Virus record (IMG/VR): IMGVR_UViG_3300049595_001059
Location: 1-36,988 of that record
Direction: 5' to 3' (one strand)
Length of the DNA stretch: 36,988 nucleotides
Origin: a virus
Part shown: piece by piece, positions 1 to 36,988 of the stretch
Layout of the letters: each line of letters begins with the position of its first letter
How positions within the stretch are numbered: the first letter of the stretch is position 1
Translations under genes and position numbers: made by a program
The notes under the pieces: model-generated
Databases searched by the model: none
What the model was told of the DNA's origin: nothing
The model's input: only the letters and a program-made list of their open reading frames with translations

Positions 1-127
1 TTGCAGCCAATACAGTCGAAGGTACTGCAAGCGCACTAACATACAAATCGACTACCGTGCCGCCTGTAATCGCTTCGGGATTTGTAGACCCTGTTGAAAT
101 TAGCGTAAAGGTTGCGCCATCGTACTT
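1..127. repeat. Terminal direct repeat (circular join), left copy
   Basis: The first 127 bases are identical to bases 36862-36988. The repeat lies inside one open reading frame that continues in frame across the join. The simplest reading is a circular assembly whose overlap equals an assembler k-mer of 127, rather than a biological terminal repeat. Confidence 0.95.
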
Positions 128-1603
128 ATAAAGCTCCATGTAAAAACTCGGATTGCCACCGCCACTCGAAGCGTTGAAATAGGTTTCAAAGTTCCAATTG
201 CCCGAAGGAATTGCCAAAAGGTTCGGGTCGCCTGCATCCGTTATGAATTGCGCAATGTATCCATTTCCTTGCGCGTTTGTTCGTGTGAAGTTCGTGCCAG
301 CTCCGAGAATCGGCACGCGGCTCATTTGAAAATAAGCATTTCCACCTATCGTGCCCTGACTTATTGACCCGTTGAGATAATAGTTAACCGATGCGCCACC
401 GCCACCACCCAATGGGAAGTTAGCTAAAGAACCATCGCCACGCACGTACTGGCTCACTACTCCGTTTGCCGTTATGTCAACGCTTGGCGTTGTGGTTGAG
501 TTAGGAACGTTAACGCTAAATGCAGGGTTTGTCGGGTTTGGTACTGTTGCTGAAACCGAAGTAACAGTACCGTTTGTAAGCGTTGGAAATGGTGTAGGTG
601 CGCCCGTGCCGTCAAGATAGTCCGAACTTGTTCCCGTTGGCGTATCGAACTTGCCATCGAAGGTATTCCAATCAACAGAGCTTAAATAACCGTCGGTAGA
701 GCCGTTCGCCTGCGTTATGCTTATATCGGGCGTAGCCCCGCCGCTCGACGTTATCGGAGCGCTACCCGTTACCGAGGTTACGCCACCGCCACCGCCGCCG
801 CTAGGTATGTTAACTTCTACAACGCCCGGCGAAGTTAGCGAAGCCGTTACGCCTGCGCCTGTAAAGTTTAGCGTAGCGGTATTAGTACTTACGTTTGTGC
901 CGTCGTCTTTAACGGTTAACGGTGTACCGCCGCCGCCGCCAATAGCCGTTAGCGGGTCTTCAGGTGTACCGTTGCCAATAATGGTAACGCCGTCGACCGC
1001 TACCGAAGTTAAACACGGTTCGCAAGGTTCGAAGTCGGGCAAAGGTATATCGCCCGTAGCGCATGTATCATAACAGCCGTCCTCGTTAAAGGTCGTTACT
1101 ACAACGTCCATTTCGATAGTTACCGAAGCCCATTCAAATTGCGGCGGTAGCTGTTTAATTTCATTAGTATAGCCGTTCGGCGTTACTTCATAATTAACAA
1201 CCCCTAAAGCGGTTTTAAATTGTGGGTCTGTTCCGCTTACTAACTTATAAACCCGCGACGCTATCCAGTCTTGAGCCTCGGCGCTATCGCAGGGCAAATG
1301 GTTTTTGCGAACCACCGCGTAAGCAGTTAACGGGAAGCGCGTTTCGTACATGGTTTTGCAACCCGCGACGCGTAGGCTATCGGTTTTCGTTACCGTTGTT
1401 TTGCCGCGCTTTGCCCAAAATAAAGTCCCTTGTTTAGCGTCGTAATTCGTTACGGGTACGGCTTGACCGTTGCCTATATAATGCACCCACGCCCGCTCGC
1501 TCCCACCGTCGTATAGCTCGCATAAGCCGTAAATCTGGTCGAATATATTACCAACGGCGGCGCGTTGGTTTAGGCGGTCAATAATCGAGGTTAATAGGTT
1601 CAT
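1..1603 (-). CDS. Tail fibre / receptor-binding protein, 5' part (gene crosses the join)
   Basis: The reading frame starts with ATG at 1603, sharing ATGA with the stop of the upstream gene. It runs open to base 1 and continues in frame from 36861 down to the stop at 35864, giving about 866 residues in all. Residues 1 to about 170 look like a virion-anchoring domain. After that come Gly/Thr/Ser-rich stretches with poly-Gly linkers and phage-fibre motifs. A module with SSVDWNTFDGKF followed by a Y(V/L)xGxG turn occurs near residues 300-345; its second half recurs near 383-397 and the whole module near 612-650. The family (long repetitive Bacteroidota fibre proteins) is recognised by style only. 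It is the last large virion gene before the tip and lysis genes, which suits host recognition. No chaperone or peptidase domain was recognised. Confidence 0.8.
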   Translation of the reverse strand, partial: MNLLTSIIDRLNQRAAVGNIFDQIYGLCELYDGGSERAWVHYIGNGQAVPVTNYDAKQGTLFWAKRGKTTVTKTDSLRVAGCKTMYETRFPLTAYAVVRKNHLPCDSAEAQDWIASRVYKLVSGTDPQFKTALGVVNYEVTPNGYTNEIKQLPPQFEWASVTIEMDVVVTTFNEDGCYDTCATGDIPLPDFEPCEPCLTSVAVDGVTIIGNGTPEDPLTAIGGGGGTPLTVKDDGTNVSTNTATLNFTGAGVTASLTSPGVVEVNIPSGGGGGGVTSVTGSAPITSSGGATPDISITQANGSTDGYLSSVDWNTFDGKFDTPTGTSSDYLDGTGAPTPFPTLTNGTVTSVSATVPNPTNPAFSVNVPNSTTTPSVDITANGVVSQYVRGDGSLANFPLGGGGGASVNYYLNGSISQGTIGGNAYFQMSRVPILGAGTNFTRTNAQGNGYIAQFITDAGDPNLLAIPSGNWNFETYFNASSGGGNPSFYMELYKYDGATFTLISTGSTNPEAITGGTVVDLYVSALAVPSTVLAA

Positions 1604-2100
1604 CCGTTTAAACGTTTTTGAATTTCGGCTGCAAGCCTAAAGCTATGGTCTTCTAAAAACCTTTCTTCTTCTTCTTTGGTAGGGCGAAAAATAACGCCGT
1701 ACCCGCTGAACTGAGTGTATTTAGGGTTAACGCTTTTGCCGTATTGTAAGCCCTGCGCCTTATCATATTCGCGGGGGCTTAATTGAATGCCAGCCTCTAA
1801 GCCGTTTTGGTAGGGAGGTTCGGCGTAAAAATTGTTTTCTAAAAAATTAGTAAGCTCTAAGGGGTTCGGGCGGGTTTGTTTTAATTTGGCATAGCCCGGC
1901 GAATAATCGCCCGCGCTAGTTCCCGGCGATTTACGAGCGGGTAATGGTATTTTTTGCCCTGCGGTGTTTTCAAATTTTTCAAATATCCTTTGCCCCATAT
2001 CTAAACGTAAATCACTAACAGCCTCGTAAAGCGGTTTAAAATCGCTAGTAAATTCGCTGTAAATTTCTTCAGTACGCTTTTGAAATTCGGCTACGGTCAT
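1600..2100 (-). CDS. Putative tail-completion or head-tail joining protein
   Basis: A 166-residue soluble protein that I do not recognise with certainty. The N-terminal 45 residues are helical and charged; the middle is rich in Gly/Pro/Ser; the C-terminus is a Glu/Lys-rich helix. It overlaps the preceding gene by ATGA at 2100 and the following fibre gene by ATGA at 1603, so it belongs to the post-capsid operon. Size and place, between a conserved virion protein and the fibre, suit a minor head-tail or tail-completion component. That is inference from context. No membrane segment, signal peptide or catalytic motif is visible. Confidence 0.55.
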   Translation of the reverse strand: MTVAEFQKRTEEIYSEFTSDFKPLYEAVSDLRLDMGQRIFEKFENTAGQKIPLPARKSPGTSAGDYSPGYAKLKQTRPNPLELTNFLENNFYAEPPYQNGLEAGIQLSPREYDKAQGLQYGKSVNPKYTQFSGYGVIFRPTKEEEERFLEDHSFRLAAEIQKRLNG

Positions 2101-3143
2101 GGTAACGCGGTTACGTATTTAATGTTTTTACGGCAATCGAAGCAATGGTTATCGTCGGGCAAGCGCATATTTTCTAGCATCGCTTTTAACTCTAAGTTAT
2201 ATTGTTCGGCTGCAATATCGCGAGCCGCTACAATACCTTCGAACGCTGGGGCGGTTGCAAATATTTTATTACCCTTGTTCAAACTTACGGCGGTGTTAAC
2301 ACGTTGGTTCGGGCTAACGGTTAGCGCATAGTTGTAAATTTCTACCGCCGTAGCGTAAGCCAAAGGCATCGCCATTAAACCGCCTATCGAGCAAAGCCAC
2401 GCCGAACGGTCGCAATTAACGTTATAGTTTAGGCTCATGCCGCTAGTGTACTTTTGGTTTGAAGCGCTTAATACATTCGTACCGTCGGTTGTTAGTTCTA
2501 TTCCAATCGCATCAACAAACGGGCAAATATGCGCCTCGCGAACCTTACCGCCGCAATCATAACAGCTACCTTTTTTTGGTATAAACTTAGGCGTGTTTTG
2601 CGTCATTTCGTAAACTATTGCTAAATCAAGTTTACGCCTACCCGCTGCGAACTCCTTACCTATAAACTGCTCAATACCGCCCGTGCCGTAGGTAAACGAA
2701 TAAGCGACGGTTAAGGTAGTCATATCGAAAACGTAAACAGGAATATTCGTATTCGTGCTATTAAGCCCTATTAATATATCGCTTATATACAGTTTTAAAA
2801 ACGAAAGGTTATTAGGGTTTATCGTTAATCGAATACCGCCATAACGCCCAGCGCCTAAAGCCGTTTGAACGTTCGAATAATCGGTTAATACTTGACCTAC
2901 CCTTTTATTTTCAATTACGGTATCAGCTTTCATCGCAGGGCTTAAACGCGTTAATACGTCGCCGCTTAACTTGCGCCACGCGAACGCCCTTTTGTCTTCG
3001 AATAGCTCAACGCCGTTGTTATATTGGTCGGTTATTAGTTGCCCTAGCAACGTCGTATTAATGCCTAAACTATCAATATATAAGCCCGTCGTTGGTTCGG
3101 GTAGGCTGCATTCGTGTAAACCTAGTAATTTATTAAAACACAT
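2097..3143 (-). CDS. Conserved virion protein with paired cysteines
   Basis: A 348-residue protein encoded immediately after the capsid gene and its terminator. The N-terminus carries the signature PEPTTGLYIDSLGI, which I recall from hypothetical structural proteins of Bacteroidota phages. A possible metal-binding or disulfide site is formed by CYDCGG followed by a third and fourth Cys within about 10 residues (around 194-210), with another CFDC near the C-terminus. It is probably a structural protein made in quantity. A TATCTTTG promoter box ends 14 nt before the ATG, so the 5' untranslated region would be about 10 nt. No membrane segment is seen. The exact role is unknown. Confidence 0.65.
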   Translation of the reverse strand: MCFNKLLGLHECSLPEPTTGLYIDSLGINTTLLGQLITDQYNNGVELFEDKRAFAWRKLSGDVLTRLSPAMKADTVIENKRVGQVLTDYSNVQTALGAGRYGGIRLTINPNNLSFLKLYISDILIGLNSTNTNIPVYVFDMTTLTVAYSFTYGTGGIEQFIGKEFAAGRRKLDLAIVYEMTQNTPKFIPKKGSCYDCGGKVREAHICPFVDAIGIELTTDGTNVLSASNQKYTSGMSLNYNVNCDRSAWLCSIGGLMAMPLAYATAVEIYNYALTVSPNQRVNTAVSLNKGNKIFATAPAFEGIVAARDIAAEQYNLELKAMLENMRLPDDNHCFDCRKNIKYVTALP

Positions 3144-3157
3144 GTTTAACGTTTTTA

Positions 3158-3165
3158 CAAAGATA
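3158..3165 (-). promoter_or_regulatory. Late-type -7 promoter box TATCTTTG
   Basis: On the minus strand TATCTTTG is followed by TAAAAAC and then the ATG of the 348-residue virion gene. It matches the Bacteroidota -7 consensus TAnnTTTG. No TTTG -33 element stands at 19-21 nt; that position falls in the capsid terminator stem. The box abuts the terminator U-run, so one transcript ends where the next begins. Confidence 0.6.
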
Positions 3166-3191
3166 AAAAAAAGGGCGGTTATTTACCGCCC
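3165..3191 (-). terminator. Rho-independent terminator after the major capsid gene
   Basis: On the minus strand a 7-bp stem, GGGCGGT / ACCGCCC (3191-3185 and 3179-3173), with a 5-nt loop is followed by eight U. It lies 28 bp past the capsid stop codon and makes the capsid mRNA a single-gene transcript. Confidence 0.85.
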
Positions 3192-3218
3192 CTCGAATTA
3201 CGTCTTTTAAGCCACCGA

Positions 3219-4262
3219 TTAAGGGTTAACAATAGTAACGCAGTTAACATAGTTAACGCCGCTGTATTTGTCTGAAGCCTCGTAAATATCGGTAGGTAAC
3301 GTTACTACTTTGCCCGTTGTAGTTAATACAATCGACAAATTACCGCAGTCGTCCTTCATCGTTAAATCGCAAGGTACGCCCGCAGGGGTGAACACTAGCG
3401 TTTTAGAATAATTAGAACCAGCTACGGGAGTAATGCCAGCGTTCCATTCAGCTAGGTTAAACGATAACCATTGAATAGCGCCCGCCGTTGTTACCAACGC
3501 TTTAAGCTGTGAGCCTTGCGCCGCTGCTAAACGAGCATCGTAAGCAAAGCCGAAGCCGTTTTGCTGTGAAATAGCTAGTAAATCAATACCGTATTGCGTG
3601 CAGCATCCAGCCTGTACGGCGTTTGCGTAACGTTGCATAGCTGCACCGCCAAACGCTACGGGAGCGCCCGGGTAGTTAGCCATGCGGGTAGCTTGTAAAA
3701 TATCCGCAAGGGCGAAAGGGTTTAATTCGCTATCGGTTAGCTCGGTTGCGATTTGCAAACAATCGCTAGAAACGGTATAGAACCCTGTTACATCAGTACC
3801 CCATTTACCTGTGTCGGCTACGGCTTGCGTTGCGGCTACGCTCGCTACTTTGCGGTCGAGTACATCCATTAAACGCATAACGCTTTCGAGTACGTAACGG
3901 CTATTTTCCTGACAATGGCGGGCAATATCAGCGGCGTTAATAAGCTGTGAAGCGGTGTAAGTGTCGGTTGTATCTACGGTGTAGGTAGTGGTGCTATCGC
4001 CGTAAGTGTTAGTTGAGGTACATGTTAGAATATCCGCGGCCTCTTCTACTTCGGTTTCGGGTAGGCGCTGTATCCAACGAGCTTGTACGGTTTTTAATTT
4101 TCCACCTCCGGGGCTTACCTCGGTGCGGATTAGTTTTGCGTTTTCAGGCGATAAAAGAAACTCCAAAAACGGGAGCTGTTCTCTTTGCCCTACTTCTATA
4201 AATAGCTCCGAAAGGCTCATTTGCACGTTCGGGCATTCGGATAAAATGCGAGAAATTGACAT
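3219..4262 (-). CDS. Putative major capsid protein
   Basis: A 347-residue protein two genes downstream of the scaffold-like protein and after portal and MuF, the usual place for a major capsid protein. It has an N-terminal helical region (MSLSELFIEVGQREQLPFLE), a central helix-rich segment around 115-150, and a beta-rich C-terminus with several Cys, which suits an HK97-type fold but does not prove it. The transcription layout supports abundant expression: a leader with a CAA-rich, unstructured end, no other long gene in the unit, and a strong terminator right after. No protease gene is evident upstream, so maturation by cleavage is not predicted. The leader has two weak -7 candidates, TAGTTCGC and GGCATTTG. 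The alternative is another abundant virion protein. Confidence 0.75.
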   Translation of the reverse strand: MSISRILSECPNVQMSLSELFIEVGQREQLPFLEFLLSPENAKLIRTEVSPGGGKLKTVQARWIQRLPETEVEEAADILTCTSTNTYGDSTTTYTVDTTDTYTASQLINAADIARHCQENSRYVLESVMRLMDVLDRKVASVAATQAVADTGKWGTDVTGFYTVSSDCLQIATELTDSELNPFALADILQATRMANYPGAPVAFGGAAMQRYANAVQAGCCTQYGIDLLAISQQNGFGFAYDARLAAAQGSQLKALVTTAGAIQWLSFNLAEWNAGITPVAGSNYSKTLVFTPAGVPCDLTMKDDCGNLSIVLTTTGKVVTLPTDIYEASDKYSGVNYVNCVTIVNP

Positions 4263-4264
4263 GG

Positions 4265-4330
4265 TTAAAATGTAGTTGTTGTTGTAGGTTCGTGTTTATT
4301 AGGCTGAACCCTTGCGCCTACAAATGCCAT
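4265..4330 (-). CDS. Possible 21-residue leader ORF upstream of the capsid gene
   Basis: An ATG at 4330 opens a 21-residue frame ending in TAA two bases before the capsid ATG. It ends with five Thr codons in the CAA-rich leader. It may be a chance frame or a coupling peptide, and its ATG overlaps a weak promoter candidate. Low confidence. Confidence 0.2.
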   Translation of the reverse strand: MAFVGARVQPNKHEPTTTTTF

Positions 4331-4377
4331 AAAGTTGGCGAACTACACTAAAGAGCGCAACAAATTTAAGAAATATT

Positions 4378-4407
4378 TTTGTAATTCAAAAAAGCGTTTT
4401 ATATTTG
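4378..4407 (+). promoter_or_regulatory. Bacteroidota-type promoter for a plus-strand RNA
   Basis: TTTG at 4378-4381 and TATATTTG at 4400-4407 are separated by 18 nt, a good match to the TTTG / TAnnTTTG consensus. It diverges from the capsid gene. Transcription is expected to begin near 4413. Confidence 0.65.
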
Positions 4408-4412
4408 AAGCC

Positions 4413-4507
4413 GAAACAATCGAGCGGTTGGTTCGTTATAAACGATATTGATACCTTTAACGGTTTCCAATAACCCGAACAGCCCGCTCGCAGTTTCGGG
4501 TTTTTTT
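4413..4507 (+). ncRNA. Candidate pseudoknotted small RNA of about 95 nt
   Basis: A promoter-like pair upstream and a terminator downstream delimit a plus-strand RNA with no credible coding frame. Three structural parts are visible. CGAGCGG at 4421-4427 is complementary over 7 nt to CCGCTCG at 4484-4490. A small hairpin, TCGTT-ATA-AACGA, lies at 4433-4445. The terminator hairpin has arms 4472-4479 and 4495-4502. Because 4484-4490 lies in the terminator loop, the 5' segment and the loop form a pseudoknot or an alternative to the terminator. I recognise no known RNA family. It does not overlap the capsid transcript, so it is not a cis-antisense of it. Confidence 0.6.
4472..4507 (+). terminator. 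Rho-independent terminator of the plus-strand RNA
   Basis: AACCCGAA (4472-4479) pairs with TTCGGGTT (4495-4502) around a 15-nt loop, followed by a T-run ending at 4507. It is oriented into the stretch 4508-4904. Confidence 0.85.
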
Positions 4508-4904
4508 ATGCCTAATCGGGTTGAGCTATTGCCCGAATAAGTCGAAGCGGTTTAACCAAAGGCTTAATGCAGTTACGAGCAAAGTAGGTTTTACATCAAT
4601 TCAAATACTTTTAAATCTATTGCCACGGGCTGCAAAACACCTTCCCGAATAGAGCCAAACAGCGAACGAGCGATGCTCAATGAGAATGTTTTGGTAAGGG
4701 GTGTTTACAATTCTTACTTGGGGGTTGGGGGTTGTAAACACCTTTTGCTTACCCCCAGCTCACTCACTCAAACTCATAAGAATATACTATGTTTCGAAAA
4801 GCTAACAAACCGATTAAAGCGCAGCCCAAAAAAAAGAAACGAGTTAAAACAAGTTTACAGGATAGCACCTTTAAACATTGGCAATCTATAAGGCTCGATA
4901 AATA
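4508..4904. other. Stretch without a convincing gene, bounded by inward-facing terminators
   Basis: About 400 bp with no convincing conserved gene. A plus-strand terminator ends at 4507 and a minus-strand terminator ends at 4904, so transcription from both sides stops at its borders. It contains a short hairpin, GAGC-GAT-GCTC, around 4668-4680, the large G-rich inverted repeat at 4693-4757, and a weak basic ORF at 4789-4905. The arrangement is what a cis-acting DNA site (origin, packaging or resolution site) would need. That function is inferred, not shown. Confidence 0.5.
4693..4757. repeat. Long inverted repeat with G-rich loop and loop-flank pairing
   Basis: GGTGTTTACAA (4700-4710) is the exact reverse complement of TTGTAAACACC (4732-4742). 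An outer pair, GGTAAG (4693-4698) with CTTACC (4748-4753), can extend the stem. The 21-nt loop holds two runs of five G separated by TT. Loop bases TGGGGGT (4719-4725) are also complementary to ACCCCCA (4751-4757), an alternative or knotted pairing. The element could act as DNA (cruciform, G-rich protein site) or as RNA. Confidence 0.75.
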
Positions 4905-4905
4905 A
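4789..4905 (+). CDS. Possible 38-residue very basic protein
   Basis: A plus-strand frame from ATG 4789 to TAA 4903-4905 encodes 38 residues with a lysine-rich centre (PKKKKRVK). It is one of very few plausible plus-strand frames, but no clear promoter stands before it, and its stop codon abuts the A-run that serves the minus-strand terminator. It could be a DNA-binding peptide or chance. Confidence 0.3.
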   Translation: MFRKANKPIKAQPKKKKRVKTSLQDSTFKHWQSIRLDK

Positions 4906-4927
4906 AAAAAGCGGGTACGAAACCCGC
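4904..4927 (-). terminator. Rho-independent terminator, minus strand
   Basis: GCGGGT / ACCCGC stem (arms 4927-4922 and 4916-4911) with a 5-nt loop, then seven U (4910-4904). It ends transcription coming from the scaffold genes and from the promoter at 4968-4999. Confidence 0.85.
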
Positions 4928-4963
4928 CTCTTAACTCAAAATCCCTAAGAGTATGAATACGAC
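4904..4963 (-). ncRNA. Candidate 60-nt minus-strand small RNA
   Basis: A near-perfect promoter (4968-4999) is followed about 60 nt later by a strong terminator, with no reading frame worth reporting between. The product would be a short RNA with one 3' hairpin. Alternatively the promoter is a relic and the terminator serves only the upstream operon. Confidence 0.45.
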
Positions 4964-4967
4964 CTTA

Positions 4968-4999
4968 CAAAGATATTAAGGCAATTCGATTTTTCCAAA
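4968..4999 (-). promoter_or_regulatory. Consensus Bacteroidota promoter (TTTG-N20-TATCTTTG)
   Basis: TTTG at 4999-4996, a 20-nt spacer and TATCTTTG at 4975-4968, followed by TAAGG. Both boxes and the spacing fit the Bacteroidota consensus. It lies at the 3' end of the 90-residue gene and points at the terminator at 4927-4904. Confidence 0.7.
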
Positions 5000-5248
5000 A
5001 AAAGGTTTTTCGCTTACTGAGCGCTTACCCTCGCAGCTCCATAGTTGACGCGCCCACCAATTAGCCGAACCGCGCGGGGCGGGTATGCCAGCGCTACGGG
5101 CGCAGTAAGAGTTACCCGCATCCGTACCGGGCTTAATCCTAAAGCCCGACGCCCCGAAGTGAATTTCGTTACCGTCGTTATCCACGGCTTTATACTTTTT
5201 ACCTTCGCGGTCTGAAGCCGTTACATTAAAACCCTCATACGTTGGCAT
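4976..5248 (-). CDS. Hypothetical 90-residue protein with CARS and WxC motifs
   Basis: A small soluble protein with a beta-rich N-terminus, a GNSYCARSAGIP motif (about residues 46-57) and NWWARQLWSCEGK (about 63-75). I recall similar Cys/Trp signatures in small phage proteins but cannot name the family. It overlaps the 49-residue gene upstream by 14 bp and is the last gene before the terminator at 4927-4904, so it belongs to the scaffold operon rather than the capsid unit. The two Cys might form a disulfide or bind metal with other residues. Confidence 0.6.
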   Translation of the reverse strand: MPTYEGFNVTASDREGKKYKAVDNDGNEIHFGASGFRIKPGTDAGNSYCARSAGIPAPRGSANWWARQLWSCEGKRSVSEKPFFGKIELP

Positions 5249-5384
5249 ACATAGTTTTTTTAGCGTGTTTTAAAATAACCTCTATTGCATGCCCTAGCTC
5301 TACTGGGTTTACCATTTCGCTTTCAATACCCCTGCGCCAATTATTATGCAGCTCTAAAATATGAATAGCTTTACGTAGGCTCAT
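5235..5384 (-). CDS. Small conserved phage protein of 49 residues
   Basis: ATG at 5384 shares ATGA with the scaffold stop; the frame ends in TGA at 5235. The product, with HILELHNNWRRGIES and VNPVELGHAIEVIL, resembles a widespread short phage protein (helix, NxWRRG, then a helix with GxAI), a pattern I recall from several phage genomes without a firm function. Start-stop coupling on the upstream side makes it a credible gene. It is predicted all-helical and soluble. Confidence 0.65.
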   Translation of the reverse strand: MSLRKAIHILELHNNWRRGIESEMVNPVELGHAIEVILKHAKKTMYANV

Positions 5385-6202
5385 TTGGCGAAAAATCTAG
5401 GGTTAACGCCTTTAACTTTTTTATCCGCCGCTGTTTCTAGTTGCGGTATAATAGCGCCGGGGCGTGGCATCGGTTTTCCCGCTTGTGGGTTCTTTTGAAT
5501 AATACCCGCCTCGGTAGCCTCCTTTAATAACACGTCCGAAAGGTTTAGGAACGTACCCGCCTTTTCTTTTGATTTAAGGCGTTCGCCGCTCTTTTTATCC
5601 TTAACAACAAAGTTACCGTCGTCCTCTATATCGAGCTGGTATTTATCGCTTATAGCGCTTTTAAAGCCGCGTATCGTTAATTCATTCGCCGAGGGGTCTA
5701 ACTTCAACGCCGCTAGTTCACGCTCAAAGGTTGAGTTAATTTTAGCGTTGCGCTGGTCTTCGGTTACTTTGATTTTAAATTGTTCAAATTGATTTATGGC
5801 GTCTTGACGTGCGGTGTCCACTTCGGTTACTTTGCGCTCCAACGTTTTATATTTTTTCTCCCACTCTTTAACCAGTTCTTCGCTACCCGACGCCGTTGCG
5901 CGTTGCTCCCATTCGCTTATTTTCTTTTCATATTCAGCACGCGCGCGGTCTGAGGCGCTGCGTATAACGTCTTCAACCTTTTTATCTTTAAAATCGTCCT
6001 CGCTTAATGTAACACCAAACGGCTCAAATGCCTTGCGCGTAACGTTGGCTATTGTTCCCGTTAGCTTACCAATTTTGCCGCTTAGTTCTTTAGACTCGAC
6101 GTATGTTTGTTCAAACTTTTCCTTTGCCGCTTCTAGGTTTTCGGCTTCGTTTAGGTTTAGAAATTGTAGAAGCTCCAGCGCTTCCTTTTCGTTCAATGGC
6201 AT
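5381..6202 (-). CDS. Putative scaffolding protein
   Basis: A 273-residue, highly charged, mainly helical protein. A long coiled coil spans about residues 85-170, with a smaller folded segment near 170-215 and a Pro/Lys-rich C-terminus ending in NPRFFAK. Composition, length and position between MuF and the major capsid protein fit phage scaffold proteins of the GP20-like type, which bind inside the procapsid through a basic C-terminus and leave before packaging. Its start lies within a possible overlapping gene at 6111-6314. No protease domain is fused to it. Confidence 0.7.
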   Translation of the reverse strand: MPLNEKEALELLQFLNLNEAENLEAAKEKFEQTYVESKELSGKIGKLTGTIANVTRKAFEPFGVTLSEDDFKDKKVEDVIRSASDRARAEYEKKISEWEQRATASGSEELVKEWEKKYKTLERKVTEVDTARQDAINQFEQFKIKVTEDQRNAKINSTFERELAALKLDPSANELTIRGFKSAISDKYQLDIEDDGNFVVKDKKSGERLKSKEKAGTFLNLSDVLLKEATEAGIIQKNPQAGKPMPRPGAIIPQLETAADKKVKGVNPRFFAK

Positions 6203-6314
6203 ATATTAAATTTATAGGTTTTAATTCCAAAGGTCGCCCGCCGCGCTTAACTAATAACGCCGCTAGTATTCCCGTAGCGTGTTTAATATCGCCGTTCGGC
6301 ATAACGTAAAACAT
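6111..6314 (-). CDS. Possible 67-residue protein overlapping the scaffold start
   Basis: The first 37 residues lie upstream of the scaffold gene and look like protein (MPNGDIKHATGILAALLV). The last 30, basic and Ser/Arg-rich, are in another frame over 92 bp of the scaffold gene. A good minus-strand promoter (6319-6350) stands immediately before it. It may be a small head-related protein, or the start of the transcript may simply contain this frame. Confidence 0.45.
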   Translation of the reverse strand: MFYVMPNGDIKHATGILAALLVKRGGRPLELKPINLIYAIERKGSAGASTISKPKRSRKPRSGKGKV

Positions 6315-6318
6315 AGCG

Positions 6319-6350
6319 CTAAATTAGTGTATTACGGTTTCAAAAGCAAA
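6319..6350 (-). promoter_or_regulatory. Promoter for the scaffold unit (TTTG-N20-TAATTTAG)
   Basis: TTTG at 6350-6347, 20 nt, then TAATTTAG at 6326-6319. The -7 box ends 4 nt before the ATG at 6314, so the transcript would be leaderless or nearly so. It diverges from the plus-strand promoter at 6415-6444. Confidence 0.55.
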
Positions 6351-6414
6351 TTAAATTTATTGGCTACGTTTTCAGTCGATTATAATTTTTTTTGTATTTA
6401 TTTTTGTTTTCGTG

Positions 6415-6444
6415 TTGCGTATTCAAATAATAGTTGTAATTTAG
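6415..6444 (+). promoter_or_regulatory. Plus-strand promoter of the moron-like gene
   Basis: TTG at 6415-6417, 19 nt, then TAATTTAG at 6437-6444. From the TTG to the ATG at 6473 the 61-nt segment aligns without gaps to the segment before the gene at 24996-25190, with roughly three quarters of positions identical. That includes an identical TTGCGTATTC and the shared leader core AAACATTTAAACA. Confidence 0.65.
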
Positions 6445-6472
6445 CTGCATCAAACATTTAAACATTTACACG

Positions 6473-6640
6473 ATGAAAACTGAAACACAAAAAATTGAAA
6501 CCTTAGAAGAAATTTTAAACAGCTTAGAGTTTAACGAATTATTTAATATAGAAGCTGAAGAAAAAGAAATAAAAGAATGCGGCTGGAATTACAAAGAATT
6601 AAATAGCTTTGGTAAGCAATTAGCCAAAAAAATTAAATAA
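6473..6640 (+). CDS. Moron-like 55-residue acidic/helical protein
   Basis: A plus-strand gene amid the minus-strand head operon. It encodes 55 residues rich in Glu, Lys, Asn and Leu, predicted as two or three helices (TLEEILNSLEFNELFN; then a Glu/Lys-rich run; then CGWNYKELNS). It has its own promoter and a bidirectional terminator just past the stop, and its base composition is AT-rich with only two CpG in 168 bp, unlike the flanking genes. That is the hallmark of a moron, an independently expressed accessory gene. I do not recognise the family. Anti-defence or host-modifying roles are possible but not supported by any motif. Confidence 0.7.
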   Translation: MKTETQKIETLEEILNSLEFNELFNIEAEEKEIKECGWNYKELNSFGKQLAKKIK

Positions 6641-6645
6641 AAGAT

Positions 6646-6669
6646 AGCCGCCTAACAAGCGGCTTTTTT
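6646..6669 (+). terminator. Terminator between convergent genes
   Basis: AGCCGC (6646-6651), a 7-nt loop, GCGGCT (6659-6664), then TTTTT. It lies between the stop of the plus-strand 55-residue gene and the stop of the minus-strand MuF gene. On the minus strand it is a weaker terminator. Confidence 0.8.
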
Positions 6670-6671
6670 GT

Positions 6672-7583
6672 TTAATCAATATACCCCTCTGCCCTTGCCC
6701 TTGCTTTTACTTCGTCGGGTACACGCCGCTCGGTAACAGGAACGAGGTTATGCCTGCAATTCCAGCCGCCTACAAAAGTAAATATAGTTTTTTCGTCCGT
6801 GCCGTCTATTCTACCCGCCCATGTACCCTCGCGTATATCGTTTATACCCGCGCTATTATCGCCGCGACCCCAAGCCTCTATTTCTTTCTTATGGAATATT
6901 TGCCCCTTTCTATGGTCGCAAAACGGGCGCGTTGTGGGTATATCGCCTCCCGCATACCTAAACCATTGTATACCTAAGTCCTCGTTAACCGCAGCTGAAT
7001 AACTACGGTCGGCGACCGCTTGCGCTGTATATGCCACGCTCTTAACGTTGCTTAATAATTTGCCGTCTAAATTCGCATCACCTACGACCTGCATTTTTAA
7101 CGCCTTAACAGCCTCGCGCAGCGGGGCGCGTGCGGCTATGTTAGCGGTTAGTTGTTCTATAAAAGGCTGCGTAACGCGGTCGCGTAAGCCGCTACCGAAA
7201 AAAGAGGTTATAGCGTTTTGTTTTGATATTTGTACTAATTGCCTTTGGGCGTTGGTAGGCTCAAAGCCCCTTTCAAATTCTTGCGCTATTTCATTCGTTA
7301 AATTAACGCTATCGTCTATTGAGCCTAAAAAATCCTGAACGGCGTCGCGGTATTCGCCGCCCGCTAAACTCTTATTTAGTTCTTCGGCTATTATACCTAT
7401 GCGCCTTATGTTATCTTCGGTTTGCGTTATGTTACCGTTGGCGTCGGTATCCATTTCTTCGATTAACGGGAGTACCTTTTCCCAGCTTGCACGTTGCGCC
7501 CGTTCGGCTTGCGTTGCTAGCTTTTCGGGAATACTCTCGTAAAGCGCTAGTTTCTTTTTAACTAGTTCGTCAAGCGATGCCAT
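6672..7583 (-). CDS. MuF-like minor head protein
   Basis: A 303-residue protein with a C-terminal domain of the phage Mu protein F type: TTRPFCDHR at 217-225, GQIF at 227-230 and GWNCRHNLVPV from 273. Such proteins act with portal in head assembly or are carried inside the head. The N-terminal 150 residues are helical. The gene overlaps the portal gene by 14 bp at 7570-7583, as is usual for portal-MuF pairs. No toxin domain is fused to the C-terminus. Confidence 0.85.
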   Translation of the reverse strand: MASLDELVKKKLALYESIPEKLATQAERAQRASWEKVLPLIEEMDTDANGNITQTEDNIRRIGIIAEELNKSLAGGEYRDAVQDFLGSIDDSVNLTNEIAQEFERGFEPTNAQRQLVQISKQNAITSFFGSGLRDRVTQPFIEQLTANIAARAPLREAVKALKMQVVGDANLDGKLLSNVKSVAYTAQAVADRSYSAAVNEDLGIQWFRYAGGDIPTTRPFCDHRKGQIFHKKEIEAWGRGDNSAGINDIREGTWAGRIDGTDEKTIFTFVGGWNCRHNLVPVTERRVPDEVKARARAEGYID

Positions 7584-9474
7584 TTAATAACTCCCGTTGA
7601 ACTTGTTGAATAGGGTCTAATTGTTCGGCTACCTTACTAGCGGATAACGCCCGCAGCTGCGCCACTTGTTCGCCCATTGGTAAATCGACAAAACGCGGCG
7701 CTTCTTCGGTTGGCAAATAACCACGTATAAGCTCCATTATTAACTGAGGGGCGCTGTGGTGTAAAACGTCTTGCCATTTTTCCACCGTGCCGTTATTTAA
7801 GCGGGCGAATATATCGGCGCTACTCATTAACAATAGTTCATCTGCATTTACAATTAAATCGTAAATAGCGCTCGTTTCTTCGTCTGTAAAGTGAATAGCC
7901 TTAATGTAATTATAAACGTTGCTATACGTTACCGCAGGCGGTACGCCCGCCTTTATACCCTCGGCTATAATAGCTAGGTAATCGCTAGGGGTGCTAATAT
8001 CAAACGTGGTAGGGTAGATAAGATTAACGCCCCCGAAATATTCGCCGTAACGCATGCGCCCGATTGTAATTAACATAAACTCATATAAGCCGAATAGCTG
8101 GTCGGATATAGGTTTAATAAAGGCATATAGCGCACGCATTTTATTTAGCGAACCCGTAGCGGTTGAGGCTTCGCCTACCGTACCGCTTTCGTCCGAGCTA
8201 GGTAGGTGCAATATTTGGCGGCTCTTTTTTAGTTGCGTATCTATTTCGCTGCGTAAAAAGTTTAGCGTATCTAAAGGCGGCGAAACAAATTTAAGGTATT
8301 CGCCGCTTAACGTATCGCCGTCGCTTAACGAGGTCTTAGGTTTAATAAGCATAACGCCCGTCGGGCTGAAGCGCGAACGAACGCCGCTACCTGAACACGA
8401 ACCGCACGTTCTAAAGCCGCCATTAACGGGGTCGAATATTTGACCGTCCTGACACTTGTTACCCTCGCGGTCGGTAAAGTCGCATATTTCACCTAGCGCT
8501 ACCATGTACGGGAACGAGCTAGTTGCCTTGCTAATTTGTAGGTAACTTTCGTCTAATACAACTTGGTCGAGTAAAGGCACGGCGGTAATAAACGGCGACT
8601 GAAAAGCTATTTCGCTATTAATCATTTGCGGCGTACCCTTTAGCTTTTCACATGGTACGTAGCCTAAGCCGTGATTAAAGTATAATACAGGCTCGCTGAA
8701 TTGCATTTCGGAGCGCTTACCATATTGCGCTATTTTCCATATATTCTCGTTATCGTAAAGCTCTAATATTAGCCCGCTCATTTCGTCTTTAGAACCTACA
8801 CGAACGCGGCTTTTATCGTCGCTAATAACTAAATAGTATTCGCCGAACTTTTGCCCTACGATAGACTTACATGAATAATAATGCGGGTAGGGCTTTAATA
8901 GCTCGTTGCTTATTATTTCTTCGCCTATTTCGTTTTCGGTTGTTTCAATTTCTTCGGGTTCAATCGCTATAATACCGTTGGCGTCGATTAGCTTTAACGT
9001 TGGCAGCATGGATTTAACAAACGCCTCGACGCTTGTAAACTTTTCTATTTCAGTATTAACGTAGCTTTGAAAAGTATCGTTACCGAAAATTGGCTCGGTT
9101 TCGGGGTTGTACCGAATGCTCCAGTTCTGGTCGGCAAACGCCCGGCTTATAGTAGCCTTAAAGTCCTCGAATACGCTTAGCGTCGTAGGCTTATAATTCG
9201 CCTTAATGTATTGCGCCTGCGCCTCTGTTTGGTTTGGGGCGCGAACGCTTAACAGGTGTTCAGGGTAAACGTCGGGTCGGGCGTGTGGTAAAATGCTATC
9301 GTACATTTTAGCGCTGTAGTTATAGCCGTCCCAATATTCGGGGTATTGACTTACGCCCGTGCGCTGCTTCGTTATCGGGTTTATAGGGTGCTTTGCTGCG
9401 GCGCTCTCCCATCCTTTATACATGGCGGCAAAGCGGTTAACAACGCGGCTAACTTCGTCCTGTGTTAGTGCCAT
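7570..9474 (-). CDS. Portal protein with a cysteine-pair insert
   Basis: A 634-residue protein, the size of a portal, followed by MuF and the scaffold. The N-terminal third contains the mixed alpha/beta region; the C-terminal third is helical. An insert around 331-360 has C331, C341, C357 and C360, the last within CGSCSGSG, which resembles a DnaJ-type zinc-ribbon half (CxxCxGxG). I recall similar inserts in portals of Bacteroidota phages. The portal ring joins head and tail and anchors the terminase. Its ATG overlaps the stop of the 25-residue gene (TAATG), suggesting translational coupling. Confidence 0.8.
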   Translation of the reverse strand: MALTQDEVSRVVNRFAAMYKGWESAAAKHPINPITKQRTGVSQYPEYWDGYNYSAKMYDSILPHARPDVYPEHLLSVRAPNQTEAQAQYIKANYKPTTLSVFEDFKATISRAFADQNWSIRYNPETEPIFGNDTFQSYVNTEIEKFTSVEAFVKSMLPTLKLIDANGIIAIEPEEIETTENEIGEEIISNELLKPYPHYYSCKSIVGQKFGEYYLVISDDKSRVRVGSKDEMSGLILELYDNENIWKIAQYGKRSEMQFSEPVLYFNHGLGYVPCEKLKGTPQMINSEIAFQSPFITAVPLLDQVVLDESYLQISKATSSFPYMVALGEICDFTDREGNKCQDGQIFDPVNGGFRTCGSCSGSGVRSRFSPTGVMLIKPKTSLSDGDTLSGEYLKFVSPPLDTLNFLRSEIDTQLKKSRQILHLPSSDESGTVGEASTATGSLNKMRALYAFIKPISDQLFGLYEFMLITIGRMRYGEYFGGVNLIYPTTFDISTPSDYLAIIAEGIKAGVPPAVTYSNVYNYIKAIHFTDEETSAIYDLIVNADELLLMSSADIFARLNNGTVEKWQDVLHHSAPQLIMELIRGYLPTEEAPRFVDLPMGEQVAQLRALSASKVAEQLDPIQQVQRELLNGIA

Positions 9475-9551
9475 TACGCAATACTTTTAACGGTTGGTTT
9501 GTCTATAATGTTTGAGCCGCAAGAGCGGGTTCTGCAATAGTTCGTTTTCAT
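9474..9551 (-). CDS. 25-residue micro-protein coupled on both sides
   Basis: ATG at 9551 shares ATGA with the stop of the SAM methyltransferase gene; TAA at 9474 shares TAATG with the portal start. The frame fills the 73-bp gap exactly. The peptide, MKTNYCRTRSCGSNIIDKP followed by six residues, is basic with two Cys spaced CxxxxC. Stop-start coupling at both ends is strong evidence for translation. Function unknown: it might be a structural peptide, a Cys-bearing cofactor binder, a substrate of the adjacent modification enzymes, or only a spacer that keeps ribosomes moving to portal. Confidence 0.6.
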   Translation of the reverse strand: MKTNYCRTRSCGSNIIDKPTVKSIA

Positions 9552-10159
9552 TTCTGTAAAAGGGTTAAGCCGTTTCCGGCGGGTGTATCAATAGTTATGG
9601 CGTTATATCCAAAAACTTTAGCGTAATTCATTAAGCGCTCGATACCCTCGAATTTAATACTATCGTGATACGCCAAAACGCCGCCCTTGTTAATTAGCAA
9701 TTCAATAGCCTTAAATTCGGGTAGCGCGTAGCTCCATTCGTGCACCGTATCGACGAATATTAAATCGAACTTTTGACCGTATAGGCTTTTGCATGTTTGA
9801 ATACTATCGCCCATAATATACTTAATGCGCGTATCGAAGCTGCAAATTTCTTTAAACGTTTCGGTTCTATGGTCGCCTAAATCCACCGTTATAATACTAC
9901 CGTTTTCGGGTAGCGCCTGAAGCATGGCGTCGGTAGTTTTACCCGTGTACGTTCCGAGGTCTAATACACGCGTTAAGCCGCTTGTTTTTATAAACGCACC
10001 TAGTAACATGCCTACTTCGTGTTCGCTTTCCCACGGCGCGTTATTCGCCATTTTTTCGGGTAGTGGCTCGAGGGCGTAAACGTATTCCTTTTTTTCTTTT
10101 GTAGCTTTTGACTTAGTAGCCTTTTTGGGTTTTTCCTTTTTAGCGCTTGGGGTCTGCAT
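9548..10159 (-). CDS. Class I SAM-dependent methyltransferase
   Basis: A 203-residue protein with a Lys/Ala-rich N-terminal tail of about 24 residues and then a Rossmann methyltransferase: motif I VLDLGTYTGKTT at 65-76, an acidic residue at the end of the next strand (TVDLG), and IFVDTVHEW around 134-142. The pattern is closest to small O-methyltransferases and their phage relatives, acting on sugars or small hydroxylated targets. It overlaps the glycosyltransferase gene by 20 bp, so the two probably modify the same target. The target (virion glycan or host surface) cannot be read from the sequence. Confidence 0.75.
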   Translation of the reverse strand: MQTPSAKKEKPKKATKSKATKEKKEYVYALEPLPEKMANNAPWESEHEVGMLLGAFIKTSGLTRVLDLGTYTGKTTDAMLQALPENGSIITVDLGDHRTETFKEICSFDTRIKYIMGDSIQTCKSLYGQKFDLIFVDTVHEWSYALPEFKAIELLINKGGVLAYHDSIKFEGIERLMNYAKVFGYNAITIDTPAGNGLTLLQK

Positions 10160-11060
10160 GTTTGTTATCTGTTATTCGGTGTATAAAATATTTATGCTGT
10201 TTGCCGTCGGCTTCCATCCATTGTTTTAATTTCCTATCGAGCCAGTCTATGTAAAAGCTAGGTGTAAAGCCCTTGCCACCGTAATAGCTCATTAGGTAAA
10301 ATAGTTCTTCGATTTGCTTATAGGTAAATTCTTTACCCATTTGAAAACATATCGCGTTCACGTCTTTAGGCTTATAGCCTGTTTTGCCAAACGCTACATT
10401 AAAATATAGTTCGTCGGGTTGACCGCCGCCCCACTTCATTCGTAGCTTATAAATTGGCATAGGGTTGTTTAAATATAAATCCGCAGCGGTGCGGTAAATC
10501 GCTTCAGCTGTTTCACTCTTTTTAATGAATTGAATAGAGCTGTTTATAGCGTAAATAACGTCGCTTTTATTTAGCCCGAAGTGCTGCCATAGTTCATCCG
10601 CCCACGCCCATTGCATAGCCTTAAAATCGCGTCCCTGCTTAATGTTATGTTCGCCCACTACACGCGTTAAAAACGGTGCGCCCGAATTTATGCAGCTATC
10701 AATTAACGGCTGTAAATCCTTTAGGCATACCGCGTCTACGTCTAAGTATAGATTGTTATCGTAAGGCAAATAATCGTATAACAATACTTTAGCTTTGCCG
10801 GGGTCTATCTTTTTATTAGTGTAAATATGCGCCTCGGGTAATTCAACAAAGCTATCTATATAGCCTAATAAGTCGGTACAATAATAGCACGCTCTTTCTT
10901 TGGTATCGCAAATCAAAGCAACGTTAATAGCTGCGTTAAATCGCTTAATAGAATAAGCTAGGTTATAAGCCGCCCAATAGTACTGCGGCTTACCAAAAGC
11001 AACCAACACGACCCCCGTAGGCGCGTGCTGGTTACTCTGATTTGTTGGTAGGTTATCCAT
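10140..11060 (-). CDS. GT-A type glycosyltransferase (GT8-like)
   Basis: A 306-residue protein with a nucleotide-sugar transferase pattern: VVLVAFGKPQYY at the N-terminus, a DxD metal-binding motif in YLDVDAVCLKDL (DVD at 107-109), and a GGGQPDELYFN motif near the C-terminal third that fits the acceptor site of GT-A enzymes. There is no signal peptide or membrane segment, so it acts in the cytoplasm. It starts at the stop of the putative tail-tube gene (TAATG) and overlaps the methyltransferase gene downstream. Placement inside the virion operon suggests glycosylation of a virion protein, but a host target is possible. Confidence 0.75.
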   Translation of the reverse strand: MDNLPTNQSNQHAPTGVVLVAFGKPQYYWAAYNLAYSIKRFNAAINVALICDTKERACYYCTDLLGYIDSFVELPEAHIYTNKKIDPGKAKVLLYDYLPYDNNLYLDVDAVCLKDLQPLIDSCINSGAPFLTRVVGEHNIKQGRDFKAMQWAWADELWQHFGLNKSDVIYAINSSIQFIKKSETAEAIYRTAADLYLNNPMPIYKLRMKWGGGQPDELYFNVAFGKTGYKPKDVNAICFQMGKEFTYKQIEELFYLMSYYGGKGFTPSFYIDWLDRKLKQWMEADGKQHKYFIHRITDNKHADPKR

Positions 11061-11596
11061 TAGAATACTCCCGGAGGTGCATCGTATTGACTTGGAATGT
11101 TTTTATCACGCCAAGAAAACGTTACCTCATAACGTTGTAGTTCGTTGTTTTGCTCGGGCAAAATAAAGTTAGCCGAAGTACTAATACCAACGGGAGGGTT
11201 AATATAAATAACCTTACCGCTATCACACATATAAGCGAGTATCCACGCAATACGGCGGTTATTTACATCGTTCCAAAAGGTATTATTTTCGTCGGTTACG
11301 TTCGCGTCGTAGAGGGTTGCTGTACGGTCTTCGTTAATACGAATAGGAACGCCGCAGCCAATAGGGCTGTCAACCGTTACGGGTGAGCCCGCAGGCAAAG
11401 CGAAGCGAATGTCTTCAATTAACTTAGCCGTTCCGGCGCTAATCAAAGCATTAACTTCTGTTTCGTCTGAGGGGTCAACCAACGCAGTACCGCAAGCGCC
11501 CACTAAAATAGCTGAAACGCCGCCTAACTTATAATCGTTGCAATTAACCAAATTATGGTCTAGTAACGAACTATCGCAATAGCTTACGCATGCCAT
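11060..11596 (-). CDS. Putative major tail (tube) protein
   Basis: A 178-residue, beta-rich protein with Cys residues near the N-terminus (MACVSYC) and no catalytic motif. Size and composition fit a siphovirus tail-tube protein, and its gene stands behind its own promoter-like box, as expected of an abundant protein. Its location after the tape measure and baseplate genes rather than before them is odd, so the call is tentative. The alternative is another abundant virion or head decoration protein. It ends at the glycosyltransferase start (TAATG). Confidence 0.45.
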   Translation of the reverse strand: MACVSYCDSSLLDHNLVNCNDYKLGGVSAILVGACGTALVDPSDETEVNALISAGTAKLIEDIRFALPAGSPVTVDSPIGCGVPIRINEDRTATLYDANVTDENNTFWNDVNNRRIAWILAYMCDSGKVIYINPPVGISTSANFILPEQNNELQRYEVTFSWRDKNIPSQYDAPPGVF

Positions 11597-11674
11597 AGAA
11601 TTAAAGTATTTAGAATTTATACGCGGCTGTTAAATAGGATGCCTCGTTTATTCCTACGGCGCTTTAGTGTTTTA

Positions 11675-11682
11675 CAAAGATA
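11675..11682 (-). promoter_or_regulatory. Late-type -7 promoter box TATCTTTG
   Basis: TATCTTTG followed by TAAAAC, in the 92-bp gap upstream of the putative tail-tube gene. It is the same extended motif as at 3158-3165 and 35635-35642. No TTTG -33 element is seen at the usual distance. The predicted leader is about 75 nt. Confidence 0.5.
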
Positions 11683-11688
11683 TAAAAT

Positions 11689-13326
11689 TTATTCCTGATA
11701 TAGATTAACGTTATCTTGCGTTAAAATACGGTCTTCAGCTTGCGTTAATAAAAACGGTTCGCCGCCTAAATCGAGTATCGACGGTAGGCAATTCGCATCG
11801 GCGGCGCTACATACCGTCTTACGTACTTTAACGTTTTTCTTAAATAGGTCTATTGTAATAGCGCCTAAGTTATCGGCGTCGTTATATTCTATTTCGGGGA
11901 AGCTATCTTCGGCGGGCGCGTATAGTTCGCCGTTAACGTAAAGGTTATCGAAGTACGTTATAATAGAAAGAAAATCGAAAACGTATTCAGGCAAACGCCC
12001 AAAATAAAAGCTCCACCGTTTACGTATATCCGCATAACTAGTAACGGCGCGACCGCTCGCGTATCTAAATAAATCGACGTCGCTGTTATATTGCGCCCGA
12101 AATTGCCTACCCTCTAAACGAATACCCGGTAAAAACGAAGTGCCGCTAAAGGCTAGGTTAAATTGGTTTTCAGCATTACAGCCCTCGAGCTTAAAGAAAC
12201 GGCAATCGTCGCTATAATCGCCTATGCTTATAACCTCGCTGTATTTATCGTATATCGCGTGTTCTTTATAAGCGCGTACCGTTACATAGCTTACTTCTAT
12301 TTCGCTAGGTGTTCCGCTTATTTGCGAGGCTTGTAATGCTATTGCGCCGCTGCTATTTGGCGTTACGTCAAAGGTGAAAGTACCCGTTGTGCTTATTGTT
12401 TCGTACGTTACATCGTTAACCTGAAAACGTAGCCGCGCATTTGTTAACGTATCTACCTTAATAGTTACGCTATATTCGACGTCTTCGCAAAGCTCGGTAA
12501 CGCTTACTAGCTGCGTTACATCGCCCGTATTCATTGTAATGCTTGCGCTACCGTTACCCGCGTCCCAGTTCGCCCCGCCCGAAATAATATTATTGCTCCA
12601 GCCAATAGGCTCGCAGCCTATACAAAGCGGGTCGCCGCTGAAGAAAGGGTTATAAATAAAGTATTGCCCGCATGTGTTGGTACAATAATCTGCAATAGCC
12701 AAACGGTAACAGCCCGCCGTTAGCTCATAATTTGCAAGGTCAATAGCCGCCGTTAAATATTGGTCTTTAACCGTTAGCACGGGGTCGAGTACCTGAACGA
12801 CGGTTAACGTTTGCGCATCTACAATACCCGTAAATAATGCCCCCGTTGGTATAGGCTCAACGCTATCAACTATAAACGTACCGTTAAATAAGTTACCCGC
12901 AAGCCCGTAAATATCGAGCGTTAAATAGGGGCTTGTTAAATTGCTTATATTCAAATACAGCGTATGCGTGCCGACCGTTGTAAGGTATTCAAACGAGCCG
13001 CCTGCTAAACTAACTACTAGCGTACCCGAATTATAATTAGTAACGCTTATAACAACCTTAACAACCGTAATAACATCAAAGCGCCAATATTGCTGTAATA
13101 AGTAGCCCGCGTTACCCGTTGCGGTTATTTCGCTTCCGCTCTGCGTCCAATTACTTAACGCGCTTAACTTTAATTCTAAAGCGCCGCACGGCTCGGTTTC
13201 TAATTGCCAAAAGAGCTGGTCGTTAAAATCCACTAGCTGCGAATAGTTACCCTCGCAGCCTACGCAGTTTTCAGGTAGTACGGTGTTAAATAGTATAGGT
13301 TGGTTCGGTATCGAGTTGTAACTCAT
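11689..13326 (-). CDS. Baseplate / tail-tip protein with carbohydrate-binding-like repeats
   Basis: A 545-residue, beta-rich protein. Two regions look like jelly-roll modules of the carbohydrate-binding type: about 55-150, and about 245-345 (WDAGNGSASITMN, then CEDVEYSVTIKVD and a Tyr-rich edge). The C-terminal 160 residues are a separate conserved domain. Cys are frequent (CVGC near residue 22; CIGC near 235). It follows the 673-residue tail protein with an ATGA overlap. Likely part of the distal tail that contacts surface glycans. The jelly-roll assignment is by pattern and not confirmed. Confidence 0.6.
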   Translation of the reverse strand: MSYNSIPNQPILFNTVLPENCVGCEGNYSQLVDFNDQLFWQLETEPCGALELKLSALSNWTQSGSEITATGNAGYLLQQYWRFDVITVVKVVISVTNYNSGTLVVSLAGGSFEYLTTVGTHTLYLNISNLTSPYLTLDIYGLAGNLFNGTFIVDSVEPIPTGALFTGIVDAQTLTVVQVLDPVLTVKDQYLTAAIDLANYELTAGCYRLAIADYCTNTCGQYFIYNPFFSGDPLCIGCEPIGWSNNIISGGANWDAGNGSASITMNTGDVTQLVSVTELCEDVEYSVTIKVDTLTNARLRFQVNDVTYETISTTGTFTFDVTPNSSGAIALQASQISGTPSEIEVSYVTVRAYKEHAIYDKYSEVISIGDYSDDCRFFKLEGCNAENQFNLAFSGTSFLPGIRLEGRQFRAQYNSDVDLFRYASGRAVTSYADIRKRWSFYFGRLPEYVFDFLSIITYFDNLYVNGELYAPAEDSFPEIEYNDADNLGAITIDLFKKNVKVRKTVCSAADANCLPSILDLGGEPFLLTQAEDRILTQDNVNLYQE

Positions 13327-15344
13327 GGAAGTAGTTTATTAGAGCGTAATTCAAATTCTGCGCCCTTGCGCATTACAGATTGTATATTAATGGTTTTAAT
13401 GTAGGTAGGTATAACCGCTAAACTATCGTCGCGCCTACCTAATAAAATAGGCTTCGACGTTTCGCTTGTTATAGCGTTTATTTCTGCCATTGTAAGCGGG
13501 CGGCTAAACTTATATAGGTAGTTTTGAACGTCGTTAATATCTACGGGGTTAAGTTCCTCATCTGGGTTATCGGGGTTTAACGGTACGCCGTCAATAGAAA
13601 CAAAAGAATAGCGCGTAACCCCCGATAGAACTATGTTATCTAATAATCGCTCAGTTAATGAATTATATAAAATTGGTATAGTATAATTTACTTCAGCATC
13701 AATACGAATTAAGTCGCCTTGGTTGCAAAGAAATGAAGTCGAAGCGGGTATAATAACATCGCCCGCGCCCGTGTCGGTAAATAGCGTGCCGTAATAATCT
13801 TCTATTTCGTTATCGTTAGCGTCAAACCTAACAATACGGGCGCGGCTTTGTCGGTTTCTATTGCCTGCTTCGTTTGGTTCTAAAAAGCCATAAATTAACT
13901 CGGTGCTTATAGTGTATATTCCTGTAAACGGGCAAGTGTATTTAATACCGTCGAATAGGTTGTTAGGGTCGTTATATTGGTCGTTAAATTGAATATAGTC
14001 GCCTACAAAATCAGAGTATAAACTAGGGGTGTTAACATCGACCGCCCACGTTTGCGCATCGTTATTTATACGCGCATCTAATACCGTTTGAGCTGGGTTA
14101 AACGGCTGCGTTAAAAACGAGAATAACGAGTTAGGGTAACCATTAAGCCAATTAGCCGAAACGCTTATATTTCTATAATTACCGTTATAAACCGTTTGCC
14201 CTAGCGAATAAGGGTCGTAAGTTTTGGCGATTAACCTAAACGCCCCTATTGTTGGTGCTTCGCATTGTATAACAAAATTCGATTGGTCGAAGCTAGGGTT
14301 ATCAAAAACTATTACGTCCTCAATTACATTTGTATCGAATATTATATTTTCTGTTGCAACGCTTAAAACGTTAGGGCTGTTACATTCACCAACGAAGCCA
14401 AACGTTTCTTCCCTAAAGCCCCTAAACGGCGTTTGTACGAACGTGCAGCCCGTATTACCGCTATCGCATTCGGCTTGTTCAAAGTATGGAGAATTGCCAA
14501 ATTCGATTGAAGCGTAAAGCCTGCTAGTATCGAACTTCATTTCTATTTCTGGTTGGTCGAATAGGTTAACGCTCGCGCTAGTTTGTTGAAAATAGCTAAT
14601 AGGCTCTATTCTTAATAACGGTCGCCCGTTGGCTTGTTTCTCGAAACCTATACCTAAATTTAATTTAGTGCGCATGGCGTTGTATAGTTCTTCAAAGTTA
14701 GCCGTCATTTCTAAAGGTACGGCGGTTCTAATTGTTAGCCCTTGTGTATATGCGGGTATGTTATCAGAGGTGTTATTATAAGCAAAGTAATTACTATCGA
14801 AGTCTACTAGGTTATCGCTCATGCAATTCACTAAATGCCTAAATACATCATATAACGCGTAGCCGTATGCGTTAGGGCTTATTATTGCACCAGTTGACGG
14901 CGTGAATAATACTAGGCTATAAATAGGGGGCGGCGTTATCGGTTGCCCGTTTTTGGTTTGCGTGAGTTGGAGCGAAAACGGTATGCTTTTATTATTGTTT
15001 ATTTTGGTGCTAAATGTTTCGTCGTATAGCTTCGTTTTAACTTGGCAGCGGTCTAAAATAAAAGTACACTCAGTAGCTATTATATAGCCGTCAACTAATT
15101 TAACCCACGTACCCGAAGCGCAAATATATTGCACCGTTACGCGCACCAATTCACAATAGCCGCCTACTTCTAATTTAGTGTAAAGATAATCGTAAACGTC
15201 GCCGCCAAAGGTTAGCTCGTTTTCAAACGATACAACCCGCGCCCCTATACCATCGTCCTCGTTAATATTTATACTAAAGTCCTCAGGGTTTAACGGTTGC
15301 CCACGGTCTAAGCCGTCGATTAAAAACTTTAATTCTATTGCCAT
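13323..15344 (-). CDS. Large distal-tail protein downstream of the tape measure
   Basis: A 673-residue protein whose N-terminus (MAIELKFLIDG) and beta-rich fold suit a distal tail or baseplate hub component. It overlaps the tape measure gene by 10 bp and the next tail gene by 4 bp. In siphoviruses the genes after the tape measure encode Dit and Tal, and this is the best candidate for that role, though no endopeptidase motif is visible. Middle and C-terminal sections (about 330-560) contain beta-sandwich-like stretches with many Asn, Tyr and Asp. No membrane segments. Confidence 0.6.
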   Translation of the reverse strand: MAIELKFLIDGLDRGQPLNPEDFSININEDDGIGARVVSFENELTFGGDVYDYLYTKLEVGGYCELVRVTVQYICASGTWVKLVDGYIIATECTFILDRCQVKTKLYDETFSTKINNNKSIPFSLQLTQTKNGQPITPPPIYSLVLFTPSTGAIISPNAYGYALYDVFRHLVNCMSDNLVDFDSNYFAYNNTSDNIPAYTQGLTIRTAVPLEMTANFEELYNAMRTKLNLGIGFEKQANGRPLLRIEPISYFQQTSASVNLFDQPEIEMKFDTSRLYASIEFGNSPYFEQAECDSGNTGCTFVQTPFRGFREETFGFVGECNSPNVLSVATENIIFDTNVIEDVIVFDNPSFDQSNFVIQCEAPTIGAFRLIAKTYDPYSLGQTVYNGNYRNISVSANWLNGYPNSLFSFLTQPFNPAQTVLDARINNDAQTWAVDVNTPSLYSDFVGDYIQFNDQYNDPNNLFDGIKYTCPFTGIYTISTELIYGFLEPNEAGNRNRQSRARIVRFDANDNEIEDYYGTLFTDTGAGDVIIPASTSFLCNQGDLIRIDAEVNYTIPILYNSLTERLLDNIVLSGVTRYSFVSIDGVPLNPDNPDEELNPVDINDVQNYLYKFSRPLTMAEINAITSETSKPILLGRRDDSLAVIPTYIKTINIQSVMRKGAEFELRSNKLLP

Positions 15345-18300
15345 TTGTACCGGGTATCGTATGCGTTAATATTAACCGTTGTACTTTGCTTGCGCATATC
15401 CTTTCTAAGCCCTTTTATTTCGCGCTCCATGCTCTTTGAGTTCAAAGAGGCGTTAACTATTACCGCGTCGTTTTTGCGCCCGCCTGCGTAAGCTAATAAT
15501 GCAGGGCGCACGTACCGTTCTTCGATTAGCTTTTTAAACGCAGCGCTCGAGGTATTAATAGCATCTAGCTCGCGGCGATGCTTAACCGATTGGCGGCGGT
15601 TAATTATATATTCGTCGCGTTCAGCTTCTATTAGTGTACCGCCTGCGCTATGTAAACGCCCGCCTATTAAACCGCCCTTTGCAAATTTTGGTATAGGCTG
15701 CGCCGCTATGGTTGCAATTTGCGCCGCCCCTGCGATAGCCGTTAACGCACCTATTGGCGTAAATGGTCCGCCCGCTTTCATAATAGCCGCTGCGGTATTT
15801 ATAATAGCGTTAAATAATGCAAGCTGTTTATCGAGCCGCGCTTGCTTTGTTTTTTCTTCGGCTATCTTACGGCTGGTTCGTAACTCTAGGGCTTCGCGTT
15901 GCCTTTGCTTTTCGCGTTCGGTTTTAGCTGAATTATTTATAGCCTCTAGTTCATCCGCTGCGGCTTGCTGAACAAACTCTATACGTGCGTCGCCTTGTTT
16001 CTTTAACGCATCCGCTAACGAACCAAACGCGTTACCTATCGCTTGCGCTATTTCTAAAGCCTCGTCTATTGTTTCTTGTGTTGTCTTTTTACGTTCTTCG
16101 CGTATAGCCGCTTGCGTTTGGGCTTCGATTAACTGAATAGCCGAGGCGCGTTCATTTTCGTCTTTGATATTATCGGTAGCCTCTTTTTTGCGTTTAGCGG
16201 CTTCTATTTCGATTAATTGTATTCGGCGGTCTAAACTACTCCCTTGCTCTATTTCTAAGCGCTGTAAGGTGTTTATTTGCGTATTTACTTCGGCTTCGGC
16301 TATCTGTTTATTTATAGCGTCGATTTGTTCGGCGTAGCGCTTGTTTATTTCTACTTTGTCCTTACCTAACTTTTCGGCTGCGTCCAGCTCTAGCGCTAAC
16401 TGAGTTTCTAGAGATAGCTTTTGTTCCTGAAGCGTAGCGCTTGCACTTACCTTAACGGCTTCTAATTGGCGCTGTAAACTTTTTTCGAGCTCCTGTTTGT
16501 CAAGGTCTGCAAGCGCTTTATTTCTGTTTTTAATAATATCGTCTTTAGCCGCTTCTAGTTCCTTTAGAGCTTTTATTTCTGCGGCGCTGCCAGCTTTAAA
16601 TTTAGCGTTCCTAAATGTTTCTTCAAGTAATATTACCTGTTTATTAGCTTCGTTAGATATTTTTTGGCGCTCGGTTAACGTAGCTTCAAAAGCCTGTAAT
16701 TCGAGTTCTTCTAGTTTCTTACGCGCTGCGGCTTGGTCTTCGGCGGCTTTCTTTGCGGCTGCAGCTCGGTCTTCGGCGGCTTTCTTTGCGGCTTCGGCTG
16801 CCTTGTCGTTAGCGGCTTTAGTACGTTCGGCTTGTTGGGCGTTAATCTTTTGTTCGGTTTCGGAGGCTATACCCGCCTCGTTTTCTAGTATTTCAGCCTC
16901 TTTAAGTTTTGATATACCTAAATTTGTAATTATTTCAGCTTGCGCATTTTTTTCGTTTTTAACCCGCTCATTTGCTAATTGTGCTTGTTTATTATTTATT
17001 TCTTGCGCCGCTTCTGTAAAGTCTAATAAACCTAAAGTCGCCACGTCGCCAATAGCACCAACGGCTCTATTGTAAAAAGCTATTGATTTGTCAACTATAT
17101 CGCGTTGGTCTTCCGCTGAAGCCGTAGCCGCTTCGGCTGCTAATACTGCGGATTGTGCAAATAATGCTTGCGCTTGTGTACGCAATGCTGTCGCTTTTAA
17201 ATAGGCTTGCGTTTTAGATGCGTATATTGCTTCGGCTGTTACTAAGTCTTCAGTTCGCCCAAAGGCGTCGCCTAGCGTTTCGTTATAGGTTAATAACGCT
17301 TCCTCTTTAGATATTACGCCCGCCCGCGCTAATTCGAACGCTGCGCCTACTTTTGTGGTTTCTTCTATTGTGCTTGCCAAACCAGTCCTAACACTTTCTA
17401 ACGTAGATTTTAAAGCATCGGTCGTTGTGCTAGTTCCGAATATCGCCGCCTTTAGTTTATCAAAGTTCGCTATAAGCGCACCAATAGCAACGACCAACAA
17501 ACCGACGCCCGTAGCCGCTAAAGCTATTCTAAAGGCTTTTAACGCGCCCGTCGAAGTGCCAACGACTACCGAATAAGCCGCTTGCGCCCTAGTAATTAAA
17601 AGTGTCTTTAAAGCGCTTTCATCTAGCAATAAAGCCGCGACTTGTTGCACGCCGTTAGCAATAGCCATTACGGCGGTCGTTTTAGCTATTACCTTATTTA
17701 AGTCTTCGCTTTCGCTTCCGAACAAAGCCGCCGCGCCTTGCGCTATTTCAAAGCCCGCCGCTAGTCCTTGCGTAGCCTGAACCGCTGCATCGAATTTAAA
17801 CGTATCGCTCGCTAGGTTAGCAACCCGCGCCCGTGTGTCGCCTATTTGGTCTTCGAGCTGCGCGGCTGCTAGGGTTAAATCCCTAAACTGTTTAGTACCC
17901 GCTTTGCCCTCGACCTCGAGCCGAGTTAATTCATTCTTTAATGCGCGTAACTGACCCGTTAGCGTTTTTTGCTTTTCTTCGGTTTTGCCGTATGTATTAT
18001 TTAAATCCTTTTGAAGTTTATTAACTTCGGCTATTTTCTTTTTTAATGCTTCCTGAGCTGCGGCGTTTTCTTTGTACGTATCGCTAACCCTATCGCCTGC
18101 ATTAATTAGTTTTATTTGTTCGTCCTGTAATTTCTTTAGACTAGCAACAAGGTCTACCGACTCTTTATTTAATTGCGCTAAAGCGTTTTTAACTTGTTGA
18201 CCGCCAAACGCAGCCGCAGCCGCACTTCCTACCTTTTTTAATTCGTCTGTTACCGTTTTAGCCGTATCAGTTGCCGACTTTTCTAAAGCATCGTTAGCTT

Positions 18301-18373
18301 TGTTTACTTCGTTAATGGTAGCCTTTAGGCTATCCGCCTCAGCTTCGTATGTAATTTGAACTTTTGCCGCCAT
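15335..18373 (-). CDS. Tape measure protein
   Basis: A 1012-residue protein with the features of a tape measure: long N-terminal coiled coil (about 20-200), hydrophobic segments around 285-305, an Ala/Lys/Glu coiled-coil block with 11-residue repeats (about 525-560), further helices to about 880, a hydrophobic stretch with GGPFTPIGALTAIAGAAQ, and a conserved FAKGGLIGG turn typical of tape measure C-termini. It sets tail length. At about 0.15 nm per helical residue the tail would be near 150 nm, which implies a long-tailed siphovirus. The gene overlaps the short upstream gene by 35 bp. Confidence 0.9.
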   Translation of the reverse strand: MAAKVQITYEAEADSLKATINEVNKANDALEKSATDTAKTVTDELKKVGSAAAAAFGGQQVKNALAQLNKESVDLVASLKKLQDEQIKLINAGDRVSDTYKENAAAQEALKKKIAEVNKLQKDLNNTYGKTEEKQKTLTGQLRALKNELTRLEVEGKAGTKQFRDLTLAAAQLEDQIGDTRARVANLASDTFKFDAAVQATQGLAAGFEIAQGAAALFGSESEDLNKVIAKTTAVMAIANGVQQVAALLLDESALKTLLITRAQAAYSVVVGTSTGALKAFRIALAATGVGLLVVAIGALIANFDKLKAAIFGTSTTTDALKSTLESVRTGLASTIEETTKVGAAFELARAGVISKEEALLTYNETLGDAFGRTEDLVTAEAIYASKTQAYLKATALRTQAQALFAQSAVLAAEAATASAEDQRDIVDKSIAFYNRAVGAIGDVATLGLLDFTEAAQEINNKQAQLANERVKNEKNAQAEIITNLGISKLKEAEILENEAGIASETEQKINAQQAERTKAANDKAAEAAKKAAEDRAAAAKKAAEDQAAARKKLEELELQAFEATLTERQKISNEANKQVILLEETFRNAKFKAGSAAEIKALKELEAAKDDIIKNRNKALADLDKQELEKSLQRQLEAVKVSASATLQEQKLSLETQLALELDAAEKLGKDKVEINKRYAEQIDAINKQIAEAEVNTQINTLQRLEIEQGSSLDRRIQLIEIEAAKRKKEATDNIKDENERASAIQLIEAQTQAAIREERKKTTQETIDEALEIAQAIGNAFGSLADALKKQGDARIEFVQQAAADELEAINNSAKTEREKQRQREALELRTSRKIAEEKTKQARLDKQLALFNAIINTAAAIMKAGGPFTPIGALTAIAGAAQIATIAAQPIPKFAKGGLIGGRLHSAGGTLIEAERDEYIINRRQSVKHRRELDAINTSSAAFKKLIEERYVRPALLAYAGGRKNDAVIVNASLNSKSMEREIKGLRKDMRKQSTTVNINAYDTRYKWQ
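16735..16793 (-). repeat. 33-bp period repeat in the tape measure gene
   Basis: A 26-bp sequence starting GGTCTTCGGCGG is exact at 16735-16760 and 16768-16793. The 33-bp period is 11 codons, giving an Ala/Lys/Glu/Asp hendecad. It fits coiled-coil repetition and could change tail length by recombination. Confidence 0.8.
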
Positions 18374-18476
18374 TGTTTTGAGCCTTTAAATGCTGCTCAA
18401 ATTTAAGCAAATAAGTCGAAACATCTGAACTCATTAATTCATTAAACTCGGATATAGAACCGCCCGCTAGGTTCAT
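18339..18476 (-). CDS. 45-residue protein before the tape measure
   Basis: ATG at 18476 shares TAATG with the stop of the 217-residue gene, which favours it over an in-frame ATG at 18587 that would overlap that gene by 112 bp. The product is a short helix-rich protein (NLAGGSISEFNELMSSDVST and a tail). Its place between a 217-residue protein and the tape measure corresponds to tail-assembly chaperones, which are often a G and GT pair made by frameshift. It lies in the -1 frame of the upstream gene, but no slippery heptamer was seen in the overlap. Confidence 0.6.
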   Translation of the reverse strand: MNLAGGSISEFNELMSSDVSTYLLKFEQHLKAQNNGGKSSNYIRS

Positions 18477-19129
18477 TACTTGTTCTCTGAACTGCTGGCT
18501 TGTTCGCGTTGCCCGGCTTTGCGGTGAGAGCTCAGCTGGCGTAATAAGTCGGTTAGCTTGCGTATTTGAACTGTGTTGTATTCCCAAAGCTGCTGTAATT
18601 CTTCCGGTGAAATACTGAATAAGGGCATCAGCGGCTCGATACCCAAGCGGTAAAAAAAATCGTGAGCGCCCCCTTTACTCAGCTCTTCGAATAGGGTTAA
18701 CTTTTGTTGGTGTATATCGGGGTTTATTTCTGCGGGGTTTTCGTCGCCGCGTATAATCCAAGTCGCGGCTATGTTTAATAACAGGTCGCGGTGTATAACG
18801 GTGTTTTGGCGTTCGCGTATTACGTGGATATAAGCGCCCATTAACGCGGCGGTCTTCGGGTTTGATAGCCCAGCCGCTAAAGCCTTTTCCATTTCGCCTA
18901 GTATCTTTTCCATCTCCGAACCGCTTAACCCGCTGCTTAAACGCTCGAGTAGGCTCATGCTCATAGCAAAGCGCTCTAGTGGCATATTAACTTCTTTCGG
19001 AAAACGGTAATAAGTATGCCGTTCGTGTTTAAATACTTCGACTAGGTTATAGGTTGTTTTAGGTTTACGATAAAAGAGGGAGCGCAAAGGCTCTATTAAT
19101 CTTTTCGTGTATTTGTGCAATCGTTTCAT
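18476..19129 (-). CDS. Putative tail-assembly protein, 217 residues
   Basis: A helical protein with a basic N-terminus (MKRLHKYTKRLIEPLRS) and a Ser/Gln/Glu-rich C-terminus. I do not recognise the family. Size and position directly before the short gene and the tape measure suggest a tail-assembly chaperone. The frame overlaps the preceding gene by 65 bp if ATG 19129 is used, and no internal ATG removes the overlap without losing about 48 residues. Confidence 0.5.
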   Translation of the reverse strand: MKRLHKYTKRLIEPLRSLFYRKPKTTYNLVEVFKHERHTYYRFPKEVNMPLERFAMSMSLLERLSSGLSGSEMEKILGEMEKALAAGLSNPKTAALMGAYIHVIRERQNTVIHRDLLLNIAATWIIRGDENPAEINPDIHQQKLTLFEELSKGGAHDFFYRLGIEPLMPLFSISPEELQQLWEYNTVQIRKLTDLLRQLSSHRKAGQREQASSSENK

Positions 19130-19319
19130 AGGTTACTATAGTTGTATCGTCGTTCAGGTATAATACCGTTTCTTTGGGGGTCGAGCGAAAAGCGTAATTA
19201 ATATGGTTTATGTTTATCAATAGGTCGGTATATCCTATTTCGCGCCGCGTCGCCTCCGCTAGTTTTTCGTCCTCAGTATCTAGGCTTTCAACTAACATCG
19301 CTTTGAGCTTAATAAACAT
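19065..19319 (-). CDS. Hypothetical 84-residue protein
   Basis: The start at 19319 (MFIKLKAMLVES) lies 7 bp after the previous stop. A further ATG upstream at 19355 would overlap the zinc-ribbon gene. The protein is mixed alpha/beta with an acidic middle (ESLDTEDEKLAEATRREIG). Function unknown. It lies between terminase and tail genes, where connector or tail-terminator proteins may be encoded. Confidence 0.5.
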   Translation of the reverse strand: MFIKLKAMLVESLDTEDEKLAEATRREIGYTDLLININHINYAFRSTPKETVLYLNDDTTIVTYETIAQIHEKINRAFALPLLS

Positions 19320-19326
19320 AGGGCGC

Positions 19327-19536
19327 TTACCAAAGCTGTAAGGGGCATTCAGCATCTTTTACGCGGGTCTTAGCGGGTAAGAAACAACCGCACTCGTTAC
19401 ACTGGTCTAAAAACTTATTACGCTTCGGGCAAACCTCGCAAACCATACGCCGCACTTGCGACATATTACGCGTTGCCTTATCGTCTTTAAGCATTAAATA
19501 CCAGCCTAAAAAAATGTGTTTAATACGTGTTAACAT
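19327..19536 (-). CDS. Small zinc-ribbon protein (DUF6171-like pattern)
   Basis: A 69-residue protein with CEVC, CNECGC, a conserved Lys and a final CPLQLW. This arrangement, C-x2-C, C-x2-CGC, K, C-P-x3-W, is a known short phage zinc-ribbon signature that I recall as DUF6171. Four or five Cys probably hold one zinc. It overlaps the previous gene by 7 bp. Its role near terminase and tail genes is unknown. Confidence 0.7.
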   Translation of the reverse strand: MLTRIKHIFLGWYLMLKDDKATRNMSQVRRMVCEVCPKRNKFLDQCNECGCFLPAKTRVKDAECPLQLW

Positions 19537-19871
19537 TCGGTACAGTCTAAAAGATTAGTAACGCCCTCGGGTTCGTAGTTAGTGTTCGCAACGGCAAAGC
19601 TAATACATGTGTACTCAGTTTCGCAAATAGTGAAATTCGTACAATCGCGTAAGCTAATCGTATAGCCCTGCAACGGGTCAACCTTTAACCCGCTAATTGA
19701 TATTAGCCCCGCTTCGTCGCTTATAGCTTCGAACGTTTGTATTTTGCCCGTAGCGTTATGCTTAACGTCCACTATATAGCCCGTTTCGGGTGTAACGTAC
19801 CCGAACGCTAAAGAGCTTAAACAAGCGTCTATTATAATGCCGGCATCGTAACAAGGGGTGCATACGCTCAT
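19530..19871 (-). CDS. Cysteine-rich hypothetical protein next to terminase
   Basis: A 113-residue protein. The start at 19871 shares ATGA with the terminase stop, which decides against an ATG 42 bp upstream. The N-terminus MSVCTPCYDAGIIIDAC has three Cys in 17 residues and the C-terminus ends CTEC. The middle is beta-rich (Ig-like or carboxypeptidase-regulatory-like fold possible). It may be a connector or a small virion protein; no motif decides. Confidence 0.55.
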   Translation of the reverse strand: MSVCTPCYDAGIIIDACLSSLAFGYVTPETGYIVDVKHNATGKIQTFEAISDEAGLISISGLKVDPLQGYTISLRDCTNFTICETEYTCISFAVANTNYEPEGVTNLLDCTEC

Positions 19872-21145
19872 AGGTATCGTTTTAATATTGCGTTTACAAA
19901 GTAACGAAAACAATCTAAATAATCGGCGCGCTCGGTTAACTTTCGCCTATTCAATTTAATAATCGAACCGTTGGCGTCGCATTGTACTTGCTTAGCATCG
20001 AATACAAAGCCTTTACAACGTTTACTGTTTACGCGAATATCCAAACGGCGTAAAGCCGAATTACAATCGACGCGGCTATTCTCATGCTTCGGGTTAGCGG
20101 GTATTATAAACTGGCTGTCGTTCATGTGTAATAAGCGCTTAATCATAGTATAGGCGCTCGAGTTATCGCGCTGCTGAACCGTACCGCCGCGCCCCATAGC
20201 GTCGCCCGTTATGCGTAGTAAGCCTATTGGAATATTTAAAGCCCGTACCGCATCGCAAAACGCCTCTATACTTCCTTTGTCAATTCGTATTTCGTCCACT
20301 ACGTTAGCGCCGCCGCTGGTTTGCTGAATAACCAAAGCGCAAAGCGGGTTAATATTAAAGTCCACACTAACGTAAACAGGTATATTCGGGTTTAGCGTTG
20401 CGTTATCGTCTATATGCTTTTCGTCTAACCACTCATACAGGAACGGGTTTAATACTTCATCCATTACATCCCAGTCGCCCTCGACGAAACGGGCGTATTG
20501 AATAGGCGGTAACTCCTTTAGCGCTTCTAAGTATTCGGCGGGTATGTGGGGGTTATCGGTTATTTTGCTAGGTATAAAAGCCCAGCGTTCGGGTAGCGTG
20601 TTTTCGATATAACGTTTATAAATAACGGTCTTAACCCAATTTTGCGCGGGGTTGCACGTAGCTAGGCAAAGTATAGGCGGCTTACCTTGCGCCTTGTTCC
20701 AACTCCCGATACGCTCCTGAACTTTGTAAAACGTTGGTTCTTGCAGCTCGTTTACTTCGTCTAAGCCAGCGCCGTTAATCTCTAAGCCCCTGAAGCGGTT
20801 TAGGTCTTTATCTTCGTCGTAGCTTTCTGCCATAAAAATTAATTCGCTACCGTTTATAAACGTTACTACCTGCGTGTCCCTATTCCAACTCCGAACGTAA
20901 TTCGAAACGCCGTCGACCATTATAGAAGTGAAACTCGGAAACGTGGTACGCTTTAAATCGGGTAGGCTCTTTCGAATAATCGCCCAACGGCTACGCGGGT
21001 ACGCTAAACATAGCGAGGTTAGTGTTAATAGTAACCAATACGTTTTACCGCCGCGAATTGCGCCCCCGAATACTATTACGCGCTTTTCGCCGCTTAATGC
21101 TAAATCGTAGGCTATCGTTTGCCGTTCGGTTAATCGGTAGCTCAT
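19868..21145 (-). CDS. terL: Terminase large subunit
   Basis: A 425-residue packaging motor. ATPase half: Walker A GGAIRGGKT at 27-35, Walker B ending in D129-E130 (GAGLDE), coupling motif LATCNP at 161-166. Nuclease half: VSVDFNINP with D262, TGDAMG with D315, and ADYLDCF with D408/D411, the acidic triad of the RNase H-like nuclease. It binds the procapsid portal and cuts concatemeric DNA. It shares ATGA with the small terminase stop. Headful or cohesive-end cutting cannot be told from this sequence alone. Confidence 0.93.
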   Translation of the reverse strand: MSYRLTERQTIAYDLALSGEKRVIVFGGAIRGGKTYWLLLTLTSLCLAYPRSRWAIIRKSLPDLKRTTFPSFTSIMVDGVSNYVRSWNRDTQVVTFINGSELIFMAESYDEDKDLNRFRGLEINGAGLDEVNELQEPTFYKVQERIGSWNKAQGKPPILCLATCNPAQNWVKTVIYKRYIENTLPERWAFIPSKITDNPHIPAEYLEALKELPPIQYARFVEGDWDVMDEVLNPFLYEWLDEKHIDDNATLNPNIPVYVSVDFNINPLCALVIQQTSGGANVVDEIRIDKGSIEAFCDAVRALNIPIGLLRITGDAMGRGGTVQQRDNSSAYTMIKRLLHMNDSQFIIPANPKHENSRVDCNSALRRLDIRVNSKRCKGFVFDAKQVQCDANGSIIKLNRRKLTERADYLDCFRYFVNAILKRYL

Positions 21146-21576
21146 TCATTCGGTTGGCTCGGTTCGGTGCGAATAATAACGAGCGGCTCGGTTGTAGTTA
21201 TCGTACTTTCGCCGTTATTACTCCAGCGCCCGCGTTGCCTATTAGCTAACCAATGTTTAGCCGCTGCGGTGTCGGATGGTAGCTGTTTACGTAGCTTTAC
21301 TATATCGCCGTCCTTTGTTACCGCTTCTTCTACAATCGTAACGCCTAACGCACGCTCATACATCGACCGCGCTACTTTAGCGTCGGCGTCTTCTTTTCCG
21401 CGCGTTAATGACTCTAAAAATGTGGGCTGGTCTTTTTTCCAATTATTAAACGTTGCCTCGCATATATCAAACGCCGCCGCCATTTGCACGTCGTTAAGCC
21501 CTAATAACGCAAGGTTAAAGGCGCGTTCGTCGTATTCGGGTTTATAGTCGGTAGGTCTACCTAATTTCTTTTTCAT
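21142..21576 (-). CDS. terS: Terminase small subunit
   Basis: A 144-residue DNA-recognition subunit. N-terminal helix-turn-helix (MKKKLGRPTDYKP, then LLGLNDVQMAAAFDICEATF), then a middle helical part and a conserved KHWLANR segment followed by RGRW that I recall from small terminases. A Thr-rich C-terminal tail could contact the large subunit. It overlaps the large subunit gene by 4 bp and the HAD gene by 4 bp. Confidence 0.88.
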   Translation of the reverse strand: MKKKLGRPTDYKPEYDERAFNLALLGLNDVQMAAAFDICEATFNNWKKDQPTFLESLTRGKEDADAKVARSMYERALGVTIVEEAVTKDGDIVKLRKQLPSDTAAAKHWLANRQRGRWSNNGESTITTTEPLVIIRTEPSQPNE

Positions 21577-21881
21577 AACTCAAATAAAACGCCCTCGGCT
21601 TTGGTGTTTAGATTTATCTTTTCTATTTGCTCGCGGTTGTTATCGTAGTGGCGTTCGATATTCACGGCTTTAATTGTTTTCCATTTATCCGCGCCGTTGG
21701 TAAAGTAAACGAGCAAACGTGGTATGTTTAGCGCTTCAGCTATTTTATATACTTCGCGACTAAAGCGTTCATTACGGGCGGCTATTATAAACACGACCTC
21801 GCCTCGGTTAATTAGCCTACGGGCTAACTCCATACCGCGCTCGGTGTCTAATACCCCGTCTATATCGAACGATATTCTCAT
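21573..21881 (-). CDS. Small HAD-family phosphatase-like protein
   Basis: A 102-residue protein with the N-terminal HAD signature DxD followed by G in SFDIDGVLDT (D6, D8). A following segment (GMELARRLINRGEVVFIIAARN) fits the second HAD motif (strand ending in a small residue) and NGADKWKT supplies a Lys region. It is short, as minimal HAD phosphatases in phages can be, for instance for nucleotide or nucleic acid 3'-phosphate removal. It overlaps small terminase by 4 bp, so a link with DNA end processing is conceivable but unproved. Confidence 0.65.
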   Translation of the reverse strand: MRISFDIDGVLDTERGMELARRLINRGEVVFIIAARNERFSREVYKIAEALNIPRLLVYFTNGADKWKTIKAVNIERHYDNNREQIEKINLNTKAEGVLFEL

Positions 21882-22021
21882 TTCTTATTATGCTTTTGCT
21901 TGTACTTTTCGGCTTCAGCGTATGCTATCGCGGCGGCTTGTTGCGGGGTGTACCCCTCGTCAATTAGCTTACGGATATTCATGCTTATAACGGTTTGGCT
22001 ATCGCCTTGGAATAGTGGCAT
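21878..22021 (-). CDS. 47-residue conserved phage protein
   Basis: ATG at 22021, TGA at 21878 sharing ATGA with the HAD gene. The sequence MPLFQGDSQTVISMNIRKLI, followed by EGYTPQQAAAIAYAEA, matches a short phage pattern I recall (SxxxISxNIRxL, then QAxAIAxxxA) that is common near terminase genes. Function unknown. Helical, basic C-terminus. Confidence 0.65.
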   Translation of the reverse strand: MPLFQGDSQTVISMNIRKLIDEGYTPQQAAAIAYAEAEKYKQKHNKK

Positions 22022-22031
22022 ACTTACAAAG

Positions 22032-22436
22032 TTAATCAATAAATTGCAATTCGTTTATAGCGGCGCAATAGTGTTGACCGTCGCGCTTTAGTGTTTTAAG
22101 GTCTTCGGGGTATATTGCAAGCTCGGTTAAGCCCTTTGTTTTACCCGTTATAAATACGCGTACTAACTTAACCTCGTTGCCTTGGCGGTCTTCGTTGGTT
22201 TGAATAGCGCCTAAGCAATAGCGCACGTTTTCGGGTAACAGCTTTTTAAGTTCGGGGTTATCGTATTTCTTTAGGTCTTCATGCCAAAGCGCTATTGGGT
22301 ATTCAAAATGACTGCCAGCGTCGTGCACGTAGCCTACATAGATAGGTTGAGCGCCTACGTGTTCGGCTCTAACGTTTAGCATAAATCCCGTGCGGGTGCG
22401 TTTATGCGTTGCTTTTACTTGTTCGTCGATAATCAT
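22032..22436 (-). CDS. Hypothetical 134-residue protein
   Basis: An unrecognised soluble protein, mixed alpha/beta. A motif GTQ-like pattern is absent; notable are HxxGSHFEYPIALWH and a Lys/Leu-rich centre. It overlaps the preceding gene by ATGA and belongs to the operon that starts at the promoter 23009-23041 and leads to terminase. Confidence 0.5.
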   Translation of the reverse strand: MIIDEQVKATHKRTRTGFMLNVRAEHVGAQPIYVGYVHDAGSHFEYPIALWHEDLKKYDNPELKKLLPENVRYCLGAIQTNEDRQGNEVKLVRVFITGKTKGLTELAIYPEDLKTLKRDGQHYCAAINELQFID

Positions 22437-22816
22437 AGGCTATAAGTGTCTATACGTTTCTTTGCCATATCTATAAAGCGCTCAATCGTTGCTTCGTAAA
22501 ATGTGCTAAACTCCTTGTGCCCCTCGGGGGCGTGGGTGAATAGCACGTAAAGTACGGAGCGTAGGCGCTGGCTCGGTGTTTTGCTTCCAAGCTCGGCGGC
22601 GTCTAGCTTCATGTTATTTATTAGCGCTTCGTCGTTATAATTGAATTGTTCGCCCTTAAACGCCATAACGCCAACGCCACCCATCCATTGATTAAATAAG
22701 GCGCTCGTTTGTTCGGGTGTTAGCTCCTGCGTGCCTATGGTTATTTTAATGGTTTTATCGCGGCGCGTTGAAACGGCTTCTATTGCGCAGGGTATCGTTA
22801 ATAGTTTAGCATCCAT
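22433..22816 (-). CDS. Hypothetical 127-residue protein
   Basis: Unrecognised. It has a beta-rich N-terminus and a helical C-terminus with KTPSQRLRSVLYVLF and FSTFYEATIERFIDMAKKR, a pattern I recall from Bacteroidota phage proteins encoded near recombination or terminase genes, without known activity. It overlaps the RHH-like gene by 11 bp. Confidence 0.55.
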   Translation of the reverse strand: MDAKLLTIPCAIEAVSTRRDKTIKITIGTQELTPEQTSALFNQWMGGVGVMAFKGEQFNYNDEALINNMKLDAAELGSKTPSQRLRSVLYVLFTHAPEGHKEFSTFYEATIERFIDMAKKRIDTYSL

Positions 22817-23003
22817 ACTCAGGGTCGTGTTTTACTTTCGCTATCTTAACGCCGTCCATATAGTCGTAAACCATGCGCCGTATCGTAGCGCGGTGAGAAA
22901 CGGGTACGCGAAAGGTTATATTAACCGTAGGCTCGTTGTATAGCGGTTTAGCTCCCGCGCCCTTGCGTGCGCCGCCTCGGTTATCCTTTTTCTTCGGTTG
23001 CAT
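22806..23003 (-). CDS. Small basic DNA-binding-like protein (RHH-type)
   Basis: The start at ATG 23003 follows the -7 box by five bases, which decides against an upstream ATG at 23039. The 65-residue product begins with a basic GGARKGAGAKP stretch and continues with FRVPVSHRATIRRMVYDY, a strand-helix-helix pattern of ribbon-helix-helix or similar small DNA-binding proteins. As first gene of the terminase operon it could be a regulator or packaging accessory. Confidence 0.65.
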   Translation of the reverse strand: MQPKKKDNRGGARKGAGAKPLYNEPTVNITFRVPVSHRATIRRMVYDYMDGVKIAKVKHDPEYGC

Positions 23004-23008
23004 CGCTG

Positions 23009-23041
23009 CAAATATAGTTAATTTTTGATTATGTAACACAA
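23009..23041 (-). promoter_or_regulatory. Promoter upstream of the terminase operon
   Basis: TTG within 23041-23037 and TATATTTG at 23016-23009, about 20 nt apart, overlapping the 3' end of the 79-residue gene. The ATG is five bases downstream, so the mRNA is predicted to be leaderless. Confidence 0.6.
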
Positions 23042-23257
23042 TTCAACGCCGTTTTTTTTAAGCGTTTTAAGCCAGTCGAAACAAAGGCGTAAATACGTTC
23101 TATAAACGCTTGTATTTCGTTTGGCGCTAGTTAGGTATATCGAATAACTTTTATGCGTTGTAAGGGCGTTAAAATAGGTTTTTTCGCCGTCTTTAATCGC
23201 TACGGGCTGCGGCTCGTAATTTGTCATGTATTCAATTATACGTTGCTCGGTTGTCAT
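23018..23257 (-). CDS. Hypothetical 79-residue protein
   Basis: Unrecognised. Rich in Tyr, Thr and Lys, with a helical C-terminus (FDWLKTLKKNG). It shares ATGA with the gene upstream. Its last codons contain the promoter for the next operon. Confidence 0.5.
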   Translation of the reverse strand: MTTEQRIIEYMTNYEPQPVAIKDGEKTYFNALTTHKSYSIYLTSAKRNTSVYRTYLRLCFDWLKTLKKNGVELCYIIKN

Positions 23258-23472
23258 TGGCTTAGTGTTTCAATACACATTTTTAAACCTTCTGCTATTT
23301 CGTATTGCTCGAGTTCAATATGGTTTTTTATCATTCTTTCTAACTTTTTGCAATAATCAATAGTAAGCCCGTCGTCTAAATTACACATAGCCTCATAATG
23401 CACCCTACCTATAAACCTTTTTACATCGCCGTCTATAATCGTGCTTGTTGTTTCAAAATATTCTTTTTCCAT
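23254..23472 (-). CDS. Hypothetical 72-residue protein
   Basis: The start at ATG 23472 (MEKEYFETT) is one base after the stop of the small membrane protein, which is preferred over ATG codons 36 and 21 bp upstream. The product is acidic and helical (KKLERMIKNHIELEQYEIAEG) with no known motif. It ends sharing ATGA with the next gene. Confidence 0.55.
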   Translation of the reverse strand: MEKEYFETTSTIIDGDVKRFIGRVHYEAMCNLDDGLTIDYCKKLERMIKNHIELEQYEIAEGLKMCIETLSQ

Positions 23473-23473
23473 G

Positions 23474-23578
23474 TTACGCGCCGCCTTTGTCATTATGGTG
23501 CTTATCAATTATGTAAGCCCATGCAAGGGCGGTAACAATTATTATAAAAGCCATCATTATAAACGTTTTTACTTCCAT
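23474..23578 (-). CDS. 34-residue single-span membrane protein
   Basis: ATG at 23578 directly after the helicase stop region, TAA at 23474. The product is one hydrophobic helix (FIMMAFIIIVTALAWAYII) with a short charged tail HHNDKGGA, too short for routine gene callers. It is positioned in the gap of the replication operon and coupled to the next gene. A regulatory or host-membrane role is possible. Confidence 0.5.
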   Translation of the reverse strand: MEVKTFIMMAFIIIVTALAWAYIIDKHHNDKGGA

Positions 23579-23579
23579 T

Positions 23580-24956
23580 TTAAAAGGGCGTTAGTTCTTC
23601 GTCAAAGGTAGTATTTATAGGCATAGGCGCAAAGGTGCTGCCGCCGCTCGTTGCAATATCGCTAAAGCTGGTTATCGTGCTATTATGCTTAAAGCGTACT
23701 TCACCCGTCGAGCCTTGACGGTGTTTCTCGAATAGGTAAAAAACGTCGGAGCTATACGGGTTTCCGAGTTCGTCGTTTAGCGCGTAGTATTCGGGGCGGT
23801 AAATAAATATAACCGTGTCGGCGTCCTGTTCTATCGAGCCGCTTTCGCGTAAGTCCGAAAGTATCGGGCGTTTATCCGCTCGCTGCTCTACTTGCCGAGA
23901 TAGCTGCGCAAGGGCTATAACAGGTATATTAAGCTCCTTTTGCGCGGCTTTTAACGTTCGGCTTATTTCGGCTACTTCAGCCTCGCGGTTGCCGCCTCTG
24001 AAGCCCTCTATTGTCATTAACTGCAAATAGTCGATAATAACCCATTTACAATTACCCTTGCGGGCTTCGCGGCGCATAACACGTATAGCTTCATGTACGC
24101 CGCAGCGCGGCTTATCGTAAATAAGAAAGGGCAAATTTTCGACCGTTCCTATCGTAGTTTCGAATGCGTGTAATTCGGGCTGCGTTAAATTGCCGTCGCG
24201 TAGGCGTGCGCTGTTTATCCTTTCGCTCGAATGCTGAAGTATTAAGCGCTGGCAAAGCTGGCTCTTATTCATTTCAAGGTTAAAGTATATACCCGGCTCA
24301 TTAAAATTGCAGGCGTGATATAATGCGAGCGCTGTTTTACCCATCGAAGGGCGACCCGCTAGTATTATTAATTCGGGGTGAAAACCGCCCGTAAATCTAT
24401 TTAACGCGCTTAACCCTGTATTCAATCCGCTTGTTTTTCCGCTTTGGTGTAGTTCAGCGCGGCGGTAATACGCCTGCCGTTCTTCGTGCGCTAGGGTTAT
24501 GGTGTCGAGCATATTATCGTTTGAAGCGCCGTCCTCAAGTAGCGTGTTAAGGCGTTTAATTATTTCGGCTGCGGTTTGAGCGCCGCCGCGTAAACCGCTA
24601 AACTCTAGAGAGGCTTCGACCATTACCGAGCTTATTTGGCGCTTAATATGTTCGTCCTTTAGTATTGCTATATAATCGTTTACGGGCTGGTTAAAATAAA
24701 ATTCGTCGCCCCAGCTTGTAATAGCTGAAAGGTCTGAACCTGTAAATGTTTTTTCGACGCGCCCGAATTGCGCTAATGTTATTAGCGTGGGCTGCTTGTT
24801 ATCTGCTATTATGTTTTTTATCGTTTTAAAGCATTTTAACGCTAGTTCGTCTTTAAAGTGGTGTTCAGATAGCTGCGGTATAATTTCGCGCCATGTATCG
24901 TCGTTTAAAAGCGAAATATAAATTAAGGCTTGTTCTATTTTCGGAAGCGGTTTCAT
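23580..24956 (-). CDS. dnaB: Replicative DNA helicase, DnaB type
   Basis: A 458-residue hexameric helicase. N-terminal helical domain (about 1-145) for primase/loader contact, then the RecA-like core: Walker A GRPSMGKT at 201-208, Walker B IIDYLQLM at 307-314, QLSR at 351-354 and DLRESGSIEQDAD at 368-380. The overall length matches DnaB. It lies downstream of the replication initiator-like gene and the 64-residue protein; a hairpin at 24970-24988 precedes its start. Confidence 0.92.
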   Translation of the reverse strand: MKPLPKIEQALIYISLLNDDTWREIIPQLSEHHFKDELALKCFKTIKNIIADNKQPTLITLAQFGRVEKTFTGSDLSAITSWGDEFYFNQPVNDYIAILKDEHIKRQISSVMVEASLEFSGLRGGAQTAAEIIKRLNTLLEDGASNDNMLDTITLAHEERQAYYRRAELHQSGKTSGLNTGLSALNRFTGGFHPELIILAGRPSMGKTALALYHACNFNEPGIYFNLEMNKSQLCQRLILQHSSERINSARLRDGNLTQPELHAFETTIGTVENLPFLIYDKPRCGVHEAIRVMRREARKGNCKWVIIDYLQLMTIEGFRGGNREAEVAEISRTLKAAQKELNIPVIALAQLSRQVEQRADKRPILSDLRESGSIEQDADTVIFIYRPEYYALNDELGNPYSSDVFYLFEKHRQGSTGEVRFKHNSTITSFSDIATSGGSTFAPMPINTTFDEELTPF

Positions 24957-24969
24957 GCGGTAAAAATTT

Positions 24970-24988
24970 GGGCGGTTGTTAGCCGCCC
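24970..24988 (-). terminator. GGGCGG hairpin before the dnaB gene
   Basis: On the minus strand GGGCGG-CTAACAA-CCGCCC. It lacks a clear U-run (AAATTTTTA follows) so termination is partial at best. It belongs to the same hairpin family as at 3173-3191, 31117-31137 and 32181-32199. Confidence 0.55.
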
Positions 24989-24995
24989 TATTTAG

Positions 24996-25190
24996 TTAGT
25001 TATTGCCTTGCATTTTTAGAATTTGATTGAGTTTCTTTTGAGCTGCCTTTTCTGTTTTGTAATATTTTGACATTAAAATAGGGCTTGTGTATCCGCTAAA
25101 GTATTCGCCGTGTCCTGAAGATTTTGCAGCGGGTGAAACAACAGCGTAAAGGCTTCCGATTTGCTCAATTATTAAATTTTGTGTATTCAT
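24996..25190 (-). CDS. Hypothetical 64-residue protein
   Basis: The start at ATG 25190 fits the promoter and leader at 25219-25248; an upstream ATG at 25259 would lie above the promoter. The protein is mixed, with a Lys-rich C-terminal helix (KYYKTEKAAQKKLNQILKM). Function unknown. Its promoter-leader is the closest match to that of the plus-strand moron-like gene. Confidence 0.6.
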   Translation of the reverse strand: MNTQNLIIEQIGSLYAVVSPAAKSSGHGEYFSGYTSPILMSKYYKTEKAAQKKLNQILKMQGNN

Positions 25191-25218
25191 TGTGTAAGTG
25201 TTTAAATGTTTAACCCTG

Positions 25219-25248
25219 CAAATGTATAAACTTATTTTGAATACGCAA
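25219..25248 (-). promoter_or_regulatory. Early-type promoter (TTG-N19-TACATTTG)
   Basis: TTG at 25248-25246, a 19-nt spacer, TACATTTG at 25226-25219, then a 28-nt stretch with AAACATTTAAACA before the ATG. A related arrangement is present at 32466-32496 and, in plus orientation, at 6415-6444. Confidence 0.7.
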
Positions 25249-25276
25249 TACCTAAACAAAAATAATTTACTTTTTT

Positions 25277-25864
25277 TTATTCCATTTTAACGCCCCTCGA
25301 AGCCCGCGTAAGCGTTGGCGCGGTTTGTGGTTGTTTAGAGGCGTCGCGTTTATTCCATGTGCTTAGCCTGCGTTTAGTGTCCCAAGCTGTTTGAGCGGTT
25401 AAACGTATCTTACCGTTTGGCATTGGTTCGCTCCAGTATTCATAAAAGGCGTTTAGCATTTCGCGGTTAAACATATCCTTAAACGGCTTCATACTTTCTA
25501 TTAACTCTTTAGCGCCCCACTTTTTAAAGTTCGCGTTAGCGTTATCCTTATATTTATCCTTATCCTTATCCTTATCTTTATAGGCTTCGGGTTCGCTTTT
25601 AATTCGCTTCAAGTTCGCTTCGTTTTCGCTTCCGTTTCGCTTCGCTTTGGGTTTGCTTCCGTTTATATAGTTAGTGTTTCCTTTCGTTAATACAGGCTCG
25701 ATTAATAGCCATACTGTTTCTGAAATACCGCTTAATTCCTTAACTTCAAAATCTAGCGAATAGCTAAATATAGCGTCGTAAATTTCCGCTTGTGTTTCCT
25801 TTGGCAGCTTTCGTATAGCTTCAAACATGGAGCGGTAAAATATGCAGGTATCGCGTTTATTCAT
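25277..25864 (-). CDS. Replication initiator / helicase-loader-like protein
   Basis: A 195-residue protein. The N-terminus (about 1-65: FYRSMFEAIRKLPKETQAEI, then a winged-helix-like region with a PVLTKGN motif) resembles the DUF6291-type domain found in Bacteroidota phage replication modules, which I recall by pattern. The centre is a charged, disordered linker with a KDKDKDK stretch. A C-terminal helical part contains a YW motif. Neighbours are the DnaB helicase and single-strand-binding-like protein. The iteron-like DNA array lies within its linker codons, as the lambda O gene carries the origin. Its leader is the structured region 25868-25983. Confidence 0.65.
   Translation of the reverse strand: MNKRDTCIFYRSMFEAIRKLPKETQAEIYDAIFSYSLDFEVKELSGISETVWLLIEPVLTKGNTNYINGSKPKAKRNGSENEANLKRIKSEPEAYKDKDKDKDKYKDNANANFKKWGAKELIESMKPFKDMFNREMLNAFYEYWSEPMPNGKIRLTAQTAWDTKRRLSTWNKRDASKQPQTAPTLTRASRGVKME
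25542..25577 (-). repeat. 6-bp tandem repeat TTATCC (minus: GGATAA)
   Basis: Six units at exact 6-bp spacing (25542, 25548, 25554, 25560, 25566, 25572): four are TTATCC, one TTATAT and the last TTATCT. It encodes the KD-rich linker, so protein and DNA repetition cannot be separated here. It adjoins the iteron-like array at 25592-25658. Confidence 0.85.
25592..25658. repeat. Iteron-like array: TTCGCTT at 11-bp period
   Basis: TTCGCTT is exact at 25592, 25603, 25614, 25625 and 25636, each 11 bp apart. A further copy at 25641 overlaps, and a one-mismatch copy (TTTGCTT) lies 11 bp later at 25652. The period is one turn of B-DNA and is not a multiple of three, so the repetition is not explained by the protein. 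Direct repeats with helical phasing inside a replication gene are typical of initiator-binding sites. Candidate origin of replication. Confidence 0.8.
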
Positions 25865-25867
25865 GTT

Positions 25868-25983
25868 AAAAAAAATTGCCCTTTAGCGGCTGCGGTCGAA
25901 GCGGGCGTGCTATTACCTACACCCTCGCAGCCCCCAAAGGGCTTTAAAATTTTTAAAGCTATATTCAGGCTTCGACCTCTGAA
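25868..25983 (-). promoter_or_regulatory. Structured leader: pseudoknot plus terminator-like hairpin (attenuator candidate)
   Basis: On the minus strand, from about 25983 downward: GGTCGAAGC (25977-25969); an AU hairpin (25959-25941, nearly perfect palindrome); arm GCCCTTTGGGGGCTGCG (25942-25926); loop; GCTTCGACC (25902-25894), complementary to the first segment over 9 nt; arm CGCAGCCGCTAAAGGGC (25894-25878), pairing with the first arm at 15 of 17 positions plus one G-U; then a U-run starting two bases later, and the initiator ATG at 25864. The terminator loop segment and the 5' segment can pair. Both mismatches are worse on the plus strand, supporting a minus-strand RNA. A weak -7 box, TATCTTTA, lies at 25995-25988. 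Confidence 0.7.
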
Positions 25984-26003
25984 CGCTTAAAGATACTAAA
26001 AAT

Positions 26004-26258
26004 TTACCTACAAATAACGGTTGTTTTAGTAACGTACTCTTTGCCGTTAATAACCGTCGTTGTAGTGGTCGTTGTTTCGTCAACGTAGCGCCTAATTTGC
26101 CCCGCTGTCATATTGCATTTTTCGACGATAACGGTCGGCTCGCTTTGGTTATTACCGTATGGGTTTGTCGTCTTACTCATTACGCGGCATTCATAACATT
26201 TTTTGCAGCTCGTAAAGGTTAGCGCGGCTGCGGCGCATAGGGTGTAAATTGTTTTCAT
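26004..26258 (-). CDS. Small secreted lipoprotein with paired cysteines
   Basis: The start at ATG 26258 places a lipoprotein signal peptide at the N-terminus (MKTIYTLCAAAALTFTSC; lipobox cysteine 18), better than an ATG 27 bp upstream. The mature part begins CKKCYEC and has further Cys, a Thr-rich run and an ITV-rich C-terminus, about 67 residues. Bacteroidota proteins with C-x2-C-x2-C beginnings are known as small lipoproteins. A phage-coded surface lipoprotein may block superinfection or alter the envelope, but that is conjecture. It begins 4 bp after the methyltransferase stop. Confidence 0.7.
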   Translation of the reverse strand: MKTIYTLCAAAALTFTSCKKCYECRVMSKTTNPYGNNQSEPTVIVEKCNMTAGQIRRYVDETTTTTTTVINGKEYVTKTTVICR

Positions 26259-26262
26259 AGTT

Positions 26263-27249
26263 TTAAAATAATTCAGGTTGTTCAAATTTTTGAAAACGGC
26301 TATTAACCTCTTTTAAATTAATTATAGCCTGTTTAAAATAGCTATCCTTTAGCTCAATACCGATAGCCTTTCTACCCATAGATACAGGGCTATAAACCTC
26401 GCTACCTACTCCCATAAAAGGCGTCAATACCGTTTCTCCGGGGTTAGTGTATAAATATACTAGCCTATCAATTACGTCTAATTGCAAGGGGTGTACGTGC
26501 TTTTCGTCGTCTTCTTCGCGACTATCTTTAAATTGTAACACGTTATCTATCCTTACATCGTCCCAAACGCTCGAAGCGTACCGCTGCCATGTTAAATGCG
26601 ATAGTTTATTTTCGCGTTGGTCGCCGCTAAACTTTGCCCACTTTTTCCTAAAGTCTGAATAATTGCCGTAGGTTTCTTCGTGCGCTTTTAAAAATGGGTT
26701 TTCGCCAAAATACTCGAAGTCGTTTAAGCCGTTAGGGTGCTGAACGGGCGTATCTGTTTCGCCCGACTTTTTAAATATTAATACATAGTCAGGCATCGCA
26801 GTAAAACAGCGTGTAGCATCTTCGACTATAAATTTGTGCATTAAGCTCTGAACCATTGTACGCATACGAACCTTTAGCGGCTCTTTCCAAATTGTTATAC
26901 GGTTATGGTATTGCATACCGTATTTTTCGTGTAACCGTATTACTTCGCCGGGAAAATCCCAAAGCCTACCCGTATTTGTATGTACGTCGGTAACATGTAC
27001 GGCGTTAATTCTACCGGGTTTAGTTACCCGCGCCATTTCTTTAATTAAAAATTCGTATTGCTCTAAAAATTGCTCTTTAGTTTCGCAGTTGCTAAAGTCG
27101 TTTTCGTGTGAGCTGTAATTGTAAAGCCCTGCAAACGGCGGAGAATACACCGAAAAATCAATGCTATTCTCAGGCATTTGAGAAATTACATACATACAAT
27201 CGCTATTATAAATAGCGTAGTCCTCTGTTACTTTTTGTTGTTTTACCAT
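26263..27249 (-). CDS. Site-specific DNA methyltransferase (beta class)
   Basis: A 328-residue enzyme with the catalytic motif SPPF at 36-39 before the SAM motif TPFMGVGSE at 276-284, followed by GIEL at 297-300. This order marks beta-class amino methyltransferases. SPP(F/Y) is most common in N4-cytosine enzymes, while N6-adenine remains possible. A large central segment, about 100-230, carries target recognition. No cognate endonuclease is next to it, so it may protect phage DNA or interact with the SNF2 helicase encoded just upstream. It starts 5 bp after the helicase stop. Confidence 0.85.
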   Translation of the reverse strand: MVKQQKVTEDYAIYNSDCMYVISQMPENSIDFSVYSPPFAGLYNYSSHENDFSNCETKEQFLEQYEFLIKEMARVTKPGRINAVHVTDVHTNTGRLWDFPGEVIRLHEKYGMQYHNRITIWKEPLKVRMRTMVQSLMHKFIVEDATRCFTAMPDYVLIFKKSGETDTPVQHPNGLNDFEYFGENPFLKAHEETYGNYSDFRKKWAKFSGDQRENKLSHLTWQRYASSVWDDVRIDNVLQFKDSREEDDEKHVHPLQLDVIDRLVYLYTNPGETVLTPFMGVGSEVYSPVSMGRKAIGIELKDSYFKQAIINLKEVNSRFQKFEQPELF

Positions 27250-27254
27250 TGTGT

Positions 27255-28628
27255 TTAGTTTATGAAGTTTGGAAAAATTATTTCTTTGTCGAAGTGCTTT
27301 TTAGTTATTTCAAATGTTTCGTTAGTTTGCTTAATTAGATTTTCAAACATCTGAATAGCTTTGTCTTTTTTTACCATTAGGCTCTCCATTATTTTAATTT
27401 GGCCGTCCGATAAAATTAAATCTACATTCACGGGTTTAGTTTGCCCGAAGCGCCAAAAGCGCCTTATAGCTTGATAGTATTGTTCGTAGCTATACGTTGG
27501 AAAATATGTAGTATGGTTGCAGTGCTGCCAGTTAAGCCCGAACGCCGTTATAGAGGTTTTAGTAATTAACTTTTTTATTTCGCCGTTTGAAAAAGCTAAT
27601 AGTATTTCCTCTTTTTTATCAATATTCATAGCCCCTTTAACCTCTACGGCTGTTTTATCTAGCTCAGATATTAGCGCGGCTTCGTCGTTTAGGTTAACCC
27701 AATAAACCGAACAAGGGTGTATTAGAGCTTTATTATAAGCCATTTCGCAACGTTCTTTAATGGTCGACCTTACCTCGGCTTTTATTTCTGCAAAGCCCGT
27801 AGCGGGTAGCGCAAACATGCTCATTTGTCCATTAATAGCTAGGGGGTTTACGTTTCTAATTATGGTTTGTATTTCGTTTAATTCGGGTAATACGTGCAAG
27901 CTATCCGAATAGCCTAAATCGGATGGCTTTTTACACGATATGCTCCAGCTATTTATCCATTGCCAAAAATCCTTTTCGGCGTGCGGTTTTAAATACCACT
28001 CACTGCCAGCGTGTCGAACGTCTATCGAGTTTGCATTATTTTTAAAAAACTTAGTAAGCATATCCATGTAGCCTAAATAACCTAGAGCCTCTGAGCTTGT
28101 TCCTAGTTCTATATAATCATTTGGCGACGGTGTAGCCGTAAATAAAAACCTATATTTTACCTTTTTTAAAAAGGCTGTTATTTGCCCTTTAATAGCTCCG
28201 TCGAAGTTTTTTAATATACTACTTTCGTCGAGTAAAACGCAGTCAAATTCAGAGCTATTAAACTTATCAATACGCTCATAATTGCATACTATTATTTTAG
28301 TTTTAATTGAGCCGTCTTTAGAATAGCTTATATCGTCTATTCCAAACTTTTCAGCCTCTTTAATAAACTGAAAGGCGACCGCTAAAGGCGTAATAATTAA
28401 AACCGGCTTATTAGTGTGCCTTACGTAGTTTGTAGCTATTGTAAGCTGTATAATAGTTTTACCCAAACCCGTATCTAAAAAAACAGCGCAACGCCCTTTT
28501 TTAATAGCATATTCGGCTACGTGCTTTTGGTAGTCAAACATTTGCTCGGGTAAAAAATTTGGCTCAATACCGAAGTTAATCGAGCTGTGTTTCTTTGACT
28601 CAAGAAACGTTAAATAGTCTGTGTTCAT
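27255..28628 (-). CDS. SNF2-type DNA helicase/translocase
   Basis: A 457-residue superfamily 2 protein. Motif I DTGLGKT at 52-58, motif II DESS at 134-137, motif III TATP at 164-167 and motif VI QAIRRFWRFGQ at 386-396. Single-gene SNF2 proteins next to VRR-NUC nucleases and DNA methyltransferases recur in phage replication modules. The gene is markedly AT-rich with few CpG relative to its neighbours, which suggests later acquisition. It acts in the cytoplasm on DNA, possibly remodelling forks or recombination intermediates with the VRR-NUC protein. Confidence 0.85.
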   Translation of the reverse strand: MNTDYLTFLESKKHSSINFGIEPNFLPEQMFDYQKHVAEYAIKKGRCAVFLDTGLGKTIIQLTIATNYVRHTNKPVLIITPLAVAFQFIKEAEKFGIDDISYSKDGSIKTKIIVCNYERIDKFNSSEFDCVLLDESSILKNFDGAIKGQITAFLKKVKYRFLFTATPSPNDYIELGTSSEALGYLGYMDMLTKFFKNNANSIDVRHAGSEWYLKPHAEKDFWQWINSWSISCKKPSDLGYSDSLHVLPELNEIQTIIRNVNPLAINGQMSMFALPATGFAEIKAEVRSTIKERCEMAYNKALIHPCSVYWVNLNDEAALISELDKTAVEVKGAMNIDKKEEILLAFSNGEIKKLITKTSITAFGLNWQHCNHTTYFPTYSYEQYYQAIRRFWRFGQTKPVNVDLILSDGQIKIMESLMVKKDKAIQMFENLIKQTNETFEITKKHFDKEIIFPNFIN

Positions 28629-28648
28629 TTGCTTTTATTTTTGTGTGT

Positions 28649-29035
28649 TTATCTCAAATACTTTTCAATTATTTCAATACATTCCATTAACCCGCATGCG
28701 AACGTAGCATAATAGCCCTCGCGCTTCAGCTGGTCGATTATTTGCGCTTGTTCGGCTAGGTGTTCGTTAGCCAACGGCGACCCGTCTAATTTAGCGACCT
28801 TAACGCCTTGCTGTTTAATCTCGATAAATAGCCCCGCGTAACCGTTCGACGGGCGGCAAATAAATAAGTCAGGGTAGCCGCGATGCGGGTTAAACGACTT
28901 ATGTACCCGCGCCTGTCCGATACTCATTTTAGTTCCGGCGCTAAAGTCAAACCGCCAAATTAACGTAGGATATTTAAGGCGCATGAATTTAGATAGCTCG
29001 TAATATATATCGCTTTCGCGTGGCGCTCGTTTCAT
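28649..29035 (-). CDS. VRR-NUC family nuclease
   Basis: A 128-residue PD-(D/E)XK-type nuclease with the VRR-NUC pattern: an N-terminal Glu helix (ESDIYYEL), GYPDLFI with D56, IEIK with E72 and K74, and a later EQAQ. These residues form the usual metal site. Stand-alone phage members cut branched DNA such as Holliday junctions. It shares ATGA with the gene upstream and precedes the SNF2 helicase. Confidence 0.88.
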   Translation of the reverse strand: MKRAPRESDIYYELSKFMRLKYPTLIWRFDFSAGTKMSIGQARVHKSFNPHRGYPDLFICRPSNGYAGLFIEIKQQGVKVAKLDGSPLANEHLAEQAQIIDQLKREGYYATFACGLMECIEIIEKYLR

Positions 29036-29283
29036 CTAGTGTAAAGGCGGTTAGTTATCAATTTAAACTGTTCTATACGGTCGCTTTTATCTTCGAATAA
29101 GTCCACTACTAAACAGCGGTTGCGCTTATAGTCGTTAAATATTTTGCGATATTTATAGTTACACTCGAAGTATTCAAACCCTAGCGCATAGAGGTACGGT
29201 TTAACGTGTTCGGCTTTAAGCCCTATTAGCTCGTTTAATTCGCTTACGTCGTTAGTCTTTGCCATAGTATTCATTAAATTCAA
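29032..29283 (-). CDS. Hypothetical 83-residue protein
   Basis: Unrecognised basic/acidic mixed protein with Tyr-rich motifs (YLYALGFEYFECNYKYRK). Three in-frame ATGs occur in the first seven codons; ATG 29265 reduces the overlap with the gene upstream to 14 bp, so the true start is uncertain. It shares ATGA with the nuclease gene. Confidence 0.5.
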   Translation of the reverse strand: MNLMNTMAKTNDVSELNELIGLKAEHVKPYLYALGFEYFECNYKYRKIFNDYKRNRCLVVDLFEDKSDRIEQFKLITNRLYTR

Positions 29284-29473
29284 TTAGGCTCATTCGCTTT
29301 GCGCTTAAATTCGGGTTTAGCCTTGTTTCAGCGTCGGTATATCCTGTTTCGTAGGCGTGCCTAAAATCGCCTTTTTCGCGCTCTAGGGCTTCAGAAACAT
29401 GCGGGTTATTAGGGTTTAGATTTAGCGCCTCTATTAATCGCTCGATAGGCGTTTGTAACATTGCGTAATTCAT
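29252..29473 (-). CDS. Hypothetical 73-residue protein
   Basis: Unrecognised, helical (TPIERLIEALNLN near the N-terminus; SLIEFNEYYGKD at the C-terminus). It shares ATGA with the PD-(D/E)XK nuclease stop and overlaps the next gene. No catalytic motif. Confidence 0.5.
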   Translation of the reverse strand: MNYAMLQTPIERLIEALNLNPNNPHVSEALEREKGDFRHAYETGYTDAETRLNPNLSAKRMSLIEFNEYYGKD

Positions 29474-30042
29474 AAGCTCTGAAAGTATTTAGAAATTAAT
29501 TGTTTCGCGTGTTCGATTTCTTCGGGCTTGTGGCGGTATAAATAAAGGTCGGTAAATCGCCCAGTTTGTTTCACCTTTGGCGGTATGCCTATGTAGAAGA
29601 ATAGCGCCGGGTCGAAGCCCATTAGCAACGAATACCAAACCGCCTGTACGTGGTTAAGGTGTTTAATCATATCGTGCGCAAAGGCTTGTATTGTACCCGC
29701 GCTCGTTGTTTTAACATCGGCTATAATACCCTCGCTTAACCAACACAAATCGAACATGCCTTTAGCCTCACGCTCGATGCCGTCCACGTTAACACTACCG
29801 AGTTTAATATATTCCTTTTCGGAGTTTATAAACAGCTGCGCTAATAATGGCAGCTCGTTTATAGCGGTGTAAACGTTTTGCACGGGCGGCGGCATATTAA
29901 CGAAAGGTTGTTCTAATAGTTGGTAGTGAAACGCCGCGCCCGCATCGAGCGCCGTTTGGGCGTAGCTTATATCGCCCGTATAAAAACGTTTGATACGGCT
30001 TGCGCTCGTTGCGGGGTGCTTAATGTATTGCTCGCGGGTCAT
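29470..30042 (-). CDS. PD-(D/E)XK exonuclease-like protein
   Basis: The start at ATG 30042 is decided by GGGAGG seven bases upstream and by a TAATG overlap with the regulator stop; an upstream ATG at 30057 would use neither. The 190-residue product has GMFDLCW with D98 and ADVKTTS with D109 and K111, the metal site of lambda-exonuclease/YqaJ/Cas4-like nucleases. It may work with the SSB-like and recombination-like proteins at DNA ends. Confidence 0.8.
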   Translation of the reverse strand: MTREQYIKHPATSASRIKRFYTGDISYAQTALDAGAAFHYQLLEQPFVNMPPPVQNVYTAINELPLLAQLFINSEKEYIKLGSVNVDGIEREAKGMFDLCWLSEGIIADVKTTSAGTIQAFAHDMIKHLNHVQAVWYSLLMGFDPALFFYIGIPPKVKQTGRFTDLYLYRHKPEEIEHAKQLISKYFQSL

Positions 30043-30389
30043 TAAATTTCCTCCCATGTTTCTACGCGCTGGCTTACCTTATAGCCTGCGTCCTTAACCA
30101 TTTTAATAGCCGCTTCGAGCGTTAGTACGCCGTAGCTAGGTTTTTCGATAGGCTTTGGCGTAAACTTAATTTCGGTTTGTTTAGGCGCTTCGTCTAGCTT
30201 TTTAATTAAGTCCATTGCACTTCTATAAGATTTAGAGCTAAAATTAGCGCCTTTGAGCCATTTATTTAATATCGTTGGGTTGTACCCCATCATTTGGCAA
30301 AATTCTGATTTATTAAAACTATGGCGTTTGCGTGCCTTTTCAATTCGTTCGCATATCTCGTTATGCGTTAAGGGTGTGAAAGTGTACAT
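30042..30389 (-). CDS. Helix-turn-helix regulator, Cro/C1 type
   Basis: A 115-residue protein if the ATG at 30389 is used, which follows a leader stretch (AAACCCTTAAATACG) like those of other early genes; the ATG at 30416 lies above that leader. Residues about 20-50 fit an XRE helix-turn-helix (NKSEFCQMMGYNPTILNKWL). The C-terminal 30 residues (TLEAAIKMVKDAGYKV) are a second small domain. It may be an early-gene repressor or replication regulator; as no integrase is present it is not evidence of lysogeny. Confidence 0.7.
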   Translation of the reverse strand: MYTFTPLTHNEICERIEKARKRHSFNKSEFCQMMGYNPTILNKWLKGANFSSKSYRSAMDLIKKLDEAPKQTEIKFTPKPIEKPSYGVLTLEAAIKMVKDAGYKVSQRVETWEEI

Positions 30390-30418
30390 CGTATTTAAGG
30401 GTTTAAAAGTTTCCATGT

Positions 30419-31087
30419 TTATTTGATTATTTGAGTTTTATGTTCGTACAATTCAATGCCAGCGATAACTTCGACGCCTTGCGCTTTCATTGCCCGCGGT
30501 AAGTTTTTAATTAGCTCGTTAGCGTCTAGTTCACCTGAAGCGAATAAAAGCCCTAAAACCTTTACCCAGTCAACCTCGCCGTTAATACGCGCCTTAATCG
30601 TAGTGCGCACGTTTTTAGTTTGGTTATTCTCGACCGTCGTAGCGAATAGGCGGTCGGTAAAATTCGCCATAATATCGCCTACGCTTTGCGCTTGCTTTAG
30701 GCTCGTTTCGGCTTCGGCTTTTAGTTTAGCTTCGGCTGCGGCTTGTTCAGCTTCGAGCCGCTCGTGGTATTCTAGCATAACGCGTTTAGCGTCTTCTATA
30801 AATTCAATTAGCGGCGCGGTGCTTTCGCGCTCGAGCTTCATTAGTTCTTTTTTGAAGTTATCTAAAGGCGTGGTTACGTCTTTGCGTGCGCTTTCGATTA
30901 GCTTAACGGCGTCGCTTACTTCCTTAACAGCGGCGTTCATAGCCGTATAGTCGCTTACGTTGCGAATGGTTAACGCTTCGCCGCCGCCTGTATTACGTAC
31001 TATTGTAGCTTGCGCGTTTAATACGTCGGGCGAATTTATCGCGGCGTATATTTTTTCAATCGGAATTTGTACCTTTGCAAGTGTCAT
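30419..31087 (-). CDS. Coiled-coil recombination-associated protein (DUF1351/Gp157-like)
   Basis: A 222-residue protein with a long coiled coil (about 50-130; many Glu, Lys and Ala) and a small C-terminal domain ending in EVDWVKVL, and GVEVIAGIELYEH. The arrangement recalls Gp157/DUF1351 proteins encoded with SSB and exonuclease genes in phage recombination modules. The exact biochemical role is not known. Confidence 0.55.
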   Translation of the reverse strand: MTLAKVQIPIEKIYAAINSPDVLNAQATIVRNTGGGEALTIRNVSDYTAMNAAVKEVSDAVKLIESARKDVTTPLDNFKKELMKLERESTAPLIEFIEDAKRVMLEYHERLEAEQAAAEAKLKAEAETSLKQAQSVGDIMANFTDRLFATTVENNQTKNVRTTIKARINGEVDWVKVLGLLFASGELDANELIKNLPRAMKAQGVEVIAGIELYEHKTQIIK

Positions 31088-31116
31088 CTGCTTTATTTTT
31101 AGTTTGTGTTTGAATA

Positions 31117-31137
31117 GGGGCGGCGATTAACCGCCCC
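31117..31137 (-). terminator. GGGGCGG hairpin between two early genes
   Basis: On the minus strand GGGGCGG-TTAATCG-CCGCCCC, seven pairs, followed by TATTC, so no U-run. Likely a processing or pause hairpin, or a weak terminator. Family member of the repeated GC hairpins. Confidence 0.5.
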
Positions 31138-31144
31138 TTAATTA

Positions 31145-31807
31145 TTAATCCCAAGGCAGGTCGTTAGCCGCTTTAATCCCGAAAATATCGTCTTCGTCGT
31201 TCCCGTCAATAGGCTGGATATTCTGCGGCGGCGTAGCCTTTTTAGGCTTGTTTAACGTCGCTTTGTATTCGTCGCTTTCTTTAATCTTATCCTGTAAAAA
31301 TTCGGGTAGCTTCGCAAACGTTTCGGGGTTATGTTCAGTAGGCGTATAGGTGAACGCCTCGTTAACCGCAGTCGGGCAGTCAAAGCCTTTCATGAGCGGC
31401 GCAAAGCTAATAATATTGGCGTAGGTATTTTCGCCTTTGGTAACGTGCGCAATATTAACCATGCACGTTTTGCCTAGCATCGCGAAAATATCGAGCTTAC
31501 CCGCTTGTTCGTCGGTTATCTTTTTACCTAGCCATGCTGAAAGGTCGCGACGCAATAGCGCTTTTTCGTTCATTGATAACGTGTAAATGCTGCGCACGTA
31601 ATACGGTTGCTCGCCTTTCGCTTCGTCGAATACTGCCAGCTCGGTTGGCAGCTCGAATAGGAATTGAACTTTACGTTTTTTGCCGGGGAAGTTGCCCCCT
31701 TGCTCGGTAGTTCCGAGGTCAATAATCTGATAGCATCGCGCAGGGTAACTACCCTCGGGCGCTATTTGGCGGTTTACCGTTCCGCCTACGGGTGCTGTTA
31801 AAGCCAT
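31145..31807 (-). CDS. SSB-like protein with acidic tail
   Basis: A 220-residue protein with a beta-rich N-terminal two thirds (about 20-150, including GGNFPGKKRKVQFLFELP and later GKTCMVNIAHV) and a disordered, acidic C-terminus ending GNDEDDIFG to NDLPWD. The acidic tip resembles bacterial SSB tails that recruit replication and repair proteins. Phages in this clade encode similar SSB-like proteins next to recombination genes. The OB fold itself is inferred. Confidence 0.6.
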   Translation of the reverse strand: MALTAPVGGTVNRQIAPEGSYPARCYQIIDLGTTEQGGNFPGKKRKVQFLFELPTELAVFDEAKGEQPYYVRSIYTLSMNEKALLRRDLSAWLGKKITDEQAGKLDIFAMLGKTCMVNIAHVTKGENTYANIISFAPLMKGFDCPTAVNEAFTYTPTEHNPETFAKLPEFLQDKIKESDEYKATLNKPKKATPPQNIQPIDGNDEDDIFGIKAANDLPWD

Positions 31808-31834
31808 AGTATAAATGTTTAAAGGGTTTAAAAA

Positions 31835-32140
31835 TTAGTTTTCGGTTGGCTGCGTGAAACACATATCGAAGTTACGATTAACGGCGTCCACTACTTTAAT
31901 ATAGCGGCTGTGAAATTCGGCGGCTTCGAGTACGTCGTACATGCGGTGTTCGAACGGTACGCCCTCGATTTGCTCGATATTAAATTTACGGTATATCGCA
32001 GCGCATTTACTATCGCAGCGCGTGTAGATACCTTTTAAACAGCCATCGTCAACGAGCATGGTTAGCACGCCGTTTAAATGGTCGAATAAATAAAACTCGG
32101 TGTTTTCGGTGTTTTTGAATGTTGAGTGCATCTGTAACAT
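31835..32140 (-). CDS. Hypothetical 101-residue early protein
   Basis: Unrecognised, mixed alpha/beta with five Cys (CLKGIYTRCDSKCAAI among them). Start ATG 32140 or 32131; a leader with AAACATTCAAACA precedes it, shared with other early genes. It lies between the SSB-like gene and the first early gene. Confidence 0.5.
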   Translation of the reverse strand: MLQMHSTFKNTENTEFYLFDHLNGVLTMLVDDGCLKGIYTRCDSKCAAIYRKFNIEQIEGVPFEHRMYDVLEAAEFHSRYIKVVDAVNRNFDMCFTQPTEN

Positions 32141-32180
32141 ATTTAAAGGGTTTAAGTGTTTGAATGTTTGAAAAGTTAAA

Positions 32181-32199
32181 GGGCGGTTATTAGCCGCCC
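32181..32199 (-). terminator. GGGCGG hairpin after the first early gene
   Basis: On the minus strand GGGCGG-CTAATAA-CCGCCC, then TTTAACTTTT. A weak terminator that would give partial read-through to the next gene. Identical arms to the copies at 3173-3191 and 24970-24988. Confidence 0.6.
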
Positions 32200-32206
32200 G
32201 TGGGTG

Positions 32207-32428
32207 TTATGAAAAAGCTGGAGCCATTGAATAAGTACCTAAAGCCATAACATACTCGTTACCGTTGCGACCTACTTTTACTTTTTTGCGTACAATATCT
32301 TTATACCCTTTTACTTTAAGGGTAACAAAATCGCCCTTACGGGTTAATACTTCAGCTGTAAATACGCATTCTGAGTCGCAAATGCTTACCGCTTTAATTG
32401 TTGTGCCTGCTTTAATTGTTGTGTTCAT
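32207..32428 (-). CDS. Hypothetical 73-residue early protein
   Basis: The first gene after the strong early promoter at 32466-32496. It is a small, probably beta-barrel-like protein with GTT/TLKVKG/KKVKVGRN repeats. Function unknown. Early, strong expression and small size would suit a host-takeover protein, but there is no direct evidence. Confidence 0.6.
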   Translation of the reverse strand: MNTTIKAGTTIKAVSICDSECVFTAEVLTRKGDFVTLKVKGYKDIVRKKVKVGRNGNEYVMALGTYSMAPAFS

Positions 32429-32465
32429 AGTGTAAAAGTTTAAATTGTTTGAATGTTTGATGAGG

Positions 32466-32496
32466 CAAATGTATAAACATTATTTGAACCTGCAAA
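32466..32496 (-). promoter_or_regulatory. Early promoter (TTTG-N19-TACATTTG)
   Basis: TTTG at 32496-32493, a 19-nt spacer, TACATTTG at 32473-32466, then a leader with AAACATTCAAACA before ATG 32428. It matches both elements of the Bacteroidota consensus. Confidence 0.75.
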
Positions 32497-32550
32497 ACAT
32501 TTTCATTAAATATTTAAACTTTTTTTATAACCTCTTAATTTTCAGCGCAA

Positions 32551-33231
32551 TTAATTTGCAGCGGCTATAAACGCAGCGCCCAAAATAAAGCCCGCGCCAA
32601 ACTTAACGACGCCTAATTCGTACCATTTCGGCTCGCGGCGCACGTAGATATTATTTAAACCCGTTACGCTCATATACGGGTTATCAATAGCAACCCTAAC
32701 AACCTTACCGCGCTTACCGAATAAGCCGCCTAAAAAGCGATTAGAAACGGTATCGCCTATCGAATGCGTAAAACGTGCATACGTTACTAAGCTATCGAGC
32801 TGAAACATCCCTAAACGATTTATACGCCCTGCCATATTGAACCACTTTTCAGAGCGGTTAAACTCGATAGGCAGTTTTAACACGTAAATAGTGTCATGTA
32901 TTACTATTGGTTCGCCTATTTTAAACTCGGTTTTTATAACCGTTTTAACTTTCGCCTCGGTCGCTTGTTCAATATTTACCAACGCCAAACGCTTTTTTAG
33001 CTCCTTTAAATCGCGGTCGCTGCGTGTTAGCTTAATATCCTGCGTAAAAAGCCGCAGGCTATCGTTAACCGTGCGCTGTTTTAGCTTACCGTTGTAGCTT
33101 TCTGAAGCGCTTAACCTATCGCGTAGCCCGTTTGCGCTTTGGCAAGTAGCTATTAGCATAATAACGAGTAATAAACAAGCTATAATTAGCGCCGTAATTG
33201 GTTTATAAAGGACTTTTGCCTGCGAAAACAT
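32551..33231 (-). CDS. Candidate unimolecular spanin or membrane protein
   Basis: A 226-residue protein. The N-terminal hydrophobic segment (about 11-30) ends LIATC, a lipobox-like site with C30. A helical region follows (about 35-95, charged), then a soluble part, and a final hydrophobic segment at about 208-226. An N-terminal lipoprotein signal plus a C-terminal membrane helix is the topology of unimolecular spanins that join inner and outer membranes at lysis. The gene lies in the lysis region. Alternatives are a two-span holin-like or DUF6549-type protein. Confidence 0.5.
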   Translation of the reverse strand: MFSQAKVLYKPITALIIACLLLVIMLIATCQSANGLRDRLSASESYNGKLKQRTVNDSLRLFTQDIKLTRSDRDLKELKKRLALVNIEQATEAKVKTVIKTEFKIGEPIVIHDTIYVLKLPIEFNRSEKWFNMAGRINRLGMFQLDSLVTYARFTHSIGDTVSNRFLGGLFGKRGKVVRVAIDNPYMSVTGLNNIYVRREPKWYELGVVKFGAGFILGAAFIAAAN

Positions 33232-33394
33232 AGCTTAAAAATTGCGTTAAACGTTCGTTTATTTCTGTTTTGTCCTTTAGCCTATCGCTTAACAGCTCAA
33301 TAGCGAATTGTAACGGCATCCCGCGCTCCAAAACGTAAACAGCGGCTATCTTTACTAGCCTTTCGTCGCACTCGGTAGCTGTTTCGGGCATCAT
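33203..33394 (-). CDS. Hypothetical 63-residue protein in the lysis region
   Basis: A helical, mixed-charge protein. ATG 33394 or 33391 (ATGATG) at the stop of the PAS-HisKA gene, sharing ATGA. It overlaps the next gene by 29 bp. No membrane helix. It might partner the upstream truncated kinase, but no motif supports that. Confidence 0.5.
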   Translation of the reverse strand: MMPETATECDERLVKIAAVYVLERGMPLQFAIELLSDRLKDKTEINERLTQFLSYVFAGKSPL

Positions 33395-33957
33395 ATTTGG
33401 CGTGCGGCTTTCTTAACTAGCAATTTTATAACATCGTCGAGGCGGTTTACGCTTTCTTCTATCATTCTAACCAGCTCTAAACGCTCCTTTTCGCTTGCGT
33501 TACCATGCTGAACTAACATACGTACTAAACCGCCTATCGAGGTTAGCGGCTGGCGTAGCTCGTGGCTTAACATAAACCTAAATTCTTCTAATAATACCTT
33601 TTGGCGTTCGTGTTCGTGGCTTGTTATGCTAGTTACATCGACTAGCTGAATACCTATAAAATGGTAACAATCTAATATTGCGTAAATATTCCAAACGTTA
33701 TACCGTAAAGCCCCGTTTTTTTGCTTTGTCTTTGCGTAAACGCGTATAGGTTCGGGCGCTTTGCCCTTTGCCTTTTCGATAGCCGCTAAAATATCGTCGC
33801 GGTCGGGTTCGGTTGCGCTAATATCCGCAATGTTTTCGGGTTTTAAATGGCTCGAATACTCGCGAAATAAGTCGTTTGTCGTCAATATAAGCCCGTCGCG
33901 GTCGGTAACTACGTAAAACAGGTCGATACTGTTTTCAAGTATGTATAGGCTGCTCAC
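33391..33957 (-). CDS. PAS-HisKA protein lacking the kinase ATPase domain
   Basis: A GTG start at 33957 just after a -7 box (TAAATTTG). 188 residues: a PAS-like domain (about 1-110), a short linker helix (about 113-125), then the dimerisation and phospho-acceptor domain with the H-box FRFMLSHELRQPLTSI, H132, and a second helix to residue 185. The protein ends there: none of the N, G1, F or G2 boxes of HATPase_c follow, and the next gene is unrelated. So the acceptor domain is complete but cannot phosphorylate itself. It may dimerise with, or take or remove phosphate from, host two-component proteins. It sits among lysis genes. No membrane helix. Confidence 0.8.
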   Translation of the reverse strand: MSSLYILENSIDLFYVVTDRDGLILTTNDLFREYSSHLKPENIADISATEPDRDDILAAIEKAKGKAPEPIRVYAKTKQKNGALRYNVWNIYAILDCYHFIGIQLVDVTSITSHEHERQKVLLEEFRFMLSHELRQPLTSIGGLVRMLVQHGNASEKERLELVRMIEESVNRLDDVIKLLVKKAARQI

Positions 33958-33961
33958 TTTA

Positions 33962-33969
33962 CAAATTTA
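33962..33969 (-). promoter_or_regulatory. -7 box TAAATTTG before the PAS-HisKA gene
   Basis: TAAATTTG then TAAA and the GTG start, so a leaderless message. The -33 element is not obvious. It resembles the late extended motif. Confidence 0.4.
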
Positions 33970-33994
33970 CAACCTATCAAATTATTAACGTGTA

Positions 33995-34426
33995 TTAGGC
34001 TGCAATTTCTTTGCGTAAATCTTTGAATAGGTTAAGCCATGCGCCGCTACATGTTAGCGCATATTTGGCTGTTAACCCTAGCATAAAGGTAAATAAGGCG
34101 GCGTTTATTAGTAAATCGTACTGCATAGGCTGTTCCATTTCGGGCGCTTTTCTTACTTCGTGAATTATTACGGGCGTGTACGTTTGTTCGGTTAACAAAG
34201 ATACGTTACACGGCTTAATAGTATCAATAGCCTGCAATTTATTTATAACAACCTCCTTAACGGCTTCGTGTTTAATATCCATTTTAAGCGTATCTAAGGC
34301 GCTTAATTGTGCGCTGCTATCCTTTGCCTCGGTTTGCGTATTTAAATCGCTTAAAAACGTTTTAACGGGGTGATTTTTGCAATTACCCGGGTTCGAACAT
34401 ATTACGGTAGTGTCATTCGCTAGCAT
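33995..34426 (-). CDS. Single-span membrane protein in the lysis cassette
   Basis: A 143-residue protein with a soluble N-terminal part (about 1-105, Asp/Lys/Thr-rich) and a hydrophobic helix near 106-128 (LLINAALFTFMLGLTAKYAL). It overlaps the 67-residue gene by 14 bp. It may be an antiholin or a membrane partner of the holin or spanin. The identity is unresolved. Confidence 0.5.
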   Translation of the reverse strand: MLANDTTVICSNPGNCKNHPVKTFLSDLNTQTEAKDSSAQLSALDTLKMDIKHEAVKEVVINKLQAIDTIKPCNVSLLTEQTYTPVIIHEVRKAPEMEQPMQYDLLINAALFTFMLGLTAKYALTCSGAWLNLFKDLRKEIAA

Positions 34427-34616
34427 CGTCTTTAGTTTTAGGTATATATCCAGCGGCTAACATCGCGGCTACGATAGCCGCTAGGGTTTCGACTTCGATT
34501 TTTTTGAGTATTAAAAGGAATACCGAAACGAGTATAGTTAAGCTGCCTATCGTTGGCTTCCAATGTTTAAGAATTATACTACAAATTCGTTTAGCCTTAT
34601 TTGTTCGCCGTGCCAT
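34413..34616 (-). CDS. Holin candidate, 67 residues
   Basis: A basic N-terminus (MARRTNKAKR), a hydrophobic segment about 22-37, a short polar turn (KKIEVET) and a second hydrophobic segment about 44-57 with a charged C-terminus. Two short helices and a basic end are the class II holin pattern. It lies directly after the endolysin gene. A TATCTTTA box precedes its ATG by 3 bp. Confidence 0.6.
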   Translation of the reverse strand: MARRTNKAKRICSIILKHWKPTIGSLTILVSVFLLILKKIEVETLAAIVAAMLAAGYIPKTKDDASE

Positions 34617-34619
34617 GCT

Positions 34620-34627
34620 TAAAGATA
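34620..34627 (-). promoter_or_regulatory. -7 box TATCTTTA before the holin candidate
   Basis: TATCTTTA ends 3 bp before the ATG at 34616, giving a leaderless message; one base off the TAnnTTTG consensus. No -33 match was found. The same box lies upstream of the leader at 25988-25995. Confidence 0.35.
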
Positions 34628-34665
34628 CGTTAAAGCGCGGGCGTGGTTAATTAATTTTAGGGCTA

Positions 34666-35121
34666 TTATTTACAAAGCGAAAAGTATAACCGCGCTTCGT
34701 CTTTGCGGCGCGTTACTAAGCCGGGTAAAACCTTACCGCCGCCGCGTACCCACTTCGAAAATTCGTCCACTATTGAGGGGTCGTTAGTGTTTGCCTTTGC
34801 TTTGCGTAGCAATGTTGATTTAATAAACGCGCCTGTTCCTACATTATAACAAAAGCTAACTAGCGCATCGAATTGGCATTGGTTTAAGTTCGGTAAATGC
34901 CTATTTACGGCGTCTTCGTAGGGCTTCATAGTTGCTAATAATAACGAGGTCGCTTCGGTTTCGTTGTTTAGCTTTTCGCCTAATATTACCTTTTTGCCGT
35001 TCGGGTAACGCGTCGAGCCGTAGCCTATCGTTGGTATGCCAGCGGGGCAAAGGTAGCTAGTAAGGCGTAGCCCCTCGTATTTCTTTATAATATCTAAACC
35101 AAGTTTAGAGGTCGAGCGCAT
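34666..35121 (-). CDS. Endolysin, phage lysozyme (GH24)
   Basis: The start at ATG 35121 shares TAATG with the stop of the tail-tip gene, preferred over a start 81 bp upstream that lies in that gene. The 151-residue protein has the GH24 catalytic pattern E-x8-(D/C)-x5-T: E16, C25, T31, with YEGLRLTSY and PTIGYGST around them. The D position is Cys, which occurs in natural members. It cleaves peptidoglycan between MurNAc and GlcNAc. The N-terminus is short with no signal peptide, so a holin is needed. Confidence 0.92.
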   Translation of the reverse strand: MRSTSKLGLDIIKKYEGLRLTSYLCPAGIPTIGYGSTRYPNGKKVILGEKLNNETEATSLLLATMKPYEDAVNRHLPNLNQCQFDALVSFCYNVGTGAFIKSTLLRKAKANTNDPSIVDEFSKWVRGGGKVLPGLVTRRKDEARLYFSLCK

Positions 35122-35618
35122 TATAATACCAAATATTGAATTGTTGCAACGAAATCGGTAACGGTGCTTATACCTGTATTGCCCGTCACACTTATAGAGC
35201 ATTTACTGTTTACTGTATCTGCACTGATAATATAAATTCTTAATTGCTCAATTGGGTTAGTCATTAAATTAGCTGTGCCATAGCAATCCCTTGCATTTGC
35301 GAATGTAGATGCAACAGGTAAATCAACATTAAATGTGCCTGTCCCTTCGACAACATCCAAAGCAATGTTCAAGTAAAGGGTCATTGTAACAACATCATTA
35401 ACGCGGCTGTAAATGCCACGCAATGCTGTAACATTGCAATCCACCTCATCAGATATTACAGGCGTAAAACTGCCGCTTTCAAACTGCGGCATTCCTGAAT
35501 ATATATTTTGCACCTCAATCTGTTTCGACTGGTTTGAGCTGCTATCAACAATGTACATTACATCGGCAGGGTCTGCCGTTCCTAACGTGATTAAATCAGT
35601 TACTTTTACGCCTGCCAT
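35121..35618 (-). CDS. Tail-tip or virion protein of 165 residues
   Basis: Begins MAGVKVTDLITLGTADPADV, a Bacteroidota phage N-terminal pattern I recall in proteins at the tail tip, followed by a beta-rich C-terminal domain. Composition differs from most of the genome, with few CpG and AT-rich codons. It stands behind a late-type promoter box, and its stop overlaps the endolysin start. Receptor interaction or structural tip role inferred. Confidence 0.6.
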   Translation of the reverse strand: MAGVKVTDLITLGTADPADVMYIVDSSSNQSKQIEVQNIYSGMPQFESGSFTPVISDEVDCNVTALRGIYSRVNDVVTMTLYLNIALDVVEGTGTFNVDLPVASTFANARDCYGTANLMTNPIEQLRIYIISADTVNSKCSISVTGNTGISTVTDFVATIQYLVL

Positions 35619-35634
35619 AGTTGGTTAGTTTTTA

Positions 35635-35642
35635 CAAAGTTA
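35635..35642 (-). promoter_or_regulatory. Late-type -7 box TAACTTTG
   Basis: TAACTTTG followed by TAAAAAC, 16 nt before the ATG of the 165-residue gene. It is the same extended motif as at 3158-3165 and 11675-11682. The -33 element is not evident. Confidence 0.55.
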
Positions 35643-35867
35643 CAAAGAATTTAAATAGGTAATCGCATCGTCTGATTTGTCAAATTGTTCGCCATTAAAT
35701 GTTGTTGAAGTCGTATTTAAACAATACACACCTAAATCACTTACAATGTGTAGGCTTTCAGTATCAACAATCTCCCACTTTGGCTCGACTAATTGTGCGT
35801 TAATATCAGCATCGGCAACGGTTGAATAAAACTGAATTGTTGTTTGTGTTATATTTACGTTTATCAT
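35640..35867 (-). CDS. Small tail-tip associated protein of 75 residues
   Basis: The start at ATG 35867 shares ATGA with the fibre stop. A beta-rich, acidic small protein with no motif. It lies between the fibre gene and the tail-tip gene and may be a fibre chaperone or cap; unproved. Confidence 0.55.
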   Translation of the reverse strand: MINVNITQTTIQFYSTVADADINAQLVEPKWEIVDTESLHIVSDLGVYCLNTTSTTFNGEQFDKSDDAITYLNSL

Positions 35868-36988
35868 AGTTTTTCAATTAAGTACATAGACCCAAAATTA
35901 ACATCAACAGCGTTGCTATTCTGAATTGCGAAAACAAAATTTTGGTTTATAGTCCAATTAATAGCCGCCGTTGTAGTTAAATCATAAAGGTTATAATCAA
36001 TAAAGTAACCAACGCCCGGCGCAAAGTAAACCTCTGTATTGTTCGTTGATGATTTAATTACTAAGTGCCTTAGCATTTGATTTACTAAAAAACTTGGTGC
36101 GCCAGCATTTGCAAAGCTTCCGACTAAAATAGGTGTACCGCTTAAATTGGCTGTGGTATTGACATAAATTCTTAATGTTTGTGTGCCACCGCCGCCTGTT
36201 TTTCTTGTTCGATAATTAACCCTTATAATATCTCCCGCTGCAAAGGTATTGGCAGGTACAGCCTGAGTATAAACAACGGTGTTCGTTGCACCGCTATAAT
36301 TGCCTGCATCGGTTGTGCTCTTATAAATTATAGGCGCACTCCCACCGCTGCTTGCAATGGTAAAGCTCGGATACGTACCGCTTACGGTTATGCCAGTTCC
36401 TGCCGTTAAACTTACGGTCTGGTCGGGTGCTGTATTGGTAAATGTTTGGTTTGGGTAGCTACCGCTTATGCTTATACCCGTCCCCGCGCTAGGGTTGAAT
36501 TGCGCGGGTATAGTCGGGAACGTATTTAAACTACCGTCGCCACGCACATACTGCGAAGTCGTGCCGCTTGGCGTATTGAACTTGCCGTTGAATGTAGTCC
36601 AATCGCCGCTGCTTAATGCACCTCGATTTGTTGCGCTTGCAGTTGGTAGGTTAAATGTGTGCGTGCTGCTTGCCGATGTAATCCCGAAATCCGTTCCACT
36701 CGTACCCGTTGCGAAGTTTTGAACTTGGGCGGTCAAGCCGTTCAATGCGTTAAGCCCTGTGGTGAAGGTGGTAATAATTTGGCAAAGGTTGTTATCCTCG
36801 GTATGCAGCGTTATGGTTCGACCTGATGTGGTTACAAAAATGCGCACTGCGAGCCTATCAGTTGCAGCCAATACAGTCGAAGGTACTGCAAGCGCACTAA
36901 CATACAAATCGACTACCGTGCCGCCTGTAATCGCTTCGGGATTTGTAGACCCTGTTGAAATTAGCGTAAAGGTTGCGCCATCGTACTT
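35864..36988 (-). CDS. Tail fibre / receptor-binding protein, 3' part
   Basis: Continuation of the reading frame that starts at 1603: the frame across the join is unbroken, and the 127 bases 36862-36988 repeat the window's beginning. This portion gives about 332 residues of the 866 (residues about 535-866). It has the fibre module (LSSGDWTTFNGKF, then YVRGDGSLNTFP), Gly/Thr/Ser-rich beta stretches, and a C-terminal 130-residue domain with NYRTRKTGGGGTQTLR and a hydrophobic end. The C-terminal domain is the likely receptor-binding part. Part of this section, from about 36350 down, is lower in CpG than the rest of the genome. Confidence 0.8.
   Translation of the reverse strand, partial: KYDGATFTLISTGSTNPEAITGGTVVDLYVSALAVPSTVLAATDRLAVRIFVTTSGRTITLHTEDNNLCQIITTFTTGLNALNGLTAQVQNFATGTSGTDFGITSASSTHTFNLPTASATNRGALSSGDWTTFNGKFNTPSGTTSQYVRGDGSLNTFPTIPAQFNPSAGTGISISGSYPNQTFTNTAPDQTVSLTAGTGITVSGTYPSFTIASSGGSAPIIYKSTTDAGNYSGATNTVVYTQAVPANTFAAGDIIRVNYRTRKTGGGGTQTLRIYVNTTANLSGTPILVGSFANAGAPSFLVNQMLRHLVIKSSTNNTEVYFAPGVGYFIDYNLYDLTTTAAINWTINQNFVFAIQNSNAVDVNFGSMYLIEKL
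36862..36988. repeat. Terminal direct repeat (circular join), right copy
   Basis: Identical to 1-127 at all 127 positions. It indicates a circular genome of 36,861 bp. Confidence 0.95.

Follow-up and report, generated by a model that had tools for sequence, protein, structure and literature searches.

A hypervariable pseudoknot in a leader RNA at the head of viral replication operons

The window analysed here is a 36,988-nucleotide stretch of viral DNA (IMG/VR record IMGVR_UViG_3300049595_001059). Its sequence and relatives place a folded RNA of ~115 nt on the minus strand at 25868–25984, directly before replication genes. The first downstream gene (25277–25864, minus strand; ATG at 25864) encodes a 195-residue DUF6291 protein (Pfam PF19808, E=6e-14), and a DnaB-type helicase (23580–24956, minus strand; PF03796, E=2e-80) belongs to the same operon. 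The DUF6291 protein matches only PHROGs of unknown function, and no paper on DUF6291 was found in the open-licence literature; its description as replication-initiator-like rests on its relatives and its position. Directly upstream of the RNA lies a gene for a small protein (26007–26258, minus strand) that starts with MKTIYTLCAAAALTFTSCKKCYEC, a lipoprotein-like signal, and quite a few relatives have similar small genes immediately 5′ of the RNA.

The leader begins with a 5′ hairpin, hp1 (25963–25984, minus strand), whose six base pairs (25984–25979 with 25968–25963) enclose a 10-nt loop carrying the 5′ strand of helix P1, GTCGAAGC (25969–25976). This strand pairs with the P1 3′ strand, GCTTCGAC (25895–25902, minus strand). 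An A-rich linker (25943–25962, minus strand), in the window partly a 19-nt AU palindrome, GCTTTAAAAATTTTAAAGC (25959–25941), leads into P2, the predicted terminator stem. P2 pairs a 5′ arm (25926–25942) with a 3′ arm (25878–25894, both minus strand) over 17 positions, 25942–25926 with 25894–25878, comprising 15 Watson–Crick pairs, a G-U pair (25935/25885) and a G-G mismatch (25933/25887). The P3 hairpin (25903–25924, minus strand; 25924–25919 with 25908–25903) lies between the P2 5′ arm and the P1 3′ strand, and the latter abuts the P2 3′ arm with no spacer. The U-run of the predicted intrinsic terminator is eight T (25868–25875, minus strand), and a T-rich tail is conserved in relatives. P1 crosses both hp1 and P2, giving a real pseudoknot order; with the pseudoknot left out, the leader still has a folding energy of −44.6 kcal/mol (z = −3.7 against chance). 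The original prediction had described the 17-position stem with this composition and the U-run before the start codon, and all of its elements were found on the minus strand where it had placed them; hp1, P3 and a −7 promoter box just upstream are additions to it.

A search of IMG/VR with the DUF6291 protein yielded 34 loci, among which 18 complete upstream regions carry the RNA, either with another P1 word or changed elsewhere; in two of these 18 leaders a small gene lies between the RNA and DUF6291. Further relatives were added by DNA patterns for hp1 and P2. A covariance model of 54 representatives, from which the P1 pairs were left out, then gave 98 and ~66 strong matches in two locus sets, or ~165 viral loci, some of which overlap on one contig. 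True matches score 70–123 bits, while the next best (≤36 bits) are opposite-strand echoes of true sites. A single strong copy is present in each of 12 positive genomes scanned whole, and likewise in the window. Portions of hp1 or P2 were specified in the patterns, and both A25978, invariant in the alignment, and exact P1 complementarity were conditions of the first descriptor; for this last reason the model without P1 pairs is the test that counts for P1. That model and the 18 leaders found via the protein alone are free of the exact-P1 demand, with a mild bias remaining in that the model was trained on descriptor-selected sequences.

Across the 54 distinct sequences, 94.6% of cells are paired and double changes occur in 26 of 36 pairs. 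The covariation score is 0.437 as against 0.171 in shuffles, and none of 500 shuffles reaches any of the measures; when partners were slid by 1–3 columns as a control, pairing dropped to 30–44%. By helix, hp1 has 98.5% of cells paired with double changes in 5/6 pairs, P2 92.6% with 12/17, and P3 88% with 4/5. Covariation among homologous leaders, the absence of which had been set beforehand as the refuting outcome, is present in hp1, P1, P2 and P3 and establishes the fold; the nested order of segments (A, B, A′, B′) proposed for the window is thereby borne out as a true pseudoknot. An ordinary terminator of the upstream operon with some chance complementarity would account for P2 and the U-run, which look like a strong intrinsic terminator. 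Such an arrangement is already refuted by the covariation of hp1, P1 and P3 and by their retention in more than 100 distinct sequences, and it deserves practically no credence. The strand is also as predicted: alignment A1 contains 141 G-U cells against 23 A-C cells on the minus strand, so the helices have been selected as RNA of this strand. The AU palindrome, correctly seen in the window, proved not to be conserved and is lineage-specific, whereas the A-rich core of the linker is kept in relatives. P3 is interrupted in many relatives by an A-rich internal loop, often AA/GA, close to the P1–P2 junction (A1 columns 61–88; window 25925–25903, minus strand). This loop, absent from the P3 of the window, is a possible site of protein binding or tertiary contact.

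At the 5′ side of the leader, a −7-type promoter box, TATCTTTA, lies at 25988–25995 on the minus strand. A TAnnTTnR box is found upstream of hp1 in all 100 distinct relatives, 79 with TAnnTTnG and 21 ending in A as in the window; TAnnTTnG occurs in 10% of shuffled 35-mers. The box usually begins 12–14 nt before hp1. In Flavobacterium psychrophilum the −7 box is located at −12 to −5 (PMC9723704), and this spacing would set the transcript start at about the first base of hp1 (predicted ~25983–25984). No clear −33 element was found upstream of the −7 box, and a same-strand stop codon lies upstream close to the RNA in 87/92 relatives, where a gene of that strand usually ends shortly ahead of the leader. 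An antisense promoter was considered and rejected, since no opposite-strand box of the TAnnTTnG type over the leader is conserved among relatives. At the 3′ side, the start codon follows the T-run by 0–14 nt in 97 of the 98 relatives scored. This leaves no space for a promoter between the U-run and the start codon, so transcription arriving from the leader's own promoter or from further upstream has to cross the terminator to reach the gene.

The type of promoter box, together with methyltransferase-gene similarity to Flavobacterium phages, suggests that the hosts are probably Bacteroidota. The DNA methyltransferase gene of the window (26263–27249, minus strand) has ~77% DNA identity over part of its length to the Flavobacterium phages hattifnatt and snusmum; it is similar also to a phage named for Rhodobacteraceae, the true host of which is perhaps questionable. 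A blastn search with the leader and 13 variants against 50,697 phages produced no real match, nor did one with the leader against plasmids. The core pattern had no real match in 84,980 bacterial and archaeal genomes, where one chance match, in Labrenzia, lacked the structure, and four annotated phages scanned with the covariance model reached at best 23 bits, far under true matches. As real matches are missing from bacterial and archaeal genomes and from GenBank phages, the phages that carry the RNA seem to be uncultured and probably virulent.

In relatives, the gene following the RNA is mostly initiator-like, of DUF6291 or winged-helix-like types, and the first genes match PHROGs for O-like replication initiation, DnaD-like and replisome organizer proteins. 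This initiator-like gene either adjoins the RNA or is separated from it by one small gene; DnaB usually comes next. The initiator-like proteins at this place (cluster 0) form a mosaic family, with differing N-terminal domains (DUF6291 or winged-helix-like) and similar C-terminal parts. A minority of relatives have BT4734-like/DUF5906 (VapE-like) modules behind the RNA, VapE-like/primase modules included. At six loci (L097, L184, L221, L231, L257 and L274) the RNA precedes BT4734-like, DUF5906/VapE-like or helicase genes with no recognised DnaB nearby. The leader thus appears to be common to different, non-homologous replication modules, and it marks the start of replication operons whatever their proteins. 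Because the same RNA precedes several different first genes, control is not tied to a single initiator; the proposed link to replication control holds for the place of the leader at the operon head in relatives, but the tie to one initiator gene does not. The presence of the RNA before replication modules of different kinds might also be expected of an origin transcript, or of an RNA that primes phage DNA replication as ColE1 RNAII does, although the RNA ends in a predicted terminator and the window shows no change of skew at this position, making this role very improbable.

The helix P1 is the unusual part of the leader, being hypervariable yet perfectly paired. In the window, GGTCGAAGC (25977–25969) is the exact complement of GCTTCGACC (25902–25894), as had been noted. 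The ninth pair (25977/25894) is nonetheless not conserved: position 25977 is G, C or A with no compensating change, and C25894 has G25926 as its partner in P2, which leaves a family P1 of 8 bp. All eight pairs are Watson–Crick, with zero G-U, in 121/121 distinct sequences found by the model without P1 pairs. Four pairs are nearly fixed (G-C/C-G, U-A, A-U and C-G) and four are variable; on a DnaB tree the variable pairs change 20, 13, 24 and 17 times, always to Watson–Crick pairs, and turn over as often as the fastest linker columns. The whole P1 word changes 45 times on 65 tips against a shuffled mean of 46.6, and therefore carries no phylogenetic signal. A tie between the word and the initiator was likewise rejected, as the initiator tree requires 47 changes against 50.8 shuffled, again without signal. 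When RNAs with 93–97% similarity outside P1 are compared, differences per site amount to 0.19 in P1 and 0.05 in the rest, a ~4-fold excess, and ~20 P1 words recur in distant RNAs.

Such a pattern might be expected if the P1 word were a self-recognition code, by which terminated RNAs would bind leaders of equal word through the hp1 loop and the P1 3′ strand, providing replication feedback and interference on co-infection. The absence of signal on either tree, the repeated changes with Watson–Crick pairing kept and the faster divergence of P1 among close RNAs would all suit a code of this kind. There is also an analogy with plasmid incompatibility set by loop sequences: in I-complex plasmids, one change in the loop region of the antisense RNA decides compatibility (PMC10724649). 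However, phages from the same sample share P1 words in 6 of 46 cases (13%), as often as all pairs do (13%). There is thus neither avoidance nor excess sharing, and the idea that co-occurring phages avoid each other's word was rejected. No antisense transcript is evident, and a meeting of RNAs in trans is purely hypothetical. A recognition code is accordingly regarded as a doubtful explanation of the leader.

Three further exact copies of GGTCGAAGC lie in the window at 14285–14293 (plus strand), 24613–24621 (minus strand) and 29610–29618 (plus strand), where ~0.11 would be expected in all from dinucleotide shuffles. The P1 words of relatives are not enriched in their own nearby genes (12 found against 15.8 expected), and additional copies of the word were for this reason rejected as trans targets. 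This lack of enrichment bears on the possibility that the leader is a free-standing small RNA, bounded by a promoter and a terminator of its own, whose targets in trans would be RNA of host or phage or a protein, while the operon is read by leak-through. The defined ends, the compact fold, a structure that far exceeds the needs of a terminator and the varying downstream gene all agree with such a role. A free-standing RNA, on the other hand, would not need a start codon within 0–14 nt of the T-run (97/98), dense as phage genomes are, and the P1 word finds no enriched partners nearby. A trans-acting RNA is considered unlikely, although it is a better candidate than the recognition code.

Comparison with known systems places the leader close to several of them in its working. 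The leaders of pT181 repC and pIP501 repR are attenuators in which an RNA from the opposite strand decides termination. The phage leader shares with them a predicted intrinsic terminator before a replication gene and possibly competing structures, but has no conserved antisense TAnnTTnG box and carries both complementary segments in one RNA. As in riboswitch and T-box attenuators, a terminator in a leader RNA possibly competes with another fold, but no ligand-binding core is recognised and one helix is hypervariable rather than conserved. A search of Rfam 15 at gathering and relaxed thresholds gave no meaningful match for the leader, and none above the curated gathering threshold. HDV-like ribozymes resemble the leader in their crossing helices, in how the two main strands are ordered and in the intervening hairpin; here, the 3′ strands of the helices abut in a zero-nt joint, with no catalytic joining strand or P4, and a ribozyme of this class was rejected on this anatomy and the lack of an Rfam match. 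Type III toxin–antitoxin systems (ToxIN) also consist of a pseudoknot RNA, then a terminator, then a gene. They were rejected on anatomy as well, since the present RNA is single-copy, an array of repeats was not seen, and the protein downstream is DUF6291/replication-like, not ToxN. In the repZ leader of the I-complex (IncB/K/I), loop sequences diverge between related replicons (PMC10724649). There, too, a long-range pseudoknot or kissing pairing precedes a replication initiator, with RNAI as the antisense RNA. Control of repZ is translational and the antisense RNA is essential, whereas here the predicted transcription terminator belongs to the pseudoknot and the start codon comes after it. 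The leader resembles attenuators and kissing-loop replication controls in working but is not a member of those tested, and no description of it was found within the open-licence literature.

On balance, the ~115-nt RNA is read, with modest confidence, as a transcription attenuator that heads the replication operon, with P1 as its switch element. A G+C-rich P2 stem running immediately into a U-run upstream of a same-strand gene is a feature that the RNA shares with attenuator leaders. The P2 5′ arm also folds on itself (~25943–25929), and in 54/54 sequences this local structure is more stable than −3 kcal/mol. The mean of this hairpin is −7.15 kcal/mol against −5.58 ± 0.19 kcal/mol for column-shuffled arms, although related sequences may surpass such shuffles, and covariation of the hairpin in a fixed register is weak. 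The need for read-through past the predicted terminator, the self-folding of the P2 5′ arm in all 54 sequences and the spacerless junction of P1 and P2 together lead us to prefer attenuation to a trans-acting RNA, and both to a word code. Helix covariation, the promoter box, start-codon spacing, the initiator/DnaB context, the G-U bias, the competing hairpin, single copy number and the lack of an Rfam match are also counted in favour of attenuation.

The proposed mechanism would begin with RNA polymerase starting at the TAnnTTTG-type promoter, a step taken from the motif, so that hp1 forms the 5′ end of the transcript. hp1 would fold first and display the P1 5′ strand in its loop, and the P2 5′ arm and P3 would be made next. 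On emerging, the P1 3′ strand would pair with the hp1 loop. Since no spacer separates this strand from the P2 3′ arm, P1 would stack on P2 and assist it in replacing the hairpin that its 5′ arm forms locally; the formation of P1 directly beside P2 suggests that P1 promotes P2. Most transcripts would then be terminated by P2 and the U-run a short way ahead of the start codon. Replication mRNA would result from read-through, if P1 or P2 forms too late or if the hp1 loop is occupied by something else. Unlike the fold, the use of the promoter, termination and its control, and the signal behind that control are features that we infer. Several points count against the attenuator. Different genes follow the RNA, and for this reason the regulation of any one protein fails to explain it; nor would a simple attenuator lead one to expect such fast turnover of P1. 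A constitutive terminator combined with a functional small RNA could not be told apart by sequence. The competing hairpin covaries weakly in a fixed register, and a promoter may lie inside the first gene.

The leader is an uncatalogued, widespread RNA, small and easily synthesised, placed where phage replication switches on, and the covariance model can be used at once to annotate a large set of phages not yet cultured. P1 poses a sharp, testable question: whether its word is read by another RNA, or whether its compensatory change is driven otherwise. Were the word indeed a barcode, phages could sense the level of their own transcript and use the word to shut out or disregard relatives that co-infect. 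At the head of the replication operon, the RNA is probably a gate on phage replication.
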